This document shows, one piece after another, positions 1-64,000 of a DNA stretch of 64,000 nt (position 1 is the first letter of the stretch; the number at the start of each line of letters is the position of its first letter). The position numbers and the translations under genes were made by a program. The stretch lies in NCBI GenBank assembly GCA_019235715.1, contig JAFAKE010000070.1:32436-96435 (forward strand). The letters run 5' to 3'. The stretch is from Vulcanimicrobiota bacterium. Its GTDB lineage: Bacteria; Vulcanimicrobiota; Vulcanimicrobiia; Eremiobacterales; Eremiobacteraceae. Below the pieces are notes generated by a model. The model was given only the letters and a program-made list of their open reading frames with translations, searched no databases and was not told the DNA's origin.

Positions 1-2934
1 AACGCACGCTGACGTGAACGAGTTGTAGTGCTGAATGTCGGCGTTGTCCTGCGCCAGCACCGACTGGCCGGTGGGCAGCGGGCTGTACTTGATGCGGCTG
101 TGCGTATACGTATAGGACAGCTGCCCGGCCCAACCGTTGGCGTTGAAGTTGCCCATGTTCGTCAGGAACTCCAGACCATAGTTCGTCTCGTTGCCGACGT
201 TCAGCCCTGACACGAACGCCTGCGTCGGAGCGATGTAGATCTGTTGTACCTGGTTGCTCGTGTTGCGCAAGAACGGCGTGATCACAAACGACGTCTGCGT
301 ATTCGGGAACTGGTGCTCCCACGACGCGTCGTAGTTGTACGAGATCGACGGCGACACCACGTGGTTGGGCGTCGTGAACCCGTACTTGTAGAACAGCGAC
401 CCGAGCAGCACTTCAGGTAGATCCTGCTCGAGCGTGTTGTACTGCTGGAACGCCGCGTTGGCAGGCTGCGAGTAGCGGCCCGCCGAGAAACGCAGCACGT
501 CGTCGGCGCTCATCGTGTACGTGCCGCTCAAACGGGGCTCGATGTCGTTGTAGCTGATCGAGCCGCCATTTGCGGTCGAGTTGGTTAGCGTCGCCTGCGC
601 GAACGAGCCGGCCGGGAAGCCTGGAGCTGTCACGGCCGAGCATGCAGTGCCGGCGCTAAAGCCGAGCGATGTCTCGTCGAACGGGTTGCCGCCGTTGAAC
701 GACGGGTTCACGCACGACACAGCATTCCACGCATTGAACCAGTAATCGCGCGTGCCGCCACCAGTCGGGCTGTAACCGAACCCATAGATGTCGTCACGCA
801 GTCCGATGTTCAGGTTCAGGCGATCGTTCGGCTTCCACGTGTCTTGGAGCGAGACGCCCCAAAACGCCGGAGTCACCGTATTGTAGGTCGCGTACGGACC
901 GTTCTCCGTGACATACCACGCGCACGGTCCGCCGCACGCCGTCGCGCTCGGAGCCGGGATGCCGGTCGCGCCGACGCCGTTGATGCAGTTCGCGCCGCAG
1001 CCTGTCAGGAAGGTCAGATAGTTCGCTCCGCACGGCGATGGACCGGCGACGCAACCGAGCACGCCGCCATTGACCATGTTGCGAACGCCCTTCAGACAGG
1101 ACGATGGTCTACCCGGATTGAGCACGTTGTAGCAGATGCCGCTGTTCGGATCCGCGGCACTGACGAGCTGCGCGATGTCGGCGCGCGTTCCGCCGCCGTT
1201 GAACATCTGGGTGTTGTTGTCGCGAACCGTGCTCGCCGTCGAATACGTCGCTTCGAAGTTCAGCAAGTTCTTCGACGAGAGCTGGTTGACGTAGTTGAGC
1301 GAGCCGCCGCGCGTGTGCGTCCACAGCCCGTAGTCAGGCGCCAGGCCGAAGTCCAGGTTCCATGCCGCCATCGGGTCGTGGATGAACCACCATGAGTAGT
1401 CGATGTATCCGTACACGCGCAGGTACGACTGCGTACCGATGTTGTGCTGGTACTGCAGTTTGTAGATCTCCATCCCGTTGCTGTAGCCCTCGAAGTTGTT
1501 GCCCGGGATGTTTTGAGGCGTGAACGCACCCGTCGCCGGATAGGCGTATGGAACGACGTTTGCCGCCTGTCCGGGACTGGCCGCAGTGAACAGCGTGCCG
1601 ACCGGGGTGTTGTACTGGTAACCGGAGATGTACAGCGGCTGGGACGTTCCCTCGAGCGCACCAAGCGTGTTGTTCGAGAAGAACTGCGGGCCGCCACCCC
1701 AATCATTGGGCGCATTGTACCAGTTGGTGTAGACCTGGAACGTGTCGTAGAGCAGCTGGATGTCGTCTTTTCCGGCGTCGCCTTTGTGCGGGATTCCGAT
1801 GTGGAAGTTGAAAACGTTTTCGCGGTCTTCAACATTCTTCGGCGTCAGGATGTTCACCGAACCGAGATAATAGCCGCCTGGGCCGGCGGGTACGCCGAGG
1901 ATCGTGTTCGCACCGTTGGCGTAGCACAGCGTGTAGTTCGAACCGCCTGGGCCTGCGCACGCCGCGCCGCCGCCCGGCGGCAGCTCCATGTCGTATACCA
2001 AGCCTTGCGTCGAGTTCTGACTGACGCCGTTGTTCTCGTCGTAGTAGCGCGGGCTCTGGTTGATGATGCCCAGGCCTACGTAGTACGAGAAGTTGCGATT
2101 CGGCGTAGCACCCCCGAACTCGAGGCTCGCCTTGTTGTACAGGTTCGGGCCGCCGATGCCAAGATCGACGGTACCGTATCCCGGATATGTGCCAGTCTTG
2201 ATCACCTGGTTGATGTAGCCGGCCAAGCCCTGGCCTTCGGCGGTCGCTGGCGCTGCGCCGGTGTACAACTGCAGCTCTTGCTGGCCGATTGCCGACAGAT
2301 TGCTTGACGCGTAGTTGTCAAACGACCGGTTGACCGGTACGCCGTCGAATTCGTAGCCGACTTGGTCGTAGTCGCCGCCACGGATATTGACGACTTGGAA
2401 CCAGCCGGCTTGGCCTGGAGGGATGTACGCGCCGGGCAACGCCGCGATCGCGGAGTAGCCCTGGTTGGCGCCGCCACCGCCGCCGAGCACAGCGCTGCGC
2501 GCTTGCGCGGCCGGGTTGACCGAATAGACATTGGCCGTCGTGCCGGGCTTGACGAGATCCGTCGACGCACGCGTCGTCACCGTGGCCAACGTTTTGATCG
2601 CTGGCTTGGCGACGATCGTGAGGCTCTGGACTTGGTCGGCAAGCACGGTCACGCCGCGCTGCACGAACGTCTCGATCGTGCCTTCCTTATCCACCGTCAC
2701 CGTATACGTGTCGGGGACAAGAGAGACGAACCCGAAGTGACCACCATTGTCAGTCGTTGTGCTTGAGGTCTGGCTTGCAGAAGACGCCGTCACCTTGGCT
2801 TGCGCCACCGGTGCATGCGTTTGCTCCTGCAGAACCGTGCCGTTCAGCGATCCGGTGACGCCTGCCAGAACCCATGTTCCCTGAGCAAGCAACACTGCGA
2901 TCGCCACAAAGGCACTTCGAAGCAAAACCTTCAT
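1..2934 (-). CDS. TonB-dependent receptor with N-terminal carboxypeptidase-regulatory-like domain (partial, runs off left edge)
   Basis: Hand translation from ATG (complement of 2932-2934): MKVLLRSAFVAIAVLLAQGTWVLAGVTGSLNGTVLQEQTHAPVAQAKVTASS...; the frame stays open to position 1, so it is missing from the ORF track; plug-like region follows. Confidence 0.85.
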   Translation of the reverse strand, partial: MKVLLRSAFVAIAVLLAQGTWVLAGVTGSLNGTVLQEQTHAPVAQAKVTASSASQTSSTTTDNGGHFGFVSLVPDTYTVTVDKEGTIETFVQRGVTVLADQVQSLTIVAKPAIKTLATVTTRASTDLVKPGTTANVYSVNPAAQARSAVLGGGGGANQGYSAIAALPGAYIPPGQAGWFQVVNIRGGDYDQVGYEFDGVPVNRSFDNYASSNLSAIGQQELQLYTGAAPATAEGQGLAGYINQVIKTGTYPGYGTVDLGIGGPNLYNKASLEFGGATPNRNFSYYVGLGIINQSPRYYDENNGVSQNSTQGLVYDMELPPGGGAACAGPGGSNYTLCYANGANTILGVPAGPGGYYLGSVNILTPKNVEDRENVFNFHIGIPHKGDAGKDDIQLLYDTFQVYTNWYNAPNDWGGGPQFFSNNTLGALEGTSQPLYISGYQYNTPVGTLFTAASPGQAANVVPYAYPATGAFTPQNIPGNNFEGYSNGMEIYKLQYQHNIGTQSYLRVYGYIDYSWWFIHDPMAAWNLDFGLAPDYGLWTHTRGGSLNYVNQLSSKNLLNFEATYSTASTVRDNNTQMFNGGGTRADIAQLVSAADPNSGICYNVLNPGRPSSCLKGVRNMVNGGVLGCVAGPSPCGANYLTFLTGCGANCINGVGATGIPAPSATACGGPCAWYVTENGPYATYNTVTPAFWGVSLQDTWKPNDRLNLNIGLRDDIYGFGYSPTGGGTRDYWFNAWNAVSCVNPSFNGGNPFDETSLGFSAGTACSAVTAPGFPAGSFAQATLTNSTANGGSISYNDIEPRLSGTYTMSADDVLRFSAGRYSQPANAAFQQYNTLEQDLPEVLLGSLFYKYGFTTPNHVVSPSISYNYDASWEHQFPNTQTSFVITPFLRNTSNQVQQIYIAPTQAFVSGLNVGNETNYGLEFLTNMGNFNANGWAGQLSYTYTHSRIKYSPLPTGQSVLAQDNADIQHYNSFTSACV

Positions 2935-3148
2935 GGTTTTCGTTCCTTTGAGATACGCCCGAAGCAAGTTGATCCGTCGCCCGCGCAGAGCGACGGAGGC
3001 TGGGAGCTCGGATCGCATTCGGGCGTCGCGGACCCGCGCGTCCCAGCGTGTTAAGCGTAACCAGCAACGGGTGCTGGCGTCGCTCACGTTCGGGCGGTCC
3101 AGCGCACGAACGGACGAAATCACGCCGGGAGGCGCAGGTGCTCGATCG

Positions 3149-4018
3149 CTACGTCAAGTTGCGCAGATAGCTCGGAGTCAATCCGGTGACGCGCCGCACG
3201 CAGCGCGCCATGTGGCTTTGGTTCGCAAAACCAGCTTGGAGCGCTACGTCACTGAGCGGGAGCTTGCTTTTCACCAGCATGTCGATCGCGAAATCCACCC
3301 GGCTTCGGATGACGTACTGATGAACCGGCACGCCGACGGATTGCTTGAACAGGAACTTGAAATGCGACGGGCTGACGCACGCTACTTCCGCGAGCTGGAC
3401 AAGCGTGAGGTCTTGTGCCAGGTGATCGTGGATGAAGTCCGTCACGCGTTGCAGCCTGCGTTTGGGCAGGCCTTTGGTCACCCTGGGCACGAGCGGAGCG
3501 TGCTGGCGCAGCAAGTGCGCTGCGAGCGCTTGTCCGAGACCATCGGCGTACAAGCGCCCGGAGGGCTCGGAGCTCTCCAGCTCGGCCTTGAGCGCCCACC
3601 CGAGGTGCTCGATCTGTGGATCCCTGAACTGAAGCATGGGTAGTAACGAGACGCGATCGGGGTTCACGTCCATGTCTTCGGCAGTAGTTTGTACCAGCGC
3701 TGGGCTGAGATGAATGCACAGGAACGCTGACGGGCCTTCGTCCTGCCATTCTCCGGAAAAGCCGAGCGGCATCAAATCGACGCTGCCTGGAGTCTGCAAA
3801 CGTCGCGACACCGAACCGTCGACCCGACTCGTCGTCAGGATCGGCGATCCGACTTGCACGGATATGCCGTGGTCTTTGGTGTAGCGGGCTTGGCTTACGC
3901 CTCCTGAAGTGTCGATGAGGGCCGCGGCGAATCCGGTCCAACACCGGTCGAAACTTGCTTGCCGAACCGAGAACTGCATCTTTCCATTGTTGCGATGCAT
4001 CCAGGCGCGGTCTTGCAT
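3149..4018 (-). CDS. AraC family transcriptional regulator (start uncertain; ORF open to 4159)
   Basis: C-terminal double HTH: DLTLVQLAEVACVSPSHFKFLFKQSVGVPVHQYVIRSRVDFAIDMLVKSKLPLSDVALQAGFANQSHMARCVRRVTGLTPSYLR. Confidence 0.9.
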   Translation of the reverse strand: MQDRAWMHRNNGKMQFSVRQASFDRCWTGFAAALIDTSGGVSQARYTKDHGISVQVGSPILTTSRVDGSVSRRLQTPGSVDLMPLGFSGEWQDEGPSAFLCIHLSPALVQTTAEDMDVNPDRVSLLPMLQFRDPQIEHLGWALKAELESSEPSGRLYADGLGQALAAHLLRQHAPLVPRVTKGLPKRRLQRVTDFIHDHLAQDLTLVQLAEVACVSPSHFKFLFKQSVGVPVHQYVIRSRVDFAIDMLVKSKLPLSDVALQAGFANQSHMARCVRRVTGLTPSYLRNLT

Positions 4019-4159
4019 TTTTCGATTCGCTTTGGGAACCTTGCGGCGCCGTGAGGTGCTAGATTTCTTCTTTTGTTTCGACGGGACATTCTTGGAGCGT
4101 GCCGGTTCGCTGCCACGCGCTTGTAAGCGCCGAGTACAATCGGACGATTTTGAACACAA

Positions 4160-4810
4160 TCAGACGGTATCGTTCGTGGGATGCCATTCGTCGCGGCCGG
4201 AGGGCAGAAGATCGAACATCGGCCAGGTGGCACACAATTGGTCGATGCCGCGCCAGCTACCGTCGTCAAATTCCGGATGTGCGGTATAACGGTGCCGCAC
4301 GCCCTCTGGGGTTTTCTCGAAGACGAGCGCGGTGGAAATCGGTTTGCCTTTGCCGTGTTGCGCGCCGGTATCTTCCGCAAAGGAATCATCGGCGTCCGCA
4401 AGCAGACGAATGCGATCCCAACCGCGCCGTTGGGCCCAGCTTTTCAGTCGTTCTGGTGGCGCAAGCGACGCAAGGACGATGTTTGCGCGCTGTCCGACGT
4501 GCGGTGCAACGCCGTTCCAGCTATCCGCCCACATCGAGCACATCGGGCAGAACTCGTTTTCCTCGGGCCAGTACATCACGTGGTACATGGCCAAGAACGG
4601 CTTGCCTTCCTCAAATAGTTCGGAAAGTTTGAGACGCTTGGCCCCGTCAAAAAACTCGTAGTCGCGAACGACCGGCCCGGGTGGGAGCGCTCTCCGGCTC
4701 TCGGCGACCCTCTCGATGTGATCGCGAAGGTCCATCTCTTCCGAACACAGTTGTTGTCGCGCGGCGTCGTACTGCGCCGATGCACCGGGCATGCCCCACG
4801 TGTATTTCAT
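4160..4810 (-). CDS. DUF899 family thioredoxin-like protein
   Basis: MKYTWGMPGASAQYDAARQQLCSEEMDLRDHIERVAESRRALPPGP...FLAMYHVMYWPEENEFCPMCSMWADSWNG, typical of DUF899. Confidence 0.8.
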   Translation of the reverse strand: MKYTWGMPGASAQYDAARQQLCSEEMDLRDHIERVAESRRALPPGPVVRDYEFFDGAKRLKLSELFEEGKPFLAMYHVMYWPEENEFCPMCSMWADSWNGVAPHVGQRANIVLASLAPPERLKSWAQRRGWDRIRLLADADDSFAEDTGAQHGKGKPISTALVFEKTPEGVRHRYTAHPEFDDGSWRGIDQLCATWPMFDLLPSGRDEWHPTNDTV

Positions 4811-4906
4811 AGCTTTGCCTTCCGAGAAGATAGCCGACAGTCTGTGGGACACTGTACCCACGACATTGAATGGCGACCGGGCGAATACGGGATTTCGGAG
4901 GCGCTC

Positions 4907-5452
4907 GTGAAGGCAGCGACACGTGAAAAAAAGGGCAACGGTCCGGCAGTCGTCCGTTTTGAGGCGCGGCTTGCGCGCGACGGCAAGGCGTCCAAGAACG
5001 GATCTTTGATGCTCGTCCTCCCGAAAGCGGCCAGTACGAAACTACGCGGCATGGGCACGCTCGAGGGCACGATCAACGGCCATCCTTTTCGAGCGCCGCT
5101 GGAGATGGAAGCCTCTGGCGCGCATCGCTTGCGCGTGAACGCGGCCATGCGCAATGGATCGCGTGCGCGCGAGGGCGATACCGTGAAACTCGCCGTCTTA
5201 GGACCGGAGCCGGAACCCAAAGTTCCAACGGATCTTCGCACCGCGTTCAGCGCTTCGCGCGAAGCCCAAGTATTATGGAAAGATCTCAACACCGACGGCC
5301 GGCGGATCTACCTTCGCTGGATCGCCGCAGCCAAGACGCCGGAAACGCGCGCCCGCCGAGTCCGACGAACCGTCGAACAGCTCGCGGAAGGAAAGCGTCG
5401 ACCGTGTTGCGTCAACGTGTACGAATTCATGCTCGATCGCGTTCAAGGATAG
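4907..5452 (+). CDS. YdeI/OmpD-associated (DUF1905-like) protein
   Basis: GTG start with GGAG upstream; VVRFEARLARDGKASKNGSLMLVLPKAASTKLRGMGTLEGTINGHPFRAPLE then YdeI-like helical tail RRIYLRWIAAAKTPETRARRVRRTVEQLAEGKRRP. Confidence 0.75.
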   Translation: MKAATREKKGNGPAVVRFEARLARDGKASKNGSLMLVLPKAASTKLRGMGTLEGTINGHPFRAPLEMEASGAHRLRVNAAMRNGSRAREGDTVKLAVLGPEPEPKVPTDLRTAFSASREAQVLWKDLNTDGRRIYLRWIAAAKTPETRARRVRRTVEQLAEGKRRPCCVNVYEFMLDRVQG

Positions 5453-5462
5453 GATGACCCCG

Positions 5463-5735
5463 ATGTGCCGAAATATCCGCCCGCTCTTCAACTTTGAACC
5501 GCCTGCGACGGACGAGGAAGTCCGCAACGCGTCGCTTCAATTCGTGCGCAAGATCTCGGGCTTTACGAAACCGTCGCACGCCAACGAAATGGCTTTCGAG
5601 AGGGCCGTCGACGAGGTAGCCGCCGCCGCGCGCAAACTCATGACCTCGCTCACCACGTCCTCGGCACCTCGCGATCGCGCGGTCGTCGCAGCCAAGGCGA
5701 AGGCGCGGTCGGCTCTTCGCTTCGCCGGGCGATGA
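5463..5735 (+). CDS. DUF2277 family protein
   Basis: MCRNIRPLFNFEPPATDEEVRNASLQFVRKISGFTKPS signature. Confidence 0.8.
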   Translation: MCRNIRPLFNFEPPATDEEVRNASLQFVRKISGFTKPSHANEMAFERAVDEVAAAARKLMTSLTTSSAPRDRAVVAAKAKARSALRFAGR

Positions 5736-6556
5736 CGCAGGGGGAAAAAGCTGACCTCTTCCGCCATCAGCATGCATCCTCGAAACCGCTGCTGCTTCCG
5801 AATCCGTGGGACGCAGGAACGGCGAAGATCCTCGCCGCGCTCGGTTTCGAGGCGCTGACCACGACAAGCGCCGGCCTTGCGTGGACCCTTGGGCGCACCG
5901 ACGGAACGCGCTCGGTGACGCGCGACGAGGCGCTCGCAAACGCGAAGTCGATCGTCGATGCGGTGTCGCTTCCGGTCGCTGCGGATCTCGAAAACGGATA
6001 CGGCGACGACCCACAGACAGTCGCGGAGACGATTGGACTCGCCGCCAAGGCCGGACTCGTCGGAGCGTCGATCGAGGATGCGACCGGCGATCCGCACCAT
6101 CGCATCTATGATTTTGACGCTGCGGTCGAGCGCGTCGCGGCGGCCGCAAGAGCCGCCCGTTCGCTGCCGTTTTCATTCATGCTGGTCGCGCGCGCGGAGA
6201 ATCATATCCAAGGCATTGACGATCTCGACGATACGGTCCGCCGTCTGCAGGCTTATGAAGGAGCCGGCGCCGACGTTCTTTACGCGCCGTTGCTTCCGAA
6301 CGTGGAGGCGATCAAACGAGTTTGCGCGGCGGTAAACAAGCCGGTGAACGTCCTAGCAGCTGGCCCCGTGCTCTCGATGAGCGTTGGAGAACTCGCGGCA
6401 CTCGGCGTCAGTCGCGTAAGCGTCGGTTCCGGATTTTCGCGCGTCGCGTTCAGTTCGTTCATCGGCGCGGCGCGCGAGGTGCTCGAGGCCGGCCGATTCG
6501 ATTCGATCCGGTCCTCGAAGACGTTTCAAGAGATCTCGGCGCTGATCGCAGGGTAA
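5732..6556 (+). CDS. Isocitrate lyase/phosphoenolpyruvate mutase family protein
   Basis: LLLPNPWDAGTAKILAALGFEALTTTSAGLAW...LPVAADLENGYGDDPQTVAETI...GASIEDATGDP. Confidence 0.88.
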   Translation: MTQGEKADLFRHQHASSKPLLLPNPWDAGTAKILAALGFEALTTTSAGLAWTLGRTDGTRSVTRDEALANAKSIVDAVSLPVAADLENGYGDDPQTVAETIGLAAKAGLVGASIEDATGDPHHRIYDFDAAVERVAAAARAARSLPFSFMLVARAENHIQGIDDLDDTVRRLQAYEGAGADVLYAPLLPNVEAIKRVCAAVNKPVNVLAAGPVLSMSVGELAALGVSRVSVGSGFSRVAFSSFIGAAREVLEAGRFDSIRSSKTFQEISALIAG

Positions 6557-6587
6557 CGCGCTCCGAAATGTAGACACAAAAGCAGAA

Positions 6588-6609
6588 CCGCCAGTCGCTG
6601 AACTGGCGG
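6588..6609. terminator. Stem-loop after the ICL/PEPM gene
   Basis: CCGCCAGT-CGCTGA-ACTGGCGG, 8-bp perfect arms; weak T-tract. Confidence 0.45.
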
Positions 6610-6677
6610 CTTGAGAGTCCTCAGCGCCTCTCGGAGAAGAGCTTCGCCTCACTTCCTGAATTCTTGCGGGGCCGTTT

Positions 6678-7382
6678 TTACTGGTACTTGATGAGCTTCA
6701 ATTCCACCGAGTAGGTGTTGGTGCTCTGTTTGGGCACGATGCTCATGAGGTTGTTCACGTAGACCGGCGTCTTGATGCGCGGATCGTAGAGGAAATTCGC
6801 TTTCTGAGTGACGGTGATGTAACGTCCGCTCTGCTGCTTAAGCGTGCCGTTGGAGTGGATGAGGACCAACGGCGGCTGCTCGGGTACGACGCCCTTGTTC
6901 TCCAACGTGAAATCGCCGTTCCACGTCGAGACTTGACCGGCGAATCCGCGATTGACGCTCGGCGCGAACGACGCTTTGATCGTGTAGGTTGACTTCCAGT
7001 TCCCGCTCGAGCCGCCGGCGAGCGCAGCGAAATAGTTCTGGCCGAATAGCGGCAGAACGCTCGCCTGGATCACCGTCAAGTTATAGGGCGCTTTCGAGCA
7101 GGCGACATTTCCATTCGGATAGACTTCGCAATTCGCGCTTTGCTTGGGTTGCACCGCGTTCCACCATTGGTCGGTCGCGGTCACACTCAAGCCCCCATCG
7201 GGTGCGACGCCGGTGACGTCGATCGTCGTCGTGCCGGTATTGCCACCCGACGCGGCAGCTTTGGTATTCCAGCCGAATTCGTAGACCAGATGATGCGGCA
7301 TATGTGCCGCGGCTCCAGCGAGCGCCGGCGAAACCGAAAGAAGTGCTGCACTGACGCATGCAACGATGAGCGATCTACTCAC
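6678..7382 (-). CDS. Secreted hypothetical protein
   Basis: GTG start with GGAGGG upstream; signal peptide SRSLIVACVSAALLSVSPALAGAA. Confidence 0.6.
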   Translation of the reverse strand: MSRSLIVACVSAALLSVSPALAGAAAHMPHHLVYEFGWNTKAAASGGNTGTTTIDVTGVAPDGGLSVTATDQWWNAVQPKQSANCEVYPNGNVACSKAPYNLTVIQASVLPLFGQNYFAALAGGSSGNWKSTYTIKASFAPSVNRGFAGQVSTWNGDFTLENKGVVPEQPPLVLIHSNGTLKQQSGRYITVTQKANFLYDPRIKTPVYVNNLMSIVPKQSTNTYSVELKLIKYQ

Positions 7383-7577
7383 AAAAGAAGCCCTCCGGGA
7401 GTTCAAGTTGTCGTTCGAACTATCCGAGGTTCCTGCGCCACAACTGACTTTCCCGCGAGATCCACGGCGGAACGCGCTTGCGTTCCATCCGGGGCGGGCA
7501 TCCAGCGGCCAGTACGGATCGCGCAATAATTGACGCGCAAGCAAGACGGTTTTGCGGCGAAACATCCCGCATCATCA

Positions 7578-8123
7578 ATGGTTCGAACAAGCGTGCTATC
7601 GAAACTCCCCATGGCTCACACAGGTCCGCACGAGAGGTTCGCATTGCACTTTGAGTTCACTGCGCAGATCAACGGCTCGCCCGACACGATCTTCGACTTG
7701 CTCGCCGACATGCCCAATTACGGCCGCTGGCTTCCGGGTTCAAGTGCGTATGGCGGAACGGTAAACGTCACGCCATATCCGGTGCGTCTGGGAACGACAT
7801 ACCTGGATGCCGGGCCAGTCGAAAAGCCAGGCGAGGTCACGGAATTCGCGCGGCCGCATCGCATCGGATTCCATCATGTCGTCCAGATCCGCAGACCGTT
7901 TGCAACCGACGTGGACGCGCGCGTGCGTTACACGTTAGAGCCCAAAGACGGCGGCACGTTCGTCACGCGCGATCTCGACCTCGGCATGGATCTGCGCGGT
8001 CTTCTTATGCTCGCTCGACCCTTGCTCGTCGTCGCTTTCCGCCGTGAGAACAGCAGAACGCTCGCGTGTTTGAAAGCGTTTGTCGAAAGAGCCTCGGCTG
8101 TTACTGACCGCGGTACGGCTTGA
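7578..8123 (+). CDS. SRPBCC family protein
   Basis: HFEFTAQINGSPDTIFDLLADMPNYGRWLPGS...GEVTEFARPHRIGFHHVV. Confidence 0.75.
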   Translation: MVRTSVLSKLPMAHTGPHERFALHFEFTAQINGSPDTIFDLLADMPNYGRWLPGSSAYGGTVNVTPYPVRLGTTYLDAGPVEKPGEVTEFARPHRIGFHHVVQIRRPFATDVDARVRYTLEPKDGGTFVTRDLDLGMDLRGLLMLARPLLVVAFRRENSRTLACLKAFVERASAVTDRGTA

Positions 8124-9084
8124 TCGTGCCGCTCGTCTGATAGGCCGTGAGCACGAGCGAGTCGAGCATCTGCGCTGCAGCGGCCAGACGCGCTGCTGTG
8201 AATCTCACGCCCTCATCGTGCGCCGGCGATGCGCCGTCGAGGTCGAACGCGCCGCGTTTCTGCAGTTGGTAGAACGGGACGACCTCATGCAGCGTCGCAC
8301 CAAGGTATTGCTCGATATTCGACAACGGCACTGCCCCAAAGACCGGCGTCGTTCCAACAAGCGGCGTCACCAATGCCGGCGTGAGGAACTTCAGCACGAA
8401 ATCGTCTTCGTAAGACGCATGCGTGGTGTTGGCGTTGGTATAGCCGTTCGGGTTTGGGAAGTCCCCCCAACCGTTGTAATGAACCGAAATGTGAAGCGGC
8501 TGGCTGCCATCGCCGACAAAATGGCCGAAGACGCCGATATCGTGGATTGTCAGCTCGCGACGACGGTCCAGCTCGGTTTGTGCTGCCGACCGCGCATCGC
8601 CAGTCGCGCCCGACAGCGCGTCTTCGGCGAATCGCTCGAGAGCAAAATCGGTGCGCACCTGCTCGTAGCCTTCAAGGATAGCGTAAGGCAGGAACCCGAT
8701 TGTATACCCGTCCACGGGCGGCTCTGACCGATACAACGCCTCGAGGTAATCGTCGCGAGTTGCCGGTAATGCGTCAAGTGAGAACGTGCCCGCAATCCGG
8801 CCATCGTCGCCGACGTCTATGTAATGATCCGTGGACCACTCGCGATACCAGGCGGCTTCCTCGTCGCGCCCGACCTTGAGCCTGTCCTCTTCCGATTGTA
8901 GATAGACGATTTCTGACTTGGCCGCGTTCGATCGCACCCAAGCGGGCAGCGAGGCCGGCAGATGAGCGATCGCGGCTTGGCCTATGATCTCGTGGCCGCG
9001 CAGCCCCCATGCAAAAGCGGGCGACGCCGAGATCCAGAGGATCCAACATATGGCGGTTGCTCGAGCGGCGAACACGTGCATCAT
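8101..9084 (-). CDS. S1/P1 nuclease-like phospholipase C/nuclease fold protein
   Basis: Mature N-terminus WGLRGHEIIGQAAIAHL; IHDIGVFGHFVGDGSQPLHISVHYNGWGDFPNPNGYT; His/Asp-rich Zn-binding motifs. Confidence 0.82.
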   Translation of the reverse strand: MMHVFAARATAICWILWISASPAFAWGLRGHEIIGQAAIAHLPASLPAWVRSNAAKSEIVYLQSEEDRLKVGRDEEAAWYREWSTDHYIDVGDDGRIAGTFSLDALPATRDDYLEALYRSEPPVDGYTIGFLPYAILEGYEQVRTDFALERFAEDALSGATGDARSAAQTELDRRRELTIHDIGVFGHFVGDGSQPLHISVHYNGWGDFPNPNGYTNANTTHASYEDDFVLKFLTPALVTPLVGTTPVFGAVPLSNIEQYLGATLHEVVPFYQLQKRGAFDLDGASPAHDEGVRFTAARLAAAAQMLDSLVLTAYQTSGTIKPYRGQ

Positions 9085-9142
9085 TCTATCGGTGGGCCAT
9101 TAAGGGACGATTATCCCGCTCGCGCGCTTGGGAATTCGCTGA

Positions 9143-9190
9143 GTTAACAAGCCCATAAAGTCGTTAACGCTCAAACAACTCGTCGTTAAC
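9143..9190. promoter_or_regulatory. Triple GTTAAC motif upstream of the TonB receptor
   Basis: GTTAAC at 9143-9148, 9163-9168, 9185-9190 (20- and 22-bp periodicity); two copies are TCGTTAAC. Confidence 0.4.
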
Positions 9191-9256
9191 AGCGCTATAA
9201 GCTCGCGCGCGTACAGTTAGTTCCACATGCCCCGAGCTTCATATCGAGGTGAACAC

Positions 9257-12091
9257 GTGCGTATCTTTTCGCTTTCCGTCCGCGCGGTGCTGACCGCGCT
9301 CCTCCTGTTCGCACCGCTGCCGGTGCTCGCCGCGTCGTCGACCAACGGCAACCTCACGGGCCTCGTCACGACCGGCGGCGGGACCCCGCTCGGGGGCGTC
9401 GTGATCGCGATCTCCGGGGCGACGTCCGCGTCGACCTCCACCGACAGCAAGGGCGAGTTCGCATTCAACGACGTGCCGTCGGGCATCTATTCGATAACGG
9501 CGTCACATGCAGGCTACAACACAACGACGCTGACTGACGTGTTCGTCCTTGCGGGCTCGACATCGCAGATCTCTGTGCAGCTCGCACAGCAATCCTTCTC
9601 GTCGATCCGATCGCTCGGCCGCCAGACGGTGACGGCGCATCGCAGCGGTTTCAACACGACGCCAGCTTCCGTGGCGGTGATCACCCAAAACACGTACCGC
9701 GACCAGGGCCAAGTGCAGGTCATGCGCATTCTCGATCAGACGCCTGGCGTCGTCACCGGTCACCCGGGCACGAGCGCCAACAGCGCTGCACCGGGCGCGA
9801 TCACCTTTGCCAACATTCGTGGCGGCTTGTCATTCGAAACCGCGTCGCTGATCGACGGCCATCCGGTTTCCGTGGGTGCATTCGGCGATTACGTCACGAC
9901 GTTCCTCAATTCGTACTTGCTGCAAGACGTCGAGGTGATCAAGGGTCCCGGCGCATCCGCGCCCGAGATCAATTACGCGATCGGCGGCACCGTTAATTTC
10001 CGCACGCGCGAGCCCACGCGCAAGCCGGTCTACGCAGTCGATTACGGCGTCTACAGCTACAGCGGGTCCTTCTCCAATTTCTTAGCCTCCGGCACGACCG
10101 ACAACGGCAAACTCGGCTACGTGCTCGATTACGCGGTGAACGGCACGAACGGACCCCTGTTCCAAAACGGCTTTGTCACGACGCTCTCGAGCAGCGTCAT
10201 CATCAACAACATGCAGCAGCACGGGTTTACGACGAGCGCGACGGTCAACCCGACCATCCAGAACAACCCATTCGCCGGCAACGCGACGCTGGTCGCGTGC
10301 TGCTTTCCGGTGAGCACGACGTTTGACAACAAGGGTGAGCTGGCCAAGTTCCGCTACAACCTTTCGAATTCGACGTCGGTGCTGGTCAGCTACCTGGGCA
10401 GCCAGACGTGGACCGAACAAAACGGCAATCACCTCAGCGAGATCCTTACGAACTTCGCGCCCGCCGCGGCCGGCAATTACAACGGGCCGATTCCGGCCGG
10501 GCCGCTCACGGTGGCGCAGAACATCTTCTTCCCGCCGGGCGAGTGGGAGATCAACAACGAGCCGATCTTCCAGGCCGAGGCGCGGACGACCGTCGGTCAC
10601 GATACGGCGCTGGTGCGCTGGTACTCTGCGAGCATAAACCGGTTGCAATACAACGCCCTCAACGGCCCCACCCAACCCTATGCGCAGACCATCAACCTGT
10701 ACGGCACCGTCAATCTGCAGCCGACGCCGAATCCGGTGAACACGGCGACGCCTATTCCGGCACCGACGCTGACGACGTTCCGCGGCCAGCCCGTGACCAT
10801 CTCGGTGCCCGGCGCATACTTCGAGACCACCGAAGAGGACAAGCTGCACGGCGGCTCGTTCGAATACGATCATCCGCTTGGCGAAAGCGGTGACGTCCTC
10901 ACGCTTGGCTACGACCAGACCAACTCGACGACGAACGCGTACAGCTACTCCGGTACGAGCACGACGATCACGGTACCGGCAGGATCGTACCAGCATTTTG
11001 GCACGGTGCTGCTGCGCGGGTTCTTCGAGCTCAACCCCGATTGGCAGGTGCTACTGTCGAACTACTACGGCATCTACACGACGCATTCGTCATACAACAA
11101 CGGCGTGAACTTCCAGACGGCGACGAATTATCACTACGACGTGCGCGCGGGCTTCACGTATCGCCCGAACTCGAATCAATCGTGGCGCTTGGCGGTCGGC
11201 ACCGCGCTGGCGCCGCCCTACCTCGCGCTCGTGTCGACGCCGAACTCGACGCCGACGCCCAATCCGGCGAATACGTTCGCGACTAACACGCTGAACAATC
11301 CGAATCTGAAGCCTGAGACCGCGTTCGGCGGCGATGTCGGCGGCGATCTGCGGTACGGAGACGGATTCAACATCTTCTCGTGGGACGTGTACTCGACCGG
11401 CTTGAAGAATCAGTTCTTGAGTTCGCAGTTCGCCAACGGCACGGCATGCGTCCAACCCTTTGGAACCCCGCCAGGCACGCCGTGCATCGTGCTGCCGCTG
11501 TTCACGACGCAGAACCAGAACCTCGGCAAAGCCTACTACGGAGGGATTGAGGCGTCGTTCCAGCGCCAGCCGAACGTCGGGCTGGGTTGGATCGCCCAAG
11601 GCGCGCTCATCCGCGGCTTCCCATACGGCATCCAGCCCAGCTTCTATGCGACGACCGCGGGGCCGGCCACCACGAACCTCGCGATCATCCCCGGCGTCAA
11701 CTACTACTCGAGCGGCAATTCAGGCTCGCCTGGCGGCTTCAACGCGGTCTCCAACCAAAGCATTCCGTACGCGCAAAGCTATGGCGAGCTCAACTATCGC
11801 GGCGCGAATGGCTATTTCTATTCCCTCGGCACGACGTTTTACGGCAACAACAACTCGTACAACGTGGCGCCGTTCTTCGTCTGGAATGCGACTGCGCGGT
11901 TCCCGTTCAACGAGCACGGGTACATCCAGCTCTCGATCGACAATTTATTCAACAATCTTTCGGGCGTGGCGATCAATCAGTTCGGCGGCAACACGATTCC
12001 GCTCGCCAACGGCAAGATCGGGCTCGAGAACGGCAACACGGTTGGCCCCGGTACGCTGCGGATGTTCATCCACTATCAAGTGGGTGGGTGA
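9257..12091 (+). CDS. TonB-dependent receptor with carboxypeptidase-regulatory-like N-terminal domain
   Basis: GTG with upstream GAGGTG; signal peptide then GNLTGLVTTGGGTPLGGVVIAISGATSASTSTDSKGEFAFNDVPSGIYSITASHAGY; plug QVMRILDQTPGVVTGHPG...LLQDVEVIKGPGASAPEINYAIGGTVNFRT; C-terminal barrel strands. Confidence 0.9.
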   Translation: MRIFSLSVRAVLTALLLFAPLPVLAASSTNGNLTGLVTTGGGTPLGGVVIAISGATSASTSTDSKGEFAFNDVPSGIYSITASHAGYNTTTLTDVFVLAGSTSQISVQLAQQSFSSIRSLGRQTVTAHRSGFNTTPASVAVITQNTYRDQGQVQVMRILDQTPGVVTGHPGTSANSAAPGAITFANIRGGLSFETASLIDGHPVSVGAFGDYVTTFLNSYLLQDVEVIKGPGASAPEINYAIGGTVNFRTREPTRKPVYAVDYGVYSYSGSFSNFLASGTTDNGKLGYVLDYAVNGTNGPLFQNGFVTTLSSSVIINNMQQHGFTTSATVNPTIQNNPFAGNATLVACCFPVSTTFDNKGELAKFRYNLSNSTSVLVSYLGSQTWTEQNGNHLSEILTNFAPAAAGNYNGPIPAGPLTVAQNIFFPPGEWEINNEPIFQAEARTTVGHDTALVRWYSASINRLQYNALNGPTQPYAQTINLYGTVNLQPTPNPVNTATPIPAPTLTTFRGQPVTISVPGAYFETTEEDKLHGGSFEYDHPLGESGDVLTLGYDQTNSTTNAYSYSGTSTTITVPAGSYQHFGTVLLRGFFELNPDWQVLLSNYYGIYTTHSSYNNGVNFQTATNYHYDVRAGFTYRPNSNQSWRLAVGTALAPPYLALVSTPNSTPTPNPANTFATNTLNNPNLKPETAFGGDVGGDLRYGDGFNIFSWDVYSTGLKNQFLSSQFANGTACVQPFGTPPGTPCIVLPLFTTQNQNLGKAYYGGIEASFQRQPNVGLGWIAQGALIRGFPYGIQPSFYATTAGPATTNLAIIPGVNYYSSGNSGSPGGFNAVSNQSIPYAQSYGELNYRGANGYFYSLGTTFYGNNNSYNVAPFFVWNATARFPFNEHGYIQLSIDNLFNNLSGVAINQFGGNTIPLANGKIGLENGNTVGPGTLRMFIHYQVGG

Positions 12092-12242
12092 TGCCCGGCG
12101 GGACTGTAGCCAAGACTTAATCGTAGCACAACGCGCGATTAACCATCGCGTGCTAGAGTAGAAGCGAGACGTCGGCGAGAGCGGCGCGGCCGCGATGGTG
12201 CGCATTCAACCGCTTCGTATCAGACGTGTCCGGTGCGGCAAT

Positions 12243-12267
12243 AAGGCAGGCCATAGCGGCCCGCCTT
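12243..12267. terminator. GC-rich stem-loop downstream of the TonB receptor
   Basis: AAGGCaGGCC-ATAGC-GGCCcGCCTT, about 9 paired positions with one mismatch. Confidence 0.4.
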
Positions 12268-12376
12268 GTTCCGCTGAATGCTCCCTGTCTGAACGTCTAG
12301 CCCGGCGTTTCTTGCATTTCGTGCCGTGTCGTGGTACGCTCTCGCTCATCCTCGCCCCGAAACCCAGGGAGGGTCT

Positions 12377-14383
12377 ATGAGCATTGCTCAGGACCGGTTG
12401 CCGACTGCACCCGCGAGCGCCGTCGCACCCGTCCGCACGCGCGATGAGCTGATCTATCTTCTGACACGAGCGTCTGAGCTCGAGCACAACCTCGCGTGTG
12501 TGTATTTGTACGCGGGCTATTCGCTCAAGAGCGACCTCGACGAAGGCGGGCTCAGCGCGGCCGAGCTCGACGCAGTGCGCGGATGGAAACGCAAGATCGC
12601 TCATGTGGCCGTTGAGGAGATGCTGCACCTCGCGCAGGTCTCGAATCTCATGACCGCCGTCGGCGGTGCGCCGCATTTCGGGCGCGCGCAGTTTCCGCTG
12701 CCGGCATCGGCATTTCCGTTTGGAATCAAGCTGACGCTCGAGCCCTTCTCGCAAGCTTTGATCGACCGCTTGGTCGTATACGAGATGCCCGAAGAGGCGG
12801 TGCTGTTACAGCTTGAGGCCGGCCGCGCGGCAGAATATGTCGAGATGGGCAAACGTGTCGTCGGCGACTTCAATCGCTCCGACTGCATCCGCATCCAGAA
12901 CTCACTCGAGCCATACGATATCGATTTCCGCACCGTTGGCGAATTCTATCATAAGATAGAATCGGCGTTCGATTGCATTCCGGCCGACCGGCTGTTCATC
13001 GGCGACCCGACCCTGCAGGCGAATCCGAACTACCTGGATCTGCCGAAAGATCTTGTCGAGATCACCGATGTCGCGAGCGCGCGCAAAGCGATTGAGATGA
13101 TCGTCGAACAGGGCGAGGCGCCGACCAAGGATCATCCGGACGCGCACTTCTCGGTCTTTGACTCGATACGAAAGGAATATGCGGCGCTGACCCAAGCGGC
13201 GCAGAAAGAAGGCCGCACGTTCGACCCGGTGCGCCCGATGCTTGAAAATCCGAGCACGCGCGGCTTCGGCGAGGCGCCCGGGACGAACCGCATCACGGAT
13301 CCGGTCGCGCAGGAGCTCGCGGGGTTGTTCAACAGCACCTACGACCTCATGCTGATGATGTTGCTGCGCTTCTTCGCGCACGGGGGCGAGACGGAAGAAG
13401 AGCTGCGCCTGCTGGCGCGCGGCACGCTGCGCATGATGGCGTCCGGATTGCGCCCACTTGGAGAAGCGCTCGCTAAGGCGCCTGCCGGCCCGCAGTATCC
13501 TGGTAAGACCGCCGGGCCCACTTTTGGGATCGCGCGCAGCGTGCATCTCCTCTCGCACAAAGACGCGGCCTGGATTTGGTTCCTCGAACGGCTCTACGAC
13601 ATCTCAAAACGCCTGACCAGGCTTTCCGATGAGACGAGCGTGCCGTCGGAGATTCCCGAAGCGGCCGCAGCGCTCGAATCGGTGGCAGAACACTTGACGC
13701 CCTTCATTCCGGCCAAGTTCGCGATGGCGATCCGCTCGGAGGCCGACGAGCGCAGTGCGCGCACGACGATCCGTCCCGAGCTGAACGGCCCGTACATCGT
13801 CCGCAACCTGCGCAAGCTGACGAACTCGAAGGGCGAGACGCTGCCCGTGCGCCCCATCGTGGCGCTCTGCCGCTGCGGCGGCTCGAAGCTCAAGCCCTAC
13901 TGCGACGGCACGCACGCGACGATCAATTTCTCGAGCGCGAAGGATCCGCATCGCGTCGCCGACCGGCTCGATCGCTACGAAGGCAAAGACATCACGATCC
14001 TCGATAATCGCGGCACGTGTTGTCATTACGGCAACTGCACGGACTGTTTACCATCGGTGTTCCATCACGAAACCGACCCGTTCGTGACCGCCGATGGCGC
14101 AAGCGCCGACGACGTCGAGAAGATCGTGCGCGAATGTCCGTCGGGAGCGCTGGGTTTCATCCGTGACGGCACGCAATACGCGGGGGAGGCGCGCGAGCCC
14201 GAGATCTACGTGGCCGCGAATGCCAGCTATTACGTGCGCGGCGGAATCGAGCTCGACGGCGAGCCGATGAACGCCGGGGCCAACCGCGAGCATTTCGCGC
14301 TATGCCGCTGCGGCCACTCGAAGAACAGGCCGTTCTGCGACGGCACGCATTGGTGGATAAAGTTCAGGGACGAAGACAACTAG
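12377..14383 (+). CDS. Multidomain ferritin-like (VioB-type) protein with two CDGSH domains and a mono-4Fe-4S domain
   Basis: ATG preceded by AGGGAGGG; LTRASELEHNLACVYLYAGYS...HVAVEEMLHLAQVSNLMTAVGGAPHFGR; CRCGGSKLKPYCDGTHATI; RGTCCHYGNCTDCLP...VRECPSGAL; CRCGHSKNRPFCDGTHWWIKF. Confidence 0.88.
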   Translation: MSIAQDRLPTAPASAVAPVRTRDELIYLLTRASELEHNLACVYLYAGYSLKSDLDEGGLSAAELDAVRGWKRKIAHVAVEEMLHLAQVSNLMTAVGGAPHFGRAQFPLPASAFPFGIKLTLEPFSQALIDRLVVYEMPEEAVLLQLEAGRAAEYVEMGKRVVGDFNRSDCIRIQNSLEPYDIDFRTVGEFYHKIESAFDCIPADRLFIGDPTLQANPNYLDLPKDLVEITDVASARKAIEMIVEQGEAPTKDHPDAHFSVFDSIRKEYAALTQAAQKEGRTFDPVRPMLENPSTRGFGEAPGTNRITDPVAQELAGLFNSTYDLMLMMLLRFFAHGGETEEELRLLARGTLRMMASGLRPLGEALAKAPAGPQYPGKTAGPTFGIARSVHLLSHKDAAWIWFLERLYDISKRLTRLSDETSVPSEIPEAAAALESVAEHLTPFIPAKFAMAIRSEADERSARTTIRPELNGPYIVRNLRKLTNSKGETLPVRPIVALCRCGGSKLKPYCDGTHATINFSSAKDPHRVADRLDRYEGKDITILDNRGTCCHYGNCTDCLPSVFHHETDPFVTADGASADDVEKIVRECPSGALGFIRDGTQYAGEAREPEIYVAANASYYVRGGIELDGEPMNAGANREHFALCRCGHSKNRPFCDGTHWWIKFRDEDN

Positions 14384-15078
14384 CCGAGGGCGTCGTCGTC
14401 CACTGGCTGAGCAGCGATGCGCTGCGGGTCTTCGAAAAGCCGTGCGAACACCGCGCCGAAGATAAAGCCGCCGACATGTGCCATATAGGCGACGCCGCCC
14501 GCCGCCTGTGAACCGGTCACCGGTCCGGCGACGATCGGCCCGATGTTGACGAGCTGCAATAGGAACCACACGCCGATGAGCAGCGCAGCGTAGATGTACG
14601 TGACGCGCACGAAGACGAAGATCACCAACAGCGAACGGATCTGATCGCGCGGGTAGGTGACCAAGAAACCGCCCATCACTGCGGCGATGGCGCCGCTCGC
14701 CCCGAGGTTCGGCACCGTCGAGCTTGGATCGAACGCGACCTGTGCGAGCGCCGCCGCGATTCCGCCGAGCAGATAATAGATCAGGTAACGCCACCAGCCC
14801 ATCGCGTCTTCGATCTCGGGGCCGAACGCCCACAGGAACACCATGTTGCCGAGTATGTGCGACCAGCTGCCGTGCATGAACATGGCGGTGAAGATCGTCT
14901 CGAGGTGCTTGCCTTGCGCGATGTCGGCGGGCACGAACGACCAGCGTTCGACGAACGGCTGCCCTGCGAACAGCTCGATGATGAACACGATGAAGTTGAG
15001 GACGATGATCGCAAGCGTGACGACCGGGAAGTTCGCCGGCCGCCGGGAGACGTCGCTAAGCGGGATCACTCCGCCCAT
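14380..15078 (-). CDS. Rhomboid family intramembrane serine protease
   Basis: MFMHGSWSHILGNMVFLWAFGPEIEDAMG; NLGASGAIAAVMGG (GxSG); AHVGGFIFGAVFARL. Confidence 0.9.
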   Translation of the reverse strand: MGGVIPLSDVSRRPANFPVVTLAIIVLNFIVFIIELFAGQPFVERWSFVPADIAQGKHLETIFTAMFMHGSWSHILGNMVFLWAFGPEIEDAMGWWRYLIYYLLGGIAAALAQVAFDPSSTVPNLGASGAIAAVMGGFLVTYPRDQIRSLLVIFVFVRVTYIYAALLIGVWFLLQLVNIGPIVAGPVTGSQAAGGVAYMAHVGGFIFGAVFARLFEDPQRIAAQPVDDDALG

Positions 15079-15110
15079 GTCGCTGTGAGCCCTCTGCTAA
15101 TTACCGGCGC

Positions 15111-15590
15111 TCAGCGGTTTGCCGAGCGCGTGAGGTCCGGCGGATCCTGCCCGAGCGCCGTCGCAAGGTCGATCTGGTGGTCTTGCTCGTTCACCAAGAT
15201 GCCCCGGATCTGCTCGGCCATCGCGAACTCGCCCAGCTCCTCGCACTGCCGCACGCGTTCGCGGTAGTTGCGGATCGTCTCGTTCTCGTTGTCGAGATCG
15301 AAGCGCAGCATATCCTTGGGCTTCTCAGAAAGCCGGACGGGCTTTGGCGTCGCCGTCGGCATTTTGCCGAGATAATCGATCTGGCGCGAGATGATCAGCG
15401 CGTGGTCGAGTTCTTGCTTCGCATGCATCTCGAGTTGATCGGCGATGCTCATGTATTCGGCGCCCTTGAGCACTTGCGAATACACGACGTATGCGATGAT
15501 GGCCTGATACTCGCGCGCGAGATCCTCGTTGAGCAGCTGCGCGAGCCGATCGCGCGTGAGCGGAGATCCGTTCGATTTCTGGCGGGCCAT
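15111..15590 (-). CDS. Ferritin-like/bacterioferritin-like protein
   Basis: LLNEDLAREYQAIIAYVVYSQVLKGAEYMSIADQLEMHAKQELDHALIISRQIDYLG...QIRGILVNEQDHQIDLATAL. Confidence 0.85.
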   Translation of the reverse strand: MARQKSNGSPLTRDRLAQLLNEDLAREYQAIIAYVVYSQVLKGAEYMSIADQLEMHAKQELDHALIISRQIDYLGKMPTATPKPVRLSEKPKDMLRFDLDNENETIRNYRERVRQCEELGEFAMAEQIRGILVNEQDHQIDLATALGQDPPDLTRSANR

Positions 15591-15619
15591 GCTTTGAGCT
15601 CTCCTATCGGCGCTGTGGG

Positions 15620-16453
15620 TTAGGCGACCGGTACCGGGGTTGTCGCGCTGGGATCGAGCGCCCAGTCGATCGCGAAGTCGGCGACCTCCTCCCATCCGTC
15701 TACCCCGCCGGTGAAGTGTGGACGTTCTCCAAACACTTTGAGCGCGGTAACCCCCGGCGACTTGCTGATGAGCTCGAAATTCGCTTTGGAATAACTGAAC
15801 GGGACCAAATGGTCTTGACCGCCCGCGATGATAAGGATGGGCGCACGATCGGCTTTGACGTCGACGCGAGCCGGTGAGTGGACCGCGAAATTCTCGAATG
15901 CGCCTTCGAACAGCACGCGGTTGGCGCACGGAATCGCATAACGTTCGTAGAGTTCCCGAGATTTCTCGGTCGAAACCGTGTTCGTGAACGCGTAGTGGAA
16001 CTGCTCGGGCGTGAGCATCGTCGCTTTATCGACGTTAAGCGGATTGGCGAGCACGGGCGCTGCTGCGCGAAGCGTCGAGAACGGAAGTTCCAGGACGCCC
16101 GCCGGAGCGGTCGGATCGATGCCGACGACGGCCGACCCGAACCCATGATAGGCGAGCAGCTGCGCGAACAATCCGCCGAACGAGTGTCCCATGATGATCG
16201 GTGATTTGAGTTTGCTTACTTGCGCGCTCAAGTTGTCGAGGACGGATTTGACGCTCAACTTTGTGAGCGGCGTCGGATCGTTGCGCAACTCCTCGACGCT
16301 GCCTTCGAGACCTGGCCACGCAAGCGGACGGACGTCGAAGCCGCGCTGCTTGTAGCGCTCCACCCATGGATCCCAACTTTGGTGGTTCAGAAATAAGCCG
16401 TGGATCAAGGCGATGGTGCGCGCAGGCTTCGCCGCAGACATCTCGGCGCTCAT
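15620..16453 (-). CDS. Alpha/beta hydrolase
   Basis: IALIHGLFLNHQSWDPW...PIIMGHSFGGLFAQLLAYHG (GHSFGG nucleophile elbow). Confidence 0.88.
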   Translation of the reverse strand: MSAEMSAAKPARTIALIHGLFLNHQSWDPWVERYKQRGFDVRPLAWPGLEGSVEELRNDPTPLTKLSVKSVLDNLSAQVSKLKSPIIMGHSFGGLFAQLLAYHGFGSAVVGIDPTAPAGVLELPFSTLRAAAPVLANPLNVDKATMLTPEQFHYAFTNTVSTEKSRELYERYAIPCANRVLFEGAFENFAVHSPARVDVKADRAPILIIAGGQDHLVPFSYSKANFELISKSPGVTALKVFGERPHFTGGVDGWEEVADFAIDWALDPSATTPVPVA

Positions 16454-16690
16454 GACTTTCCTCGCGTTCTACTCCAGCCGTGCAGAACGAGCCGTCCTAC
16501 ATTGGGGCCGCAACAATTCATCCGACCGCAGCCTACTCCTTTGGGAGACGCCTGCGACGCATAGCCCGAGCCGCCAAAGGCTGCTCGAACGTCCCAGTTT
16601 GTTGACGCACGCCAAACGTCGCTGTCCTCAGGAAACAGACGTCGCATCCGCCTCATCGCTTGTCGAGGGCGAGGGTTGCGTCTTTATCTA

Positions 16691-17284
16691 TTACTCGACT
16701 GCCGACCGCCTGCTCGCGCGGGCGCGGGTGCGCGTACCTTCATAATGTCGAACGCTGCCGCCGGCAGACACTTCGATGAGCTCGTCGGCGACACACGTAT
16801 GAAACGACATGACGACCATGTCGGCGCCGTCAGGATAAAATTCGTGCAGAGTGGCTGCCGGGATGACGCACCACTCGTTCGCGTTCGGTCCCTCCGACGA
16901 GGCTGAAAACAAATCTCCCGTCTGGGCGTCGATCTTCGACTGTCCGCGACCCTCGAGCACGATCATGTGCTGCACGCTATTCGGATGCATGTGTGCTCCC
17001 GACCATGTATCTTTCTTGAGCACGAAGAGCCATGCCGATTTGATCGATGCCGGCAACTGCTCGGCAACGGTTGAAAGAGCGACGTTCGCCCACACAAACG
17101 GCTCTGACGACAGATCGACGTCGCGCTTGAGCTTGCTGATCGTTTCGATAACGCCGGCATCGCGAACCAGGCTGTGCACTGCTTTGCTCAAGCGATTGAG
17201 ATGATCGCTCGCGCTGCTTATGGCCGGCTCCGCCGATTGAAGATGTTCGGGAAATCCTGTTGGATCCGGTTGGCGAATATCCAT
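16691..17284 (-). CDS. Cupin-domain protein
   Basis: WSGAHMHPNSVQHMIVLEGRGQSKIDAQTGDLFSASSEGPNANEWCVIPAATLHEFYPDGADMVVMSFHT. Confidence 0.75.
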   Translation of the reverse strand: MDIRQPDPTGFPEHLQSAEPAISSASDHLNRLSKAVHSLVRDAGVIETISKLKRDVDLSSEPFVWANVALSTVAEQLPASIKSAWLFVLKKDTWSGAHMHPNSVQHMIVLEGRGQSKIDAQTGDLFSASSEGPNANEWCVIPAATLHEFYPDGADMVVMSFHTCVADELIEVSAGGSVRHYEGTRTRARASRRSAVE

Positions 17285-17469
17285 ATCGCATTGTAAACGA
17301 GCAGCGCGATGGTAAGCCAGGTTATCCAGAATGTCGCAGGATAGCTCGGCAGATAAATCTTCACCGCCGCCGTAAGGCACAGCGCGACTGCGGTCGGCCA
17401 CCACAAGATCTTGCGCGCAAGCCCGGCAAACGCCAGCGCGACGAGCAGCAGATAGACGTAAGGCCCCAT
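17218..17469 (-). CDS. Small hydrophobic membrane protein
   Basis: 83 aa, MGPYVYLLLVALAFAGLARKILWWPTAVALCLTAAVKIYLPSYPATFWITWLTIALLVYNAIWIF. Confidence 0.55.
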   Translation of the reverse strand: MGPYVYLLLVALAFAGLARKILWWPTAVALCLTAAVKIYLPSYPATFWITWLTIALLVYNAIWIFANRIQQDFPNIFNRRSRP

Positions 17470-17652
17470 TGCGGGCGCTTACTTGGGTCGAGGCGAGTCG
17501 AAAAGCCTGCGGACCGCTACTTTGAATCCGGGTAAGGAGTCGTGCTGGACAATACCCTCTTGACTGAGGACTTCAATACTTCGCGCGTCCCTAGGCGGTT
17601 CCAGCTGTTCCGGCGCCGGTTCGTGAAGCCCATTCGTGCGTCAGGTCTGAAG

Positions 17653-19044
17653 TCAGTGCGCCTCGAGCGGCTCCGTGTAGAATGTGCTCTTGTATATGTT
17701 CTTGTACGCGAGCATCGGAACGATTCCGATCGCGAGCAATCCAAGCGTCACAGTATCGGCGCGCCAGCCCGCGCTGATCAGCTGCGCGACCACGACGACC
17801 CACAAGAAAAGCGCAGCGCCGAGCGGCCAGACCCCTTTGAGCCACAACGCCTGCCGGTCGTGCGCGAATTCGCTTCGATAATAACGTGCGCATGCGAACG
17901 CCGACAGGCCATAGTAGAACGCGATGTAGATACCGATCGCATTGACCGACTCGTTGAGCACGTCAGATACGCTCGAGCTTGCGGCCGCTGCGGCGAAAAG
18001 CAGCAGCGAAATGACGCCCATAAGAATGCTTCCGAACCACGGCGTCTGGTAACGCGGGTTCAATTCGCCGAAACGCTCGCCGATCACCCGGTCGCGGCTC
18101 ATGGACATCAGCGTGCGGCTGACGACGAGCAGCGAGGTCTCGAGCGTGCCGACGGTGCTCAAAATGACGATGATAACGGAGATATCGCTCCACGGACGAG
18201 GTAAGATCGCATTGGCGAAGACGTCGAGCAGATTGGAACCGGCGGCGGCGATCGACTGCGCCGGCAGCACGAGCTGGATGCTGATCTGCATGGAGACGAA
18301 GAGGATGAGCAAGATCAACACGCCGCGCAAGCCGCCGATGCCCGGCGCGCGGCTATGGTCGACCGTCTCTTCCGCGAGATTGGCGGTGACATCCCAGCCC
18401 CAAAAGTAGAACAGTGCGACCAGCGCGCCGGCCAATACTGCCGCGAGACCTCCTGCCGGGTACGGTGAGAACCATGCGATTCGAAACGCGTGCGCGTGGC
18501 CCGCTGCGATCGCAGCTGCGATTCCGATAACGGCCAACGCCGCCAGCCCGACGATCTCCAGTCCAGTGACAACGCGTTGGAAGTATGCGGTGGTGCGGAT
18601 GCCGACGAGCACGATGATGTTGACCAGCACGAACCAGAGCGCACCGACGCCCGTCACTGCGAGGACGTTGGTCGCAAGTCGCGGGGCGAAGAGATCGAGC
18701 GTCGCCGACGCCGCCGGCAATGAGCCGGCGACCATGAAGATCGTGTTCGCGACGAGGATCGACCAGCCGGCGAGAAAGCCGAGCTCCGGATTGAGCGCAC
18801 GTCCGACCCACGCGTAGCCGGCGCCGGCGTCCGACCGCCATGCGTTGAGGTAATAGTAGGCGACGGCGAGCCCGAACATCACGACCGCGCCGAGCAATAG
18901 TGCGCCCGGACCGAACAGGCCGACAGCCGCCATCAGCGCGCCGGTGCTCACCGCGATCGAATTCGCCGGCGCCGTGCCGGCGACCGCGATCAGCGCGGAG
19001 TCGAGCCGCGAGAGTACGTTGTGTCGAAGCTGCGTGGCGTCCAT
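17653..19044 (-). CDS. APC family amino acid/amine permease
   Basis: Multiple TM segments; SGALMAAVGLFGPGALLLGAVVMFGLAVAYYYLNAWRSDAGAGYAWVGRALNPELGFLAGW. Confidence 0.88.
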   Translation of the reverse strand: MDATQLRHNVLSRLDSALIAVAGTAPANSIAVSTGALMAAVGLFGPGALLLGAVVMFGLAVAYYYLNAWRSDAGAGYAWVGRALNPELGFLAGWSILVANTIFMVAGSLPAASATLDLFAPRLATNVLAVTGVGALWFVLVNIIVLVGIRTTAYFQRVVTGLEIVGLAALAVIGIAAAIAAGHAHAFRIAWFSPYPAGGLAAVLAGALVALFYFWGWDVTANLAEETVDHSRAPGIGGLRGVLILLILFVSMQISIQLVLPAQSIAAAGSNLLDVFANAILPRPWSDISVIIVILSTVGTLETSLLVVSRTLMSMSRDRVIGERFGELNPRYQTPWFGSILMGVISLLLFAAAAASSSVSDVLNESVNAIGIYIAFYYGLSAFACARYYRSEFAHDRQALWLKGVWPLGAALFLWVVVVAQLISAGWRADTVTLGLLAIGIVPMLAYKNIYKSTFYTEPLEAH

Positions 19045-19055
19045 ATTCGATAGTA

Positions 19056-20351
19056 TCAGCTCACCATGTCCAAAAGGCGATACCACGCTCCCGCGGCTGA
19101 GACGAGGCCGGGCACCATGCGATGAATGCCGAGCGCAGGGACGGGGAACGTGCTGCGCATGAACGGACTATCGACGTACGTGTCTCCGGCGACCTGCGCG
19201 CCGATCTGCGACCCGAGCAGGGTCGCTAATGCAACCCCATGGCCAGCGTAGCCGGCGGCGTAATAGGTACCGGCGATCTCGCCGGCGTGCGGAAGCATGT
19301 CTGCGGTGAAGTCGATGGTGCCGCCCCAGGCGTAGTCGATCTTCACATCGCTGAGCTGGGGAAAGAGCGCAATCATGTCCGCGCGCAAGACTTCGGCGCT
19401 CTGCTCCGTCGCGCTTGAGGATTCAGGCACAAATGACGCCCGGCCGCCGAAGAGCACGCGCTGGTCGGACGTCAGCCTATAATAATGAAGGAAGTGCTTC
19501 GAATCGAACATCATGCGCTTAGCCGGTGCGACCGCTCGCGCCAGCTGGTCGGGGAGAGCCTCCGTCGCGATCACGTAGGAACCGATGGGGACGATGCGCC
19601 GGCGCAGCCATTGCGACTCGGGGCCGGTATACGCCCCGGTGGCGATGACGACGTGCTCGGCTGAGAGCATGCTACTGCATGCGCGAATGTGAAATTTGCC
19701 GTTCTTGCGATCGATGGCGAGCACGGGATTGTGCACGCAAACGAGGGCGCCGGCATTCACCGCGGCGCGCGCGACTCCCAGCACGAGCTTGGCAGGATTG
19801 ACGCCCGCGCTCGCCTCGTCGACAAGTCCGCCGAAGTATGCGCCGGATCCAACTTCCGACGCAAGACTTTGTTGCGGCACGAGCTTCACGGAGCGGTCGA
19901 AACTTCCGTTGATGAGCTCGGCATCTCTCTCGAATTGAGCGTAATGCCCGGGCTTCGATGCAAGCGCGATGTGTCCGCTCCTCGAAAAATCGCAGTCGAT
20001 GTGCTCTTCCTCGATCAAACGCTCTACGAAATCGATCGCGGCGAGCGACGCGGCGTCGAGCTTGCGCGCAATCTCCATTCCAAAGCGCTCGACTAGCTCG
20101 TGCGCACCGACTTTCAAGCCCGTCAACACCATCCCGCCATTGCGCGAGCTCGCGCCCCAACCAACCTCCTGCGCTTCCAGTACGGTTGCGCGCACGCCGC
20201 GTTTCGCAAGCGCGCGCGCGGCGGAGAGCCCTGTCAGGCCGGCGCCGACGATCGCCACGTCGCAAGTCGCCGGCACGTCTTGGCCGTTTGCGATGTGCTC
20301 AGCCGTCGGCGCATCGCCAAGCGTTTGGTGCCAGTACGAAGCATACTTCAT
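19056..20351 (-). CDS. FAD-dependent oxidoreductase (PuuB/OrdL-like, DAO superfamily)
   Basis: SYWHQTLGDAP...CDVAIVGAGLTGLSAARALAKRGVRATVLEAQEVGWGASSRNGGMV; C-terminal WGGTIDFTADMLPHAGEIAGTYYAAGYAGHGVALAT. Confidence 0.88.
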   Translation of the reverse strand: MKYASYWHQTLGDAPTAEHIANGQDVPATCDVAIVGAGLTGLSAARALAKRGVRATVLEAQEVGWGASSRNGGMVLTGLKVGAHELVERFGMEIARKLDAASLAAIDFVERLIEEEHIDCDFSRSGHIALASKPGHYAQFERDAELINGSFDRSVKLVPQQSLASEVGSGAYFGGLVDEASAGVNPAKLVLGVARAAVNAGALVCVHNPVLAIDRKNGKFHIRACSSMLSAEHVVIATGAYTGPESQWLRRRIVPIGSYVIATEALPDQLARAVAPAKRMMFDSKHFLHYYRLTSDQRVLFGGRASFVPESSSATEQSAEVLRADMIALFPQLSDVKIDYAWGGTIDFTADMLPHAGEIAGTYYAAGYAGHGVALATLLGSQIGAQVAGDTYVDSPFMRSTFPVPALGIHRMVPGLVSAAGAWYRLLDMVS

Positions 20352-20451
20352 GCGAAGGCCGCCATCGTCGCATAACTACGCGATGCGTTCGGTGAGGGCC
20401 TCGCCTTAGGCGACGTCGACACCACTGCGCGTGCGCTTGAATATGACTAGA

Positions 20452-20997
20452 TTACTTCGGCCTGTCCTCGCCCGGCAGCGTGAACAATGTTCGCACGACT
20501 AAAGAGAATCCGGGCAACGCCGCGTGCTGCAGCGTCTCGTCCTCTCTGAGGATCCGGCTTCCGGCAGCGTCGCGGATCGTGATGGTTTTTCGTTGCGGGT
20601 CAACGAGAAATACGACTGCAGTACCGGCACCAAGGTAGACGCGCGTTTTTTCGTCGATGTCTGCCTGAGCATCTTCAGGCGAGCGCACTTCAACCACCGC
20701 GTCCGGTGAGACGCGGGGGATGTCGGTATCCTTAAGCTGCTCTAACGGCATGCGCGCGTACGACAGAAAGGCGATATCTGGCACGAGCGTCCGTCCGATT
20801 TCGCCTGGCGGTCGCACTTGGAAGTGCCACTCAGTGGCGGCCACTCCATTTTTCCGTTCGTGCGTCCACGCGGTGAGTGCCGACACGAACTCGCTTTGTG
20901 CGACAGCGTGCCTGCGCTTCGGGCTCACCTTTTGGAGAACCCGGTTGTTGACCCATTCGAGCGCCGGCTTGGCTTCCGGCAAAATGATTTCGTGCAT
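20452..20997 (-). CDS. Uma2 family (PD-(D/E)XK fold) protein
   Basis: VPDIAFLSYARMP...RVSPDAVVEVRSPEDAQADIDEKTRVYLGAGTAVVFLVDPQRKTI. Confidence 0.85.
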   Translation of the reverse strand: MHEIILPEAKPALEWVNNRVLQKVSPKRRHAVAQSEFVSALTAWTHERKNGVAATEWHFQVRPPGEIGRTLVPDIAFLSYARMPLEQLKDTDIPRVSPDAVVEVRSPEDAQADIDEKTRVYLGAGTAVVFLVDPQRKTITIRDAAGSRILREDETLQHAALPGFSLVVRTLFTLPGEDRPK

Positions 20998-21040
20998 GCG
21001 TACACGCGGATGATATCACGCCTGGCACTCTATCGTCTAG

Positions 21041-21059
21041 TTTACGGGCCGGCCGTAAA
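21041..21059. terminator. Inverted repeat immediately downstream of the WYL regulator
   Basis: TTTACGG-GCCGG-CCGTAAA, 7-bp perfect arms, 1 bp from the WYL stop codon; terminator or operator for Uma2 gene. Confidence 0.45.
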
Positions 21060-21060
21060 G

Positions 21061-22101
21061 CTAATCGGCGACCCAGTCGAATCGCAAGAGCCGTTCGTCG
21101 ACCGGCACGCGTTCAGCCCATTTGTGATCGGTGAGGATCGCGTCCGCGAAATGCCGAGCCATTTCGGCGGCTTCAGGCGGAGCCGTGATCTTGGCGTCAC
21201 CGCCAAAGCTGAGCACCCAGGCCACGATTTCTCGCGGATCGTCGACCTCGAAGATCATTTCAACGGAACCGTCAGCAAGATTTTTCCGCTTCACTTCAGC
21301 CGGCCAGCGCCGTGCGTTGACGTCAGCCGCTCGATTGCGGGCGAACCGGACGACGATGCGGAGAACATTTCTTTTTTCGGCAGGTCGTGTCGAGCCGTCA
21401 CCTGAGATGTAGATCCCGAAACTATGCTTCAACCAATTATCCAATCGCAGCTCTGCATCGGGCTTGAAGACGTCACCCTCTTTGCTCGCAGCCTCAGTCA
21501 TCCGATCGATCGCGAAAAATTTGGGATGGTGCGCGCCTTCCTCCGGCCCCCACACATAGATACGACCGGTGTAGTCGAATAGCTCGTATGGGGCGATCGC
21601 GCGACGAGATTCAACGCCGTCGCGGCTGCGGCGATACTTGAAGCGAAGGATGGTGTGATTGCGGACCGCACCTTCCGCCGTCTTGAGACAGTCGAAATAG
21701 ATCTTGTCCATGCGCGGCTGCGGTTGGCGCGGCGGCAGCTGTTCTGTCGCCGACGGGTCGAGTTCAGAAAGCTGCTCATCCCAGCGGTCTAGCTGCGGCC
21801 CGATGCCTTCCACGAATGGGCTCCCAAGCCGGGAGACCGCGACTCGCAGCAAGGCAAGCAGCTCGCGTTTGCGTGGATCCATCTTGGGCGCTTTAGAACG
21901 CGTCCAGCTTCCGATGACTGTGAACCTTTTGGTTTTCGCATTCCAGCGCAACCGGCAACCTTCGGCCGCAAGCTCGCGCTTGATGCGCTTCCAGGTGCTC
22001 GGGGAAAAGGTTTTTCCGTAGATCACCGCCGCGCGCCTGACAGTGACCTCGCGTTTTGTGTCGAGCTCTTCCAGCAGAGCCGCAAATGCTCTGGCCTTCA
22101 T
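21061..22101 (-). CDS. WYL-domain transcriptional regulator (wHTH-WYL-WCX)
   Basis: ILRFKYRRSRDGVESRRAIAPYELFDYTGRIYVWGPEEGAHHPKFFAIDRM; C-terminal FEVDDPREIVAWVLSFGGDAKITAPPEAAEMARHFADAIL. Confidence 0.85.
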   Translation of the reverse strand: MKARAFAALLEELDTKREVTVRRAAVIYGKTFSPSTWKRIKRELAAEGCRLRWNAKTKRFTVIGSWTRSKAPKMDPRKRELLALLRVAVSRLGSPFVEGIGPQLDRWDEQLSELDPSATEQLPPRQPQPRMDKIYFDCLKTAEGAVRNHTILRFKYRRSRDGVESRRAIAPYELFDYTGRIYVWGPEEGAHHPKFFAIDRMTEAASKEGDVFKPDAELRLDNWLKHSFGIYISGDGSTRPAEKRNVLRIVVRFARNRAADVNARRWPAEVKRKNLADGSVEMIFEVDDPREIVAWVLSFGGDAKITAPPEAAEMARHFADAILTDHKWAERVPVDERLLRFDWVAD

Positions 22102-22121
22102 GTCCTTGTTATCGGCTTCGT

Positions 22122-22142
22122 CCGGGTCAGATTCTGACCCGG
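22122..22142. promoter_or_regulatory. Near-perfect palindromic operator candidate between WYL gene and divergent operon
   Basis: CCGGGTCAGA-T-TCTGACCCGG, 10-bp perfect arms, 1-nt centre, 21 bp from the WYL ATG. Confidence 0.6.
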
Positions 22143-22230
22143 TCGGCTCGCGGCCGTCATGACGCCGACCGGTCCAGCACGCTATCCTTTTCGTGTAGAC
22201 GACGAATCATGGAAAGGACCGTGGATCGCG

Positions 22231-23073
22231 ATGAGAACGCCCAATGCTGACGACCTCGTGAACCAAGTGCTACGCGCTGCGAGCGAGGGTGACGGCGTCA
22301 CCCAAGACGATTTGCGCAAGCGCCTGACGTTTGCATTCGACATGTACGAGGGCAGCGCTGCCGCACCATCCCTAGCCCAGATCTTGCGCTTCAGCCGGCG
22401 CACCCATCGGGCGCAACAGCGCCTCCTCGAAGCCAAGTTGGTCTGTCAAATGCAGGGCATGCTGCGCACCACGCGGCTTGGCGAGGCATTCTTGCACGCC
22501 GGTTGCCGGCGCATAGACGAAGCCACACTTGCGCGCCTCGCGGAGTCCCTTCCCACCCAAGAATCGCTGCCGCTCGAGCAGGCGCAACCGATGCAGAGCG
22601 AGTTGGCTGATACGGAAGCTGCCGAATCCGAAAGCGAGCCGGTTCTTGATGCCAAGGCGCTGATGGCCGCAACGCGTCTGAAATATTATCGCCACGGCAA
22701 AGACCTCTATAGCGTCACGTTCGATGCCGACCTGCGCACGTGGACCCTGGAGATCTGGTTCTCTGGTCGCGTCGTGCGCGCGCGTACATTCGTGATGCGA
22801 GCGCCCAAGACCGGCCACGCGCGAGCGCAGCTGCTTGAGGCGGCGATGCGCGTCAACGAGATCGCGGTGCCGCATTTCTTCGTCGACGATCGCGATGGCT
22901 TGTACCTTGGCGTCGATGAACGCCAGGAGAATATCGATGCGGCATCGCTCCGCTCGCTGATCTTCACGCTGTTTTCTGTGGCTGCGGACCAGTACGCGCG
23001 GCTCTACCGCCTCGTCACGAGCGAAGACGCACTCGCTACGCTTGAAGCGGCGTACAAGAGGAGCGGATCGTGA
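22231..23073 (+). CDS. Hypothetical protein: N-terminal HTH-like region plus C-terminal YbjN-like region
   Basis: First gene of coupled operon; GVTQDDLRKRLTFAFDMYEGSAAAPSLAQILRFSRRTHRAQQRLLEAKLVCQMQGMLRTTRLGEAFL; domain calls are by eye only. Confidence 0.6.
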   Translation: MRTPNADDLVNQVLRAASEGDGVTQDDLRKRLTFAFDMYEGSAAAPSLAQILRFSRRTHRAQQRLLEAKLVCQMQGMLRTTRLGEAFLHAGCRRIDEATLARLAESLPTQESLPLEQAQPMQSELADTEAAESESEPVLDAKALMAATRLKYYRHGKDLYSVTFDADLRTWTLEIWFSGRVVRARTFVMRAPKTGHARAQLLEAAMRVNEIAVPHFFVDDRDGLYLGVDERQENIDAASLRSLIFTLFSVAADQYARLYRLVTSEDALATLEAAYKRSGS

Positions 23074-23393
23074 TCGATTCCGCGTCCGCGAAAGACCTCC
23101 GCTTCACCACGCATGCGCTGGTCCGCTACGTCGAGCGTCATGTCGATGCCGGCGCCGTTAAAATGTTGCGCCGGCGCGGACTGAGAGACGGCGCCATCCT
23201 GCGCGCGCTCGCGCCTCGGTTTGACGCGCAACTTGAGTTGTTTCGCTCAGGTGTGAGCGCTTGCGCACACCGCGGATTACGCGCGCAGAGCATCGCTGGC
23301 GTGCCGTTTCGGCTCAAGGTCGGACGCATGCGTGTGGTGATCCACAACGGGCGGTGCGTAACCGTGCTTCCCGCAGATCGGATGGCGTCCTGA
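23070..23393 (+). CDS. Small hypothetical protein, DUF4258/RelE-like pattern
   Basis: GTGA overlap with previous stop; FTTHALVRYVERHVDAGAVKML...FRLKVGRMRVVIHNGRCVTVLP. Confidence 0.55.
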   Translation: MIDSASAKDLRFTTHALVRYVERHVDAGAVKMLRRRGLRDGAILRALAPRFDAQLELFRSGVSACAHRGLRAQSIAGVPFRLKVGRMRVVIHNGRCVTVLPADRMAS

Positions 23394-24046
23394 TGAAAGA
23401 TCTAGTCGTATCCCCCTCCTCATTCGGATTTCTGTACGAAGAGTGCCCAGCGTGTTACTACAATTCCGTGCATGGACTCCGCCGCCGCCCGTCGACGCCG
23501 TTTCCCTCTATCTTCACGCAAATCGACCGCGCGATGAAGGCGCGCTTTTCCGCTCCTGGATGGCATGTTGTGGCGGGCGAACGGCGCCGCTTCAAGATCG
23601 CCGCGTCCGACGGCTGGGTGCGCTCGGCTCCCATTCCCGTGCGCGGCCACGACCTCACGCTTACGATCCGCGGCACGTTCGATTCAGTACTGCGCTTCGA
23701 AGATGGCCGATTTGGCTTGTGCGATTGGAAGACCGCGCCCGTCAAAGCCGATCTGCTGTCCAAGTACTCGCGTCAGTTGCACGCGTATACCTTCGCGCTC
23801 GAACGCCCGGCACTCGATGAGCCTCAGCGCATCGACGAACTCGGCCTTGGTGTGTTCGAGCCCGCTGCATTTGACGTGAACGCCGGCGCTCAGGCGAGCC
23901 TCACGGGGGGACTCACATGGTTGGCGATGACGCGCGACGACGTCCGCTTCGCGCGCTTCTTGCAGAGCGTCGGGCAACTGCTCGCGCTTCCGAATGCGCC
24001 GCCGCCCTCTCCGAGCTGCGCCTTCTGCGCGTATCGCGCCGCATGA
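23393..24046 (+). CDS. PD-(D/E)XK nuclease superfamily protein (RecB/Cas4-like) with two CxxC pairs
   Basis: TGATG overlap; SPSSFGFLYEECPACYYN; GTFDSVLRFEDGRFGLCDWKT (D...DxK); SRQLHAYTFAL (QxxxY); C-terminal SCAFCAYRAA. Confidence 0.78.
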   Translation: MKDLVVSPSSFGFLYEECPACYYNSVHGLRRRPSTPFPSIFTQIDRAMKARFSAPGWHVVAGERRRFKIAASDGWVRSAPIPVRGHDLTLTIRGTFDSVLRFEDGRFGLCDWKTAPVKADLLSKYSRQLHAYTFALERPALDEPQRIDELGLGVFEPAAFDVNAGAQASLTGGLTWLAMTRDDVRFARFLQSVGQLLALPNAPPPSPSCAFCAYRAA

Positions 24047-24432
24047 ATGACGCGATCTTCGTCTTGCTGATGTTCGGCTGTTATATCGCGGCGCCGATCG
24101 TCGCGTACCATCGCGGCCAGCGCTATTGGTGGGTGCACATCGTCCTCGGATGGATGGCTCCCGAACTGGCGCTGTTCATCGCGTTCATGCCAGTCTTCAT
24201 TCTGCGGAGTAGCCCGAAGAGCGTCCTCAAGACGAGATTGGATCGCAACGCGCTTCACGCGCAGCTGCGGCGATTGAAATGGGCGATCTGCCGCCGATCG
24301 AGATCGCCGGAATCGTTCCGGGCGCCGCCGAGACGTTTTTCTGGCGCCAGCGCGCGCAGTACGGTGAGCGGCTACGAGCGGGCCATAACGCCGTTGATGT
24401 CGTGTGGGGCCCGACGGGAACCATCTTCGTGA
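24043..24432 (+). CDS. Small membrane protein; 3' half overlaps next gene in another frame
   Basis: ATGA overlap; MNDAIFVLLMFGCYIAAPIVAYHRGQRYWWVHIVLGWMAPELALFIAFMPVFIL; after about residue 75 the translation looks off-frame. Confidence 0.5.
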   Translation: MNDAIFVLLMFGCYIAAPIVAYHRGQRYWWVHIVLGWMAPELALFIAFMPVFILRSSPKSVLKTRLDRNALHAQLRRLKWAICRRSRSPESFRAPPRRFSGASARSTVSGYERAITPLMSCGARREPSS

Positions 24433-24698
24433 GCGACCAGCGCATCGCGTTCAAGTCATCCCATGGCTTCATTTCCGCCGGTTACGAGCGCATCTTCGGC
24501 TACGATGCCTATCATGACGGCTTGGGTTTGCAGATCGAAGAGCTGGGCATGATCCGCTTTTTGACGGGAGACGAGTGCCTCGGCGTGCTGTTCGATAATG
24601 TCGTGAAGCGCTTGAGTCTGCTCTCTCGCGCCGCCGCTGCCAGAAGCTCGCCCATGCCGCGATTGCTCCCGCAACGTCCGGCCGCTAATGGGACGTAG
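24279..24698 (+). CDS. GRAM/PH-like domain hypothetical protein
   Basis: FFWRQRAQYGERLRAGHNAVDVVWGPTGTIFVSDQRIAFKSSHGFISAGYERIFGYDAYHDGLGLQIEELGMIRFLTGDE. Confidence 0.55.
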   Translation: MGDLPPIEIAGIVPGAAETFFWRQRAQYGERLRAGHNAVDVVWGPTGTIFVSDQRIAFKSSHGFISAGYERIFGYDAYHDGLGLQIEELGMIRFLTGDECLGVLFDNVVKRLSLLSRAAAARSSPMPRLLPQRPAANGT

Positions 24699-24783
24699 GC
24701 GAACGCTTATGCTTGTCGCGAACGCAGCCGATAACCCGACGGAGACGTTTCGAACCGAAAAAACGTTTCCATAGTGGAGATCC

Positions 24784-25695
24784 TTGAAAAATCTAATCGC
24801 CGCGCTCGGCCTCCTGGCCATACTGGGAGTCGCCGGACCGGGTCGTGCTGACAAACCAGCGCCCGCTCAACCTGTGAGCGCGCCGCTTCGAATCATGGCG
24901 CTCGGGGACTCGATCACCGCGGGCGTCAACGTCGTGGCTCCCGCCGATGGCGGGTACCGCCGCAAGCTTTCGGCCCTGCTCACTGCGCACGATTATCACG
25001 TCGTCTTCGTGGGCAGCCGCAACGACTTTTCGGCCGGCTTGGCGCAGCCGTGGCATGAGGGCTGGCCGGGCTACGTCATCAAGGCATATCCGTCGGCGCC
25101 CATCGGTCAGTTGAGCGGCCAGATAGCGGCTGGCGCGATCTCAATGGACAAGCCCGACGTCATTCTCCTCATGATCGGCACCAACGATCTGCTGCGCGCG
25201 CAAGCGGGTTATGCCGGCTACAGCGAGCCCGCGGCCGAGCGCAACATGGGAGCGCTGTTGAACGAGATTTTCGCAGCCAAGCCCGATGTACGCGTGATCG
25301 TGGCCGGCATCGTCGACAGCCCGCGCCTTACCCAGTGCAGTGTGGATCAGTTCGACACTGGGTCATCCCTGTGCGGGCCCTCGGCTGGAGGGTTGCCCGC
25401 GCTCGTCAAGCGCTTCCAGGCGCGCGGCAAATCGATTTGGCTCGCTAGCGGCATGAACCGCGCACTGCCGCGCACGGCCGCGTATTTCCCAGACGGCCTG
25501 CATCCCGACGACGCCGGCTACGACGCTATGGCACAAGTGTGGTTCCGCGCGTTCCAGTCCTCACTTGGCAGCCCCGCTCAAGTTGCGGCCCTCACAGCGC
25601 ATCACGCCGCGCAGACCACGGCGCAGCCGGCGATCGCCAACGCGGCTGCATCATTGCATGCCAACGCCGCACAACCAAACTCGAAGAGCCACTAG
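24784..25695 (+). CDS. SGNH/GDSL hydrolase (secreted)
   Basis: Signal peptide; IMALGDSITAGVNVV; ILLMIGTNDLLRA; FPDGLHPDDAGYDAMA. Confidence 0.9.
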   Translation: MKNLIAALGLLAILGVAGPGRADKPAPAQPVSAPLRIMALGDSITAGVNVVAPADGGYRRKLSALLTAHDYHVVFVGSRNDFSAGLAQPWHEGWPGYVIKAYPSAPIGQLSGQIAAGAISMDKPDVILLMIGTNDLLRAQAGYAGYSEPAAERNMGALLNEIFAAKPDVRVIVAGIVDSPRLTQCSVDQFDTGSSLCGPSAGGLPALVKRFQARGKSIWLASGMNRALPRTAAYFPDGLHPDDAGYDAMAQVWFRAFQSSLGSPAQVAALTAHHAAQTTAQPAIANAAASLHANAAQPNSKSH

Positions 25696-25777
25696 ACCCA
25701 GTTTCTTCAAGGTCGAGCTCGGGTAGAACGGCAAAACGCGCCGCGAGGCGGCACCGCCGCGGCGCGCACGTTCTCTC

Positions 25778-26959
25778 GTGGCAGTCAGCGCTTTACCACT
25801 TCCCCACGCACTCGAGGGTCCGGCCGATGCCCCTGCGCGCATCGAGCCGCTGGCACACGAGGAGCACGTCGGCGTCTTTGACGGGCTGCGCGGCGTCGCG
25901 ATCCTGCTTGTCGTCTGGTATCACGTCGGGCTGGTCACGCACGCGCTCTCAGCCTGGACGGTTTTCGGAAGATCGTTGAACGTGCAGGCGATCGCACAGA
26001 CGGGGTTCGTCGGCGTCGACCTCTTCTTTTTCGTCAGCGGGTTCTGCCTGTTCTACCCCTACGCGCGTTCGATCGTCGAAGGCCGAGAGTTGATGACGAT
26101 GCGCGAGTTCACGCGCAAGCGGCTGCTGAAGATCCTGCCATCATATCTGCTCGCACTGACCGCGTTCGCGCTTCTCTACCGACAGTCGTTCGCATCGCCC
26201 GCTGATTTCTGGCGTCAATTCGGATTGCATCTCGCATTCTTGCACCCGCTTTTTCTCGACTCGTTCGGTTCGATCAGCGGACCGTTGTGGACGCTCGGTA
26301 TCGAGGTCGAATTCTACGCGCTGTTCCCGCTGATCTGCTGGTTTTTCCGCAAGCAGCCGTTCATCGTCTTTTCGCTGATCGCGGTCGGCGCAATTTTCTA
26401 TCGGGTTTCGCTCAGCGCGCACGGCGCCACGACGATGCTCTATCAGACCGATCAGCTGCCCGCCGTCATCGACTTATTCGCAAGCGGAATGCTCGCGGCG
26501 TACGTCATCGTGCTCGTGCGCATGCGTGGCATCCGATCAAACGCAGCGCGTGGCGCGTGGACCGCGATCGGCATCGCCGCGATCGCATCCGTCGGCCTCT
26601 TGCTCACGCGTCTCTCTGCTGCCGGTGACGCGGGCGGCGATGCAGGCGCCTACACCTGGCTCAACGACCACCGCTTCGCGTTCGCCGCCCTCTTCGGCGC
26701 GACTGGGATCGGACTGACGCTCGGCGTACCGGCTGGACGTCTGCTCTTCACGAATCCGATACTCGGTTACCTAGCCGGCATCTCCTACAATCTGTATCTA
26801 TGGCATCTCGAGATCGTGTGGCAAGCGCATTTGCTCTTGCAGCGCGTGCCGCAATGGATCACGATCGCGGCGGCGGTCGTCGTCGCGCTGGCTATCGCGT
26901 CGCTCGTCACCTATCTCATCGAGCGGCCGCTGCTGAAACTTGGCCGCCGGCGCACGTGA
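25778..26959 (+). CDS. Acyltransferase family 3 (OafA/YrhL-like)
   Basis: VGVFDGLRGVAILLVVWYHVG...VDLFFFVSGFCLFYPYARS; multiple TM; YLAGISYNLYLWHLEIVW. Confidence 0.9.
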   Translation: MAVSALPLPHALEGPADAPARIEPLAHEEHVGVFDGLRGVAILLVVWYHVGLVTHALSAWTVFGRSLNVQAIAQTGFVGVDLFFFVSGFCLFYPYARSIVEGRELMTMREFTRKRLLKILPSYLLALTAFALLYRQSFASPADFWRQFGLHLAFLHPLFLDSFGSISGPLWTLGIEVEFYALFPLICWFFRKQPFIVFSLIAVGAIFYRVSLSAHGATTMLYQTDQLPAVIDLFASGMLAAYVIVLVRMRGIRSNAARGAWTAIGIAAIASVGLLLTRLSAAGDAGGDAGAYTWLNDHRFAFAALFGATGIGLTLGVPAGRLLFTNPILGYLAGISYNLYLWHLEIVWQAHLLLQRVPQWITIAAAVVVALAIASLVTYLIERPLLKLGRRRT

Positions 26960-26974
26960 GACTGAAGCCATCGG

Positions 26975-28255
26975 TCAGATCGAGTACACCGTGGGACTTT
27001 GCGCGTCGTTATAGCCTTCATCAAACGCGGCCTTGAGCAAGTCGCCTTTGTCAAACCCCAACGAGGTCAGCTTGAGCGGCTGCGGCGGCCTGATGATCCG
27101 CAGCCGTATGGGCTCCCAGTGCGGATCGTGGATGCCTCTTAAGAAAGCGACGGTATGCGGCTGCAGGTCGTGATAGTCGCGATACCGCGACAGCAGATTG
27201 CGCGCGATCGATAGCCTCATATCGTCTTCAAGCAGTTCGCGCTGTACGACCGACAACGAGCCGAACATCAGGCTCGGTATCGAATCGGCTTGCTTTTGTG
27301 CGCCCTCACCAGGCGCGCTTGCAGTCACCACGGTGATGTCGGCAGCGCCAGCGGCGGCAACCGTCGTGATCGGTGTGTTGTTGGCGACGCCGCCGTCGAC
27401 GTAAAGATCTTGCGTGCCGGTCTCGGCGATCGGCACCTCGACTGGTTGAAACATGCCAGGGACGGCTGCGGAGGCGAGGACGCATGAAACGAGGTTGTCC
27501 TCCGTGAGCACGTAGCGCTGGCCGCCCGGCTGAATCGCCGGTCCCTCACCGCTGTCCGCCTCGATCTTCACGCGGTGTAGAAATGAGTCCCTTTGCGCAT
27601 CGGCGACCGGTCCGACGAAATGATAGAATGAATCAGAACTGAAGCGCGTCATGTTGGTGGCGTTGATGATGAGGCTTGTCTGCATCTCGGCCAGCGTGAA
27701 CGGGTATTTCTTGACTAGACCGTCGATACCGTCGCTGCTCACGACGCCCATGATTTTGGAGAGCTCTTCTTTCGAGCCCATCTGCTTGATCTCACCGTTC
27801 GCCTGACTCAAATAACGCAGTTTGCGAGGAAAGCCATGCCTGCTCGACTCATCAAACGCATTCGCCGCGTTTACACCATGTTGTGCCGGCGGAATCAGTT
27901 GCGTGACATTGGCCTCCGGCATTGAGAGCCACAGCTGACCCGCCTGCGCAATGGAAGCGCTTGTGGCGCGTGCAGCAAACGCCGCGTTGATCGCGCCTGC
28001 CGACGTGCCGGAGATGACGTCAAAGGGCGAGCCTTGCGTGTCGATGTCCTTGAACAGCCACTTGAGCACGCCGGCTTCATACGCGCCGCGCGCACCTGCG
28101 CCGGAAAGCACGAGCGCGCGCCGCGGCAGTTTCGGCTTGAGCGGCGGCGGCAAGGGGAACCACGGCGGCAGGGCGGCTTCCACGCGCTGCGTCGTCGCAG
28201 CGGCGATGCCGGCGCCTCCGAGTGCGGCGAAAAATGCCGAACGAGACAGTCGCAT
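26975..28255 (-). CDS. Patatin-like phospholipase family protein
   Basis: ALVLSGAGARGAYEAGVLKWL (GxGxxG); VISGTSAGAINAAF (GTSAG); DGGVANNTPI (DGG). Confidence 0.92.
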   Translation of the reverse strand: MRLSRSAFFAALGGAGIAAATTQRVEAALPPWFPLPPPLKPKLPRRALVLSGAGARGAYEAGVLKWLFKDIDTQGSPFDVISGTSAGAINAAFAARATSASIAQAGQLWLSMPEANVTQLIPPAQHGVNAANAFDESSRHGFPRKLRYLSQANGEIKQMGSKEELSKIMGVVSSDGIDGLVKKYPFTLAEMQTSLIINATNMTRFSSDSFYHFVGPVADAQRDSFLHRVKIEADSGEGPAIQPGGQRYVLTEDNLVSCVLASAAVPGMFQPVEVPIAETGTQDLYVDGGVANNTPITTVAAAGAADITVVTASAPGEGAQKQADSIPSLMFGSLSVVQRELLEDDMRLSIARNLLSRYRDYHDLQPHTVAFLRGIHDPHWEPIRLRIIRPPQPLKLTSLGFDKGDLLKAAFDEGYNDAQSPTVYSI

Positions 28256-28437
28256 ACGAACTCCCAAACCTTCCAATATTCCAATAGATGGAGGTAGCAG
28301 GTGCGAGTACGTGACGCCGCTACTTATCGCCTGTGCGCGTCCCAAAGCCGGAGGGCCGTCATGCGCAGGTCGCGCAAGCCACCTTCTTCTCCGGCCGGCG
28401 CTTTGCACCGGCGTGGTGCGTTGCAAGGAGGATGGAC

Positions 28438-29010
28438 ATGGTTCTCGCGTCAGAAATGGTCGGCGCGATCGCAGAGCACTGGTGGGTGCTCCTCATCCGC
28501 GGTCTTATCGCAATCATCTTCGGCATTCTCTTCATCATGTATCCGGGGCATACGCTTGTCGCGCTGCTCTATATCTTCGGCGCATTTGCGATCGTCGACG
28601 GCGCGTTCGCGTTGATCCAGGCACTGCGCCTCGGGGTGCACAGCGACCGTTGGTGGCCGCTTATCTTAGAGGCGGTGCTCGGCATCGCCGTGGGCGTGTT
28701 GTTCTTCCGCTTCACTGGCATGAGTGCCGAGGTCGTCGCCTATGTCATCGCCATTTGGGCGATCGCGACCGGCATCTTGGAGATCGTGGCAGCCTTCCGC
28801 TTTGGCGGCCAGGGCAGCGCCCCGTGGCTGCTTGGACTGGCCGGCATTCTCTCGATCATCGTCGGTCTGATCTTCGCAGTTGCGCCGATCCCCGGCTTGC
28901 TCGCCTACGTGATCGTGCTCGGTATTTACGCGATCATCTTCGGCATCTTGATGGTCGTGTGGGCGTTCCGGCTGCGCAGTACCGGAAAAGCGCTTGGCGC
29001 GACGACGTAG
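28438..29010 (+). CDS. HdeD/DUF308 family membrane protein
   Basis: SD GGAGG at 28427-28431; HWWVLLIRGLIAIIFGILFIMYPGHTLVALLYIFGAFAIVDGAFAL. Confidence 0.88.
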   Translation: MVLASEMVGAIAEHWWVLLIRGLIAIIFGILFIMYPGHTLVALLYIFGAFAIVDGAFALIQALRLGVHSDRWWPLILEAVLGIAVGVLFFRFTGMSAEVVAYVIAIWAIATGILEIVAAFRFGGQGSAPWLLGLAGILSIIVGLIFAVAPIPGLLAYVIVLGIYAIIFGILMVVWAFRLRSTGKALGATT

Positions 29011-29030
29011 AGCTGCGATCCACAGAAAGC

Positions 29031-29065
29031 AGACGCGCCGGCCTCAAGGGCCTGGCGCGTCTTTT
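29031..29065. terminator. Rho-independent terminator after hdeD-like gene
   Basis: AGACGCGCC...GGCGCGTCTTTT, 9-bp perfect arms with inner GGCC/GGCC pairing and T-tract. Confidence 0.75.
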
Positions 29066-29090
29066 GTTCTCATGAACCCGCGGCTACATC

Positions 29091-29717
29091 TTATTTGGGC
29101 GAGTATTGTTTGACGAAATCGGCGGCGCGAGTGTGGCCACGCTGGAGCGCTTCACGCCAATACCCGAGCGCTTGATCGCGATGACCTAGGTGCAGGCTTG
29201 CCCACGCGGCGTAGTCCCACGCGAACATGTTCGCGGGGTCATTCGCGAAGGCGCGCTGGCATGCGTTCAGCGCGTCGCTATAGTCCTTGCCGACCTCATA
29301 ATAGACGCGGCATAGCGCCCACGGCAATGCGCCGCTCTTCTGATTGTTCTCTATGCCGCGCGTGAACGTCTCGACCGCATCTTTGTAGTCCGCGGGACTC
29401 GTGGGGGCACGCATCGCCTGTAAGGTCCCAAGCCCGAGCCAGCCCTCGGGAATATGCCGGTCTACCGAGATCGACTTACGATAGTAGTGCTCGGCCGGCC
29501 GCAACGCAAGCATGTGCTCGAAGCTCACGCCGCGATAGTACACGGCGAACGCAAAAAGCGGCCGGAATAAGAGCCAACCTACGACGAGCACCAACACCAA
29601 AATGATCCAGCGATCGTATGTCTTGATGATATAGGGCTTGACCTGTTGGCTCCCCATCGTCTTTCCGGCAGCGGCCGCCGGAGCTGCTTGGATGGTCGCC
29701 ACGTTTTCGTCGCTCAT
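29091..29717 (-). CDS. Single-TM tetratricopeptide-repeat-like protein
   Basis: TM WIILVLVLVVGWLLFRPLFAFAVYY, then AEHYYRKSISVDRHIPEGWLGLGTLQA...ALNACQRAFANDPANMFAWDYAAWASLHLG. Confidence 0.65.
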   Translation of the reverse strand: MSDENVATIQAAPAAAAGKTMGSQQVKPYIIKTYDRWIILVLVLVVGWLLFRPLFAFAVYYRGVSFEHMLALRPAEHYYRKSISVDRHIPEGWLGLGTLQAMRAPTSPADYKDAVETFTRGIENNQKSGALPWALCRVYYEVGKDYSDALNACQRAFANDPANMFAWDYAAWASLHLGHRDQALGYWREALQRGHTRAADFVKQYSPK

Positions 29718-30397
29718 GCGATGACCGCAAAGAACAGCGCGAGAAACACCAGCACGTAGCCGGCGGCCATCTCAGCAGCCAGCTGCCAGCGTTTGACCGC
29801 AGGATGGTGCGTGTACCACGGCGCGATGACGCCGGCTGCGAATACCGGCAACCCGTGCCCGATGCCGAAGAACAGCATGAGCAGCGCCCCTAGCGCGAGT
29901 TCGCCTTGGAATGTCGTGACGGCGAGAGCGCCGATCATGAAGGGCGTCGCATCCGGCGCGATGAGGAACGCGAAACCGAAACCAAGCATGAAGGCGCCAG
30001 GCACGCCATGACCCATGACGGACAACAGCGGCACCTTGACCGGGATCTCGATGAGTCTGATCATCGACAAACCCATGAGCAGACACAGCGCTGCCGTGAA
30101 ATAGTACAAGAAGCCCGTCATCGACAGCAGCGCACCGAAGGTGCCGGCCATCGCACCGACGCCGCAATAGACGACGCAGATGCCGGCGACAAACGCCAGC
30201 GATAGCACTGCGGCGTGCGCGGTGTTGCGTGCCTCGCGACCGGCATAGTTGACGATCGCGATCATGCGCGGAACGCTCGACGGGCTCAGGCTGCTGAGGA
30301 CGCCGCCCAAGAGCATGAGGCCGAGCGCAACAGGCAGGTGCTGGTGGATCTCGTCAGACAGCTTGTCGACGAGCGCGTAAATATTGGTCCAATCCAT
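29714..30397 (-). CDS. CcdA/DsbD-transmembrane-like protein lacking both canonical cysteines
   Basis: LMLLGGVLSSLSPSSVPRMIAIVNYAG; FMLGFGFAFLIAPDATPFMIGAL; six-TM-like hydropathy; ATGA overlap with TPR gene. Confidence 0.75.
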   Translation of the reverse strand: MDWTNIYALVDKLSDEIHQHLPVALGLMLLGGVLSSLSPSSVPRMIAIVNYAGREARNTAHAAVLSLAFVAGICVVYCGVGAMAGTFGALLSMTGFLYYFTAALCLLMGLSMIRLIEIPVKVPLLSVMGHGVPGAFMLGFGFAFLIAPDATPFMIGALAVTTFQGELALGALLMLFFGIGHGLPVFAAGVIAPWYTHHPAVKRWQLAAEMAAGYVLVFLALFFAVIA

Positions 30398-30500
30398 CTG
30401 TAGACAGTATCGGCAGCGGCGCGGCTTGTCGCTACCCGAGGAGCCGGGACAGGTCGCCGAGGCAGAGGTCCGACTGCGCCTCGAAGAAGATAAGCAAGCC

Positions 30501-30740
30501 GTGATCACGCCCGTCGAACTCACCGCCCTCATCCGCAGCGCGCTTCCCGACGCGCACGTCGAGGTCTACGACCGGACGGGGACGCGGGACCATTACAATC
30601 TGAAGATCGTCTCCAAGGGGTTTGCGGGCCTCACGCCGCTTGACCGCCACCGGCTGGTCTACAAGGCGCTCGATGAGGCGCTAAAAGACGGCCGCCTTCA
30701 CGCCGTCGAATTGACAACTCAGACCCCCGACGTGATGTAA
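30501..30740 (+). CDS. bolA: BolA family protein
   Basis: LTALIRSALPDAHVEVYDRTGTRDHYNLKIVSKGFAGLTPLDRHRLVYKALDEALKDGRLHAVELTTQTP. Confidence 0.88.
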   Translation: MITPVELTALIRSALPDAHVEVYDRTGTRDHYNLKIVSKGFAGLTPLDRHRLVYKALDEALKDGRLHAVELTTQTPDVM

Positions 30741-30774
30741 ACTTAATGCTGCATTCAGAACGGAACCAAAGACG

Positions 30775-31107
30775 ATGAGCGAAGAGCTTCAAGACCAGAT
30801 CCAGGACGAGATACGCACGCACAAGATCCTGGTCTATGGCAAGGGCACCAAAGATGCGCCGCGCTGCGGCTTCACGATGGAAACCATCGCGTTCTTCAGC
30901 CAGTTCGGTTACCCGTTCGAGGTCATCGACGTGCTTGAGGACATGCCCAAGCGTCAAGCGCTCAGCGAACTCACCGACTGGCCGACGTTGCCAAAAGTGT
31001 TCATCAACGGCGCGTTCTACGGCGATACCGACATCCTTGGCCCGATGCACGAGCGTGGCGAGCTGCAGCCGCTGCTCGAATCAACGTTCAAAACGCCTGT
31101 GCGATAA
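30775..31107 (+). CDS. grxD: Monothiol glutaredoxin, Grx4 family (CGFT variant)
   Basis: ILVYGKGTKDAPRCGFTMETIAFFSQFGYPFEVIDVLEDMPKRQALSELTDWPTLPKVFINGAFYGDTDIL. Confidence 0.92.
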   Translation: MSEELQDQIQDEIRTHKILVYGKGTKDAPRCGFTMETIAFFSQFGYPFEVIDVLEDMPKRQALSELTDWPTLPKVFINGAFYGDTDILGPMHERGELQPLLESTFKTPVR

Positions 31108-31228
31108 CTGCGCATCAACGAATACATCTCAGTTCATCCGTTGCACTAGACGGGACGTCGTTGGAGCTCCGTCGAAGAGGCGAGTTCCGTTTGCTTCGCC
31201 TGTTTAAGAAGATAGGAAGATAGCTTCG

Positions 31229-32683
31229 TTGCCGCCATCGGACCGCACGCCGACGCGCGTCGAACGACCGCCTGGTCCCGTCACGGCAGGCGCGGTACTG
31301 CTGGTCGCTCTGATCGTCTCGATCACCGGATCGTACATCACCTATCGTAGCGTACAGAGCGCGTTTTCCGAGCACGAGGCCTACGACAACGCGCGCGCGC
31401 TTCTGCAGCAATGCGAAGAGGACCAGCTGAACGAGGAGACCGGCGTTCGCGGCTTTTTGAGCACGGGCAGCAAGATCTTTCTCGAGCCTTATTATGGTTC
31501 TGAAACGTCATATGCCCAGTCGTTCGCGCAGCTGACCCAGGCGGTCAACGCGCTTAAGCTTTCCGGCGCTCCCGCGCTGATGCTCGACCTGCGCAGCGAG
31601 CACGCGCTATGGCTGCGCCAGATCGCGCAACCACTCATCGCCAGCCCGTACGGCCCGAATTCCGTCAACCTGCTCGAACGCGGCAAGCTTCTTATGGACC
31701 GCATGCGCAACGATTACGCCAGGCTGAACTCGATGATCGGCGGCGAGGCGAACGTGCTGTTCAACAAATCGACGGTCTTATTGCGCAATATGGCGGGTGC
31801 CATGGCGGCGGTGCTGCTGCTCTTCGGCGTCGCGGCCCTGGTCGCCGATCTGTACCGCGGAAGGACCCAAGAGGCGCTCGCGCGCGAGCGCGCCATGACC
31901 GACACGCTGCAGCGCGCCTTCTTAAGCGGCTGGGATTTGCTGCCGTATTTGCGCGTCGGCACCGCTTACGTCTCGTCGACTCGCGAGGCGGCAGTCGGCG
32001 GCGATCTCTTCGATGTGTACCGCCTGGATGACCATCGCGCGCTGATCATGGTGGCTGACGTCAGCGGCAAGGGGCTTTCGGCGGCGGTCGACACCGCGCA
32101 AGTGAAGTATTCGATCCGCACGCTGGCCGAGACCGAGGAGGACCCGGCGCTGATCGTCGACCGCTTCAACGAGATCTACGAGCGTTCGGCGCGCGAGGCC
32201 GAAGCGTTCGTCAGCCTCTTCATCGGCATCATCGACGATCGCGATCTTTCATTCTATTATGCGAGCGCGGGCCACGGTTCCGTGTTCGCGCGCAGCGGCA
32301 GCCGCGTGTGGCCGCTGATATCGACGGGACCGGTGATCGGGCTGGGCCGCGGTTTGACCTTTGATTCCGCGCGCGTGCAGATGGGCGTCGGCGATGTGCT
32401 CGTGCTGGCCACCGACGGTTTGACAGAGGCACGCGACCAAGCCGGCCTCATGTTGGGCGAAGAACAGGCGATGCGCTGGATCGAGCGCGGAAACGCAGAT
32501 CCGCAGCGGCTGGCCGACGAGCTCGTCGCCAACCTGCGCCGTTATGCCGGCGGGCGCATCGCCGACGATTTGGCGCTTCTGGTCATCCGCATCCAGCGAG
32601 CGCCGGTCATGGCAGAGGCCGCGGGCCTGCCGCGCCCGCGCCGCGAGGTCGCGCCGCAAGCAGCCGACAGCGGGCTGCTGTAG
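31229..32683 (+). CDS. CHASE3-domain SpoIIE/PP2C-type phosphatase
   Basis: TTG start inferred; N-terminal TM plus CHASE3-like region; SSTREAAVGGDLFDVYRLDDHRALIMVADVSGKGLSAAVDTAQVKY; VLATDGLTEARDQAG. Confidence 0.88.
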   Translation: MPPSDRTPTRVERPPGPVTAGAVLLVALIVSITGSYITYRSVQSAFSEHEAYDNARALLQQCEEDQLNEETGVRGFLSTGSKIFLEPYYGSETSYAQSFAQLTQAVNALKLSGAPALMLDLRSEHALWLRQIAQPLIASPYGPNSVNLLERGKLLMDRMRNDYARLNSMIGGEANVLFNKSTVLLRNMAGAMAAVLLLFGVAALVADLYRGRTQEALARERAMTDTLQRAFLSGWDLLPYLRVGTAYVSSTREAAVGGDLFDVYRLDDHRALIMVADVSGKGLSAAVDTAQVKYSIRTLAETEEDPALIVDRFNEIYERSAREAEAFVSLFIGIIDDRDLSFYYASAGHGSVFARSGSRVWPLISTGPVIGLGRGLTFDSARVQMGVGDVLVLATDGLTEARDQAGLMLGEEQAMRWIERGNADPQRLADELVANLRRYAGGRIADDLALLVIRIQRAPVMAEAAGLPRPRREVAPQAADSGLL

Positions 32684-32697
32684 AAGCCGTCAGGACG

Positions 32698-32925
32698 ATG
32701 CGCGCCGGGTTTGCCTGTGAAGATTGCGGCGAGGTTGTCTGGCTCGCGCAGGGCCCGACGCACGTGCGCTGGCTGCGCGATCGCGAACATGTCGTGCGTG
32801 AGGTCGGCAGCCATTCGTCGGCCGGCCTGGACATCTGGATGAGCGAGGGTTTGCGCTTCCTCGACGATCATCGCGGCCACAGCATTCTCGTCGTCTCAAG
32901 CCAGGACGTCGCGCCGGCCTCTTGA
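32698..32925 (+). CDS. Small CxxC hypothetical protein
   Basis: 75 aa, MRAGFACEDCGEVVWLAQGPTHVRWLRDREHVV. Confidence 0.4.
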   Translation: MRAGFACEDCGEVVWLAQGPTHVRWLRDREHVVREVGSHSSAGLDIWMSEGLRFLDDHRGHSILVVSSQDVAPAS

Positions 32926-32958
32926 TGCGGCGCGCCGGTCTCATGCGGCCTGCGAAAG

Positions 32959-32993
32959 AAAAAGAGCGAAGCTCACTTCGCTCCTCTTCTTTT
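32959..32993. terminator. Bidirectional rho-independent terminator
   Basis: GAGCGAAG-CTCA-CTTCGCTC at 32964-32983, A-rich 5' and T-rich 3' flanks; reads TTTTTCTTTC on the minus strand. Confidence 0.8.
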
Positions 32994-32996
32994 GCG

Positions 32997-33014
32997 CTAA
33001 ACGATCTCGTTTAG
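32997..33014. repeat. Perfect palindrome spanning the stop codon of the 14-aa ORF
   Basis: CTAAACGA-TC-TCGTTTAG, 8-bp perfect arms. Confidence 0.6.
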
Positions 33015-33055
33015 TGCTTTTTCTTGCCCTTCTTGGCTGCCTTCTTCTTTGCCAT
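33011..33055 (-). CDS. 14-aa lysine-rich microprotein MAKKKAAKKGKKKH
   Basis: ATGGCAAAGAAGAAGGCAGCCAAGAAGGGCAAGAAAAAGCACTAA preceded by GGGGGTGAGTCCAA (GGTGA, 6-nt spacing), followed by palindrome and terminator; below the ORF track length cutoff. Confidence 0.6.
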   Translation of the reverse strand: MAKKKAAKKGKKKH

Positions 33056-33175
33056 TTGGACTCACCCCCATTCTGCGGAGTAAATGGACGTGACATGCTC
33101 TAGATGAGCTGCGCGATTTTTGCGCGGGCCGAAGAGCATCTCCTTCTTTTTTATCGGCCGCTCATCGCCTCCGAT

Positions 33176-34258
33176 TTACGATGCGTGGATGTGCTCGCCG
33201 GTTTGATCCTTCAACTTCATCCCCGCGCGTTCGTATTTCGCGGCGATCATCTCAGCGAGGATGGCGACGGCGATTTCCTCGGGCGTCTGCGCGCCGATGT
33301 CGAGACCGACCGGTGCGTGCACGGTGTCGATGACGCCGGCCGAGAAGCCGGTCTGCTCGAGGCGCTTACGCCGCATCGCCTGCGTCTTGCGGCTGCCGAT
33401 CGCACCGACGTAGCGCACCGCACGTGTGAGCACGTAGGCGAGCGTCGGGTCGTCGAACTTCTCATCGTGCGTGAGCACGGCGACATAGGTATTCTCGTCG
33501 GGCGCGAGCGCCGGCAGCTCATCCTCGGGCCAACCGACGGCCAGGCGGCGCGCGGCCGGAAAGCGCGCGCGGTTGTTGAGGCGCTCGCGTGGGTCGACGA
33601 CCGTCACCGCGAAGCCGCTGCGCGCGGCCAGGTCGCACAGCGCAACCGCGATGTGGACCGCTCCGACGATGATGAGCCGTGGGTCGGGCAGCAGCGGCAG
33701 CAAGAAAACGTCGTGCGCCCCGACGGTCACAGCTGTCGCGGTGCCGCGCGCGAAAGCGGCTGCGGCGGCCGCATCGATCGCGGCGTCGAGCGCCGCGTCG
33801 CCTGTCGACGCCTGACTTCCATCTCGAGGCGCGCTACCGTTCCCCCCAGCGTTCGCTTCCACGACGCGCACCGCGCCGACGTGCGAGGGACCGCGCACGA
33901 CCATGCACAGCACGATTGGGCGCGTGATCTCTGCGGGCAACGCCTGACCCTCGAACGGCCTGATGTAGACCTCAATGGCGCCGCCGCACGAGAGGCCGAC
34001 ATCCCACATCATGTTCTTGTTTATGCCGTAGCGCACGATCTTGGGGGTGCCGCTGGCGAGCACGCCGCGCGCTTCGTCCGCGACCGCACCCTCGACGCAA
34101 CCGCCGCTCACCGAACCGGCGATCGCACCGCTCGCGGAGACGAGCATCGTCGCGCCTTCGTCGCGCGGCGCTGAGCCATCGACCTTGATGACCGTCGCCA
34201 GCGCAAAGGGCTCGCCGTTCGCGCGCCAACGCTCGATTGTCTCGAGTACGTCTTTCAT
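33176..34258 (-). CDS. xdhC: XdhC/CoxI family molybdoenzyme maturation factor
   Basis: VSGGCVEGAVADEA; LIIVGAVHIAVALCDLAARSGFAVTVVDPRERL; RYVGAIGSRKTQAMRRKRL; VHAPVGLDIGAQTPEEIAVAILAE. Confidence 0.92.
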   Translation of the reverse strand: MKDVLETIERWRANGEPFALATVIKVDGSAPRDEGATMLVSASGAIAGSVSGGCVEGAVADEARGVLASGTPKIVRYGINKNMMWDVGLSCGGAIEVYIRPFEGQALPAEITRPIVLCMVVRGPSHVGAVRVVEANAGGNGSAPRDGSQASTGDAALDAAIDAAAAAAFARGTATAVTVGAHDVFLLPLLPDPRLIIVGAVHIAVALCDLAARSGFAVTVVDPRERLNNRARFPAARRLAVGWPEDELPALAPDENTYVAVLTHDEKFDDPTLAYVLTRAVRYVGAIGSRKTQAMRRKRLEQTGFSAGVIDTVHAPVGLDIGAQTPEEIAVAILAEMIAAKYERAGMKLKDQTGEHIHAS

Positions 34259-34280
34259 CTGAATTCTGGGCGGCCGGGCT

Positions 34281-35537
34281 TCACGACGCCTGCCGTTGCG
34301 CGCGCACTGGGCGCCGGTCTTCGACGGTGTTGAGTAGATCCGCCAATTGCATGAGGCTGCGCAGATTATGCGCTGACAAGAAGTTGTCGATGTATGGAAG
34401 CGCAGCCTGCATCCCCACGGTCTGCGGCCGATAGCGCGGCGAACCGAGCAGTGGATTCAGCCATATCAACCGGTACGCGCTGCGTTGCAGCCGGCGCATC
34501 TCCCGGGCGAGCAAGTCGATGTCGCCGCGATCCCAACCGTCGCTGATGATGATGACGATCGCGCCGCGCCCGAGCACGCGGTTGGCCCAGCGCACGTTGA
34601 AGGCGCGCAGGCATTCGCCGATGCGCGTGCCGCCTGCCCAATCGGCGACGGTAGACGATACATCGTCGAGCGCGATTTGGATATCGCGATGCCGTATCTG
34701 GCGCGTGATGCGCGTCAGGCGCGTGCCGAAGACGAACGCTTCGACTCGCCCGACCGCGTGGCGCACCGTGTGCACGAACTGCAGCAACAGCCGCGAGTAA
34801 CGGTCCATCGAGCCGGAGATATCGCAGAGCAGCACCAGATCGCGCTGCTTGCGTTTGCGCGTGCGCGTTATCAGCGAAAGCACTTCGCCGCCCCGGCGTA
34901 AACTCGCGCGCAGCGTGCGCCGATGATCGAGCAGCGCGCCGCGAGCGCCGCTTTGGCTGCGCCGCGAGCGCTTCGTGCCCAGGTCCCACACGTGCCGGCG
35001 CGTCAGCTCGCGGGCGCGCTCGGCCTCCAGCTCGCTCAGATGCGAGAACTCTTTTTGATACAGCCCTTCGGCGAAGCTGTAGCTGAATGCTCGATCCGCC
35101 TCGATCTGCTCGGCTTTCTCATCCGGCTCTGCGCCGGCGCCGTCGCCGCGCACGAACATCGTCTGCTGGCGCGGCGTCTGTTGGCCCGCGCCGGGAAGCT
35201 CCGGCGTACGGTCGCGCGGATTACCGGGCGCGTCATTGGGTTGCTCGGGTATGGAACCCGATTCGAGCGGCGCTTGCGGCGCGACCGCCTTGCTCCAGAA
35301 CAGCTCGAAGGCCGCGTCGAAGATCGGGATCTCTTCGGGCTTGCGCACGATCACGCTGCGCGCGGCGGCTTTCGCATCCGCACGCGAGCGCAGGCCGATC
35401 GCATCGAGCGCCTGGTCCAGCAGGATGATGCGGTCGGGCTGCACGGCAAGGCCAAGATCGCGCAGCACGCGCCCGAAGATAATGACGTTGCGTCCGAGGT
35501 GCGAAAAACGCTTCAGGTCGTCGGCGTCAGCGATCAC
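34281..35537 (-). CDS. coxE: CoxE-like VWA domain protein
   Basis: RKQRDLVLLCDISGSMDRYSRLLLQFVHTVRH; VEAFVFGTRLTRITRQIRHRDIQIALDDVSSTVADWAGGTRIGECLRAFN. Confidence 0.88.
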   Translation of the reverse strand: MIADADDLKRFSHLGRNVIIFGRVLRDLGLAVQPDRIILLDQALDAIGLRSRADAKAAARSVIVRKPEEIPIFDAAFELFWSKAVAPQAPLESGSIPEQPNDAPGNPRDRTPELPGAGQQTPRQQTMFVRGDGAGAEPDEKAEQIEADRAFSYSFAEGLYQKEFSHLSELEAERARELTRRHVWDLGTKRSRRSQSGARGALLDHRRTLRASLRRGGEVLSLITRTRKRKQRDLVLLCDISGSMDRYSRLLLQFVHTVRHAVGRVEAFVFGTRLTRITRQIRHRDIQIALDDVSSTVADWAGGTRIGECLRAFNVRWANRVLGRGAIVIIISDGWDRGDIDLLAREMRRLQRSAYRLIWLNPLLGSPRYRPQTVGMQAALPYIDNFLSAHNLRSLMQLADLLNTVEDRRPVRAQRQAS

Positions 35538-36451
35538 GCGCTCGACGCCACCTTTTGCGCTCGCTCGACGCGCGTCCCCAGCGCGGCATCGCGCGCCTTC
35601 GCAACGTCTTCTTGATACTTGAGCAGACAGCCGATCGTCTCGGACACAGAACGCTCGTCGAGCTGGCTTTTGCCGAGCGTGACCAACGCCGCGGCCCAGT
35701 CAATCGTTTCGGCGACGCCGGGATGCTTGTAGAACGAATCGCTGCGCAGCGTCGCGACCAATGCCGCCGCTTCCAGCGCCAGCCGGTGGCCGACGCCCGG
35801 CACCTTCGATTCGACGATGCGCGCCTCGCGCGCGACATCAGGGTAATCGATCCAATGGTAGAGGCAGCGCCGCTTAAGCGCGTCGTGCACTTCACGCGTC
35901 CGGTTGCTGGTGAGCACGACGAGCGGCGGCGTCTTGGCGCGGAACGTGCCGATCTCGGGCACCGTCACTTGGAAATCGGAAAGCAGCTCGAGCAAAAACG
36001 CTTCGAATTCTTCGTCGGCGCGATCGATCTCGTCGATCAACAGCACCGCCGGCGCGTCGTCGTGCTCTTCGATCGCCTGCAGCAGCGGCCGTTTGATCAA
36101 AAACTCAGGCCCGAAGATCTCGCGCTCGATCTTGGCGCGCTCGCGATCGCCTGCGTGCGCTTCGGCAAGCCGGATGTGCAGGATCTGCTTTGCATAGTTC
36201 CATTCGTACACCGCGTGGTTGACGTCGAGCCCTTCGTAGCACTGCAAGCGTATGAGACGGCGGCCCAAACCGGTGGCGAGCACTTTGGCGACTTCGGTCT
36301 TGCCGACGCCGGCTTCGCCTTCTAAGAAGAGCGGGCGGCCAAGCGTCGCAGCTAAGTAGATAGAGACCGCGAGATTACGGTCGGCGACATAGCGCTGCTG
36401 CGCCAGCATCTCCTGGACGTCATCGATCGATGCGATGGTTCTCACAGACAT
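35534..36451 (-). CDS. coxD: MoxR/CoxD-like AAA ATPase
   Basis: GRPLFLEGEAGVGKTEVAKVLA (Walker A); PAVLLIDEIDRADEEFEAFLLELLSDFQVTVPEIGT (Walker B). Confidence 0.9.
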   Translation of the reverse strand: MSVRTIASIDDVQEMLAQQRYVADRNLAVSIYLAATLGRPLFLEGEAGVGKTEVAKVLATGLGRRLIRLQCYEGLDVNHAVYEWNYAKQILHIRLAEAHAGDRERAKIEREIFGPEFLIKRPLLQAIEEHDDAPAVLLIDEIDRADEEFEAFLLELLSDFQVTVPEIGTFRAKTPPLVVLTSNRTREVHDALKRRCLYHWIDYPDVAREARIVESKVPGVGHRLALEAAALVATLRSDSFYKHPGVAETIDWAAALVTLGKSQLDERSVSETIGCLLKYQEDVAKARDAALGTRVERAQKVASSA

Positions 36452-36512
36452 GTGACATTCGCTCTCAGCTACGAACGTACCCGCGGCAGGGCCGTGTGAG
36501 CGCGGGCGCAAA

Positions 36513-37040
36513 GTGGTGGCCGTGCTTCGTTGGATCGTCGGCGCAATCGTCGCGGTCGCGCTGGTGGTCCTGATCGCTGCGTTCTTCCCAAGCGAAAACG
36601 ACCAGAGTCGCGGCCCGGCGCAAGTCGTCGGCATGACCGCCCCCGGTCTGACCGTGCCGCTCGTGAGCGGCGGCAGTCTCGATCTGGCGACGCTGCGCGG
36701 ACACGATGTGCTGCTGAATCTGTGGGCGAGTTGGTGCGGGCCGTGCCGCCGCGAGATGCCGGCACTGGAAAAACTCGCGCGCGGGCAGACCGGCAGACTG
36801 ATCGTCGTCGCGGTCGATCAGGGAGAAGCGCCGTCGACTGCAGCACTGTTCGCGAAGCGTTTCGGCGTCACGTTTCCGGTGGCGGCCGATGAAGAGCAGC
36901 GTTTGGGAACGCAGTTGCATCTTGCGGGCATGCCGAGCTCGTTCTTCATCGACAAGAGCGGCGTGATCCGCGACGCAGTGGATGGCGAGATGACTTACGA
37001 CGCGATGCTGAGCAAAGCGCAACGCATCGAGAATATGTAG
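36513..37040 (+). CDS. TlpA-like thioredoxin family protein
   Basis: Signal anchor; LLNLWASWCGPCRREMPALEKLA; GMPSSFFIDKSGVIRDAVDGEM. Confidence 0.9.
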   Translation: MVAVLRWIVGAIVAVALVVLIAAFFPSENDQSRGPAQVVGMTAPGLTVPLVSGGSLDLATLRGHDVLLNLWASWCGPCRREMPALEKLARGQTGRLIVVAVDQGEAPSTAALFAKRFGVTFPVAADEEQRLGTQLHLAGMPSSFFIDKSGVIRDAVDGEMTYDAMLSKAQRIENM

Positions 37041-37076
37041 CGCGGTTGCGCTGTAGCGAGGGAACAGGACGAGGGC

Positions 37077-37778
37077 ATGAAGACGACGTCGGAACGCATG
37101 CGTGAGATCGTGACCTGGGTGCTGACACCTGGTATGCGCGCGTTCGCCGTGCTGCTCGCCGGTTTTGCCGTCGCGATCGGCATGCTCGGCGGCGGCTGCT
37201 CGAGCTCGACCACCAATCCAACGCCGCGCCCGAGCTCGAGCGTCAGCCCGACGCCCACACCATCGCCGACGCCGACCGGCGCCACGCCGACTCCGCTGCC
37301 TCAGAACTTCATCTCGATCTCCGTCACGCCGTCGCCCACGTTGGATCCGACATACGGCACGGTGTCAGGCTACGGCGTGCTAGCGTCGCAACCGACGGCA
37401 TCGCCGACATCGACGCCCGCGCCATCGCAGATCATCACATTGCCGGCGAATCAAACCGTCGTGTTCGTGAACTTCGATCGCCTTGCGGCGCACACCGCGT
37501 CGCTTCTAGTTCCGGCCAGCGGCGCAGCGTGCAGCTCGTATCCTTCATCGCCCTGCTTCCCGTCTATCTTCAACAACACGAACGGCACCACCGGATTGCC
37601 CCAAGGCACTGCGATCACGGTGCCGCAGTTCTCGACCGGCACCATCGCCGAATCGGGCGGCCTTCCCGTCTTATCGGCGGTCTATAACACCGGACCGACG
37701 ACCGGGATCTTTTTCTTCGGCGATTTCTTCGGCTACCAATCAAACCCGCCGATCCGCACGGTCATCATCATCCAATAA
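37077..37778 (+). CDS. Secreted degenerate cupredoxin-like protein (paralogue of next gene)
   Basis: Lipobox-like GGGCSSS, P/T/S-rich linker, TYGTVSGYGV...ANQTVVFVNFDRLAAHTASLL...FSTGTI...GIFFFGDFFGYQSNPPIRTVIIIQ. Confidence 0.65.
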   Translation: MKTTSERMREIVTWVLTPGMRAFAVLLAGFAVAIGMLGGGCSSSTTNPTPRPSSSVSPTPTPSPTPTGATPTPLPQNFISISVTPSPTLDPTYGTVSGYGVLASQPTASPTSTPAPSQIITLPANQTVVFVNFDRLAAHTASLLVPASGAACSSYPSSPCFPSIFNNTNGTTGLPQGTAITVPQFSTGTIAESGGLPVLSAVYNTGPTTGIFFFGDFFGYQSNPPIRTVIIIQ

Positions 37779-37934
37779 CTCCGCGCCGCGTTTCATTTAG
37801 CAGAATTTCAGCTTCGCTTTAATTCGCGTTTCATCGCCTCGGCCTAGGATGGCGGTGCGGGTGCGGCGCTGCGCCCTGTCGCCGCCCCGCGCTTGCTCTT
37901 CGCAAAGGCTTTAGGGTGCGCGAAAGGATCTACC

Positions 37935-38522
37935 GTGGTTTTCCAAAGCATGTCACGCGCGGCGCGGTTGGGAGCGGGCTTGGTCACTCTCATCGCCGCG
38001 CTCGCGTTTGCTGCCGGTTGCGGCGGCAGTTCTTATGGCGGCGGTGGTGGTGGAGGCGGCGGCGCGTGCGGCGGCATATACGGCCCGGCGTGCCCGACGC
38101 CGACGCCGGTAGCAGCGGCCGATTGTTCGGTTTCGCCGGCAGGCAATGTGACGATCGATCTCAACTTCGGACTTGCGGCGTGCGTCGACAAGACGTACGG
38201 CAGCGTGCTCGGTTTCTCCACCGACAACACGCATTCGCAGATCATCAAGATCGCCGCAGGTTCAACGGTGACGTTCATGGCGACCGCGCAAGGGCCGCAC
38301 ACCGCGGATGAGCTTGGCTCCGGCGGCTTCCCGGCCAACGACACCAATCCCGCGACCGCGTCGGCCGCGGGCACCGACATCAGCGCGGCCAACTTCAGCA
38401 CCGGCACGCTGAACAACGGCCAGTCGTCAGCGATCTACAACGCCGCCGTCGTCGGCATCTACTACTTCGGCTGTCACTTCCACTACGGCAGCGGCATGCG
38501 CACGGTGCTCATCGTCCACTAG
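37935..38522 (+). CDS. Cupredoxin-like lipoprotein with type-1 Cu motif
   Basis: LAFAAGCGGS lipobox; GPHTADEL; YYFGCHFHYGSGMRTVLIV (C-x2-H-x4-M). Confidence 0.72.
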   Translation: MVFQSMSRAARLGAGLVTLIAALAFAAGCGGSSYGGGGGGGGGACGGIYGPACPTPTPVAAADCSVSPAGNVTIDLNFGLAACVDKTYGSVLGFSTDNTHSQIIKIAAGSTVTFMATAQGPHTADELGSGGFPANDTNPATASAAGTDISAANFSTGTLNNGQSSAIYNAAVVGIYYFGCHFHYGSGMRTVLIVH

Positions 38523-38904
38523 CGCTGGCGCTCGGTGCGGCGGCCGAGAGATAGATCACGACTTGGCCGCCGCTGACCTCTAGATGCACGGTGCGAGTGC
38601 GACTGTCGAACAGGGCGAAGGTCGCCTCGCGCCGTTTCTCGTTCACGGCGGATTGCGTCTGCGGCGGCAGCTGCGTCTGGTACCAGCCGCGCACTTTGTC
38701 GAATGAATCGCGCGTCGTGTAGATCGCAAGCATCTGACCGGCGTTCTTCGCATTCTGTTTTGGCGAAAGTCCGACTTGCGTCGCCTGCGGATAAATGGGG
38801 AGCGCCGCTTCCGTTCGATCGCTGCTCTCATGTTTGGCGCACGCGCTTAACGCCGATGCGATGATGAACGCGACGACGAGCGATGCAACCCGGCGTTGGG
38901 TCAA
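38509..38904 (-). CDS. Hypothetical lipoprotein
   Basis: TTG start overlapping Mrp stop; SLVVAFIIASALSACAKHESS lipobox. Confidence 0.5.
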   Translation of the reverse strand: MTQRRVASLVVAFIIASALSACAKHESSDRTEAALPIYPQATQVGLSPKQNAKNAGQMLAIYTTRDSFDKVRGWYQTQLPPQTQSAVNEKRREATFALFDSRTRTVHLEVSGGQVVIYLSAAAPSASASGR

Positions 38905-39935
38905 CGGCTCGCCGGCGTTCCGGCTGCCAGTGCCGGCAGCACTTTGATGAAGTTCTCTGCGAGCGCGTCGTAGTCGGGCGACGCGTAGTCTTCGATCTTG
39001 CCCTCGTCGCACAGCGCTGCCAGCACGGGGTCGATCGGCAGCTGCGCGAGTAGCGGCGCGCCGCTTTCAACGACGAGCTCGACGCCTTTGCTCGGTCCGA
39101 ATGGTTCTGTGCGCTGCCCGCTCGAGTCGACGAAATATGACATGTTCTCGACTAACCCGATGACTTTCGAGTTGAGCTGCTGCACGAGCTTGATCGCCTT
39201 GCTGACGATCATGGTCGCAAGGCCCTGCGGCGTGCTCACCAGCACCGTGCCGTCCACAGGCAGCGCTTGCAACACCGTCAGCGGCGCATCCGAGGTACCT
39301 GGCGGAAGATCGATCAAAAGATAATCGAGCTTTCCCCATTCCAGGTCGCCGTAAAATTGTTTGATCGCGCTTGAAACCATCGGCCCGCGCCAAATGACCG
39401 CCTGATTCTCGTTATCTAAGAGGAAGTTCATCGACATCAACGGGATGCCGGTGCGCGTCACAGGCGGATGCGGCTTGCCGTCCGCGCCTTGGTGCAGGCG
39501 CGCGGTGACGCCAAACAGCTTGGCTTGGCTCGGCCCTGTGATGTCCGCGTCGAGAATGCCGACGCTGCGTCCCCGCCGGCGCAGCGCGACCGCGAGCAGT
39601 GCGGTGACTGTCGATTTTCCGACGCCGCCTTTGCCTGACATCACGGCGACGACGTGTTCGACGCCCGGCTTGCGCTGACGCTCCATCGGCGGCGCAGAGG
39701 GCCCTGCCGGTTTGCGCCGCGCCGGCGGCACCGTTCCGTCGGCGATGAAGCGTTCGAGATCGGCCATGAGCGCGTCGAGGTCGAGACGATGTACGGCCGC
39801 GCCCCCGCGAATGCTTTCGCGCGTGGAGACGTGGCAGCCCGCGCAGGGCAACCCGTGCGCGGCGAACACCGCGTCGGCGCCTTTATGCGTCTCGACGACT
39901 TCGCGGATCAGCGTGTCCGGAGAAAGAGAAGGCAT
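38901..39935 (-). CDS. mrp: Mrp/NBP35 family ATPase with N-terminal DUF1858 domain
   Basis: N-term LIREVVETHKGADAVFAAHGLPCAGCHVSTRESI; AVMSGKGGVGKSTVTALLAVAL; DADITGPSQAKLFG; LIDLPPGTSDAPLTVLQ. Confidence 0.9.
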   Translation of the reverse strand: MPSLSPDTLIREVVETHKGADAVFAAHGLPCAGCHVSTRESIRGGAAVHRLDLDALMADLERFIADGTVPPARRKPAGPSAPPMERQRKPGVEHVVAVMSGKGGVGKSTVTALLAVALRRRGRSVGILDADITGPSQAKLFGVTARLHQGADGKPHPPVTRTGIPLMSMNFLLDNENQAVIWRGPMVSSAIKQFYGDLEWGKLDYLLIDLPPGTSDAPLTVLQALPVDGTVLVSTPQGLATMIVSKAIKLVQQLNSKVIGLVENMSYFVDSSGQRTEPFGPSKGVELVVESGAPLLAQLPIDPVLAALCDEGKIEDYASPDYDALAENFIKVLPALAAGTPASR

Positions 39936-39939
39936 CGTC

Positions 39940-40716
39940 TTATCGTTCGACAGCAGCGCGCCGGGAATCTTCTGGTCGCAGCAGTGCGGACGCGTCGCGG
40001 ATGCGGCTTTCGCACGCGTGCCCGCGACTGTAGTAGAAGTGCGCGCCACCGGCATTGTCGAGCGCGATGATCGAGCTCGACACGGTGCCGAAACCCTCGG
40101 CCGGCCGGTGCACGCACAGCCCGACATCGCGTTCTCCCGATCCATCGGCCGCGTGATCGGAAAGCAGCATGTGGAGGCGCTCGACAAGCTGCGGCAGCGG
40201 CACGTCGATGTCGAGCGCGTGCGCGAGTTCGGTCGCGCGGCGCGCCTTCGGATGGTTCGTGTCATCCATCTTCCAGTTGGTCACGACGTGCAAGCCGTCG
40301 CTGATGGGTTGGAGGTTCAATCCGTCGTCGCCGGCTGTAGCGGCGAAACCGCCCGTGCGATCGAGCGCCACCAAGACGAACGGATTGTACGACTGAGAGT
40401 CGAGCGCGCGCACAGCCTGTTCGATCGCCGGCGGCGAATCAAGGCGCGCGAGTTCAAGCACGAGTGTGCCGCGCGATTTCTTCGTCGGATCGTGCGCGCC
40501 CGCGGCGCGACGGTTGGTTAGCGCGACGATGGTGCCGCGCTCGCTCAGCGCGAGCCACGTGCCGCCGGCGACTTCATCGCGACCGCCGACGATGAGCGGA
40601 TCTTCGTTCAAACGCAGCGGATCGCTCGATGGCCGCTCCTCGAACTCGTCGCGATTCGCCGCGACGATAAGCGGATATTCGGGATGCCGGTTCTTCCAGA
40701 TGAGCAGCGTGCACAC
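39940..40716 (-). CDS. NRDE family protein
   Basis: GTG start; VCTLLIWKNRHPEYPLIVAANRDEFEERPS...GGTWLALSERGTIVALTNRRAAGAHDP. Confidence 0.88.
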   Translation of the reverse strand: MCTLLIWKNRHPEYPLIVAANRDEFEERPSSDPLRLNEDPLIVGGRDEVAGGTWLALSERGTIVALTNRRAAGAHDPTKKSRGTLVLELARLDSPPAIEQAVRALDSQSYNPFVLVALDRTGGFAATAGDDGLNLQPISDGLHVVTNWKMDDTNHPKARRATELAHALDIDVPLPQLVERLHMLLSDHAADGSGERDVGLCVHRPAEGFGTVSSSIIALDNAGGAHFYYSRGHACESRIRDASALLRPEDSRRAAVER

Positions 40717-40795
40717 GATGCTGGCTTCGGTCCGCAAGGAGCGACTTTCCCGCTCGCGAACCCGACAAGACTTCATCCCGCAAGGAGCGAGCTTC

Positions 40796-42094
40796 ATGCA
40801 TCGTCGCTACATCATCGCGCTGACGCTGGCCTTGATCGCGGCCGGCTGTTCGCAGCAATCCTCGCAGACCTCGAGTTCGACATCGACGTCCGCGTCGTCG
40901 GCTGCCACGAGCGCGGCTGCGACGAGCGGAACGACGAGCAACGCAGCCGGCGGCACAGTGATCAAGATCGGCGTCGATCTGCCGGTGTCGGGCGCGGATG
41001 CGTCGATCGGCGTGCCGACGCAATACGGCGCGCAGCTGGCCGTCAAGCAGGCGAACGAGAAGCATCTCGTGCCGGGTTTCACGTTCGAAGCGGACGTGCT
41101 CGACGATGCAGTCAACGGCGTGCACGATCCCGCGCAGGGCGCCAAGAACATCCAATCGTTCGGCGCGGATCCTGCGGTGCTGGGCGTCGTGGGACCGTTC
41201 AACAGCAACGTCGCGCGCGCGGAGATCCCGCTGTCGAACAGTTTACAGCTCGCACTGATCAGCCCATCGAACACGAATCCAACGCTGACCAAAGGTCCCG
41301 ATGCGGTCGCGATGCGTAAAGATCATCCGGATCAAATCGCCTATTTCCGCGTGTGCACGACCGATGACATCCAAGGCCCTGCCGGCGCGGCCTACGAGTA
41401 CACGAAGCTGCACGTGAAAAACGCGTACGTCGTCGACGACAATGAGACGTATGGCAAGGGCGTGGCCGATCAATGGGAAGGTGCCTTCAAGAAGCTCGGC
41501 GGCACGTCGCTGGGCCACGATCACATCACGAAGGGGCAACAAGATTTTCACGCGTTGCTGACGCGCATCGCCAACACGCATCCCGACATCGTGTTCTTTG
41601 GCGGCAATTCGTCGACAGGCGGCGGGTTGATCCGCAAGCAGATGCCCGATGCCGGACTTGGCAGCGTCATCTACGCCGGCGCCGATGGCATCAGCGACAA
41701 TCAGTTCCTCCAAGATGCCGGCTCGACCGCCGACAACGTGTACGTGACCGTCGCGTCGGTGAACGCGGCGAAGCTGCCCGCCGCGGCGCAATTTCTCAAA
41801 GACTATCAAGCCGAATACAATCAGCCGGTCGGCCCGTACTCAGCGAATGCGTACACCGCGGCGATGGTGATGATCCGCGCGATCGGTGAAGCCGTTAAGG
41901 CAAATGGCGGCAAGGCGCCAACCCGCGAGCAAGTGCTCGCGCAGCTGCGCATGACCAAAGACTTTCCCAGCGTGATCGGCACGTTTTCGTTCGACGCGAA
42001 CGGCGACACCACCAATCGCATCATCTCGATCTACGAGGCGGTCAAAGGCAAATGGGTCTTTGTGACCCAGCAGAATTTCGCAGGCTCGCCCTAA
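40796..42094 (+). CDS. livK: Branched-chain amino acid-type ABC transporter substrate-binding lipoprotein
   Basis: LIAAGCSQQ lipobox; VIKIGVDLPVSGADASIGVPTQYGAQLAVKQANE...DGISDNQFLQDAG; precedes livHMGF. Confidence 0.92.
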   Translation: MHRRYIIALTLALIAAGCSQQSSQTSSSTSTSASSAATSAAATSGTTSNAAGGTVIKIGVDLPVSGADASIGVPTQYGAQLAVKQANEKHLVPGFTFEADVLDDAVNGVHDPAQGAKNIQSFGADPAVLGVVGPFNSNVARAEIPLSNSLQLALISPSNTNPTLTKGPDAVAMRKDHPDQIAYFRVCTTDDIQGPAGAAYEYTKLHVKNAYVVDDNETYGKGVADQWEGAFKKLGGTSLGHDHITKGQQDFHALLTRIANTHPDIVFFGGNSSTGGGLIRKQMPDAGLGSVIYAGADGISDNQFLQDAGSTADNVYVTVASVNAAKLPAAAQFLKDYQAEYNQPVGPYSANAYTAAMVMIRAIGEAVKANGGKAPTREQVLAQLRMTKDFPSVIGTFSFDANGDTTNRIISIYEAVKGKWVFVTQQNFAGSP

Positions 42095-42106
42095 GCCTCG
42101 CGCCGC

Positions 42107-43027
42107 GTGGCGATCTTCCTCCAGCAGCTGATCAACGGCATAGCCCAAGGTGGGATGTACGCGCTCATCGCCTTGGGTTACACGATGGTCTACGGCATCG
42201 TCGAGCTGATCAATTTCGCGCACGGCGACGTCTTCACGCTCGGTTCTTTTTTGTGCATCGCGATCTTAGCATTGCTCGGCGTGTCTGCGAGCGGGCAGAT
42301 CATCGCGGGCTGGCAAGGCGCTCTCATCGCCTTGCTGGTGGTCGTGCTGGCTGCGCTGCTCTGCGGCGTCATCGGCGTGTTGATCGAGCGCTTCGCGTAT
42401 CGGCGCCTGCGCAATGCGCCGCGCTTAGCGCCGCTCATCACGGCGATCGGCGTCTCCTTTTTGCTGCAGGGCGTCATGCGCAACTGGAAGGGGCCCTCGG
42501 AGATCTCATTCCCGCAGTTCTTGCCCAACCCGACATTCGCGTTCGGCGGCGTGCACATCGACCTGCGCGAGCTGCTGGTCGTCATCGTCAGCATCCTCAT
42601 GATGGTCGCGCTGCAGTTCTTCATCTACAATACGAAGCTCGGCAAGGCGATGCGCGCGAGCGCCCAGGATCGGGACGCCGCCTCGCTGATGGGCATCAAC
42701 GTCAACACGACCATCGCGTGGACGTTCTTCATCGGCTCAGCGCTCGCCGGCGTCGCAGGCTTCATCTCGGGCATGTACTTCGGCACGACGATGTTCACCA
42801 ACGGCTATCAAGCCGGATTAAAGGCGTTCACCGCGGCGGTGCTGGGCGGCATCGGCAACATCGCAGGCGCCATGCTCGGCGGCTTCCTCATCGGCATCGT
42901 CGAGGCGATGACCGCGCAGTACATCTCCGACCAGTGGACCAACGTCGTCGTCTTTTCGATTCTCGTGCTCATCTTGGTGCTGCGACCGAGCGGGCTGCTC
43001 GGCGAGCAGCTGCCGGAGAAAGTGTAA
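42107..43027 (+). CDS. livH: LIV-type ABC transporter permease LivH
   Basis: FLQQLINGIAQGGMYALIALGYTMVYGIVELINFAHGDVFTLGSF. Confidence 0.95.
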   Translation: MAIFLQQLINGIAQGGMYALIALGYTMVYGIVELINFAHGDVFTLGSFLCIAILALLGVSASGQIIAGWQGALIALLVVVLAALLCGVIGVLIERFAYRRLRNAPRLAPLITAIGVSFLLQGVMRNWKGPSEISFPQFLPNPTFAFGGVHIDLRELLVVIVSILMMVALQFFIYNTKLGKAMRASAQDRDAASLMGINVNTTIAWTFFIGSALAGVAGFISGMYFGTTMFTNGYQAGLKAFTAAVLGGIGNIAGAMLGGFLIGIVEAMTAQYISDQWTNVVVFSILVLILVLRPSGLLGEQLPEKV

Positions 43028-44110
43028 GTGGACGCGCGCGTGCGCCTGCCGCTGGGTCTCGGCGAGGTGGCCGTGTGGCAAGCATTGGGCTTGCTCGCGA
43101 TCGTCGCGCTGTTCGCGCTCTATCCCGTTATCGATCGCAACATCGGACACGTCTCCGCGGTCGCCGACGCCGGATATTTCCTCTTGTTGGTTTTCGGTTT
43201 GAACATCGTCGTGGGCTTTGCGGGGCTGCTCGATCTTGGCTATGCCGCATTTTTCGCGATCGGCGCCTACACGTATGCTATGGTCGCCTCCACGCAGTTC
43301 AACCTGCATTTGAATTTCTGGCCGATGCTGATCGGCAGCGCGTGCGTCGCGGCGCTGTTCGGCGTCATCCTCGGCTTCCCAACCCTGCGCCTGCGCGGCG
43401 ATTATCTGGCGATCGTCACGCTCGGCTTCGGCGAGATCGTGCCCCAGGTGTTCTTGAATCTGGACAAATACACCGGCGGCCCGAACGGCATCTCGAACGT
43501 CGACCAGCCCGTGTTCTTCGGTCACGCGTTCGGCTTCAATCCCGTACCTTACTATTATCTCTATCTCGTGGTCGCGCTCATCTCGCTGGTGCTGCTCAAC
43601 AATCTTCGGCGCTCGCGGCTTGGGCGCGCGTGGATGGCGATCCGCGAAGACGAGCTCGCGGCCACGCACATGGGCGTCAATCCCGTGACGACGAAACTGC
43701 TCGCCTTTGCGATGGGCGCGTCGTTCGCGGGCTTGGCTGGATGCATCTACGCAGCCAAGCTCACGCTCATCAGTCCTGACGAATTCAACTTCTCCGTGTC
43801 CGTGACGATCCTGTCAGCGATCGTGCTGGGCGGTATGGGCAGCCTGCTCGGCGCGTTCATCGGCGGGCTGCTGCTCGCGCTCCTCAATTTCATGGTTCTG
43901 CCGCAGGTGACGAACTGGACGCACGCGCTTGGGACCGCACTGCACAACGAAGCGATACAAAACGCGGATCTGCACTACATCATCTACGGTCTGATCCTGG
44001 TGCTCGTGATGCTGTTCAGACCGGAAGGCTTGATCTCCAACGCATCGCGGCGCGCTGAGTTGCATCACGGACAGCCGGCGACGTCGGCAGCCGCGGCAGG
44101 CGTCGAATGA
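43028..44110 (+). CDS. livM: LIV-type ABC transporter permease LivM
   Basis: ILVVGFAGLLDLGYAAFFAIGAYTYA; RLRGDYLAIVTLGFGEIV; LRRSRLGRAWMAIREDELAATHMGVN. Confidence 0.93.
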   Translation: MDARVRLPLGLGEVAVWQALGLLAIVALFALYPVIDRNIGHVSAVADAGYFLLLVFGLNIVVGFAGLLDLGYAAFFAIGAYTYAMVASTQFNLHLNFWPMLIGSACVAALFGVILGFPTLRLRGDYLAIVTLGFGEIVPQVFLNLDKYTGGPNGISNVDQPVFFGHAFGFNPVPYYYLYLVVALISLVLLNNLRRSRLGRAWMAIREDELAATHMGVNPVTTKLLAFAMGASFAGLAGCIYAAKLTLISPDEFNFSVSVTILSAIVLGGMGSLLGAFIGGLLLALLNFMVLPQVTNWTHALGTALHNEAIQNADLHYIIYGLILVLVMLFRPEGLISNASRRAELHHGQPATSAAAAGVE

Positions 44111-44874
44111 GCGCGCCGCTGCTCGCGATCGAGGGTTTGACCAAGCGCTTCGGCGGCCTGACGGCAGTGAAAGAGCTCACCATGCACGTCGAGGCCGGCT
44201 CGATCTCCAGCCTGATCGGCCCGAACGGCGCCGGCAAGTCGACGGTTTTCAACGTCATCACCGGCATCTATGTGCCGACTGCGGGCGACATCAAGCTTGG
44301 CGGCGCGTCGATCGTCGGGCGCAAGCCGCATCAGGTCGCGGCAGCCGGTATCATGCGCACGTTTCAGAACATCCGCTTGTTCGCGTTCATGACCGTGCTC
44401 GAAAATGTCATGGTCGGCGAGCAGACGCGCATGCACGCCACGCCGTTGGACAGCGCCCTGCGCACGCCGCGCGCGCAGCGCGAGGAGCGCGCAGTAAGCG
44501 AACGCGCGCTGGAGCTGCTCGATTTCGTCGGGTTGAGCGCACAATCGGAACAGTGGGCGCGCAATCTGCCGTACGGCATGCAGCGGCGCTTGGAGATCGC
44601 CCGTGCGCTGGCGCCAAATCCGCGCGTGCTGTTGTTGGACGAGCCGGCGGCCGGCGCGAATCCAGTCGAAAAGCGCGAGCTGATGGCGTTGGTGCGCGCG
44701 ATCCGCGATCGCGGCGTCACCGTCGTGCTTATCGAGCACGATATGAAACTGGTCATGGGCATTTCCGATCGGGTGACGGTGCTCGACTATGGCGAGAAGA
44801 TCAGCGAAGGCGATCCTCAGAGCGTGCGCCGCGATCCGCGCGTGATCGAGGCATATCTCGGCAAAGGCGCATGA
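44107..44874 (+). CDS. livG: LIV-type ABC transporter ATP-binding protein LivG
   Basis: GLTKRFGGLTAVKELTMHVEAGSISSLIGPNGAGKSTVFNVITG; LLDEPAAGANPVEKRELM. Confidence 0.94.
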   Translation: MSAPLLAIEGLTKRFGGLTAVKELTMHVEAGSISSLIGPNGAGKSTVFNVITGIYVPTAGDIKLGGASIVGRKPHQVAAAGIMRTFQNIRLFAFMTVLENVMVGEQTRMHATPLDSALRTPRAQREERAVSERALELLDFVGLSAQSEQWARNLPYGMQRRLEIARALAPNPRVLLLDEPAAGANPVEKRELMALVRAIRDRGVTVVLIEHDMKLVMGISDRVTVLDYGEKISEGDPQSVRRDPRVIEAYLGKGA

Positions 44875-45587
44875 GCGCCGTTCTTTCACTGGTCGGCGTC
44901 GAGACGTTCTACGGACGCATTCAGGCGCTGCGCGGCATCAGCTTGGACGTGCGCGCAGGTGAAATCGTCGCGCTCATCGGCGGCAACGGCGCCGGCAAGA
45001 CGACGACGCTACGGACGATCTCCGGACTCGTGCGGGCGGCGCATGGACGCATCACGTTTGCGGGTGACGACATCACGCACGCGATGCCCGATCAAATCGT
45101 CCGGATGGGCATCGTGCAGGCACCCGAAGGCAGGCGTATCTTCCAGCGCATGACCGTGCTGGAGAACTTGGAGCTGGGCGCGTACGCGCGCGCCGACGGG
45201 CGATCGGTGCGCGGCGATATGGACGACGTGTTCGCGCTCTTTCCGCGGTTGGCGGAACGGCGCTCGCAAAAGGGCGGCACGCTGTCCGGCGGCGAGCAGC
45301 AGATGCTCGCGATCGGCCGCGCGCTCATGGCGCGGCCCAAAATCTTGCTGCTGGACGAGCCGTCGCTCGGGCTCTCGCCGATCTTGGTTGAGACGATCTT
45401 CCATGTGATCGCCGACATCAACAAACGCGGCGTGCCGATCTTGCTGATCGAGCAAAATGCGCGCAAAGCGCTGCAGGTCGCGGCGCGCGGCTACGTGCTC
45501 GAGACCGGCACTATTGTAAAGGAAGGAACCGCGGCGGATCTGCTCGCGGATGACGATGTGCGCAAAGCGTATCTGGGCGAGGACTGA
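44871..45587 (+). CDS. livF: LIV-type ABC transporter ATP-binding protein LivF
   Basis: ATGA overlap; VETFYGRIQALRGISLDVRAGEIVALIGGNGAGKTTTLRTISGL; LSGGEQQMLAIGRALMARPKILLLDEPSLGLSP. Confidence 0.94.
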   Translation: MSAVLSLVGVETFYGRIQALRGISLDVRAGEIVALIGGNGAGKTTTLRTISGLVRAAHGRITFAGDDITHAMPDQIVRMGIVQAPEGRRIFQRMTVLENLELGAYARADGRSVRGDMDDVFALFPRLAERRSQKGGTLSGGEQQMLAIGRALMARPKILLLDEPSLGLSPILVETIFHVIADINKRGVPILLIEQNARKALQVAARGYVLETGTIVKEGTAADLLADDDVRKAYLGED

Positions 45588-45589
45588 TC

Positions 45590-46162
45590 ATGCCATTGGA
45601 GCTCGTCAACACGATTGCGGCGATTCTGACCACAACCGTCATCGCGGCTACGGCGATCGCCGCTACCATTCAACTGCGGCATATGCGCGCGGGAAATCAA
45701 ATTGCCGGATTCATGACGCTGCGCAACATGCTGGACGACGACGCGCACCAGCGTGCGGACGCCGTGTTGGTGCGCGAGGGCGACTTGACAAACGACGAAA
45801 CCTTCCGAACATACCTCACTGCAAGAGCCAAGCGAGAAGCCGTCACACCGAACGATCGTTATGCCGAGGTTTATTCTGCGCTCACGATGACGGCGAACGC
45901 ATTTGAGACGCTTGGGACGCTTGTCCGCAATGGCGTTGTCGATCGCCAGTTGTTCTTGGAACAGTACTGCTCCGTCGTGCTCGGTTCGTGGCGCAGACTC
46001 GAGCCATACATAGCGCTTGTGCGCGCAGCGCAGAACGATGATGGCACGTGGGAAGACTTCGAATATATGGCCGTGTTGTCAGAGCGCTTCATCGAAGAGC
46101 ATCCGTCGATGTATCCGCCGGGCATGCCGCGTTTGCTGCCGAGCTACGCAAAAAAGTCATGA
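45590..46162 (+). CDS. DUF4760-like single-TM protein
   Basis: N-terminal TM then IQLRHMRAGNQIAGFMTLRNML...TANAFETLGTLVRNGVVDRQLFLEQYCSVVLGSWRRLEPYI. Confidence 0.6.
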   Translation: MPLELVNTIAAILTTTVIAATAIAATIQLRHMRAGNQIAGFMTLRNMLDDDAHQRADAVLVREGDLTNDETFRTYLTARAKREAVTPNDRYAEVYSALTMTANAFETLGTLVRNGVVDRQLFLEQYCSVVLGSWRRLEPYIALVRAAQNDDGTWEDFEYMAVLSERFIEEHPSMYPPGMPRLLPSYAKKS

Positions 46163-46309
46163 ACGTGCCCAAAAGGCAAGACCACCGCTTCCGCAGTGGT
46201 CTCAACCGATTTGACCCATCGCGCTACTTGTATAATATCGCATGATTGAAACAAATTCAAGGGGAGCTCCAGTTCGCCATCGCGCACTCCCACGGGCTCG
46301 CGCCCGCGT

Positions 46310-46377
46310 TGGAGGCAACGGGAATTGAACCCGCAGGACGCGATGAGTCAAACCGGCCCTCCCGCCAGGGTGCCCCC
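46310..46377 (-). ncRNA. tRNA-like / tmRNA tRNA-like-domain-like element (68 nt, no encoded CCA)
   Basis: GGGGGCA...TGCCTCC 7-bp acceptor with G3-U70 wobble, discriminator A, T-arm GCGGG-TTCAATT-CCCGT, hairpin AGGGC/CGGT-TTGACTC-ATCG/c/GTCCT; not a canonical cloverleaf length. Confidence 0.5.
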
Positions 46378-46431
46378 AACGACTAAGTAATCACGTGTCA
46401 GCGCACGCGCGTCAAGAGTTGGCGATGCCAC

Positions 46432-47532
46432 TCATCTTCCTGATGGTTGCGGTGCTCCAGGAGTCGATATCGGCGGCGCCGTCTCGCTCACTGCGGGTGA
46501 CGCGGATGGCGCAGGCGAGGTTGGCGGCAATAACTTCACCACGAAATCATTTTGGTCTCCGCCGTATGCGATCCATACGTTGTGCGTCTTCGGATCGATC
46601 GCAAGCGAATGCGATCCGCGTGGAACCGTCACGTCCCCGATGCGGTCGAAGGCTTGCCCGTTATCGGCGATCACGGTGATCAGGCCGATGCCGCTGGCGG
46701 CGTACAGTTTGTTGAGCGCGTCATCATATGCCAGTTGATCCGTGCGCGGCGCGACGGAAACCGTTCCGGTCAATCTGCCGCTCGTGAGATCGATGATCGC
46801 GACCTTGCCGTTGCTGCCGGCGCTGAAAAGCCTGTGGCCCTTGGCATCGACTGCGATACCGGTCGGGTCGGTGACATCGCCGAGCGCCAACGAGCCGGTC
46901 ACGGTGTTGGTATTGGGATCGATCACCGCGACTGAATTCGTCGACGATATGTTGAGATAGAGCCTGTCGCTGCCGGAATCGTAGATGATGGACCTCGGGC
47001 CGTTGGCGACCGGCACGTCGAACTGTTGGATCTTATCGGTCTTACCCTGAATGACCCATATTTCGTTGCCGCCGGCGTGCACGGCATAGAGCCGGCCGTT
47101 TCTCGGATCGAACGCGACCGAACCGACCGGACCGTTTGTGTAGATGCGTTGATTTTCGACAAGCCAGCGTCGGTTGAGCTGCGAGATATAACCGTCGTCG
47201 GTGCCGACGAAGATCTTTCCATCGTACACGTCGACCGCGACGCCGCGGCCGGGACCGACGAGCACGCGCCGTTCGATCTCGCCGCTGTCGACGTTGACGA
47301 ACAGCAATTCGTTGCTGCTCGCATGCACGGCGATCAGATCGCGGTACTTCGGATCGATCAGCAATTGTTCGAACCGGCCGATCGCGCGCGGTACCGGGAT
47401 CGGCACACCGACGGTCATGAGCTGGCGGGGTAGTGGTGCGTCAGCAGCGCTTCCGAGCGGCGTCAGCGCCACGAGCGCAACCAGCGCAGCGAGTAGGCTA
47501 AAGGAAAGGGCGGCGAAACGAGCGGGCTTCAT
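46432..47532 (-). CDS. Secreted YncE-like beta-propeller protein
   Basis: Signal peptide; repeated blades, e.g. SIIYDSGSDRLYLNISSTNSVAVIDPNTNTVTGSLALGDVTDPTGIAVDAKGHRLFSAGSNGKVAIIDLTSG. Confidence 0.85.
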   Translation of the reverse strand: MKPARFAALSFSLLAALVALVALTPLGSAADAPLPRQLMTVGVPIPVPRAIGRFEQLLIDPKYRDLIAVHASSNELLFVNVDSGEIERRVLVGPGRGVAVDVYDGKIFVGTDDGYISQLNRRWLVENQRIYTNGPVGSVAFDPRNGRLYAVHAGGNEIWVIQGKTDKIQQFDVPVANGPRSIIYDSGSDRLYLNISSTNSVAVIDPNTNTVTGSLALGDVTDPTGIAVDAKGHRLFSAGSNGKVAIIDLTSGRLTGTVSVAPRTDQLAYDDALNKLYAASGIGLITVIADNGQAFDRIGDVTVPRGSHSLAIDPKTHNVWIAYGGDQNDFVVKLLPPTSPAPSASPAVSETAPPISTPGAPQPSGR

Positions 47533-47542
47533 ATGCGTGACC

Positions 47543-48190
47543 TCATGCGATCTTGGCGCCGACCCCCACGCCGTCGCCCAACGGCAGAATCGTCGCGTTG
47601 AGCGCAGGGTTGCGCAAGAATTCGGTGTTGAATGCCCTGATGGCAGTCGTCGCTTTGTCATCATTCGGGCCGCTCGCCGTCGCGGCGCGATGGTGCCACA
47701 GAAGATTATCGACGATGACCAGACCTGAGTGTTTGAGCAACGGGATCGCAAGCTTTAGATAATCAGAATACTCTTCCTTGAGCGCGTCGAGCAGCACGAT
47801 GTCGTAGATATTCTTTGGCAGGCGCCCCATGACGTCGAGCGCAGGCTGGTTGAAGATCTCGATGCGATCGGCGACACCCGCACGCCGGAAAAAATCGCGC
47901 GCGATATCGGTGCGTTTTGCGTCGGGATCGATCGTCCAAATGCGGCCGGTCTCGGGCTGCGCGCGCGCCATCCATAATGTCGAGCAGCCGTAGGCCGTGC
48001 CGACTTCCAAGATGTTGCTCGCGAGCATCGCGCTCGCCATCACCGACAAAAAGCGTCCGACCTCACGGCTGACGATCGGAATCTCATCGCGTGCGCCGGC
48101 AGCCTCCAGCTCGAGCATAAGCGCATCCGGCTCTGTGTGGATCGTACGCAGATAGGTGAAGTCCGGGTCGAGCGGATGATCGACGATCAC
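47543..48190 (-). CDS. O-methyltransferase family 3
   Basis: ASNILEVGTAYGCSTLWMARAQPETGRIWTIDPD...YDIVLLDALKEEYSDYLKLAIPLLKHSGLVIVDNLLWH. Confidence 0.9.
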   Translation of the reverse strand: MIVDHPLDPDFTYLRTIHTEPDALMLELEAAGARDEIPIVSREVGRFLSVMASAMLASNILEVGTAYGCSTLWMARAQPETGRIWTIDPDAKRTDIARDFFRRAGVADRIEIFNQPALDVMGRLPKNIYDIVLLDALKEEYSDYLKLAIPLLKHSGLVIVDNLLWHHRAATASGPNDDKATTAIRAFNTEFLRNPALNATILPLGDGVGVGAKIA

Positions 48191-49266
48191 GAGCGTCTCC
48201 TTGCGCCACCCAAGCGCACGGCGCGTCCGGTGCGCGCGGCGCGGCGAGCGGCATCCAATACTTCTTGCACTTTGAGTCCGTCTTCAAAGGTCGGGACTGA
48301 CGACGGCTTACCGGCCAAATGGTCGAGCATCTCGTTCACGAGCGTGTAAAACGGTCCGATCAGGCGATGGCCGGCATTCGCCAGACGGCGGGGAAATCGC
48401 GCCGGTGCGGTGACCAGCACCGGTTCGCGCCCGGCGCGCAAGCCGAAGATCTCGGCGTCGTCGCGCACGAGCAGCGCGCCTTTGCTACCGCTGATGAAGA
48501 TCGAGCTGTAGGAGGCATTCGCAGTCGCGGTGAGATCGATGGTGGCAAGCGCACCGCTTGCCATCTCCATGCTCACTGAAAAGTTGTCGTCAGCGTCGAC
48601 GTTTGCCGGCGCGCCGTCAGGACGTGCGCGCTTCTTCACGCGCGTCTGTAAGGTGGCCTTGACTTCGCGTACGTCGCCGTCCAGCCAGCGGCAATAGTCG
48701 ATGTAATGCGAGCCGAGCGCGCCTAGCACTCCGCCTCCGTCGCGCGCACGAGACTGCCACGCATGGCGCAGCGTGCTGGTCGGATGCATCCAGGTCGTCG
48801 CTTCGGTTATCACGATGCGCTCGACGTCTCCAGGCCAGCCGTCGTCGACAAGCGACTTGGCGCGCAGTCGCGCGGGGATATAGCGGAACTCGTGATCGAG
48901 CATGCCGGCACGTTTGCTGCGGCGCGCGGCGCTGCACATCGAGCGTGCCTCAGTGGCGTTAAGCGCGAACGGCTTTTCGCACAGCACGTCTTTGCCGGCG
49001 CGCAGCGCGGCCAGCGCGATCGGCTTATGCAGCGGCGGCGGCGTCACGATGCTCACCAGATCGACGTCGGCGCGCTTGACGCACTCGCGATAGTCATCCG
49101 TGAAATAAGGCACAGCGAACTGCACGGCCGCCGCCTTTGCGCGCTCGAGCGAGCCGGAGCACACCGCAGTCACCGCGCATTGCGGGTGGTCGCGGAACAC
49201 CGGCATCTGCACGCGCGCACCGAAGCCCATGCCGATCACGGCGACGCGAAACGTATCTGACGCCAC
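48187..49266 (-). CDS. Gfo/Idh/MocA family oxidoreductase
   Basis: FRVAVIGMGFGARVQMPVFRDHPQCAVTAVCSGS...VDLVSIVTPPPLHKPIALAALRAGKDVLCEKPFALNATEA. Confidence 0.93.
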   Translation of the reverse strand: MASDTFRVAVIGMGFGARVQMPVFRDHPQCAVTAVCSGSLERAKAAAVQFAVPYFTDDYRECVKRADVDLVSIVTPPPLHKPIALAALRAGKDVLCEKPFALNATEARSMCSAARRSKRAGMLDHEFRYIPARLRAKSLVDDGWPGDVERIVITEATTWMHPTSTLRHAWQSRARDGGGVLGALGSHYIDYCRWLDGDVREVKATLQTRVKKRARPDGAPANVDADDNFSVSMEMASGALATIDLTATANASYSSIFISGSKGALLVRDDAEIFGLRAGREPVLVTAPARFPRRLANAGHRLIGPFYTLVNEMLDHLAGKPSSVPTFEDGLKVQEVLDAARRAARTGRAVRLGGARRRS

Positions 49267-49275
49267 GAAATTCCT

Positions 49276-51393
49276 TTACAGCATCGACAGCTGCTCCGGC
49301 TGGCCCGCGGCTGCGCGGGCATCTGCCGGCACCAGCGATCCGAAGCGCGCCACGAAGTCCGCGATGCGCCTCACGAGGTGTTCGCGGTCCTCGTCGTTCG
49401 CATATTCTTCAGAGAGCGCCAACTCGCCGCCGACGCGCTGATAGACGCGGACTTTGTCGCCGACGGCGAGGCCCCTTTCGGCGATGGCGTTGGCCAGGCG
49501 CTTGTTCGCGGGCGAGTTGAACGTCTTCGGCGTGATCGACTCGCGCCGGCTGAACTCTTCGACGCTCAGCTCGCCGTTACGTATGCGTTCTATCGCAGTG
49601 CGCACGAGGTCGACGATCTCGCTCGTCCTGCGCTCGAGCAGCGCCAACGCGATGGCGGATACGAGCGATCGTCCGAACGGTTCGTCGCGCGCCGAGCGCA
49701 ACGCCGAACCGCGCAAGATGAGATCGCCGGCTTCGCGTTTGAGGGCGTAGTTCTTCGGCATGAGCGAGAGCATCGCGGGATAACGCTCTTCAAGCGCAAG
49801 ATGCAGTCCGTCGCCGAGCGTGCTGCCGACTTCTGCCACCATGCGCACTGCGTTCGCATCCGTCGGAGGCTGGAAGAATGCGCCATCCGTATCGACTTCG
49901 ATCACGCGTGCGTTGCGCTCGCGCAGCGCGCCGACCATGCGATCCATCACGAGACGCCCGGCTTCCGTGACGCGTGCGGCTGCGGCCGGGTCGTTGAAGT
50001 GCAGCCCATTCGTGCCCATGAATCCGAAAAACGAGTTGATGAGTATCTTGAACGCCTGCTGCAAACCGTCGGCGGCGACATGCGCGCGCGCGTTTCCCAT
50101 GGCGCGCGCGATTTCCGCATCGCGTTTTGCGCTTACCCGCCGTTCGCGCAGCTGCGCGAGCATCGGCAAGAAGACGTGCAGATCATCGTCTTGCGGCTCG
50201 ATGCCGCGTGCGAGCATCAACGACGGATACAGGCTTTCGACGTCACACTTGACCACGTCGTCGAAAACCCCGACCTCAAGCGCCGCCGCGAATCCGCCTT
50301 CGATCGGCGCGGCGCTGCGCGGCCGAGGCACGGAGTGGCGCACTGCCAAGTACTCGCGCACCATAAGCCGCTCGATGCGGCTGCCGATGCCGACGAACGC
50401 CAGACCCTGGAACGATTCGGGCACCATCTGCACTTGATAAAATTCGTTCGGCGTGACCAGCCGCGAAAGGCGGTCGGTGTCGCGCGCGTCATCCAAACAG
50501 TATGCCTTGAGTTTCGCGCGCTGCTGCGGATCGTTCCACAGTGCGCGCATGTTCGCGGCATCGACCAGTGCGCGGCTCTCGTCGCCGATGCCCAAATGCC
50601 GCACGACGTGCTTCAACTTATAATTGGGAAGTTTTCGCGCGACGTCCCAGCGCATGACGCTATAGAACGTATCGATGATCTGACGCCCCGGAACGCGGTA
50701 ATAGCGCGCGACCATGCCGTTCGGCACGCTGCGGCGCAGCGTTTCATCTAACCACATCCACGCGCCGTCGCGGCCAAGGGTCAGCGGCACGCCGAACCTG
50801 CGCGCGCGCTCGGCCAAGAACCAGAGATCGAAATTGAAGACGTTGTGGCCCTCGAGCACATCCGGATCGCGTTCGCGCACGATGCGCACGAATTCGTCGA
50901 TCAGCGCCCCCTCGTTGGGAAAGTCGTCGAGCGCGAGCACGCGCTCGTAACCGGTCGAGTCGTGCAGCGCGATAAGCACGATTGCGGCATTCGGACGTTC
51001 AGGATAGATGTCGAGCGTTTCGAGGTCGAACTGCAGCCGGCGCAAATCGTGGAACGCCAGCCCGCGGTAAAAGGTCTGTCCGGACTCGACCAGGTGCGAC
51101 GTGATGGGGTCCAGATACGCGAGACGCTGATCGCTGGCTAACGAGCGCGCGAACTCCATGGGCCGGCGATCGCTGGTGACCAGAAAATGACGCAGCGGAT
51201 GACGGCCGTCAAGCTCGATGCTGTCGTCAGCAGGTTTGCGCGCGAGCATCCAGGAGCGTAAGGGCACGACGTCGCGCTCGATGCGCGCGCCTTCTCGGCG
51301 ATACAGCGTCGCTTTTCCGGAAAAACTGTCCGTTTCGACCGCGACGATGCCGCGGATCTGACCGCGGCCAGCGATCAGTCGTTCGTCAACCAC
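49276..51393 (-). CDS. Family-B DNA polymerase with 3'-5' exonuclease motifs
   Basis: ExoI FDLETLD; ExoII GHNVFNFDLWFL; ExoIII YCLDDARDT; PolA DVESLYPSLML; PolB KILINSFFGFMG; PolC VDTDGAFF; C-terminal QLSML. Confidence 0.9.
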   Translation of the reverse strand: MVDERLIAGRGQIRGIVAVETDSFSGKATLYRREGARIERDVVPLRSWMLARKPADDSIELDGRHPLRHFLVTSDRRPMEFARSLASDQRLAYLDPITSHLVESGQTFYRGLAFHDLRRLQFDLETLDIYPERPNAAIVLIALHDSTGYERVLALDDFPNEGALIDEFVRIVRERDPDVLEGHNVFNFDLWFLAERARRFGVPLTLGRDGAWMWLDETLRRSVPNGMVARYYRVPGRQIIDTFYSVMRWDVARKLPNYKLKHVVRHLGIGDESRALVDAANMRALWNDPQQRAKLKAYCLDDARDTDRLSRLVTPNEFYQVQMVPESFQGLAFVGIGSRIERLMVREYLAVRHSVPRPRSAAPIEGGFAAALEVGVFDDVVKCDVESLYPSLMLARGIEPQDDDLHVFLPMLAQLRERRVSAKRDAEIARAMGNARAHVAADGLQQAFKILINSFFGFMGTNGLHFNDPAAAARVTEAGRLVMDRMVGALRERNARVIEVDTDGAFFQPPTDANAVRMVAEVGSTLGDGLHLALEERYPAMLSLMPKNYALKREAGDLILRGSALRSARDEPFGRSLVSAIALALLERRTSEIVDLVRTAIERIRNGELSVEEFSRRESITPKTFNSPANKRLANAIAERGLAVGDKVRVYQRVGGELALSEEYANDEDREHLVRRIADFVARFGSLVPADARAAAGQPEQLSML

Positions 51394-51469
51394 TGACGAG
51401 TGGCGTTCTGCGGTCCGCGCGCGCTTCTTTCAGTAACGGCTTCTTAACTCAACAAGCCGGTCCCCGAGG

Positions 51470-52558
51470 CTAGCGCGGCGTACGCGTCGGCATCGGCGTC
51501 GGGGGCGGCGCCGGCGGCGATGCCAATCGCGCGCCGCTGAAGGATGGCAGGGGCACCGGCGGCAGGCTCAGTTCTTGCGGCGGCGGCCCCGCTTCGGTTT
51601 GCGGCGGTGGCTCGCGCATGATGTTGTCGGTCGGCGCAGGGTGCGAGATCTCCGAAGATGCCCCGCCGTGCATGATGTCGCTGTCGGGAGGGACCGTCTC
51701 GATATTGCGCGGCAGCTCAGTCGCTTCGGCATACCCCGGGCCTGGCCGGCCGGGGATGAAGCGGGCAAGCGCGATCAAGTAATCGCCCTTCATCATATAT
51801 GTGCCATTTTGCCCATTGCGCGTCGAGAGGTTGCCGGATCCGGTCATCGTGTAGCTCGACCCGAGGACCAAGCGCTGCTCCATGTCGACGAACGACGTGC
51901 CATTGGCCGTTCCTCCACCGTGGAGCGCCGCTATACCGAGGCCGGGCACGGTCACGCTGGCGTTGCTGTCGATAGAGCCGGTCGCAACGACTTGCTGTAC
52001 CGCGTCGTTGCCCTCCCAAGCATTGCTCGCGTTCGTCAGGCGCAGCATCGTGGTGCCAAAGGGCATTTGCACAGCGCCGCTTGCCGGCCATTTGCCGCCC
52101 TCGGTGAGCGGCGCAGGCGATTGGCCACCCGTATTTTCCGGCGGCGGCGATCCCGACAACACGAGCGCGATGGGGGTCAACGCAGAAAGTGCTCCGGCTT
52201 GCGCAATGCTCCCGTCATTTCCGATTGCGGGACTTGGCCGTGCCGCCTGGTCGGACGCAACATCATCAGCGACGGCGACGACCGCCGCGCCGTTTTCGTA
52301 TCCTTCGACGGTGAACGCGATGCTGTGCGAGTCCTGTCGTGTCAACGTCCTCGAAACGATGTCGCCGCTCGGCGAACGGTAGCGCACGACCAATGTCTGA
52401 TGGCGCTGAATGACATAGACCTGTTCCTCGGCGACCGCGAAGACGCGGCCCATGGGGAACACGTTTTGCAGCGGCGATGACGAGCCGGCGCCCGCAGATG
52501 CGGCCAGCGCCGCCGCGGCGAGCGCGACAGCAGCGAAGACAAGCGCATGCGGCTTCAT
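51470..52558 (-). CDS. Secreted hypothetical protein with Pro-rich C-terminus
   Basis: Signal peptide ALVFAAVALAAAALAASAGA; C-term SPPAPPPTPMPTRTPR. Confidence 0.65.
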   Translation of the reverse strand: MKPHALVFAAVALAAAALAASAGAGSSSPLQNVFPMGRVFAVAEEQVYVIQRHQTLVVRYRSPSGDIVSRTLTRQDSHSIAFTVEGYENGAAVVAVADDVASDQAARPSPAIGNDGSIAQAGALSALTPIALVLSGSPPPENTGGQSPAPLTEGGKWPASGAVQMPFGTTMLRLTNASNAWEGNDAVQQVVATGSIDSNASVTVPGLGIAALHGGGTANGTSFVDMEQRLVLGSSYTMTGSGNLSTRNGQNGTYMMKGDYLIALARFIPGRPGPGYAEATELPRNIETVPPDSDIMHGGASSEISHPAPTDNIMREPPPQTEAGPPPQELSLPPVPLPSFSGARLASPPAPPPTPMPTRTPR

Positions 52559-52560
52559 CG

Positions 52561-53454
52561 TCAGGGAGTCGGCGTCACCACCGGCACTGTCGGATAGGGC
52601 GAGGGAGCGACCTGCGCGGGCACCGGCGTCGGCGTTTGCGTCGGCTCGGCGGACGGCGTCGGTGAAGCGGATGCAGCCGGTGCGACCTCCTCAACCGTTG
52701 GCAGACGCGAGAACTGGCGCAATACGATCGTGACAAGGCTGGACGAGTCGACGCTGCTACCGGACGTCGCATCTTGGACGATCGAATCCGTACGAATCGC
52801 CTGACCGACGAACAAGCCGTCTTGCTGGTCGTAATAGTAGGTGCCGGCCATGTTCATGCTTGCTTGCACGGGATCGTTCTGCGCGACATACTCACCCCCG
52901 CCGGTCGTCTGCACGATCAGCGTCGGCAGCCCTTGATACGTCTGTTGGCCCTGCACGGCGCGGTTGAGCGCGATCGTCATCGGGTATTCCGGCGATGGAA
53001 TAAGCCAGCGCCATCTCGGCTGCGTGCGCACATCGCGCGCCGCGATGTCGCGCGAACTTTGATTGGCGAGCGCGATCGCTTGATCGATCAGCGGATCGAT
53101 AGAACCCGATGGATGTATCTCGCCTGCCGGGCTCACGGTCGCCTGCAGCGTGCGCTGCAAGACCACGGGTTGCCCATGCGTGTAGCCGATCAGCTGAATG
53201 TTGAGCGTGCCATTCGCCGTGCCGTCAGGGCCGACCGTGCCGATCTGCAGCGTCGCGGTTCCCGCGCCCGTGCTGGAGTCGGTTTGCGGCTTGCTATGAT
53301 TCCCGGTCTGCGCGGAGCGTTCGTCGACTTGAACGGTGATGTCGTATGTGAAGCTGTCGCCCGGACGCAAGTGCGGCGCGTCGGCAAGACTCGGCATACC
53401 GGCGATGGTGACGACGGCGCAGCACAGCACGAACATCGCGAGGCGATGATTCAC
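52561..53454 (-). CDS. Secreted hypothetical protein with Pro/Thr-rich C-terminal tail
   Basis: GTG with GGAGG upstream; signal peptide MFVLCCAVVTIAGMPSLADA; C-term SASPTPSAEPTQTPTPVPAQVAPSPYPTVPVVTPTP. Confidence 0.65.
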   Translation of the reverse strand: MNHRLAMFVLCCAVVTIAGMPSLADAPHLRPGDSFTYDITVQVDERSAQTGNHSKPQTDSSTGAGTATLQIGTVGPDGTANGTLNIQLIGYTHGQPVVLQRTLQATVSPAGEIHPSGSIDPLIDQAIALANQSSRDIAARDVRTQPRWRWLIPSPEYPMTIALNRAVQGQQTYQGLPTLIVQTTGGGEYVAQNDPVQASMNMAGTYYYDQQDGLFVGQAIRTDSIVQDATSGSSVDSSSLVTIVLRQFSRLPTVEEVAPAASASPTPSAEPTQTPTPVPAQVAPSPYPTVPVVTPTP

Positions 53455-53568
53455 GCCAACCTCCGGAACCCGCTCGTGCACCTTAAAAAAACCATGGCAG
53501 GGTCGCGAGCGGAACAGGCGCAACCTTGGCGCTCTCTTCATTAGTCATCGGCGTAGAAGGATACTCTT

Positions 53569-54495
53569 ATGAATCGCGCGCGCGCGGCGGCCGCATCGAT
53601 CGCGGTCGTGATGGGCCTCACGGGAATCGGGTGCTCGAGCAGCAGCACCTCCGGATTTATCGTACATTCGACCTACACAGCGCTTGGCGCCAGCGACGCT
53701 GTCGGCGTGGGATCGTCCGCGCCGTGCACGACTGCTGGCACGCCGCCCATGCCAAGCCCTCCGAGTTGTCCGGGCGGCAAGAGCTACGTCGTTGACCTGA
53801 CGGGGCTGTTAAGCGGCCCGAGCGCGCAGGTCACGTTGGTCGATCTCGGGATTTCCGGCGCCGTCATCGGGCCCGACATCCAGGCCGATACCGCTGCGTG
53901 TTTCGGCGCGCCCGGCAACATCATCACGAGTGAAGTGCCGCTAATCAACGCTAGCTCAACGTTGGTCACGGTGTTCACCGGCGGCAACGACACGAATGCG
54001 ATCGTCCAATGCTCGGCGGGCAACCCGAATCCGGCGGCGTTCATCGCCGCCGAAATGGCGAAGTTCGGCGCCGATTACGCGACCTTAATCCAAGACATCA
54101 AGAAGGCAGCGCCCAACGCGGAGATCGTCGTTTCGAATCTTCCGAATTTCGCCTTGATACCGGTCGGCACCATGCAGCCGGCGCCGGTGCAAGCAGCGCT
54201 CGATCAAGTATCGGTCGGCCTAGACATGCAGGTGATCAATCCGTCCGCCGGCAGCAGCGTCAATGCGGTCGTGGACGCGTTGTGCACCGCGCAATCGTAC
54301 AACGTCGCCAACTTCTCCGCGGACGGCTTCCATCCGAACGATGCCGGCTATGCGGCGTTCGCGCAACTCTATGCCAACCAGGTGCAGGCTGCGAAAACGC
54401 CGCCGGCGCCCGCGCCGCAGTCGAGCTGCCCGCCGTACAGCCTTGCAGCAAAGACGAGCTCGCTGCCGGCAAGCGTCAAACTCTGGCGTTACTGA
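53569..54495 (+). CDS. SGNH/GDSL-like lipoprotein
   Basis: GLTGIGCSSSS lipobox; YTALGASDAVG; DGFHPNDAGYAAFAQLYA. Confidence 0.8.
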   Translation: MNRARAAAASIAVVMGLTGIGCSSSSTSGFIVHSTYTALGASDAVGVGSSAPCTTAGTPPMPSPPSCPGGKSYVVDLTGLLSGPSAQVTLVDLGISGAVIGPDIQADTAACFGAPGNIITSEVPLINASSTLVTVFTGGNDTNAIVQCSAGNPNPAAFIAAEMAKFGADYATLIQDIKKAAPNAEIVVSNLPNFALIPVGTMQPAPVQAALDQVSVGLDMQVINPSAGSSVNAVVDALCTAQSYNVANFSADGFHPNDAGYAAFAQLYANQVQAAKTPPAPAPQSSCPPYSLAAKTSSLPASVKLWRY

Positions 54496-54517
54496 TCGGC
54501 TAGCGCGTCACAAGCGA

Positions 54518-54549
54518 CGGAGCGGTCGATGCTTGAGTCGACCGCTTCG
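54518..54549. terminator. Strong stem-loop between SGNH lipoprotein and next gene
   Basis: CGGAGCGGTCGA-TGCTTGAG-TCGACCGCTTCG, 12-bp stem with one G-T; no clear T-tract. Confidence 0.45.
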
Positions 54550-54574
54550 CGTATGCCGATGTATACTAAAGGAT

Positions 54575-55153
54575 ATGCGAAGGTTGGTCTTGGTCCTTGC
54601 GATGCTCGCGTTGCCGGCTGCCGCGCTGGCTGACGACGGATATGATTCCGCTTTTGCCCAGGCTGTGCGCGCTGCGACCGAGACCTATCGGCTGGTCTAC
54701 TGGGCGAAGGCGGCGGACTACGTGCAGACCACAGACTACATTGACGGCGTCGGCGTCATGTTCACCAACCACGCGCGCTTCGATCCGAGCGACCTCGCAC
54801 ATCCGACGCTGCTCGTCTACGACGAGAGCGGACGTCTCGTCGCATGCGGTTATCAGTTCGCGAACAGGACGGTGCCGAGCGCCTTCGGATCGGTGCCTGC
54901 GAGCGCGTGGTATGACATCCCGCAACACGTGCATTACAACGCGCTGCAAAACGGTCAAATGCATTACGGGCAGGCACCCTGGACCTCAAACGCACAACCA
55001 ACCGCCGACACGTTGAACGCGCAAGGCTTATTGCCGGCCGGCTCGAGTTTACAATTCGCATTCGTGCATCCGGCGGTGCGCGCGATCATCGTCTGGGCGT
55101 GGCTGCCAAATTCCGATGGCCTGTACGCCGGCGAAAATGCCCTCTTACCGTAG
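54575..55153 (+). CDS. Secreted hypothetical protein
   Basis: MRRLVLVLAMLALPAAALADD signal peptide, then QAVRAATETYRLVYWAKAADYVQTTDYIDG. Confidence 0.65.
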   Translation: MRRLVLVLAMLALPAAALADDGYDSAFAQAVRAATETYRLVYWAKAADYVQTTDYIDGVGVMFTNHARFDPSDLAHPTLLVYDESGRLVACGYQFANRTVPSAFGSVPASAWYDIPQHVHYNALQNGQMHYGQAPWTSNAQPTADTLNAQGLLPAGSSLQFAFVHPAVRAIIVWAWLPNSDGLYAGENALLP

Positions 55154-55430
55154 CGGTGCGTATATCACGGTCAACGCCAAGCCAGGATCAAGATCGGCCA
55201 GCGTGACGTGGGATGGATCTCACCTCATCGTCCGCGTGCGCGAGCGCGCGCATGACGGAAAGGCGAATGAGGCCTGCCGTGCGGCGATCGCGGAAGCGTT
55301 GCGCGTGCCGCTATCCACGGTCGAGCTCGTACGTGGCGGTCGCGCGAAGATTAAGACGTTCGCGCTGAACGATCTATCGCGCGCGGAACTGAATGCGCGG
55401 CTCGCCAGACTGAGCGACTCGATTAGCTGA
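55137..55430 (+). CDS. DUF167/YggU family protein
   Basis: YITVNAKPGSRSASVTWDGSHLIVRVRERAHDGKANEACRAAIAEALRVPLSTVELVRGGRAKIKTFALN. Confidence 0.88.
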   Translation: MPSYRSGAYITVNAKPGSRSASVTWDGSHLIVRVRERAHDGKANEACRAAIAEALRVPLSTVELVRGGRAKIKTFALNDLSRAELNARLARLSDSIS

Positions 55431-56538
55431 GCTTCTCGAGGCGTGGGTTGGGACGATATGGACGGCCGACCTTGTGGCACGCGACCATTTTTCCGTCCTT
55501 TTCTGCGAGCGCGATGTCGGCCGTGAAGTCGTAGATGCCGCGGAATAGCGCCGAGCCGACTGCGTACGCATCGACCGGAATCTTGCGATCCTCGAACTGG
55601 TTGATCTTGGCGACGTCAAACCCGCCGGATACGATGATCTTCACCCAGCCGTAGCCCGCGTCGTCGAGCGCGCGCCGCACGTTGAGCACCAGCTCCGGAT
55701 TGACGCCGGTCGGTTTGAACGTGCCCATCGAATTCCACAAGCTCTTGTCGACGAGCGTCTCAGAGGTGTCCAGCCGGACGCCCCAAAGGCGCCGGCCCAG
55801 ACGAGCAGCGACCGCGATCGACGTGTTCACGCAATCGTTGTCAAAATCGACAAGCGCGATGACGTTGACCGATGGATCGACAAACTCAGCGAACTTCGCC
55901 GTCGCAAGCACCGTGTCGCCGTTGTATGCGGCGATCAAGCCATGGGGCACAGTTCCGATGCCCCTCGAACCCCACCATTCGGCTTGCGCGTCGGTGCTCA
56001 CGCCGAGCGCGCCGCTCACGTATGCGGCATAACCGTCGCCCGTCTGGACGAGATGATGATCGAAGCGCGCAGGAAAGAACAGCACGTTTTTGCCGTTCGC
56101 CGCAGCGACCACGGCGCTCGTGTTGGTCGCGACTTTCGTGCGACGCGTCAGGACGCCGAGATAATCGGTCTCGAGATGCGCGAAGAGGCCGTAATCGCCT
56201 TCAATCGTCATCACGACTTCGTACGGCGCGATGCGATCGCCGTCGTAGAGCGCGCGCACATCGAGTTGCGGCCAGCCGTCAGTCCAGGACCCGTCTGCAT
56301 TGCGCCGGCCGCTGCACAGCTTCAAGATCGCAATGGCTTCGTCGATGCCGCACAGCACGGCGTGCTTCTTTTGGAATACTTGCATCAAAACGCGCGGGTG
56401 ATGGTCGTCCGCCTGCAAGATCTGGCGCACTCGATTGAAGTACGTATCCGAGTAGTACCCGTCGCGCATCTTCTCGACCGGAAGATTGAGGATCTGCGGA
56501 TCGAGCCGCTTGTGCCGCGGCGGCGCCTGGGTCGCCAT
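55423..56538 (-). CDS. pncB: Nicotinate phosphoribosyltransferase
   Basis: MRDGYYSDTYFNRVRQILQADDHHPRVLMQVFQKKHAVLCGIDEAI; VDFDNDCVNTSIAVAARLGRRLWGVRLDTSET; ISGGFDVAKINQFEDRKIPVDAYAVGSALF (SGGFD). Confidence 0.9.
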   Translation of the reverse strand: MATQAPPRHKRLDPQILNLPVEKMRDGYYSDTYFNRVRQILQADDHHPRVLMQVFQKKHAVLCGIDEAIAILKLCSGRRNADGSWTDGWPQLDVRALYDGDRIAPYEVVMTIEGDYGLFAHLETDYLGVLTRRTKVATNTSAVVAAANGKNVLFFPARFDHHLVQTGDGYAAYVSGALGVSTDAQAEWWGSRGIGTVPHGLIAAYNGDTVLATAKFAEFVDPSVNVIALVDFDNDCVNTSIAVAARLGRRLWGVRLDTSETLVDKSLWNSMGTFKPTGVNPELVLNVRRALDDAGYGWVKIIVSGGFDVAKINQFEDRKIPVDAYAVGSALFRGIYDFTADIALAEKDGKMVACHKVGRPYRPNPRLEKLS

Positions 56539-56606
56539 CGTGGCGAAATTCGTTCGGGCGGGGTCGCAGCGGCGCCTTCGAGAAGGCAGGCGACCAAGGC
56601 ATTACT

Positions 56607-58385
56607 GTGACTAACTACGACATCGCCGCTCGCCTCAACGAAATCGCTGCGCTCATGGAGTTCGACGGCGAACCATTCTTCAAGATCAAGGCGTACGAAC
56701 GCGCTGCGCGCAGTCTCGAGGATTGCGAGACGCCGGTGCGCGAGCTTATCGATGCCGGCGAAGTCGACGAACTGCCGGGCGTAGGGAAAGCGATCGCGCA
56801 GAAGATCGTCGACATCGAATCGACCGGCACGTGCAAGTATCTCGAAGAACTGCGCGCCAAGTTCCCCTCGACCATCCTTGAACTTTTGCGCGTGCCCGGC
56901 ATCGGCACGAAGACCGCGATCGCGATGTATCAGCGCCTCGGCATCACAGGGCTTGACGACTTGCGCGCTGCGGTCGAGGACGGATCGATTGCGGCGCTGC
57001 CGCGACTCGGCGCGAAGGGCGTTGAGAATCTCAAGCTAGCGCTCTCGCGCTTGGCACAGCGCACGCAGCGCATGCGCCTGGGCGACGCGTGGGAGCTCGC
57101 GGCGCGGATCACCGCAGCGCTCGAGGAGGCGAAACTCGCCAAGAACGTCGTCGCGGCCGGCAGTCTGCGCCGCATGGAATCGACTGTCGGGGATCTCGAC
57201 TTCATCTGCACGAGCTCGACGCCCGAAAAAGCGCTTGACTTCTTCTGCGCGCTGCACGGCGTTGAGCGCGTGACGGCTAAAGGCGATACGAAAGCGACGG
57301 TTTGGCTGCACGCGGGCATCGCCGCTGACTTGCGCGTGGTGCCCCATCGCTGTTTTGGCAACTTGCTCCAGCACTTCACCGGCAACAAAGATCATAACGT
57401 CAAGCTGCGCGAGTACGCGCTGCGCAAGGGCCTTTCAGTCAGCGAGTGGGGCGTGCAGACGATCGAGACCGGCCGCGTGCGCACGTCCGCCACCGAAGCC
57501 GGCGTCTACGAGATGCTCGGCTTGCCGTTCATCCCGCCCGAGATACGGCTCGGATTGAACGAGATCGAATTAGCGCGCAAGCACGAGCTGCCGGCGCTCA
57601 TCGAGATCGGCGACATCCGCGGCGATCTTCACGATCATACGACGTGGAGCGACGGGACACGCAGCATCGAGCAGATGGCGCGGGAAGCCGCGCGCCGCGG
57701 ATTTTCATACATGTCGATCTCAGATCACTCGCGCGGGCGCGCGGTCGGAAACGGTTTGTCGATCGAGCGGCTGCTCGAGCAGATCGCAGAAATCAGATCG
57801 GTCGCGACGTCGTACGGCATCCGGCTCCTATGCTCGTCCGAAGTCGACATCCGCGCCGATGGCACGCTTGACTTTCCCGACGATGTGCTCGCGCAACTCG
57901 ACATCGTCGTCGCCTCGATACACTCCGGCTTCGCGGCGGACAAGTCCAAGCAGACGGCACGCTTGCTACGTGCGATCGAAAATCCGAACGTGAATATCAT
58001 CGGTCATCCGACCGGCGTGCTGATCGAACAACGTGCCGGCTATGAATTTGACGCCGACGCTGTTTTTCGCGCAGCGGCTGCCTCTGGAACTGCGCTTGAG
58101 ATCAACTCGAATCCCGCGCGACTAGACTTAAGCGCTGCGCTGGCGCGACGCGCGAAAGAGCTTGGCTGCACGATCGCGATCGACAACGACGCACACGCTT
58201 TCGAGGACTTCGACAACTTGCGTTTTGGCGTCGGCACGGCGCGCAAGGCTGGTCTGACGAAGGCCGATGTGCTGAACGCGCGGACAGTGGAAGACGTTCT
58301 CGCCTTCGTGGCAGCGAAGCGCGCGCGTGGCTCTAATTCACAAACACGGGAAAAAGCCGCTCAGTCGACCGAGCTCTTCGGCTGA
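56607..58385 (+). CDS. polX: DNA polymerase X family with C-terminal PHP domain
   Basis: LMEFDGEPFFKIKAYERAARSLED; LPGVGKAIAQKI; GSLRRMESTVGDLDFI; PHP DLHDHTTWSDGTRSIEQMAREAARRGFSYMSISDHS. Confidence 0.95.
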   Translation: MTNYDIAARLNEIAALMEFDGEPFFKIKAYERAARSLEDCETPVRELIDAGEVDELPGVGKAIAQKIVDIESTGTCKYLEELRAKFPSTILELLRVPGIGTKTAIAMYQRLGITGLDDLRAAVEDGSIAALPRLGAKGVENLKLALSRLAQRTQRMRLGDAWELAARITAALEEAKLAKNVVAAGSLRRMESTVGDLDFICTSSTPEKALDFFCALHGVERVTAKGDTKATVWLHAGIAADLRVVPHRCFGNLLQHFTGNKDHNVKLREYALRKGLSVSEWGVQTIETGRVRTSATEAGVYEMLGLPFIPPEIRLGLNEIELARKHELPALIEIGDIRGDLHDHTTWSDGTRSIEQMAREAARRGFSYMSISDHSRGRAVGNGLSIERLLEQIAEIRSVATSYGIRLLCSSEVDIRADGTLDFPDDVLAQLDIVVASIHSGFAADKSKQTARLLRAIENPNVNIIGHPTGVLIEQRAGYEFDADAVFRAAAASGTALEINSNPARLDLSAALARRAKELGCTIAIDNDAHAFEDFDNLRFGVGTARKAGLTKADVLNARTVEDVLAFVAAKRARGSNSQTREKAAQSTELFG

Positions 58386-59194
58386 CGGAACGTCTGAATC
58401 TCAAGACGCTGCAGCAGATCGGGCGGCGCTTCGAACTGCGGATTGACATACGCGCCTTGGAACCAACCGTGCCAGTCGCTGCCGCACGAGTACAGCTTTC
58501 CGCGGCGGCGCGCGAGACCGCACAATTCTGAACGTCGATCCGAATCGTAGCGCATGTACATCGCTTCGAGTCCATCGAGCTCGTCAAGCAGCTGATCGGC
58601 GAGTCCGTCATCGACCAGGTCGGCGGGGTGTGCGAGCATCGCAACGCCACCCGCGCCGCGGATGATCGCGCCGGCTTGCGCGGGTGTCGGCAAACCTTCA
58701 TACGCGTGCGCGGGCAGGGACGCGAAAAAAGCGCGGAACGCACCGTGACAGCGCTGCGGATCGCCGCCCTCGAACCCGCGCCGGCACAAACGCTCGATCA
58801 ATACCGGCAGACGCACGGGTGCATCCGCAAAATCGCGATTCCATTCGACCGCGACACCTTCTGACGCAAGTGACCTGATCCAGCGCTCTTGGTTCTCGCC
58901 AAATATTTGCGATGTCTGTTCGTTCGCGAAACGCAAGTCGCCGTCGCGGTCGGAAACGTTGAAACCCAAAACGTGGACGACCCGGCCAGCGTCGTAGGTC
59001 GTCATCTCAATGCCGCCGATGAAGCGCACCCCCCGATCCGCCGCGCGCGTACGAGCGGCCGCATGCCCGGCGGTCGTGTCGTGGTCGGTCAACGCGACAA
59101 GTTCCACGCCCGCATCCGCAACGGCGTCCACCACCGCTTCTGGCGCTAATTCGCCGTCGCTTCGATTGCTGTGCAGATGGAGGTCGCAAAGCAT
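58361..59194 (-). CDS. PHP domain metal-dependent phosphoesterase
   Basis: MLCDLHLHSNRSDGELAPEAVVDAVADAGVELVALTDHDTTAGHAAART...GGIEMT; GGVAMLAHPADL; CGSDWHG. Confidence 0.9.
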   Translation of the reverse strand: MLCDLHLHSNRSDGELAPEAVVDAVADAGVELVALTDHDTTAGHAAARTRAADRGVRFIGGIEMTTYDAGRVVHVLGFNVSDRDGDLRFANEQTSQIFGENQERWIRSLASEGVAVEWNRDFADAPVRLPVLIERLCRRGFEGGDPQRCHGAFRAFFASLPAHAYEGLPTPAQAGAIIRGAGGVAMLAHPADLVDDGLADQLLDELDGLEAMYMRYDSDRRSELCGLARRRGKLYSCGSDWHGWFQGAYVNPQFEAPPDLLQRLEIQTFRQPKSSVD

Positions 59195-59251
59195 TGACCG
59201 TGTCGATTCGCTCCCGCGGGTGACGGCGCCCCTGCGCGAGAACCCTCCACT

Positions 59252-60367
59252 ATGGCGACTTTCACCAGAGCCAGACTCGTCGCATCTGCCCATACTCTTG
59301 AGGGACGATACTACACGTCGCCAGACGTCTTCAAAGAGGAACAAACCCGTATCTTCTCGCGCGGCTGGGTGTGCGTCGGTCGAGAAGAACAGCTTCCCGA
59401 GGCGGGCAGCTTTTTCACCGCGCAAGTCGCGGACGAGAGCCTCATCATCGTGCGCGATAAGAGCGCGCGCCTGCACGCGCACTTCAATGTATGCAGACAT
59501 CGTGGCACTCGCATCTGCGAGGCTGCGAGCGGCAAGTTCAGCGGCGCAATCGTCTGCCCGTATCACGCGTGGACGTACGGCCTTGACGGCACGCTCATGA
59601 CGGCGCGCAATATGAAGGACGTGCCTGGCTTCGAGGAGTCGGTGTATCCCCTGCGCGCGGCGGCGCTCGCGACGTGGGAAGGCTTCATCTTCGTCGATAT
59701 CTCCGAGAATCCGCAGCCCTTCGCCAACACGTTCCCCGCGCTGACCGATCGTTTTGACCGCTGGCACATCGGCCGCTTGCGCGAAGGCAAGCGCATCGAC
59801 TACGATCTCGCGTGCAACTGGAAGCTGATCTTACAGAACTATTCCGAGTGCTATCACTGTCCGCTCGTGCACCCGCAACTGGACAAGGTGTCGCCGTGGG
59901 ACAGCGGCCGCAACGACCTGTCGTCAGGGACCGTCCTTGGGGGATACATGTCGCTGCGCCACGGCAGCGAGACGATGACGCTGAGCGGCGGAACTACGCG
60001 CAAAGCGTTCCCCGAGCTGAGCGCAGAAGACCGCGAGCGAGTTTACTACTACGAGATCTTTCCGTCCATGCTGCTCAGCCTGCATCCGGACTACGTCATG
60101 GCGCACTATCTCACGCCAGTGACTCCGCAACGCACGCTGGTGACCTGCGTGTGGCTCTTCGATCCAACCGAAATGACCAAACCCGATTTTGACGGTTCTG
60201 ATGCGGTCGAGTTCTGGGATATGACCAATCGCCAAGATTGGCACGTGTGCGAGCTTTCGCAACTCGGTGTGGCCTCGCGCGCGTACACACCGGGTCCATA
60301 CGCGCAAGCCGAGGGGCTGCTTGCCGCCTTTGACAAGAACTATATGCACATCATGGAGCAATCATGA
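59252..60367 (+). CDS. Rieske-type aromatic ring-hydroxylating dioxygenase alpha subunit
   Basis: NVCRHRGTRICEAASGKFSGAIVCPYHAWTYGLDG (CxH...CxxH); NYSECYHCPLVHPQLDKV. Confidence 0.93.
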   Translation: MATFTRARLVASAHTLEGRYYTSPDVFKEEQTRIFSRGWVCVGREEQLPEAGSFFTAQVADESLIIVRDKSARLHAHFNVCRHRGTRICEAASGKFSGAIVCPYHAWTYGLDGTLMTARNMKDVPGFEESVYPLRAAALATWEGFIFVDISENPQPFANTFPALTDRFDRWHIGRLREGKRIDYDLACNWKLILQNYSECYHCPLVHPQLDKVSPWDSGRNDLSSGTVLGGYMSLRHGSETMTLSGGTTRKAFPELSAEDRERVYYYEIFPSMLLSLHPDYVMAHYLTPVTPQRTLVTCVWLFDPTEMTKPDFDGSDAVEFWDMTNRQDWHVCELSQLGVASRAYTPGPYAQAEGLLAAFDKNYMHIMEQS

Positions 60368-60864
60368 TCGTTCGACCGCTTACCACCACTGCAGCACTGC
60401 TCTTGGTGCTGGCGACGACTGCGACCGCTGCGAGCACATCACTGGGCATGGGAAGCATGCGCTTCATGCTCGGCACCTGGACCTGTTCGGTCAAGGCGGT
60501 TGACGGCTCGACGCCGCAGGTCACATCCGTCACGACGTTGTCATCGGATGGTACCCATCTGCTCACAAGGACGACAGCAGGCGGCGAAGGCACTTCAGAC
60601 GTGTGGCTTGACAACAATAAGAAGGAGTGGGTGCAGACCGCGAATTCGAGCAAGGGGTCGAGCACGCAGACCTCGCCGGGCTTTAACGGCCCTACGATCG
60701 TGTGGATGGGCACTGTGACTGCAAGCGGTATGCCCGCGCTTCCTTACCGCACGACGATGACCAAGGTCAGCGATACGAAAACGACGCAGCTCGATGAATT
60801 AGGTACGCCGGGCGGCAGCTCGTGGCTGACGGCCGACACCGCGACCTGCGTAAAGGGCGGTTAG
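60364..60864 (+). CDS. Secreted hypothetical protein (DUF1579-like)
   Basis: Signal peptide; MRFMLGTWTCSVKAVDGSTPQVTSVTTLSSDGTHLLTRTTAGG; ATGA overlap with Rieske gene. Confidence 0.65.
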   Translation: MIVRPLTTTAALLLVLATTATAASTSLGMGSMRFMLGTWTCSVKAVDGSTPQVTSVTTLSSDGTHLLTRTTAGGEGTSDVWLDNNKKEWVQTANSSKGSSTQTSPGFNGPTIVWMGTVTASGMPALPYRTTMTKVSDTKTTQLDELGTPGGSSWLTADTATCVKGG

Positions 60865-61601
60865 CGCCCGAAGCGGCGTTGGCGGCGCTGGAATTCGGCG
60901 ACTGCTGCGGTGAAGTGGTCGCGCGAGAATTCCGGCCAGCACACGTCAGTGACGTACAATTCCGTATACGCGCACTGATACAGCAAGAAGTTCGACAGCC
61001 GATATTCGCCGCCGGGCCGGATCAGCAGATCTGGATCCGGCATACCCTTCGTATACAGATAGTCGCTCAGCGTTTCGTCCGTGATCTTTTCCGCGTCGAG
61101 CGCCCCCGAACGGATATCGCCGGCGAGCGCATGGACTGCCTCGCGCAACTCGGTGCGCGCGCTGTAATTCACCGCGAGATTAAGTACGGTGCCCGTGTTC
61201 GCGGCGGTCTTGGCGACCAAGTTCTCAAGCGCACGGCGCGGGCGATCCGGCAAAGCGCCCCACTTCCCGATCACCTGCACGCGCACGTTGTCGCGCCGTA
61301 GACCGTCGAGTTCTTGATACGCAAAAGCACTGCAGATATCGAAGAGGACCGAGATCTCGCTCCACGGGCGCGACCAGTTCTCTTCGGAAAAGCCGTACAC
61401 GGTGAGCATTCCAATGCCGAAATCGCGGCACGCTCGCACGGTTTCGCGCAGCGTTGCAATACCGCGCCGGTAGCCCTCGGCGACCGGCAAGCCGCGTTCG
61501 CGCGCCCAGCGCCGGTTGCCGTCCATGATGATCGCGATGTGCTCCGGCATCGGAGCATCCGCGAGTTCGATGAGTCGAGTCGTCGGCTTGGTCGAGATCA
61601 T
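60861..61601 (-). CDS. uppS: Isoprenyl (undecaprenyl) diphosphate synthase
   Basis: PEHIAIIMDGNRRWARERGLPVAEGYRRG; VYGFSEENWSRP; PDLLIRPGGEYRLSNFLLYQCAYTELYVTDVCWPEF. Confidence 0.95.
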   Translation of the reverse strand: MISTKPTTRLIELADAPMPEHIAIIMDGNRRWARERGLPVAEGYRRGIATLRETVRACRDFGIGMLTVYGFSEENWSRPWSEISVLFDICSAFAYQELDGLRRDNVRVQVIGKWGALPDRPRRALENLVAKTAANTGTVLNLAVNYSARTELREAVHALAGDIRSGALDAEKITDETLSDYLYTKGMPDPDLLIRPGGEYRLSNFLLYQCAYTELYVTDVCWPEFSRDHFTAAVAEFQRRQRRFGR

Positions 61602-61609
61602 CGCGCCCC

Positions 61610-62029
61610 CTATGTCGTCGCCAAACGCGCCGATGAGCGCGAGTCGCCAGATTGAGTCTGCGCCTTTTCCTGAACCTCGCGCACGACCGACTCAAGTTCG
61701 TCGATATAGGCCAAAAAGCGCGTGCGGCCCGTATTCGTGATGCGGCAGATCGTCGTCGGCCGGCCGTGGCCGGTCTCTCTCGTCGTGGCGACGACGCCCA
61801 TCTCTGCGAGCGCGGTCAGGTGCCGGCTCAAGTTGCCGTCCGTCAAAGCGCATGCATCCTGGAGATCGGTGAAGCTCATGCCTTCAGGGTGCGCGACGAG
61901 GCACGTGCACACCGCAAGGCGTCCGCGCTCGTGGAAGATGCGCTGCAAGCCCTCGTACGCGTAGGGCGCTTCGCGGCCATTCGTGCGCGCCGGCTTTTTG
62001 TTCGCCTTGCGGGCGTTGGTCGAATTCAT
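61610..62029 (-). CDS. Winged-helix transcriptional regulator (HTH_34-type)
   Basis: IFHERGRLAVCTCLVAHPEGMSFTDLQDACALTDGNLSRHLTALAEMGVVATTRETGHGRPTTICRITNTGRTRFLAYIDEL. Confidence 0.88.
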   Translation of the reverse strand: MNSTNARKANKKPARTNGREAPYAYEGLQRIFHERGRLAVCTCLVAHPEGMSFTDLQDACALTDGNLSRHLTALAEMGVVATTRETGHGRPTTICRITNTGRTRFLAYIDELESVVREVQEKAQTQSGDSRSSARLATT

Positions 62030-62664
62030 GCAGAGGTCTCCGGAATCGTAGTAGTGCCCTCAGTGCGCCCTTCGGCTGCGATGAGCCAGCCGATCCAAAA
62101 TTGTCCGACGGCGAAGCCTGCGGACATGACCCACCAGGCCAGTGCCGGCCATTGGTTGGGCATGAGCAGCAGCGCGGCGCCGATGATGCCGAACATCGCC
62201 GCGACCGTCAGCACGCCGCGCGGCACGTGGTTGCGCGATGCGAACAGTCCGAGACCGTAACACGTGTACCAAATGCCCGGCAACATCGCCGGCACGCCCT
62301 GTAGGTACACGGCCGCGCTTAGCACGGCGCCGAGCGCCAATGCAGGCAACAAACTCACGCTAACGGTCTTCGACTGATAGCGCGCACGATGGCCTCGATT
62401 GCGCAAGTACCATCCCAGCAGATTGCCGTAATAGATCGCGAGCGCAGCGGCAAAGCACGACAGCCAAATCGCCACGTAGACATGGACGTCCGCGGCTGAG
62501 CTCGGGTGTGGCACGATCTGCGCCTGCACGAGCCCGCCGGCCAGAGCGATCGCACCGCTGACCGCGGCGACCCGGCTTGAGTACCCTCGGAAACGCTGGA
62601 CGCTGGCGAGACGGTCCCTAACCTCGGTGAGGTCAGCGAGCGCGCGTTCGACTTCGACGTTCAT
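62026..62664 (-). CDS. Multi-TM hypothetical protein coupled to regulator
   Basis: Several TM segments; ATGA overlap with HTH_34 regulator. Confidence 0.7.
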   Translation of the reverse strand: MNVEVERALADLTEVRDRLASVQRFRGYSSRVAAVSGAIALAGGLVQAQIVPHPSSAADVHVYVAIWLSCFAAALAIYYGNLLGWYLRNRGHRARYQSKTVSVSLLPALALGAVLSAAVYLQGVPAMLPGIWYTCYGLGLFASRNHVPRGVLTVAAMFGIIGAALLLMPNQWPALAWWVMSAGFAVGQFWIGWLIAAEGRTEGTTTIPETSA

Positions 62665-62704
62665 GCCCTATACTTTGTACCACAAAGTCAATGCGAATGC
62701 AACA

Positions 62705-63901
62705 CTATTCGTGCGCGCGGCCGTGCTCGTGCGCCTCATGGCCCTGTGCATGGTCTCCATGGCCCTCTTGAGCGCCCCGACCCGCCCACCACAGCAGCCC
62801 GAGTATCGCAACCACGAATATGATGTTAAGGATGGTCGTGTAGTTGAGGCTGAACTGCTCCACATCCATTAGGAGATTCCCAGCCACGTGCGGGATCTGG
62901 CGGCTCCACGAAAAGAGCAGCTCGACCAGCAGCCCCGCGATGACCATCGAGATATAGAAGACCCCGGTCATCGAGAGCGCCAGCCTCCAGCCGTAGTATT
63001 TCCTATAGATATCGATTAGCGGCAGCACGATGAGATCGGCGTACAAGAAGGCGACCACGCCGCCGAAGGTGGCGCCGCCTTGCCACAGCACGGCGGCCAG
63101 CGGCACATTGCCGATCGAGCAGACGAAGCTGAGCACCGCGATGATCGGCCCAACCAGCGCATTTTCGAGCATGCGCCATCCGGGCGCGGCGTTCTGCACG
63201 AACAGATGCTGCCACCAGCTGTTGGGCACGGCGATCGCGAGCAGGCCGGCGATCACGAAGCCCAAGATGAGGTCGTTTTGCAGCATCGACCAGTCCATCT
63301 GGAAGTAGTGGGCGACGTAACGCCAGCCGACGGGTGAACGCAGCTTCTCCCAAAACGTGTTGCCGGGCGCGATCATATCGCCGTGGTCGTGCTCGTGGCC
63401 GCCGGCTTCCGAGACTTGGCAGATCGCGCGGCCATCTTCGATCGCGCTCTTGGGCAATAAGAGCTGCGCGAGCGCGACGAACACCGCGATGAGCACAAGC
63501 CCGCCGATCCACTCCGCGGCGACGAACGGCCAGCCCATCAAGCGCCACAGCACAAGGCCCAATTCGACGACGAGATTCGTCGAAGCGAACATGAAGACCA
63601 TCGCCGTCGTGAACGCGGCGCCGCGTTTGAAAAGCGATTTCGCGGTCGCCGCCGCAGCGTAGCTGCACGACGAGCTTGCCGCACCAAGTCCGGTCGCCAG
63701 CGCGATTTCGCGCAGCCCGACCCTGCCGAGCAATTTGCTCAGGCCGCCTTTCGGCACGTAGGCTTGGATCATCGCGGAGACCAAAAAGCCGAGCAGCAGC
63801 GACCAGAGCACGGCCCAGAACATCGCAAATGCTGCGACCAGCCAGCGCCAGAGAAACGATCCGATCTCCGGGAGCGTGACGGCGAGCACGACATGCGTCA
63901 T
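62705..63901 (-). CDS. Permease (YraQ/ArsP-like family) with His-rich C-terminus
   Basis: LGAASSSCSYAAAATAKSLFKRGAAFTTAMVFMFASTNLVVELGLVLW; C-term GAQEGHGDHAQGHEAHEHGRAHE. Confidence 0.85.
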   Translation of the reverse strand: MTHVVLAVTLPEIGSFLWRWLVAAFAMFWAVLWSLLLGFLVSAMIQAYVPKGGLSKLLGRVGLREIALATGLGAASSSCSYAAAATAKSLFKRGAAFTTAMVFMFASTNLVVELGLVLWRLMGWPFVAAEWIGGLVLIAVFVALAQLLLPKSAIEDGRAICQVSEAGGHEHDHGDMIAPGNTFWEKLRSPVGWRYVAHYFQMDWSMLQNDLILGFVIAGLLAIAVPNSWWQHLFVQNAAPGWRMLENALVGPIIAVLSFVCSIGNVPLAAVLWQGGATFGGVVAFLYADLIVLPLIDIYRKYYGWRLALSMTGVFYISMVIAGLLVELLFSWSRQIPHVAGNLLMDVEQFSLNYTTILNIIFVVAILGLLWWAGRGAQEGHGDHAQGHEAHEHGRAHE

Positions 63902-64000
63902 GGTACGGGCGGCTGTCCTACAGGTAGCGGTAAACGCTGGCCACGTGCACGGTCAAAGCGCCTCTGGTGGCGGCGTATAGTGGTGTGGGTATCATCTTCT

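What the first reader, a model, noticed from the sequence alone, without database searches (positions are those of the whole stretch)
20452..24698. WYL-controlled, translationally coupled cluster with a RecB/Cas4-like nuclease: candidate undescribed defence or nucleic-acid-processing system
Seen: a WYL regulator (minus) diverges from a plus-strand operon whose junctions overlap (GTGA at 23070, TGATG at 23391, ATGA at 24043). Products: 280-aa HTH/YbjN-like protein; 107-aa protein with a DUF4258/RelE-like pattern; PD-(D/E)XK protein with DxK and QxxxY motifs and two CxxC pairs; small TM protein; GRAM/PH-like protein. A Uma2 PD-(D/E)XK-fold gene follows the WYL gene on its strand. Established: WYL repressors such as BrxR and CapW sit next to anti-phage operons, and RecB/Cas4 nucleases with Cys clusters bind 4Fe-4S. 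Inference: this gene combination matches no defence system I recognise. A housekeeping or stress function cannot be excluded.
Basis: partly seen in the sequence, partly recalled or inferred. Interest (0 to 1): 0.8.

Follow-up and report, generated by a model that had tools for sequence, protein, structure and literature searches.

The report
WYL-regulated chaperone-nuclease operon in Eremiobacterota

Summary
The cluster is real. Its genes, its divergent layout and its overlapping junctions are confirmed. The conserved core is not the nuclease. It is a WYL-WCX repressor plus a wHTH/TY-chaperone (YbjN/CesT fold) and/or a 107-aa lineage-specific protein (all 5 copies known in the phylum lie within about 1.3 kb of the WYL gene). 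Relatives add an ADP-ribosylglycohydrolase (ARG), an HD hydrolase, a CAAX protease or a restriction-type nuclease. WYL + TY-chaperone + ARG + interchangeable nucleases is the 'ARG-centric' conflict system predicted by Iyer et al. 2022 (PMC9503650). The window copy has no ARG, nor has its genome, so it is an ARG-less variant and not a plain member.

New here: an 11-bp palindrome, TGACC-S-GGTCA, recurs in the core intergenic regions of the family. In one genome its only two exact copies lie upstream of the WYL gene and of an unlinked chaperone gene, which points to one WYL regulon. The PD-(D/E)XK gene has all catalytic motifs, but its homologues are solitary or phage-borne: an accessory slot. 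The 'TM' and 'GRAM' genes are probably one gene split by a frameshift.

Anti-phage function is plausible but untested; a stress or protein-quality role remains a serious rival.

The parts
20452..20997 (-). Uma2-family PD-(D/E)XK-fold gene (181 aa), 63 nt downstream of WYL on the same strand; facultative neighbour
   Evidence: Pfam Uma2 2.2e-21; G008 also has an Uma2 gene (35% identical) between WYL and the chaperone, in another place and orientation
21061..22101 (-). WYL-WCX transcriptional regulator (346 aa) with N-terminal HTH, divergent from the operon
   Evidence: Pfam WYL 5.5e-11, WCX 1.9e-13; 41-49% identical orthologues head the cluster in relatives
22119..22145 (.). candidate WYL operator: two copies of TGACC-S-GGTCA (22119-22129, 2 mismatches; 22135-22145, 1 mismatch), seen as the perfect inverted repeat GGGTCAGA-T-TCTGACCC (22124-22140)
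   Evidence: same palindrome in the homologous intergenic regions and at unlinked chaperone genes
22231..23073 (+). 280-aa protein: N-terminal wHTH (Mrr_N-like) + C-terminal TY-chaperone/YbjN-CesT-fold domain
   Evidence: YbjN in 7/10, CesT in 5/10, Mrr_N in 4/10 homologues; Foldseek to T3SS chaperones, prob 1.00
23070..23393 (+). 107-aa protein, lineage-specific family with conserved HxxVRYxERxxD motif; predicted beta-alpha-alpha-beta-beta-beta fold, weakly RelE/HigB/DUF4258-like
   Evidence: (5 genomes, all beside WYL)
23393..24046 (+). PD-(D/E)XK nuclease (217 aa, RecB/Cas4-like, PDDEXK_1) with intact D97, D111-x-K113, Q128-L-H-x-Y132 and Cys pairs 18/21 and 209/212; accessory gene
   Evidence: Pfam 2.2e-9; alignment of four homologues; solitary homologues in G013 and G125, phage-type homologue L075
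24043..24698 (+). membrane (24043-24279) + GRAM/PH-like (24279-24698) domains, one gene in relatives, split here by a frame change near 24255-24280
   Evidence: both halves align to one 269-aa protein of G107; codon-position GC switches frame at about 24279

Best explanation
An inducible conflict-type (probably anti-phage) operon: an ARG-less variant of the predicted ARG-centric systems. Shown by sequence: a WYL-WCX repressor-type gene is transcribed away from a coupled operon; a palindrome TGACC-S-GGTCA lies in their shared promoter region and recurs at the cognate loci of relatives, including chaperone genes unlinked to the WYL gene. Inferred: a WYL dimer holds the operon off by binding these palindromes. 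A small ligand made during infection or damage (ADP-ribose-, nucleotide- or RNA-end-type, by analogy with WYL/Nudix regulators) binds the WYL domain and releases the operon. The wHTH/TY-chaperone binds modified or misfolded proteins, or doses the small 107-aa protein; the 107-aa RelE/DUF4258-type protein acts on RNA or the ribosome; and the slot behind it carries an interchangeable effector: ARG or HD hydrolase in relatives, the RecB-like nuclease with a membrane/GRAM partner here.
For: Core recurrence: WYL|TY-Chap-ARG in G001 and G117, TY-Chap-ARG in G089, WYL|ARG-107-HD in G013, WYL..TY-Chap-107-CAAX protease in G008, WYL>107 in G003 and G010. 107-aa family found in 5 of 149 genomes, always beside WYL. 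ARG (PF03747) exists in only 2 of 14 family genomes, both times inside this cluster. Restriction-type neighbours vary: PDDEXK_1 + Uma2 (window), Uma2 (G008), Mrr_cat-like coiled-coil protein beside WYL in G003, G010, G013. Operator: at most 2 mismatches in the 13 core regions tested, absent at the unlinked WYL clade of G004-G006. Genome-wide exact matches: 2 of 2 in G011 lie upstream of WYL and of unlinked TY-Chap; 2 of 3 in G012; of 13 matches elsewhere, 12 fall inside predicted ORFs; crude chance 1e-20 for 6 of 19. Literature template: Iyer et al. 2022; BrxR is a WYL repressor that binds inverted repeats beside defence genes.
Against: No phage-challenge or expression data. No PADLOC system matched beyond generic WYL/Cas4/Uma2-type models. 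ARG, the anchor of the predicted system, is absent from the window cluster and its genome. The nuclease is not co-conserved with the core. The consensus palindrome was chosen after looking at these same regions, so its p-value is optimistic; an unlinked chaperone gene in G013 has only a 3-mismatch site, no better than chance. Flanks show no defence island, tRNA or integrase.
Confidence: 0.45

Rival explanations
1. A stress or protein-quality-control regulon, not defence: the WYL regulator senses a nucleotide or NAD-derived damage signal and induces a chaperone, ARG and RNA/DNA-processing enzymes to repair ADP-ribosylated or damaged macromolecules.
For: Chaperone fold is the most confidently identified downstream product; within genus g8 the chaperone and WYL loci are stable and ordinary-looking (83-90% identical neighbours); no phage or plasmid record carried the genes in the searches made.
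Against: Patchy presence even between congeners (not found in G007, which is only 72% complete; different contents in G000 and G008), different flanks in every genus, interchangeable nuclease-type neighbours, which is the pattern of conflict systems.
Confidence: 0.28
2. The PD-(D/E)XK and TM/GRAM genes are passengers: a solitary, phage-related RecB-like nuclease inserted behind the WYL-chaperone-107 core and co-transcribed by position only.
For: Homologues in G013 and G125 stand alone without the operator and one sits among phage genes on a viral contig; TM-GRAM homologues are elsewhere in unrelated genomes.
Against: TGATG and ATGA junctions in the window show tight translational coupling, also seen for other cargo in this slot; a passenger could still be recruited as effector.
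Confidence: 0.15
3. A toxin-antitoxin-chaperone-like unit: the 107-aa RelE/HigB-type protein is a toxin, and the wHTH/TY-chaperone fusion is its antitoxin plus chaperone, under WYL control.
For: Order chaperone then 107 with overlapping junctions in G000 and G008; weak HigB/RelE and DUF4258 structural matches; wHTH fused to a peptide-binding fold.
Against: 107 occurs without a detectable chaperone gene in G003 and G010, and chaperone without 107 in G001, G011, G012, G117, odd for an obligate pair; Foldseek E-values are not significant.
Confidence: 0.1

Closest known systems
ARG-centric host conflict systems predicted by Iyer, Burroughs, Anantharaman and Aravind 2022 (PMC9503650, Fig. 7)
   Same: WYL regulator, TY-chaperone (YbjN/CesT fold), interchangeable REase-fold genes, HD phosphatase in one relative; ARG in relatives G001, G013, G117, G089
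   Different: Window cluster and genome lack ARG; carries a 107-aa family and a RecB-like nuclease not named there; chaperone fused to a wHTH; Eremiobacterota is not among the lineages named in the section read (actinobacteria, planctomycetes, proteobacteria)
BrxR / CapW family WYL repressors of defence operons
   Same: HTH-WYL-WCX layout, divergent or leading position, inverted repeats in the promoter
   Different: No BREX, CBASS or other recognised defence operon adjacent; distinct sequence clade found only in Eremiobacterota-type genomes here
RecB/Cas4-type PD-(D/E)XK nucleases (Pfam PDDEXK_1; Cas4, AddB, MGME1)
   Same: G-x-x-DS, D-x-K, QLHxY motifs and C-terminal CxxC
   Different: No CRISPR genes, no helicase domain; fourth Fe-S cysteine not invariant; solitary or phage-linked homologues
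Toxin-antitoxin-chaperone (TAC) modules
   Same: A small RelE-like protein next to a DNA-binding/chaperone partner
   Different: Chaperone is TY-fold, not SecB-like (general knowledge), and partners are not obligately paired

Membership tests
ARG-centric conflict system (PMC9503650) | ADP-ribosylglycohydrolase gene in the neighbourhood | tested here: not met
   No PF03747 in the window cluster or the 96%-complete genome; present in the clusters of G001, G013, G117, G089
ARG-centric conflict system (PMC9503650) | WYL or Nudix one-component regulator | tested here: met
   WYL and WCX Pfam hits; orthologues head the clusters
ARG-centric conflict system (PMC9503650) | peptide-binding chaperone such as TY-Chap | tested here: met
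   YbjN 1e-4 and TY-Chap1 8e-3 among homologues; Foldseek to CesT/SycE/YbjN
ARG-centric conflict system (PMC9503650) | coupled phosphatase (rhodanese-phosphatase, HD, calcineurin, HAD; present in a little over 55% of the systems) | tested here: not met
   None among the window operon proteins; HD_4 in relative G013
ARG-centric conflict system (PMC9503650) | variable tightly coupled REase-fold accessory genes | tested here: met
   PDDEXK_1 and Uma2 in the window, Uma2 in G008, Mrr_cat-like in G003/G010/G013
ARG-centric conflict system (PMC9503650) | acts against phage-catalysed ADP-ribosylation | not testable with these tools
   needs phage challenge; only a prediction in the paper too
BrxR/CapW-type WYL defence regulator | wHTH + WYL + C-terminal WCX/dimerisation domain | tested here: met
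   WYL and WCX by Pfam; the N-terminal HTH rests on conserved sequence only
BrxR/CapW-type WYL defence regulator | inverted-repeat operator upstream | tested here: met
   TGACCSGGTCA palindrome; binding itself not tested
BrxR/CapW-type WYL defence regulator | next to a recognised defence operon | tested here: not met
   PADLOC gives only generic WYL, Cas4-like and Uma2-type matches
RecB/Cas4-like PD-(D/E)XK nuclease | intact catalytic motifs (D, D-x-K, QxxxY) | tested here: met
   invariant in four homologues
RecB/Cas4-like PD-(D/E)XK nuclease | four-cysteine 4Fe-4S site | tested here: inconclusive
   Cys18, Cys209, Cys212 invariant; Cys21 replaced in G125
DUF4258 / RelE superfamily (107-aa protein) | significant profile or fold match | tested here: inconclusive
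   no Pfam match; phrog_8252 E 1e-3; Foldseek HigB/RelE E 0.4-0.8, phage DUF4258 protein prob 0.80 but E 0.19
Toxin-antitoxin-chaperone module | obligate toxin-antitoxin pairing | tested here: not met
   107 without detectable chaperone in G003 and G010; chaperone without 107 in G001, G011, G012, G117

The most novel reading that the evidence does not exclude
A WYL repressor acting through one 11-bp palindrome runs a lineage-specific defence regulon in Eremiobacterota, in which a wHTH/TY-chaperone fusion holds a RelE-like 107-aa toxin in check and the last slot is a cartridge for interchangeable effectors (ARG, HD hydrolase, CAAX protease, RecB-like nuclease with a membrane-bound GRAM partner): a chaperone-gated toxin system of a kind not described.
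Probability: 0.1. Interest if true: 0.75.

Novelty: new variant of a known kind. Interest (0 to 1): 0.45.

Why it matters
The ARG-centric systems were predicted from gene neighbourhoods only, and none of the papers I could search reports a test. This work adds a lineage not named in that section, an ARG-less variant, a lineage-specific 107-aa component, and above all a concrete operator that links unlinked genes into one regulon. That turns 'WYL next to odd genes' into a DNA-binding and induction test that can be run directly.

Tried and rejected
The nuclease as the defining component: rejected, as it is not co-conserved. CRISPR/Cas4 adaptation role: only weak Cas4 profile matches and no CRISPR genes in the cluster. 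Plasmid- or phage-borne cluster: no match for the nuclease in phages or plasmids, nor for the 107-aa and WYL proteins in plasmids; the 107 alignment found nothing in viral contigs. RNA element in the locus: none. Mobile element with tRNA: none in the window. PDB sequence searches with the 107-aa and chaperone alignments gave nothing useful. An early gene call joined the G001 WYL ORF to upstream sequence; corrected by homology.
Full report
What is there. The window lies on contig 5 of a 2.5-Mb, 96%-complete MAG. The WYL alignment recovers MAGs titled Candidatus Eremiobacterota/Eremiobacter, with contigs that match the handles of close relatives, so this is that phylum. The junctions GTGA, TGATG and ATGA are real. 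Codon-position GC supports coding in each.

The last two ORFs are probably one gene. In G052 and G107 the membrane segment and the GRAM-like domain form one protein of 271 and 269 aa. The window's membrane ORF aligns with residues 43-108 of the G107 protein (E 5e-6) and its GRAM ORF with residues 89-263 (E 5e-28). Codon-position GC changes frame at about 24279. Whether this is a true mutation or an assembly error cannot be told here. These relatives carry the gene away from any WYL cluster in the stretch read, so it is not core.

Domain assignments. WYL and WCX domains are clear. The 280-aa protein has no Pfam match itself, but among ten aligned sequences PF10722 YbjN hits seven, CesT five, Mrr_N (a winged HTH) four and TY-Chap1 three. 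Its predicted structure is weak overall (pLDDT 65) but better over the C-terminal half, which matches type III secretion chaperones and YbjN in the PDB (Foldseek prob 1.00, E from 2e-5). The 107-aa protein folds with pLDDT 82 as helices followed by a three-stranded sheet. Its best named hits are HigB, RelE and a phage DUF4258 protein, none significant, and there is no Pfam hit; I treat RelE/DUF4258-like as a lead. The nuclease is PDDEXK_1 (2e-9) with G-x-x-DS, D-x-K and QLHxY invariant in four homologues. Three of its four paired cysteines are invariant.

What is conserved. I searched the 149 available genomes of the phylum with each protein and read the neighbourhoods. The nuclease has only two other clear homologues in the phylum, both solitary, plus one among phage genes on a viral contig. 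The recurrent unit is different: WYL|chaperone-107 in G000 and G008, WYL|chaperone-ARG in G001 and G117, chaperone-ARG in G089 with a distant WYL gene a few kb away, WYL|ARG-107-HD in G013, WYL>107 in G003 and G010. The 107-aa family occurs in five genomes; it is within about 1.3 kb of the WYL gene in four, and in G008, where Uma2 and a pRiA4b-type gene are inserted, on the same 5-kb contig about 2.2 kb away. ARG (PF03747) occurs in two of fourteen genomes of the family, both times inside this cluster, and is absent from the window's genome. ATGA, GTGA or TGATG overlaps recur between chaperone and ARG or 107 and behind 107 in other genomes. A Mrr_cat-like coiled-coil nuclease candidate (weak Pfam, conserved GD...EAK) stands on the far side of WYL in G003, G010 and G013. 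Flanking genes differ between genera, so the cluster is not in fixed core synteny.

The operator. The 129-bp divergent region of the window holds a perfect inverted repeat, GGGTCAGA-T-TCTGACCC (expected by chance in 64 kb at up to 3 mismatches 0.21, found with 0). Comparing the regions of relatives shows that the shared unit is TGACC-S-GGTCA, of which the window holds two copies (22119-22129 and 22135-22145). The thirteen core intergenic regions each have a copy with at most two mismatches (expected 0.002-0.05 per region); the WYL clade of G004-G006, which is not linked to the module, has none. A scan of the fourteen family genomes for the exact pattern gives 19 sites: six lie upstream of WYL, chaperone or 107 genes, 12 of the rest inside predicted ORFs, one upstream of a cmk-like gene. 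In G011 the only two sites of the genome are upstream of WYL and of the chaperone, which are on different contigs. A binomial estimate gives 1e-20, optimistic because the consensus was drawn from some of these regions; the G011/G012 unlinked pairs are the least circular part.

How it most likely works. Shown: gene content, coupling, a palindrome shared by regulator and regulon. Inferred: WYL represses by binding the palindrome, as BrxR does with its inverted repeats (PMC9122601), and is released by an infection- or damage-related ligand. The chaperone, the 107-aa protein and the interchangeable effector are then made together. Iyer et al. 2022 (PMC9503650) predicted WYL/Nudix + ARG + phosphatase + TY-chaperone + variable REase systems as counter-measures to viral ADP-ribosylation; the Eremiobacterota clusters with ARG fit this well. 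The window copy fails the ARG and phosphatase tests, so I call it an ARG-less variant that works like such a system at the level of regulation and chaperone, with function inferred.

What remains open. Whether it defends against phage at all, what the WYL ligand is, and whether the 107-aa protein is a toxin. A stress/quality-control role is the strongest rival. The nuclease may be a recruited effector or a passenger. (In the summary, 'within about 1.3 kb' holds for four of the five 107-aa genes; the G008 copy is about 2.2 kb from its WYL gene.)

Noticed in passing
window 24043-24698: Membrane and GRAM-like ORFs are one gene in G052 and G107; the window copy is split by a frame change near 24255-24280.
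   Followed up: yes
L061 5028-6455, L062 4957-6210, L063 4258-5664: A coiled-coil protein with a weak Mrr_cat/DUF2130 match and a GD...EAK motif stands beside the WYL gene in three genera; a candidate new REase effector of these clusters.
   Followed up: partly
L062 8474-10348: A Schlafen group 3-type helicase gene (Pfam 4e-86; PADLOC AbiO/Nhi-like) lies immediately beside the 107-aa gene in G010.
   Followed up: partly
L075 4450-5229: A viral contig carries a homologue of the PD-(D/E)XK nuclease with the same motifs and both CxxC pairs, among phage genes.
   Followed up: partly
L063 7059-8092: The WYL gene of G013 is broken into two ORFs in different frames.
   Followed up: no
L068, L069, L070: A second WYL clade (38-40% identical) in genus g5 stands divergent from a NusA-like gene (named from sequence only), without the palindrome and without the module.
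   Followed up: partly
L115 3537: The single exact TGACCSGGTCA outside the module and outside predicted ORFs lies 38 nt upstream of a cmk-like gene in G013.
   Followed up: no
L065 7634-8265: A small antitoxin-like and PIN-like toxin pair (named from sequence only) lies between the distant WYL gene and the ARG-chaperone pair of G089.
   Followed up: no
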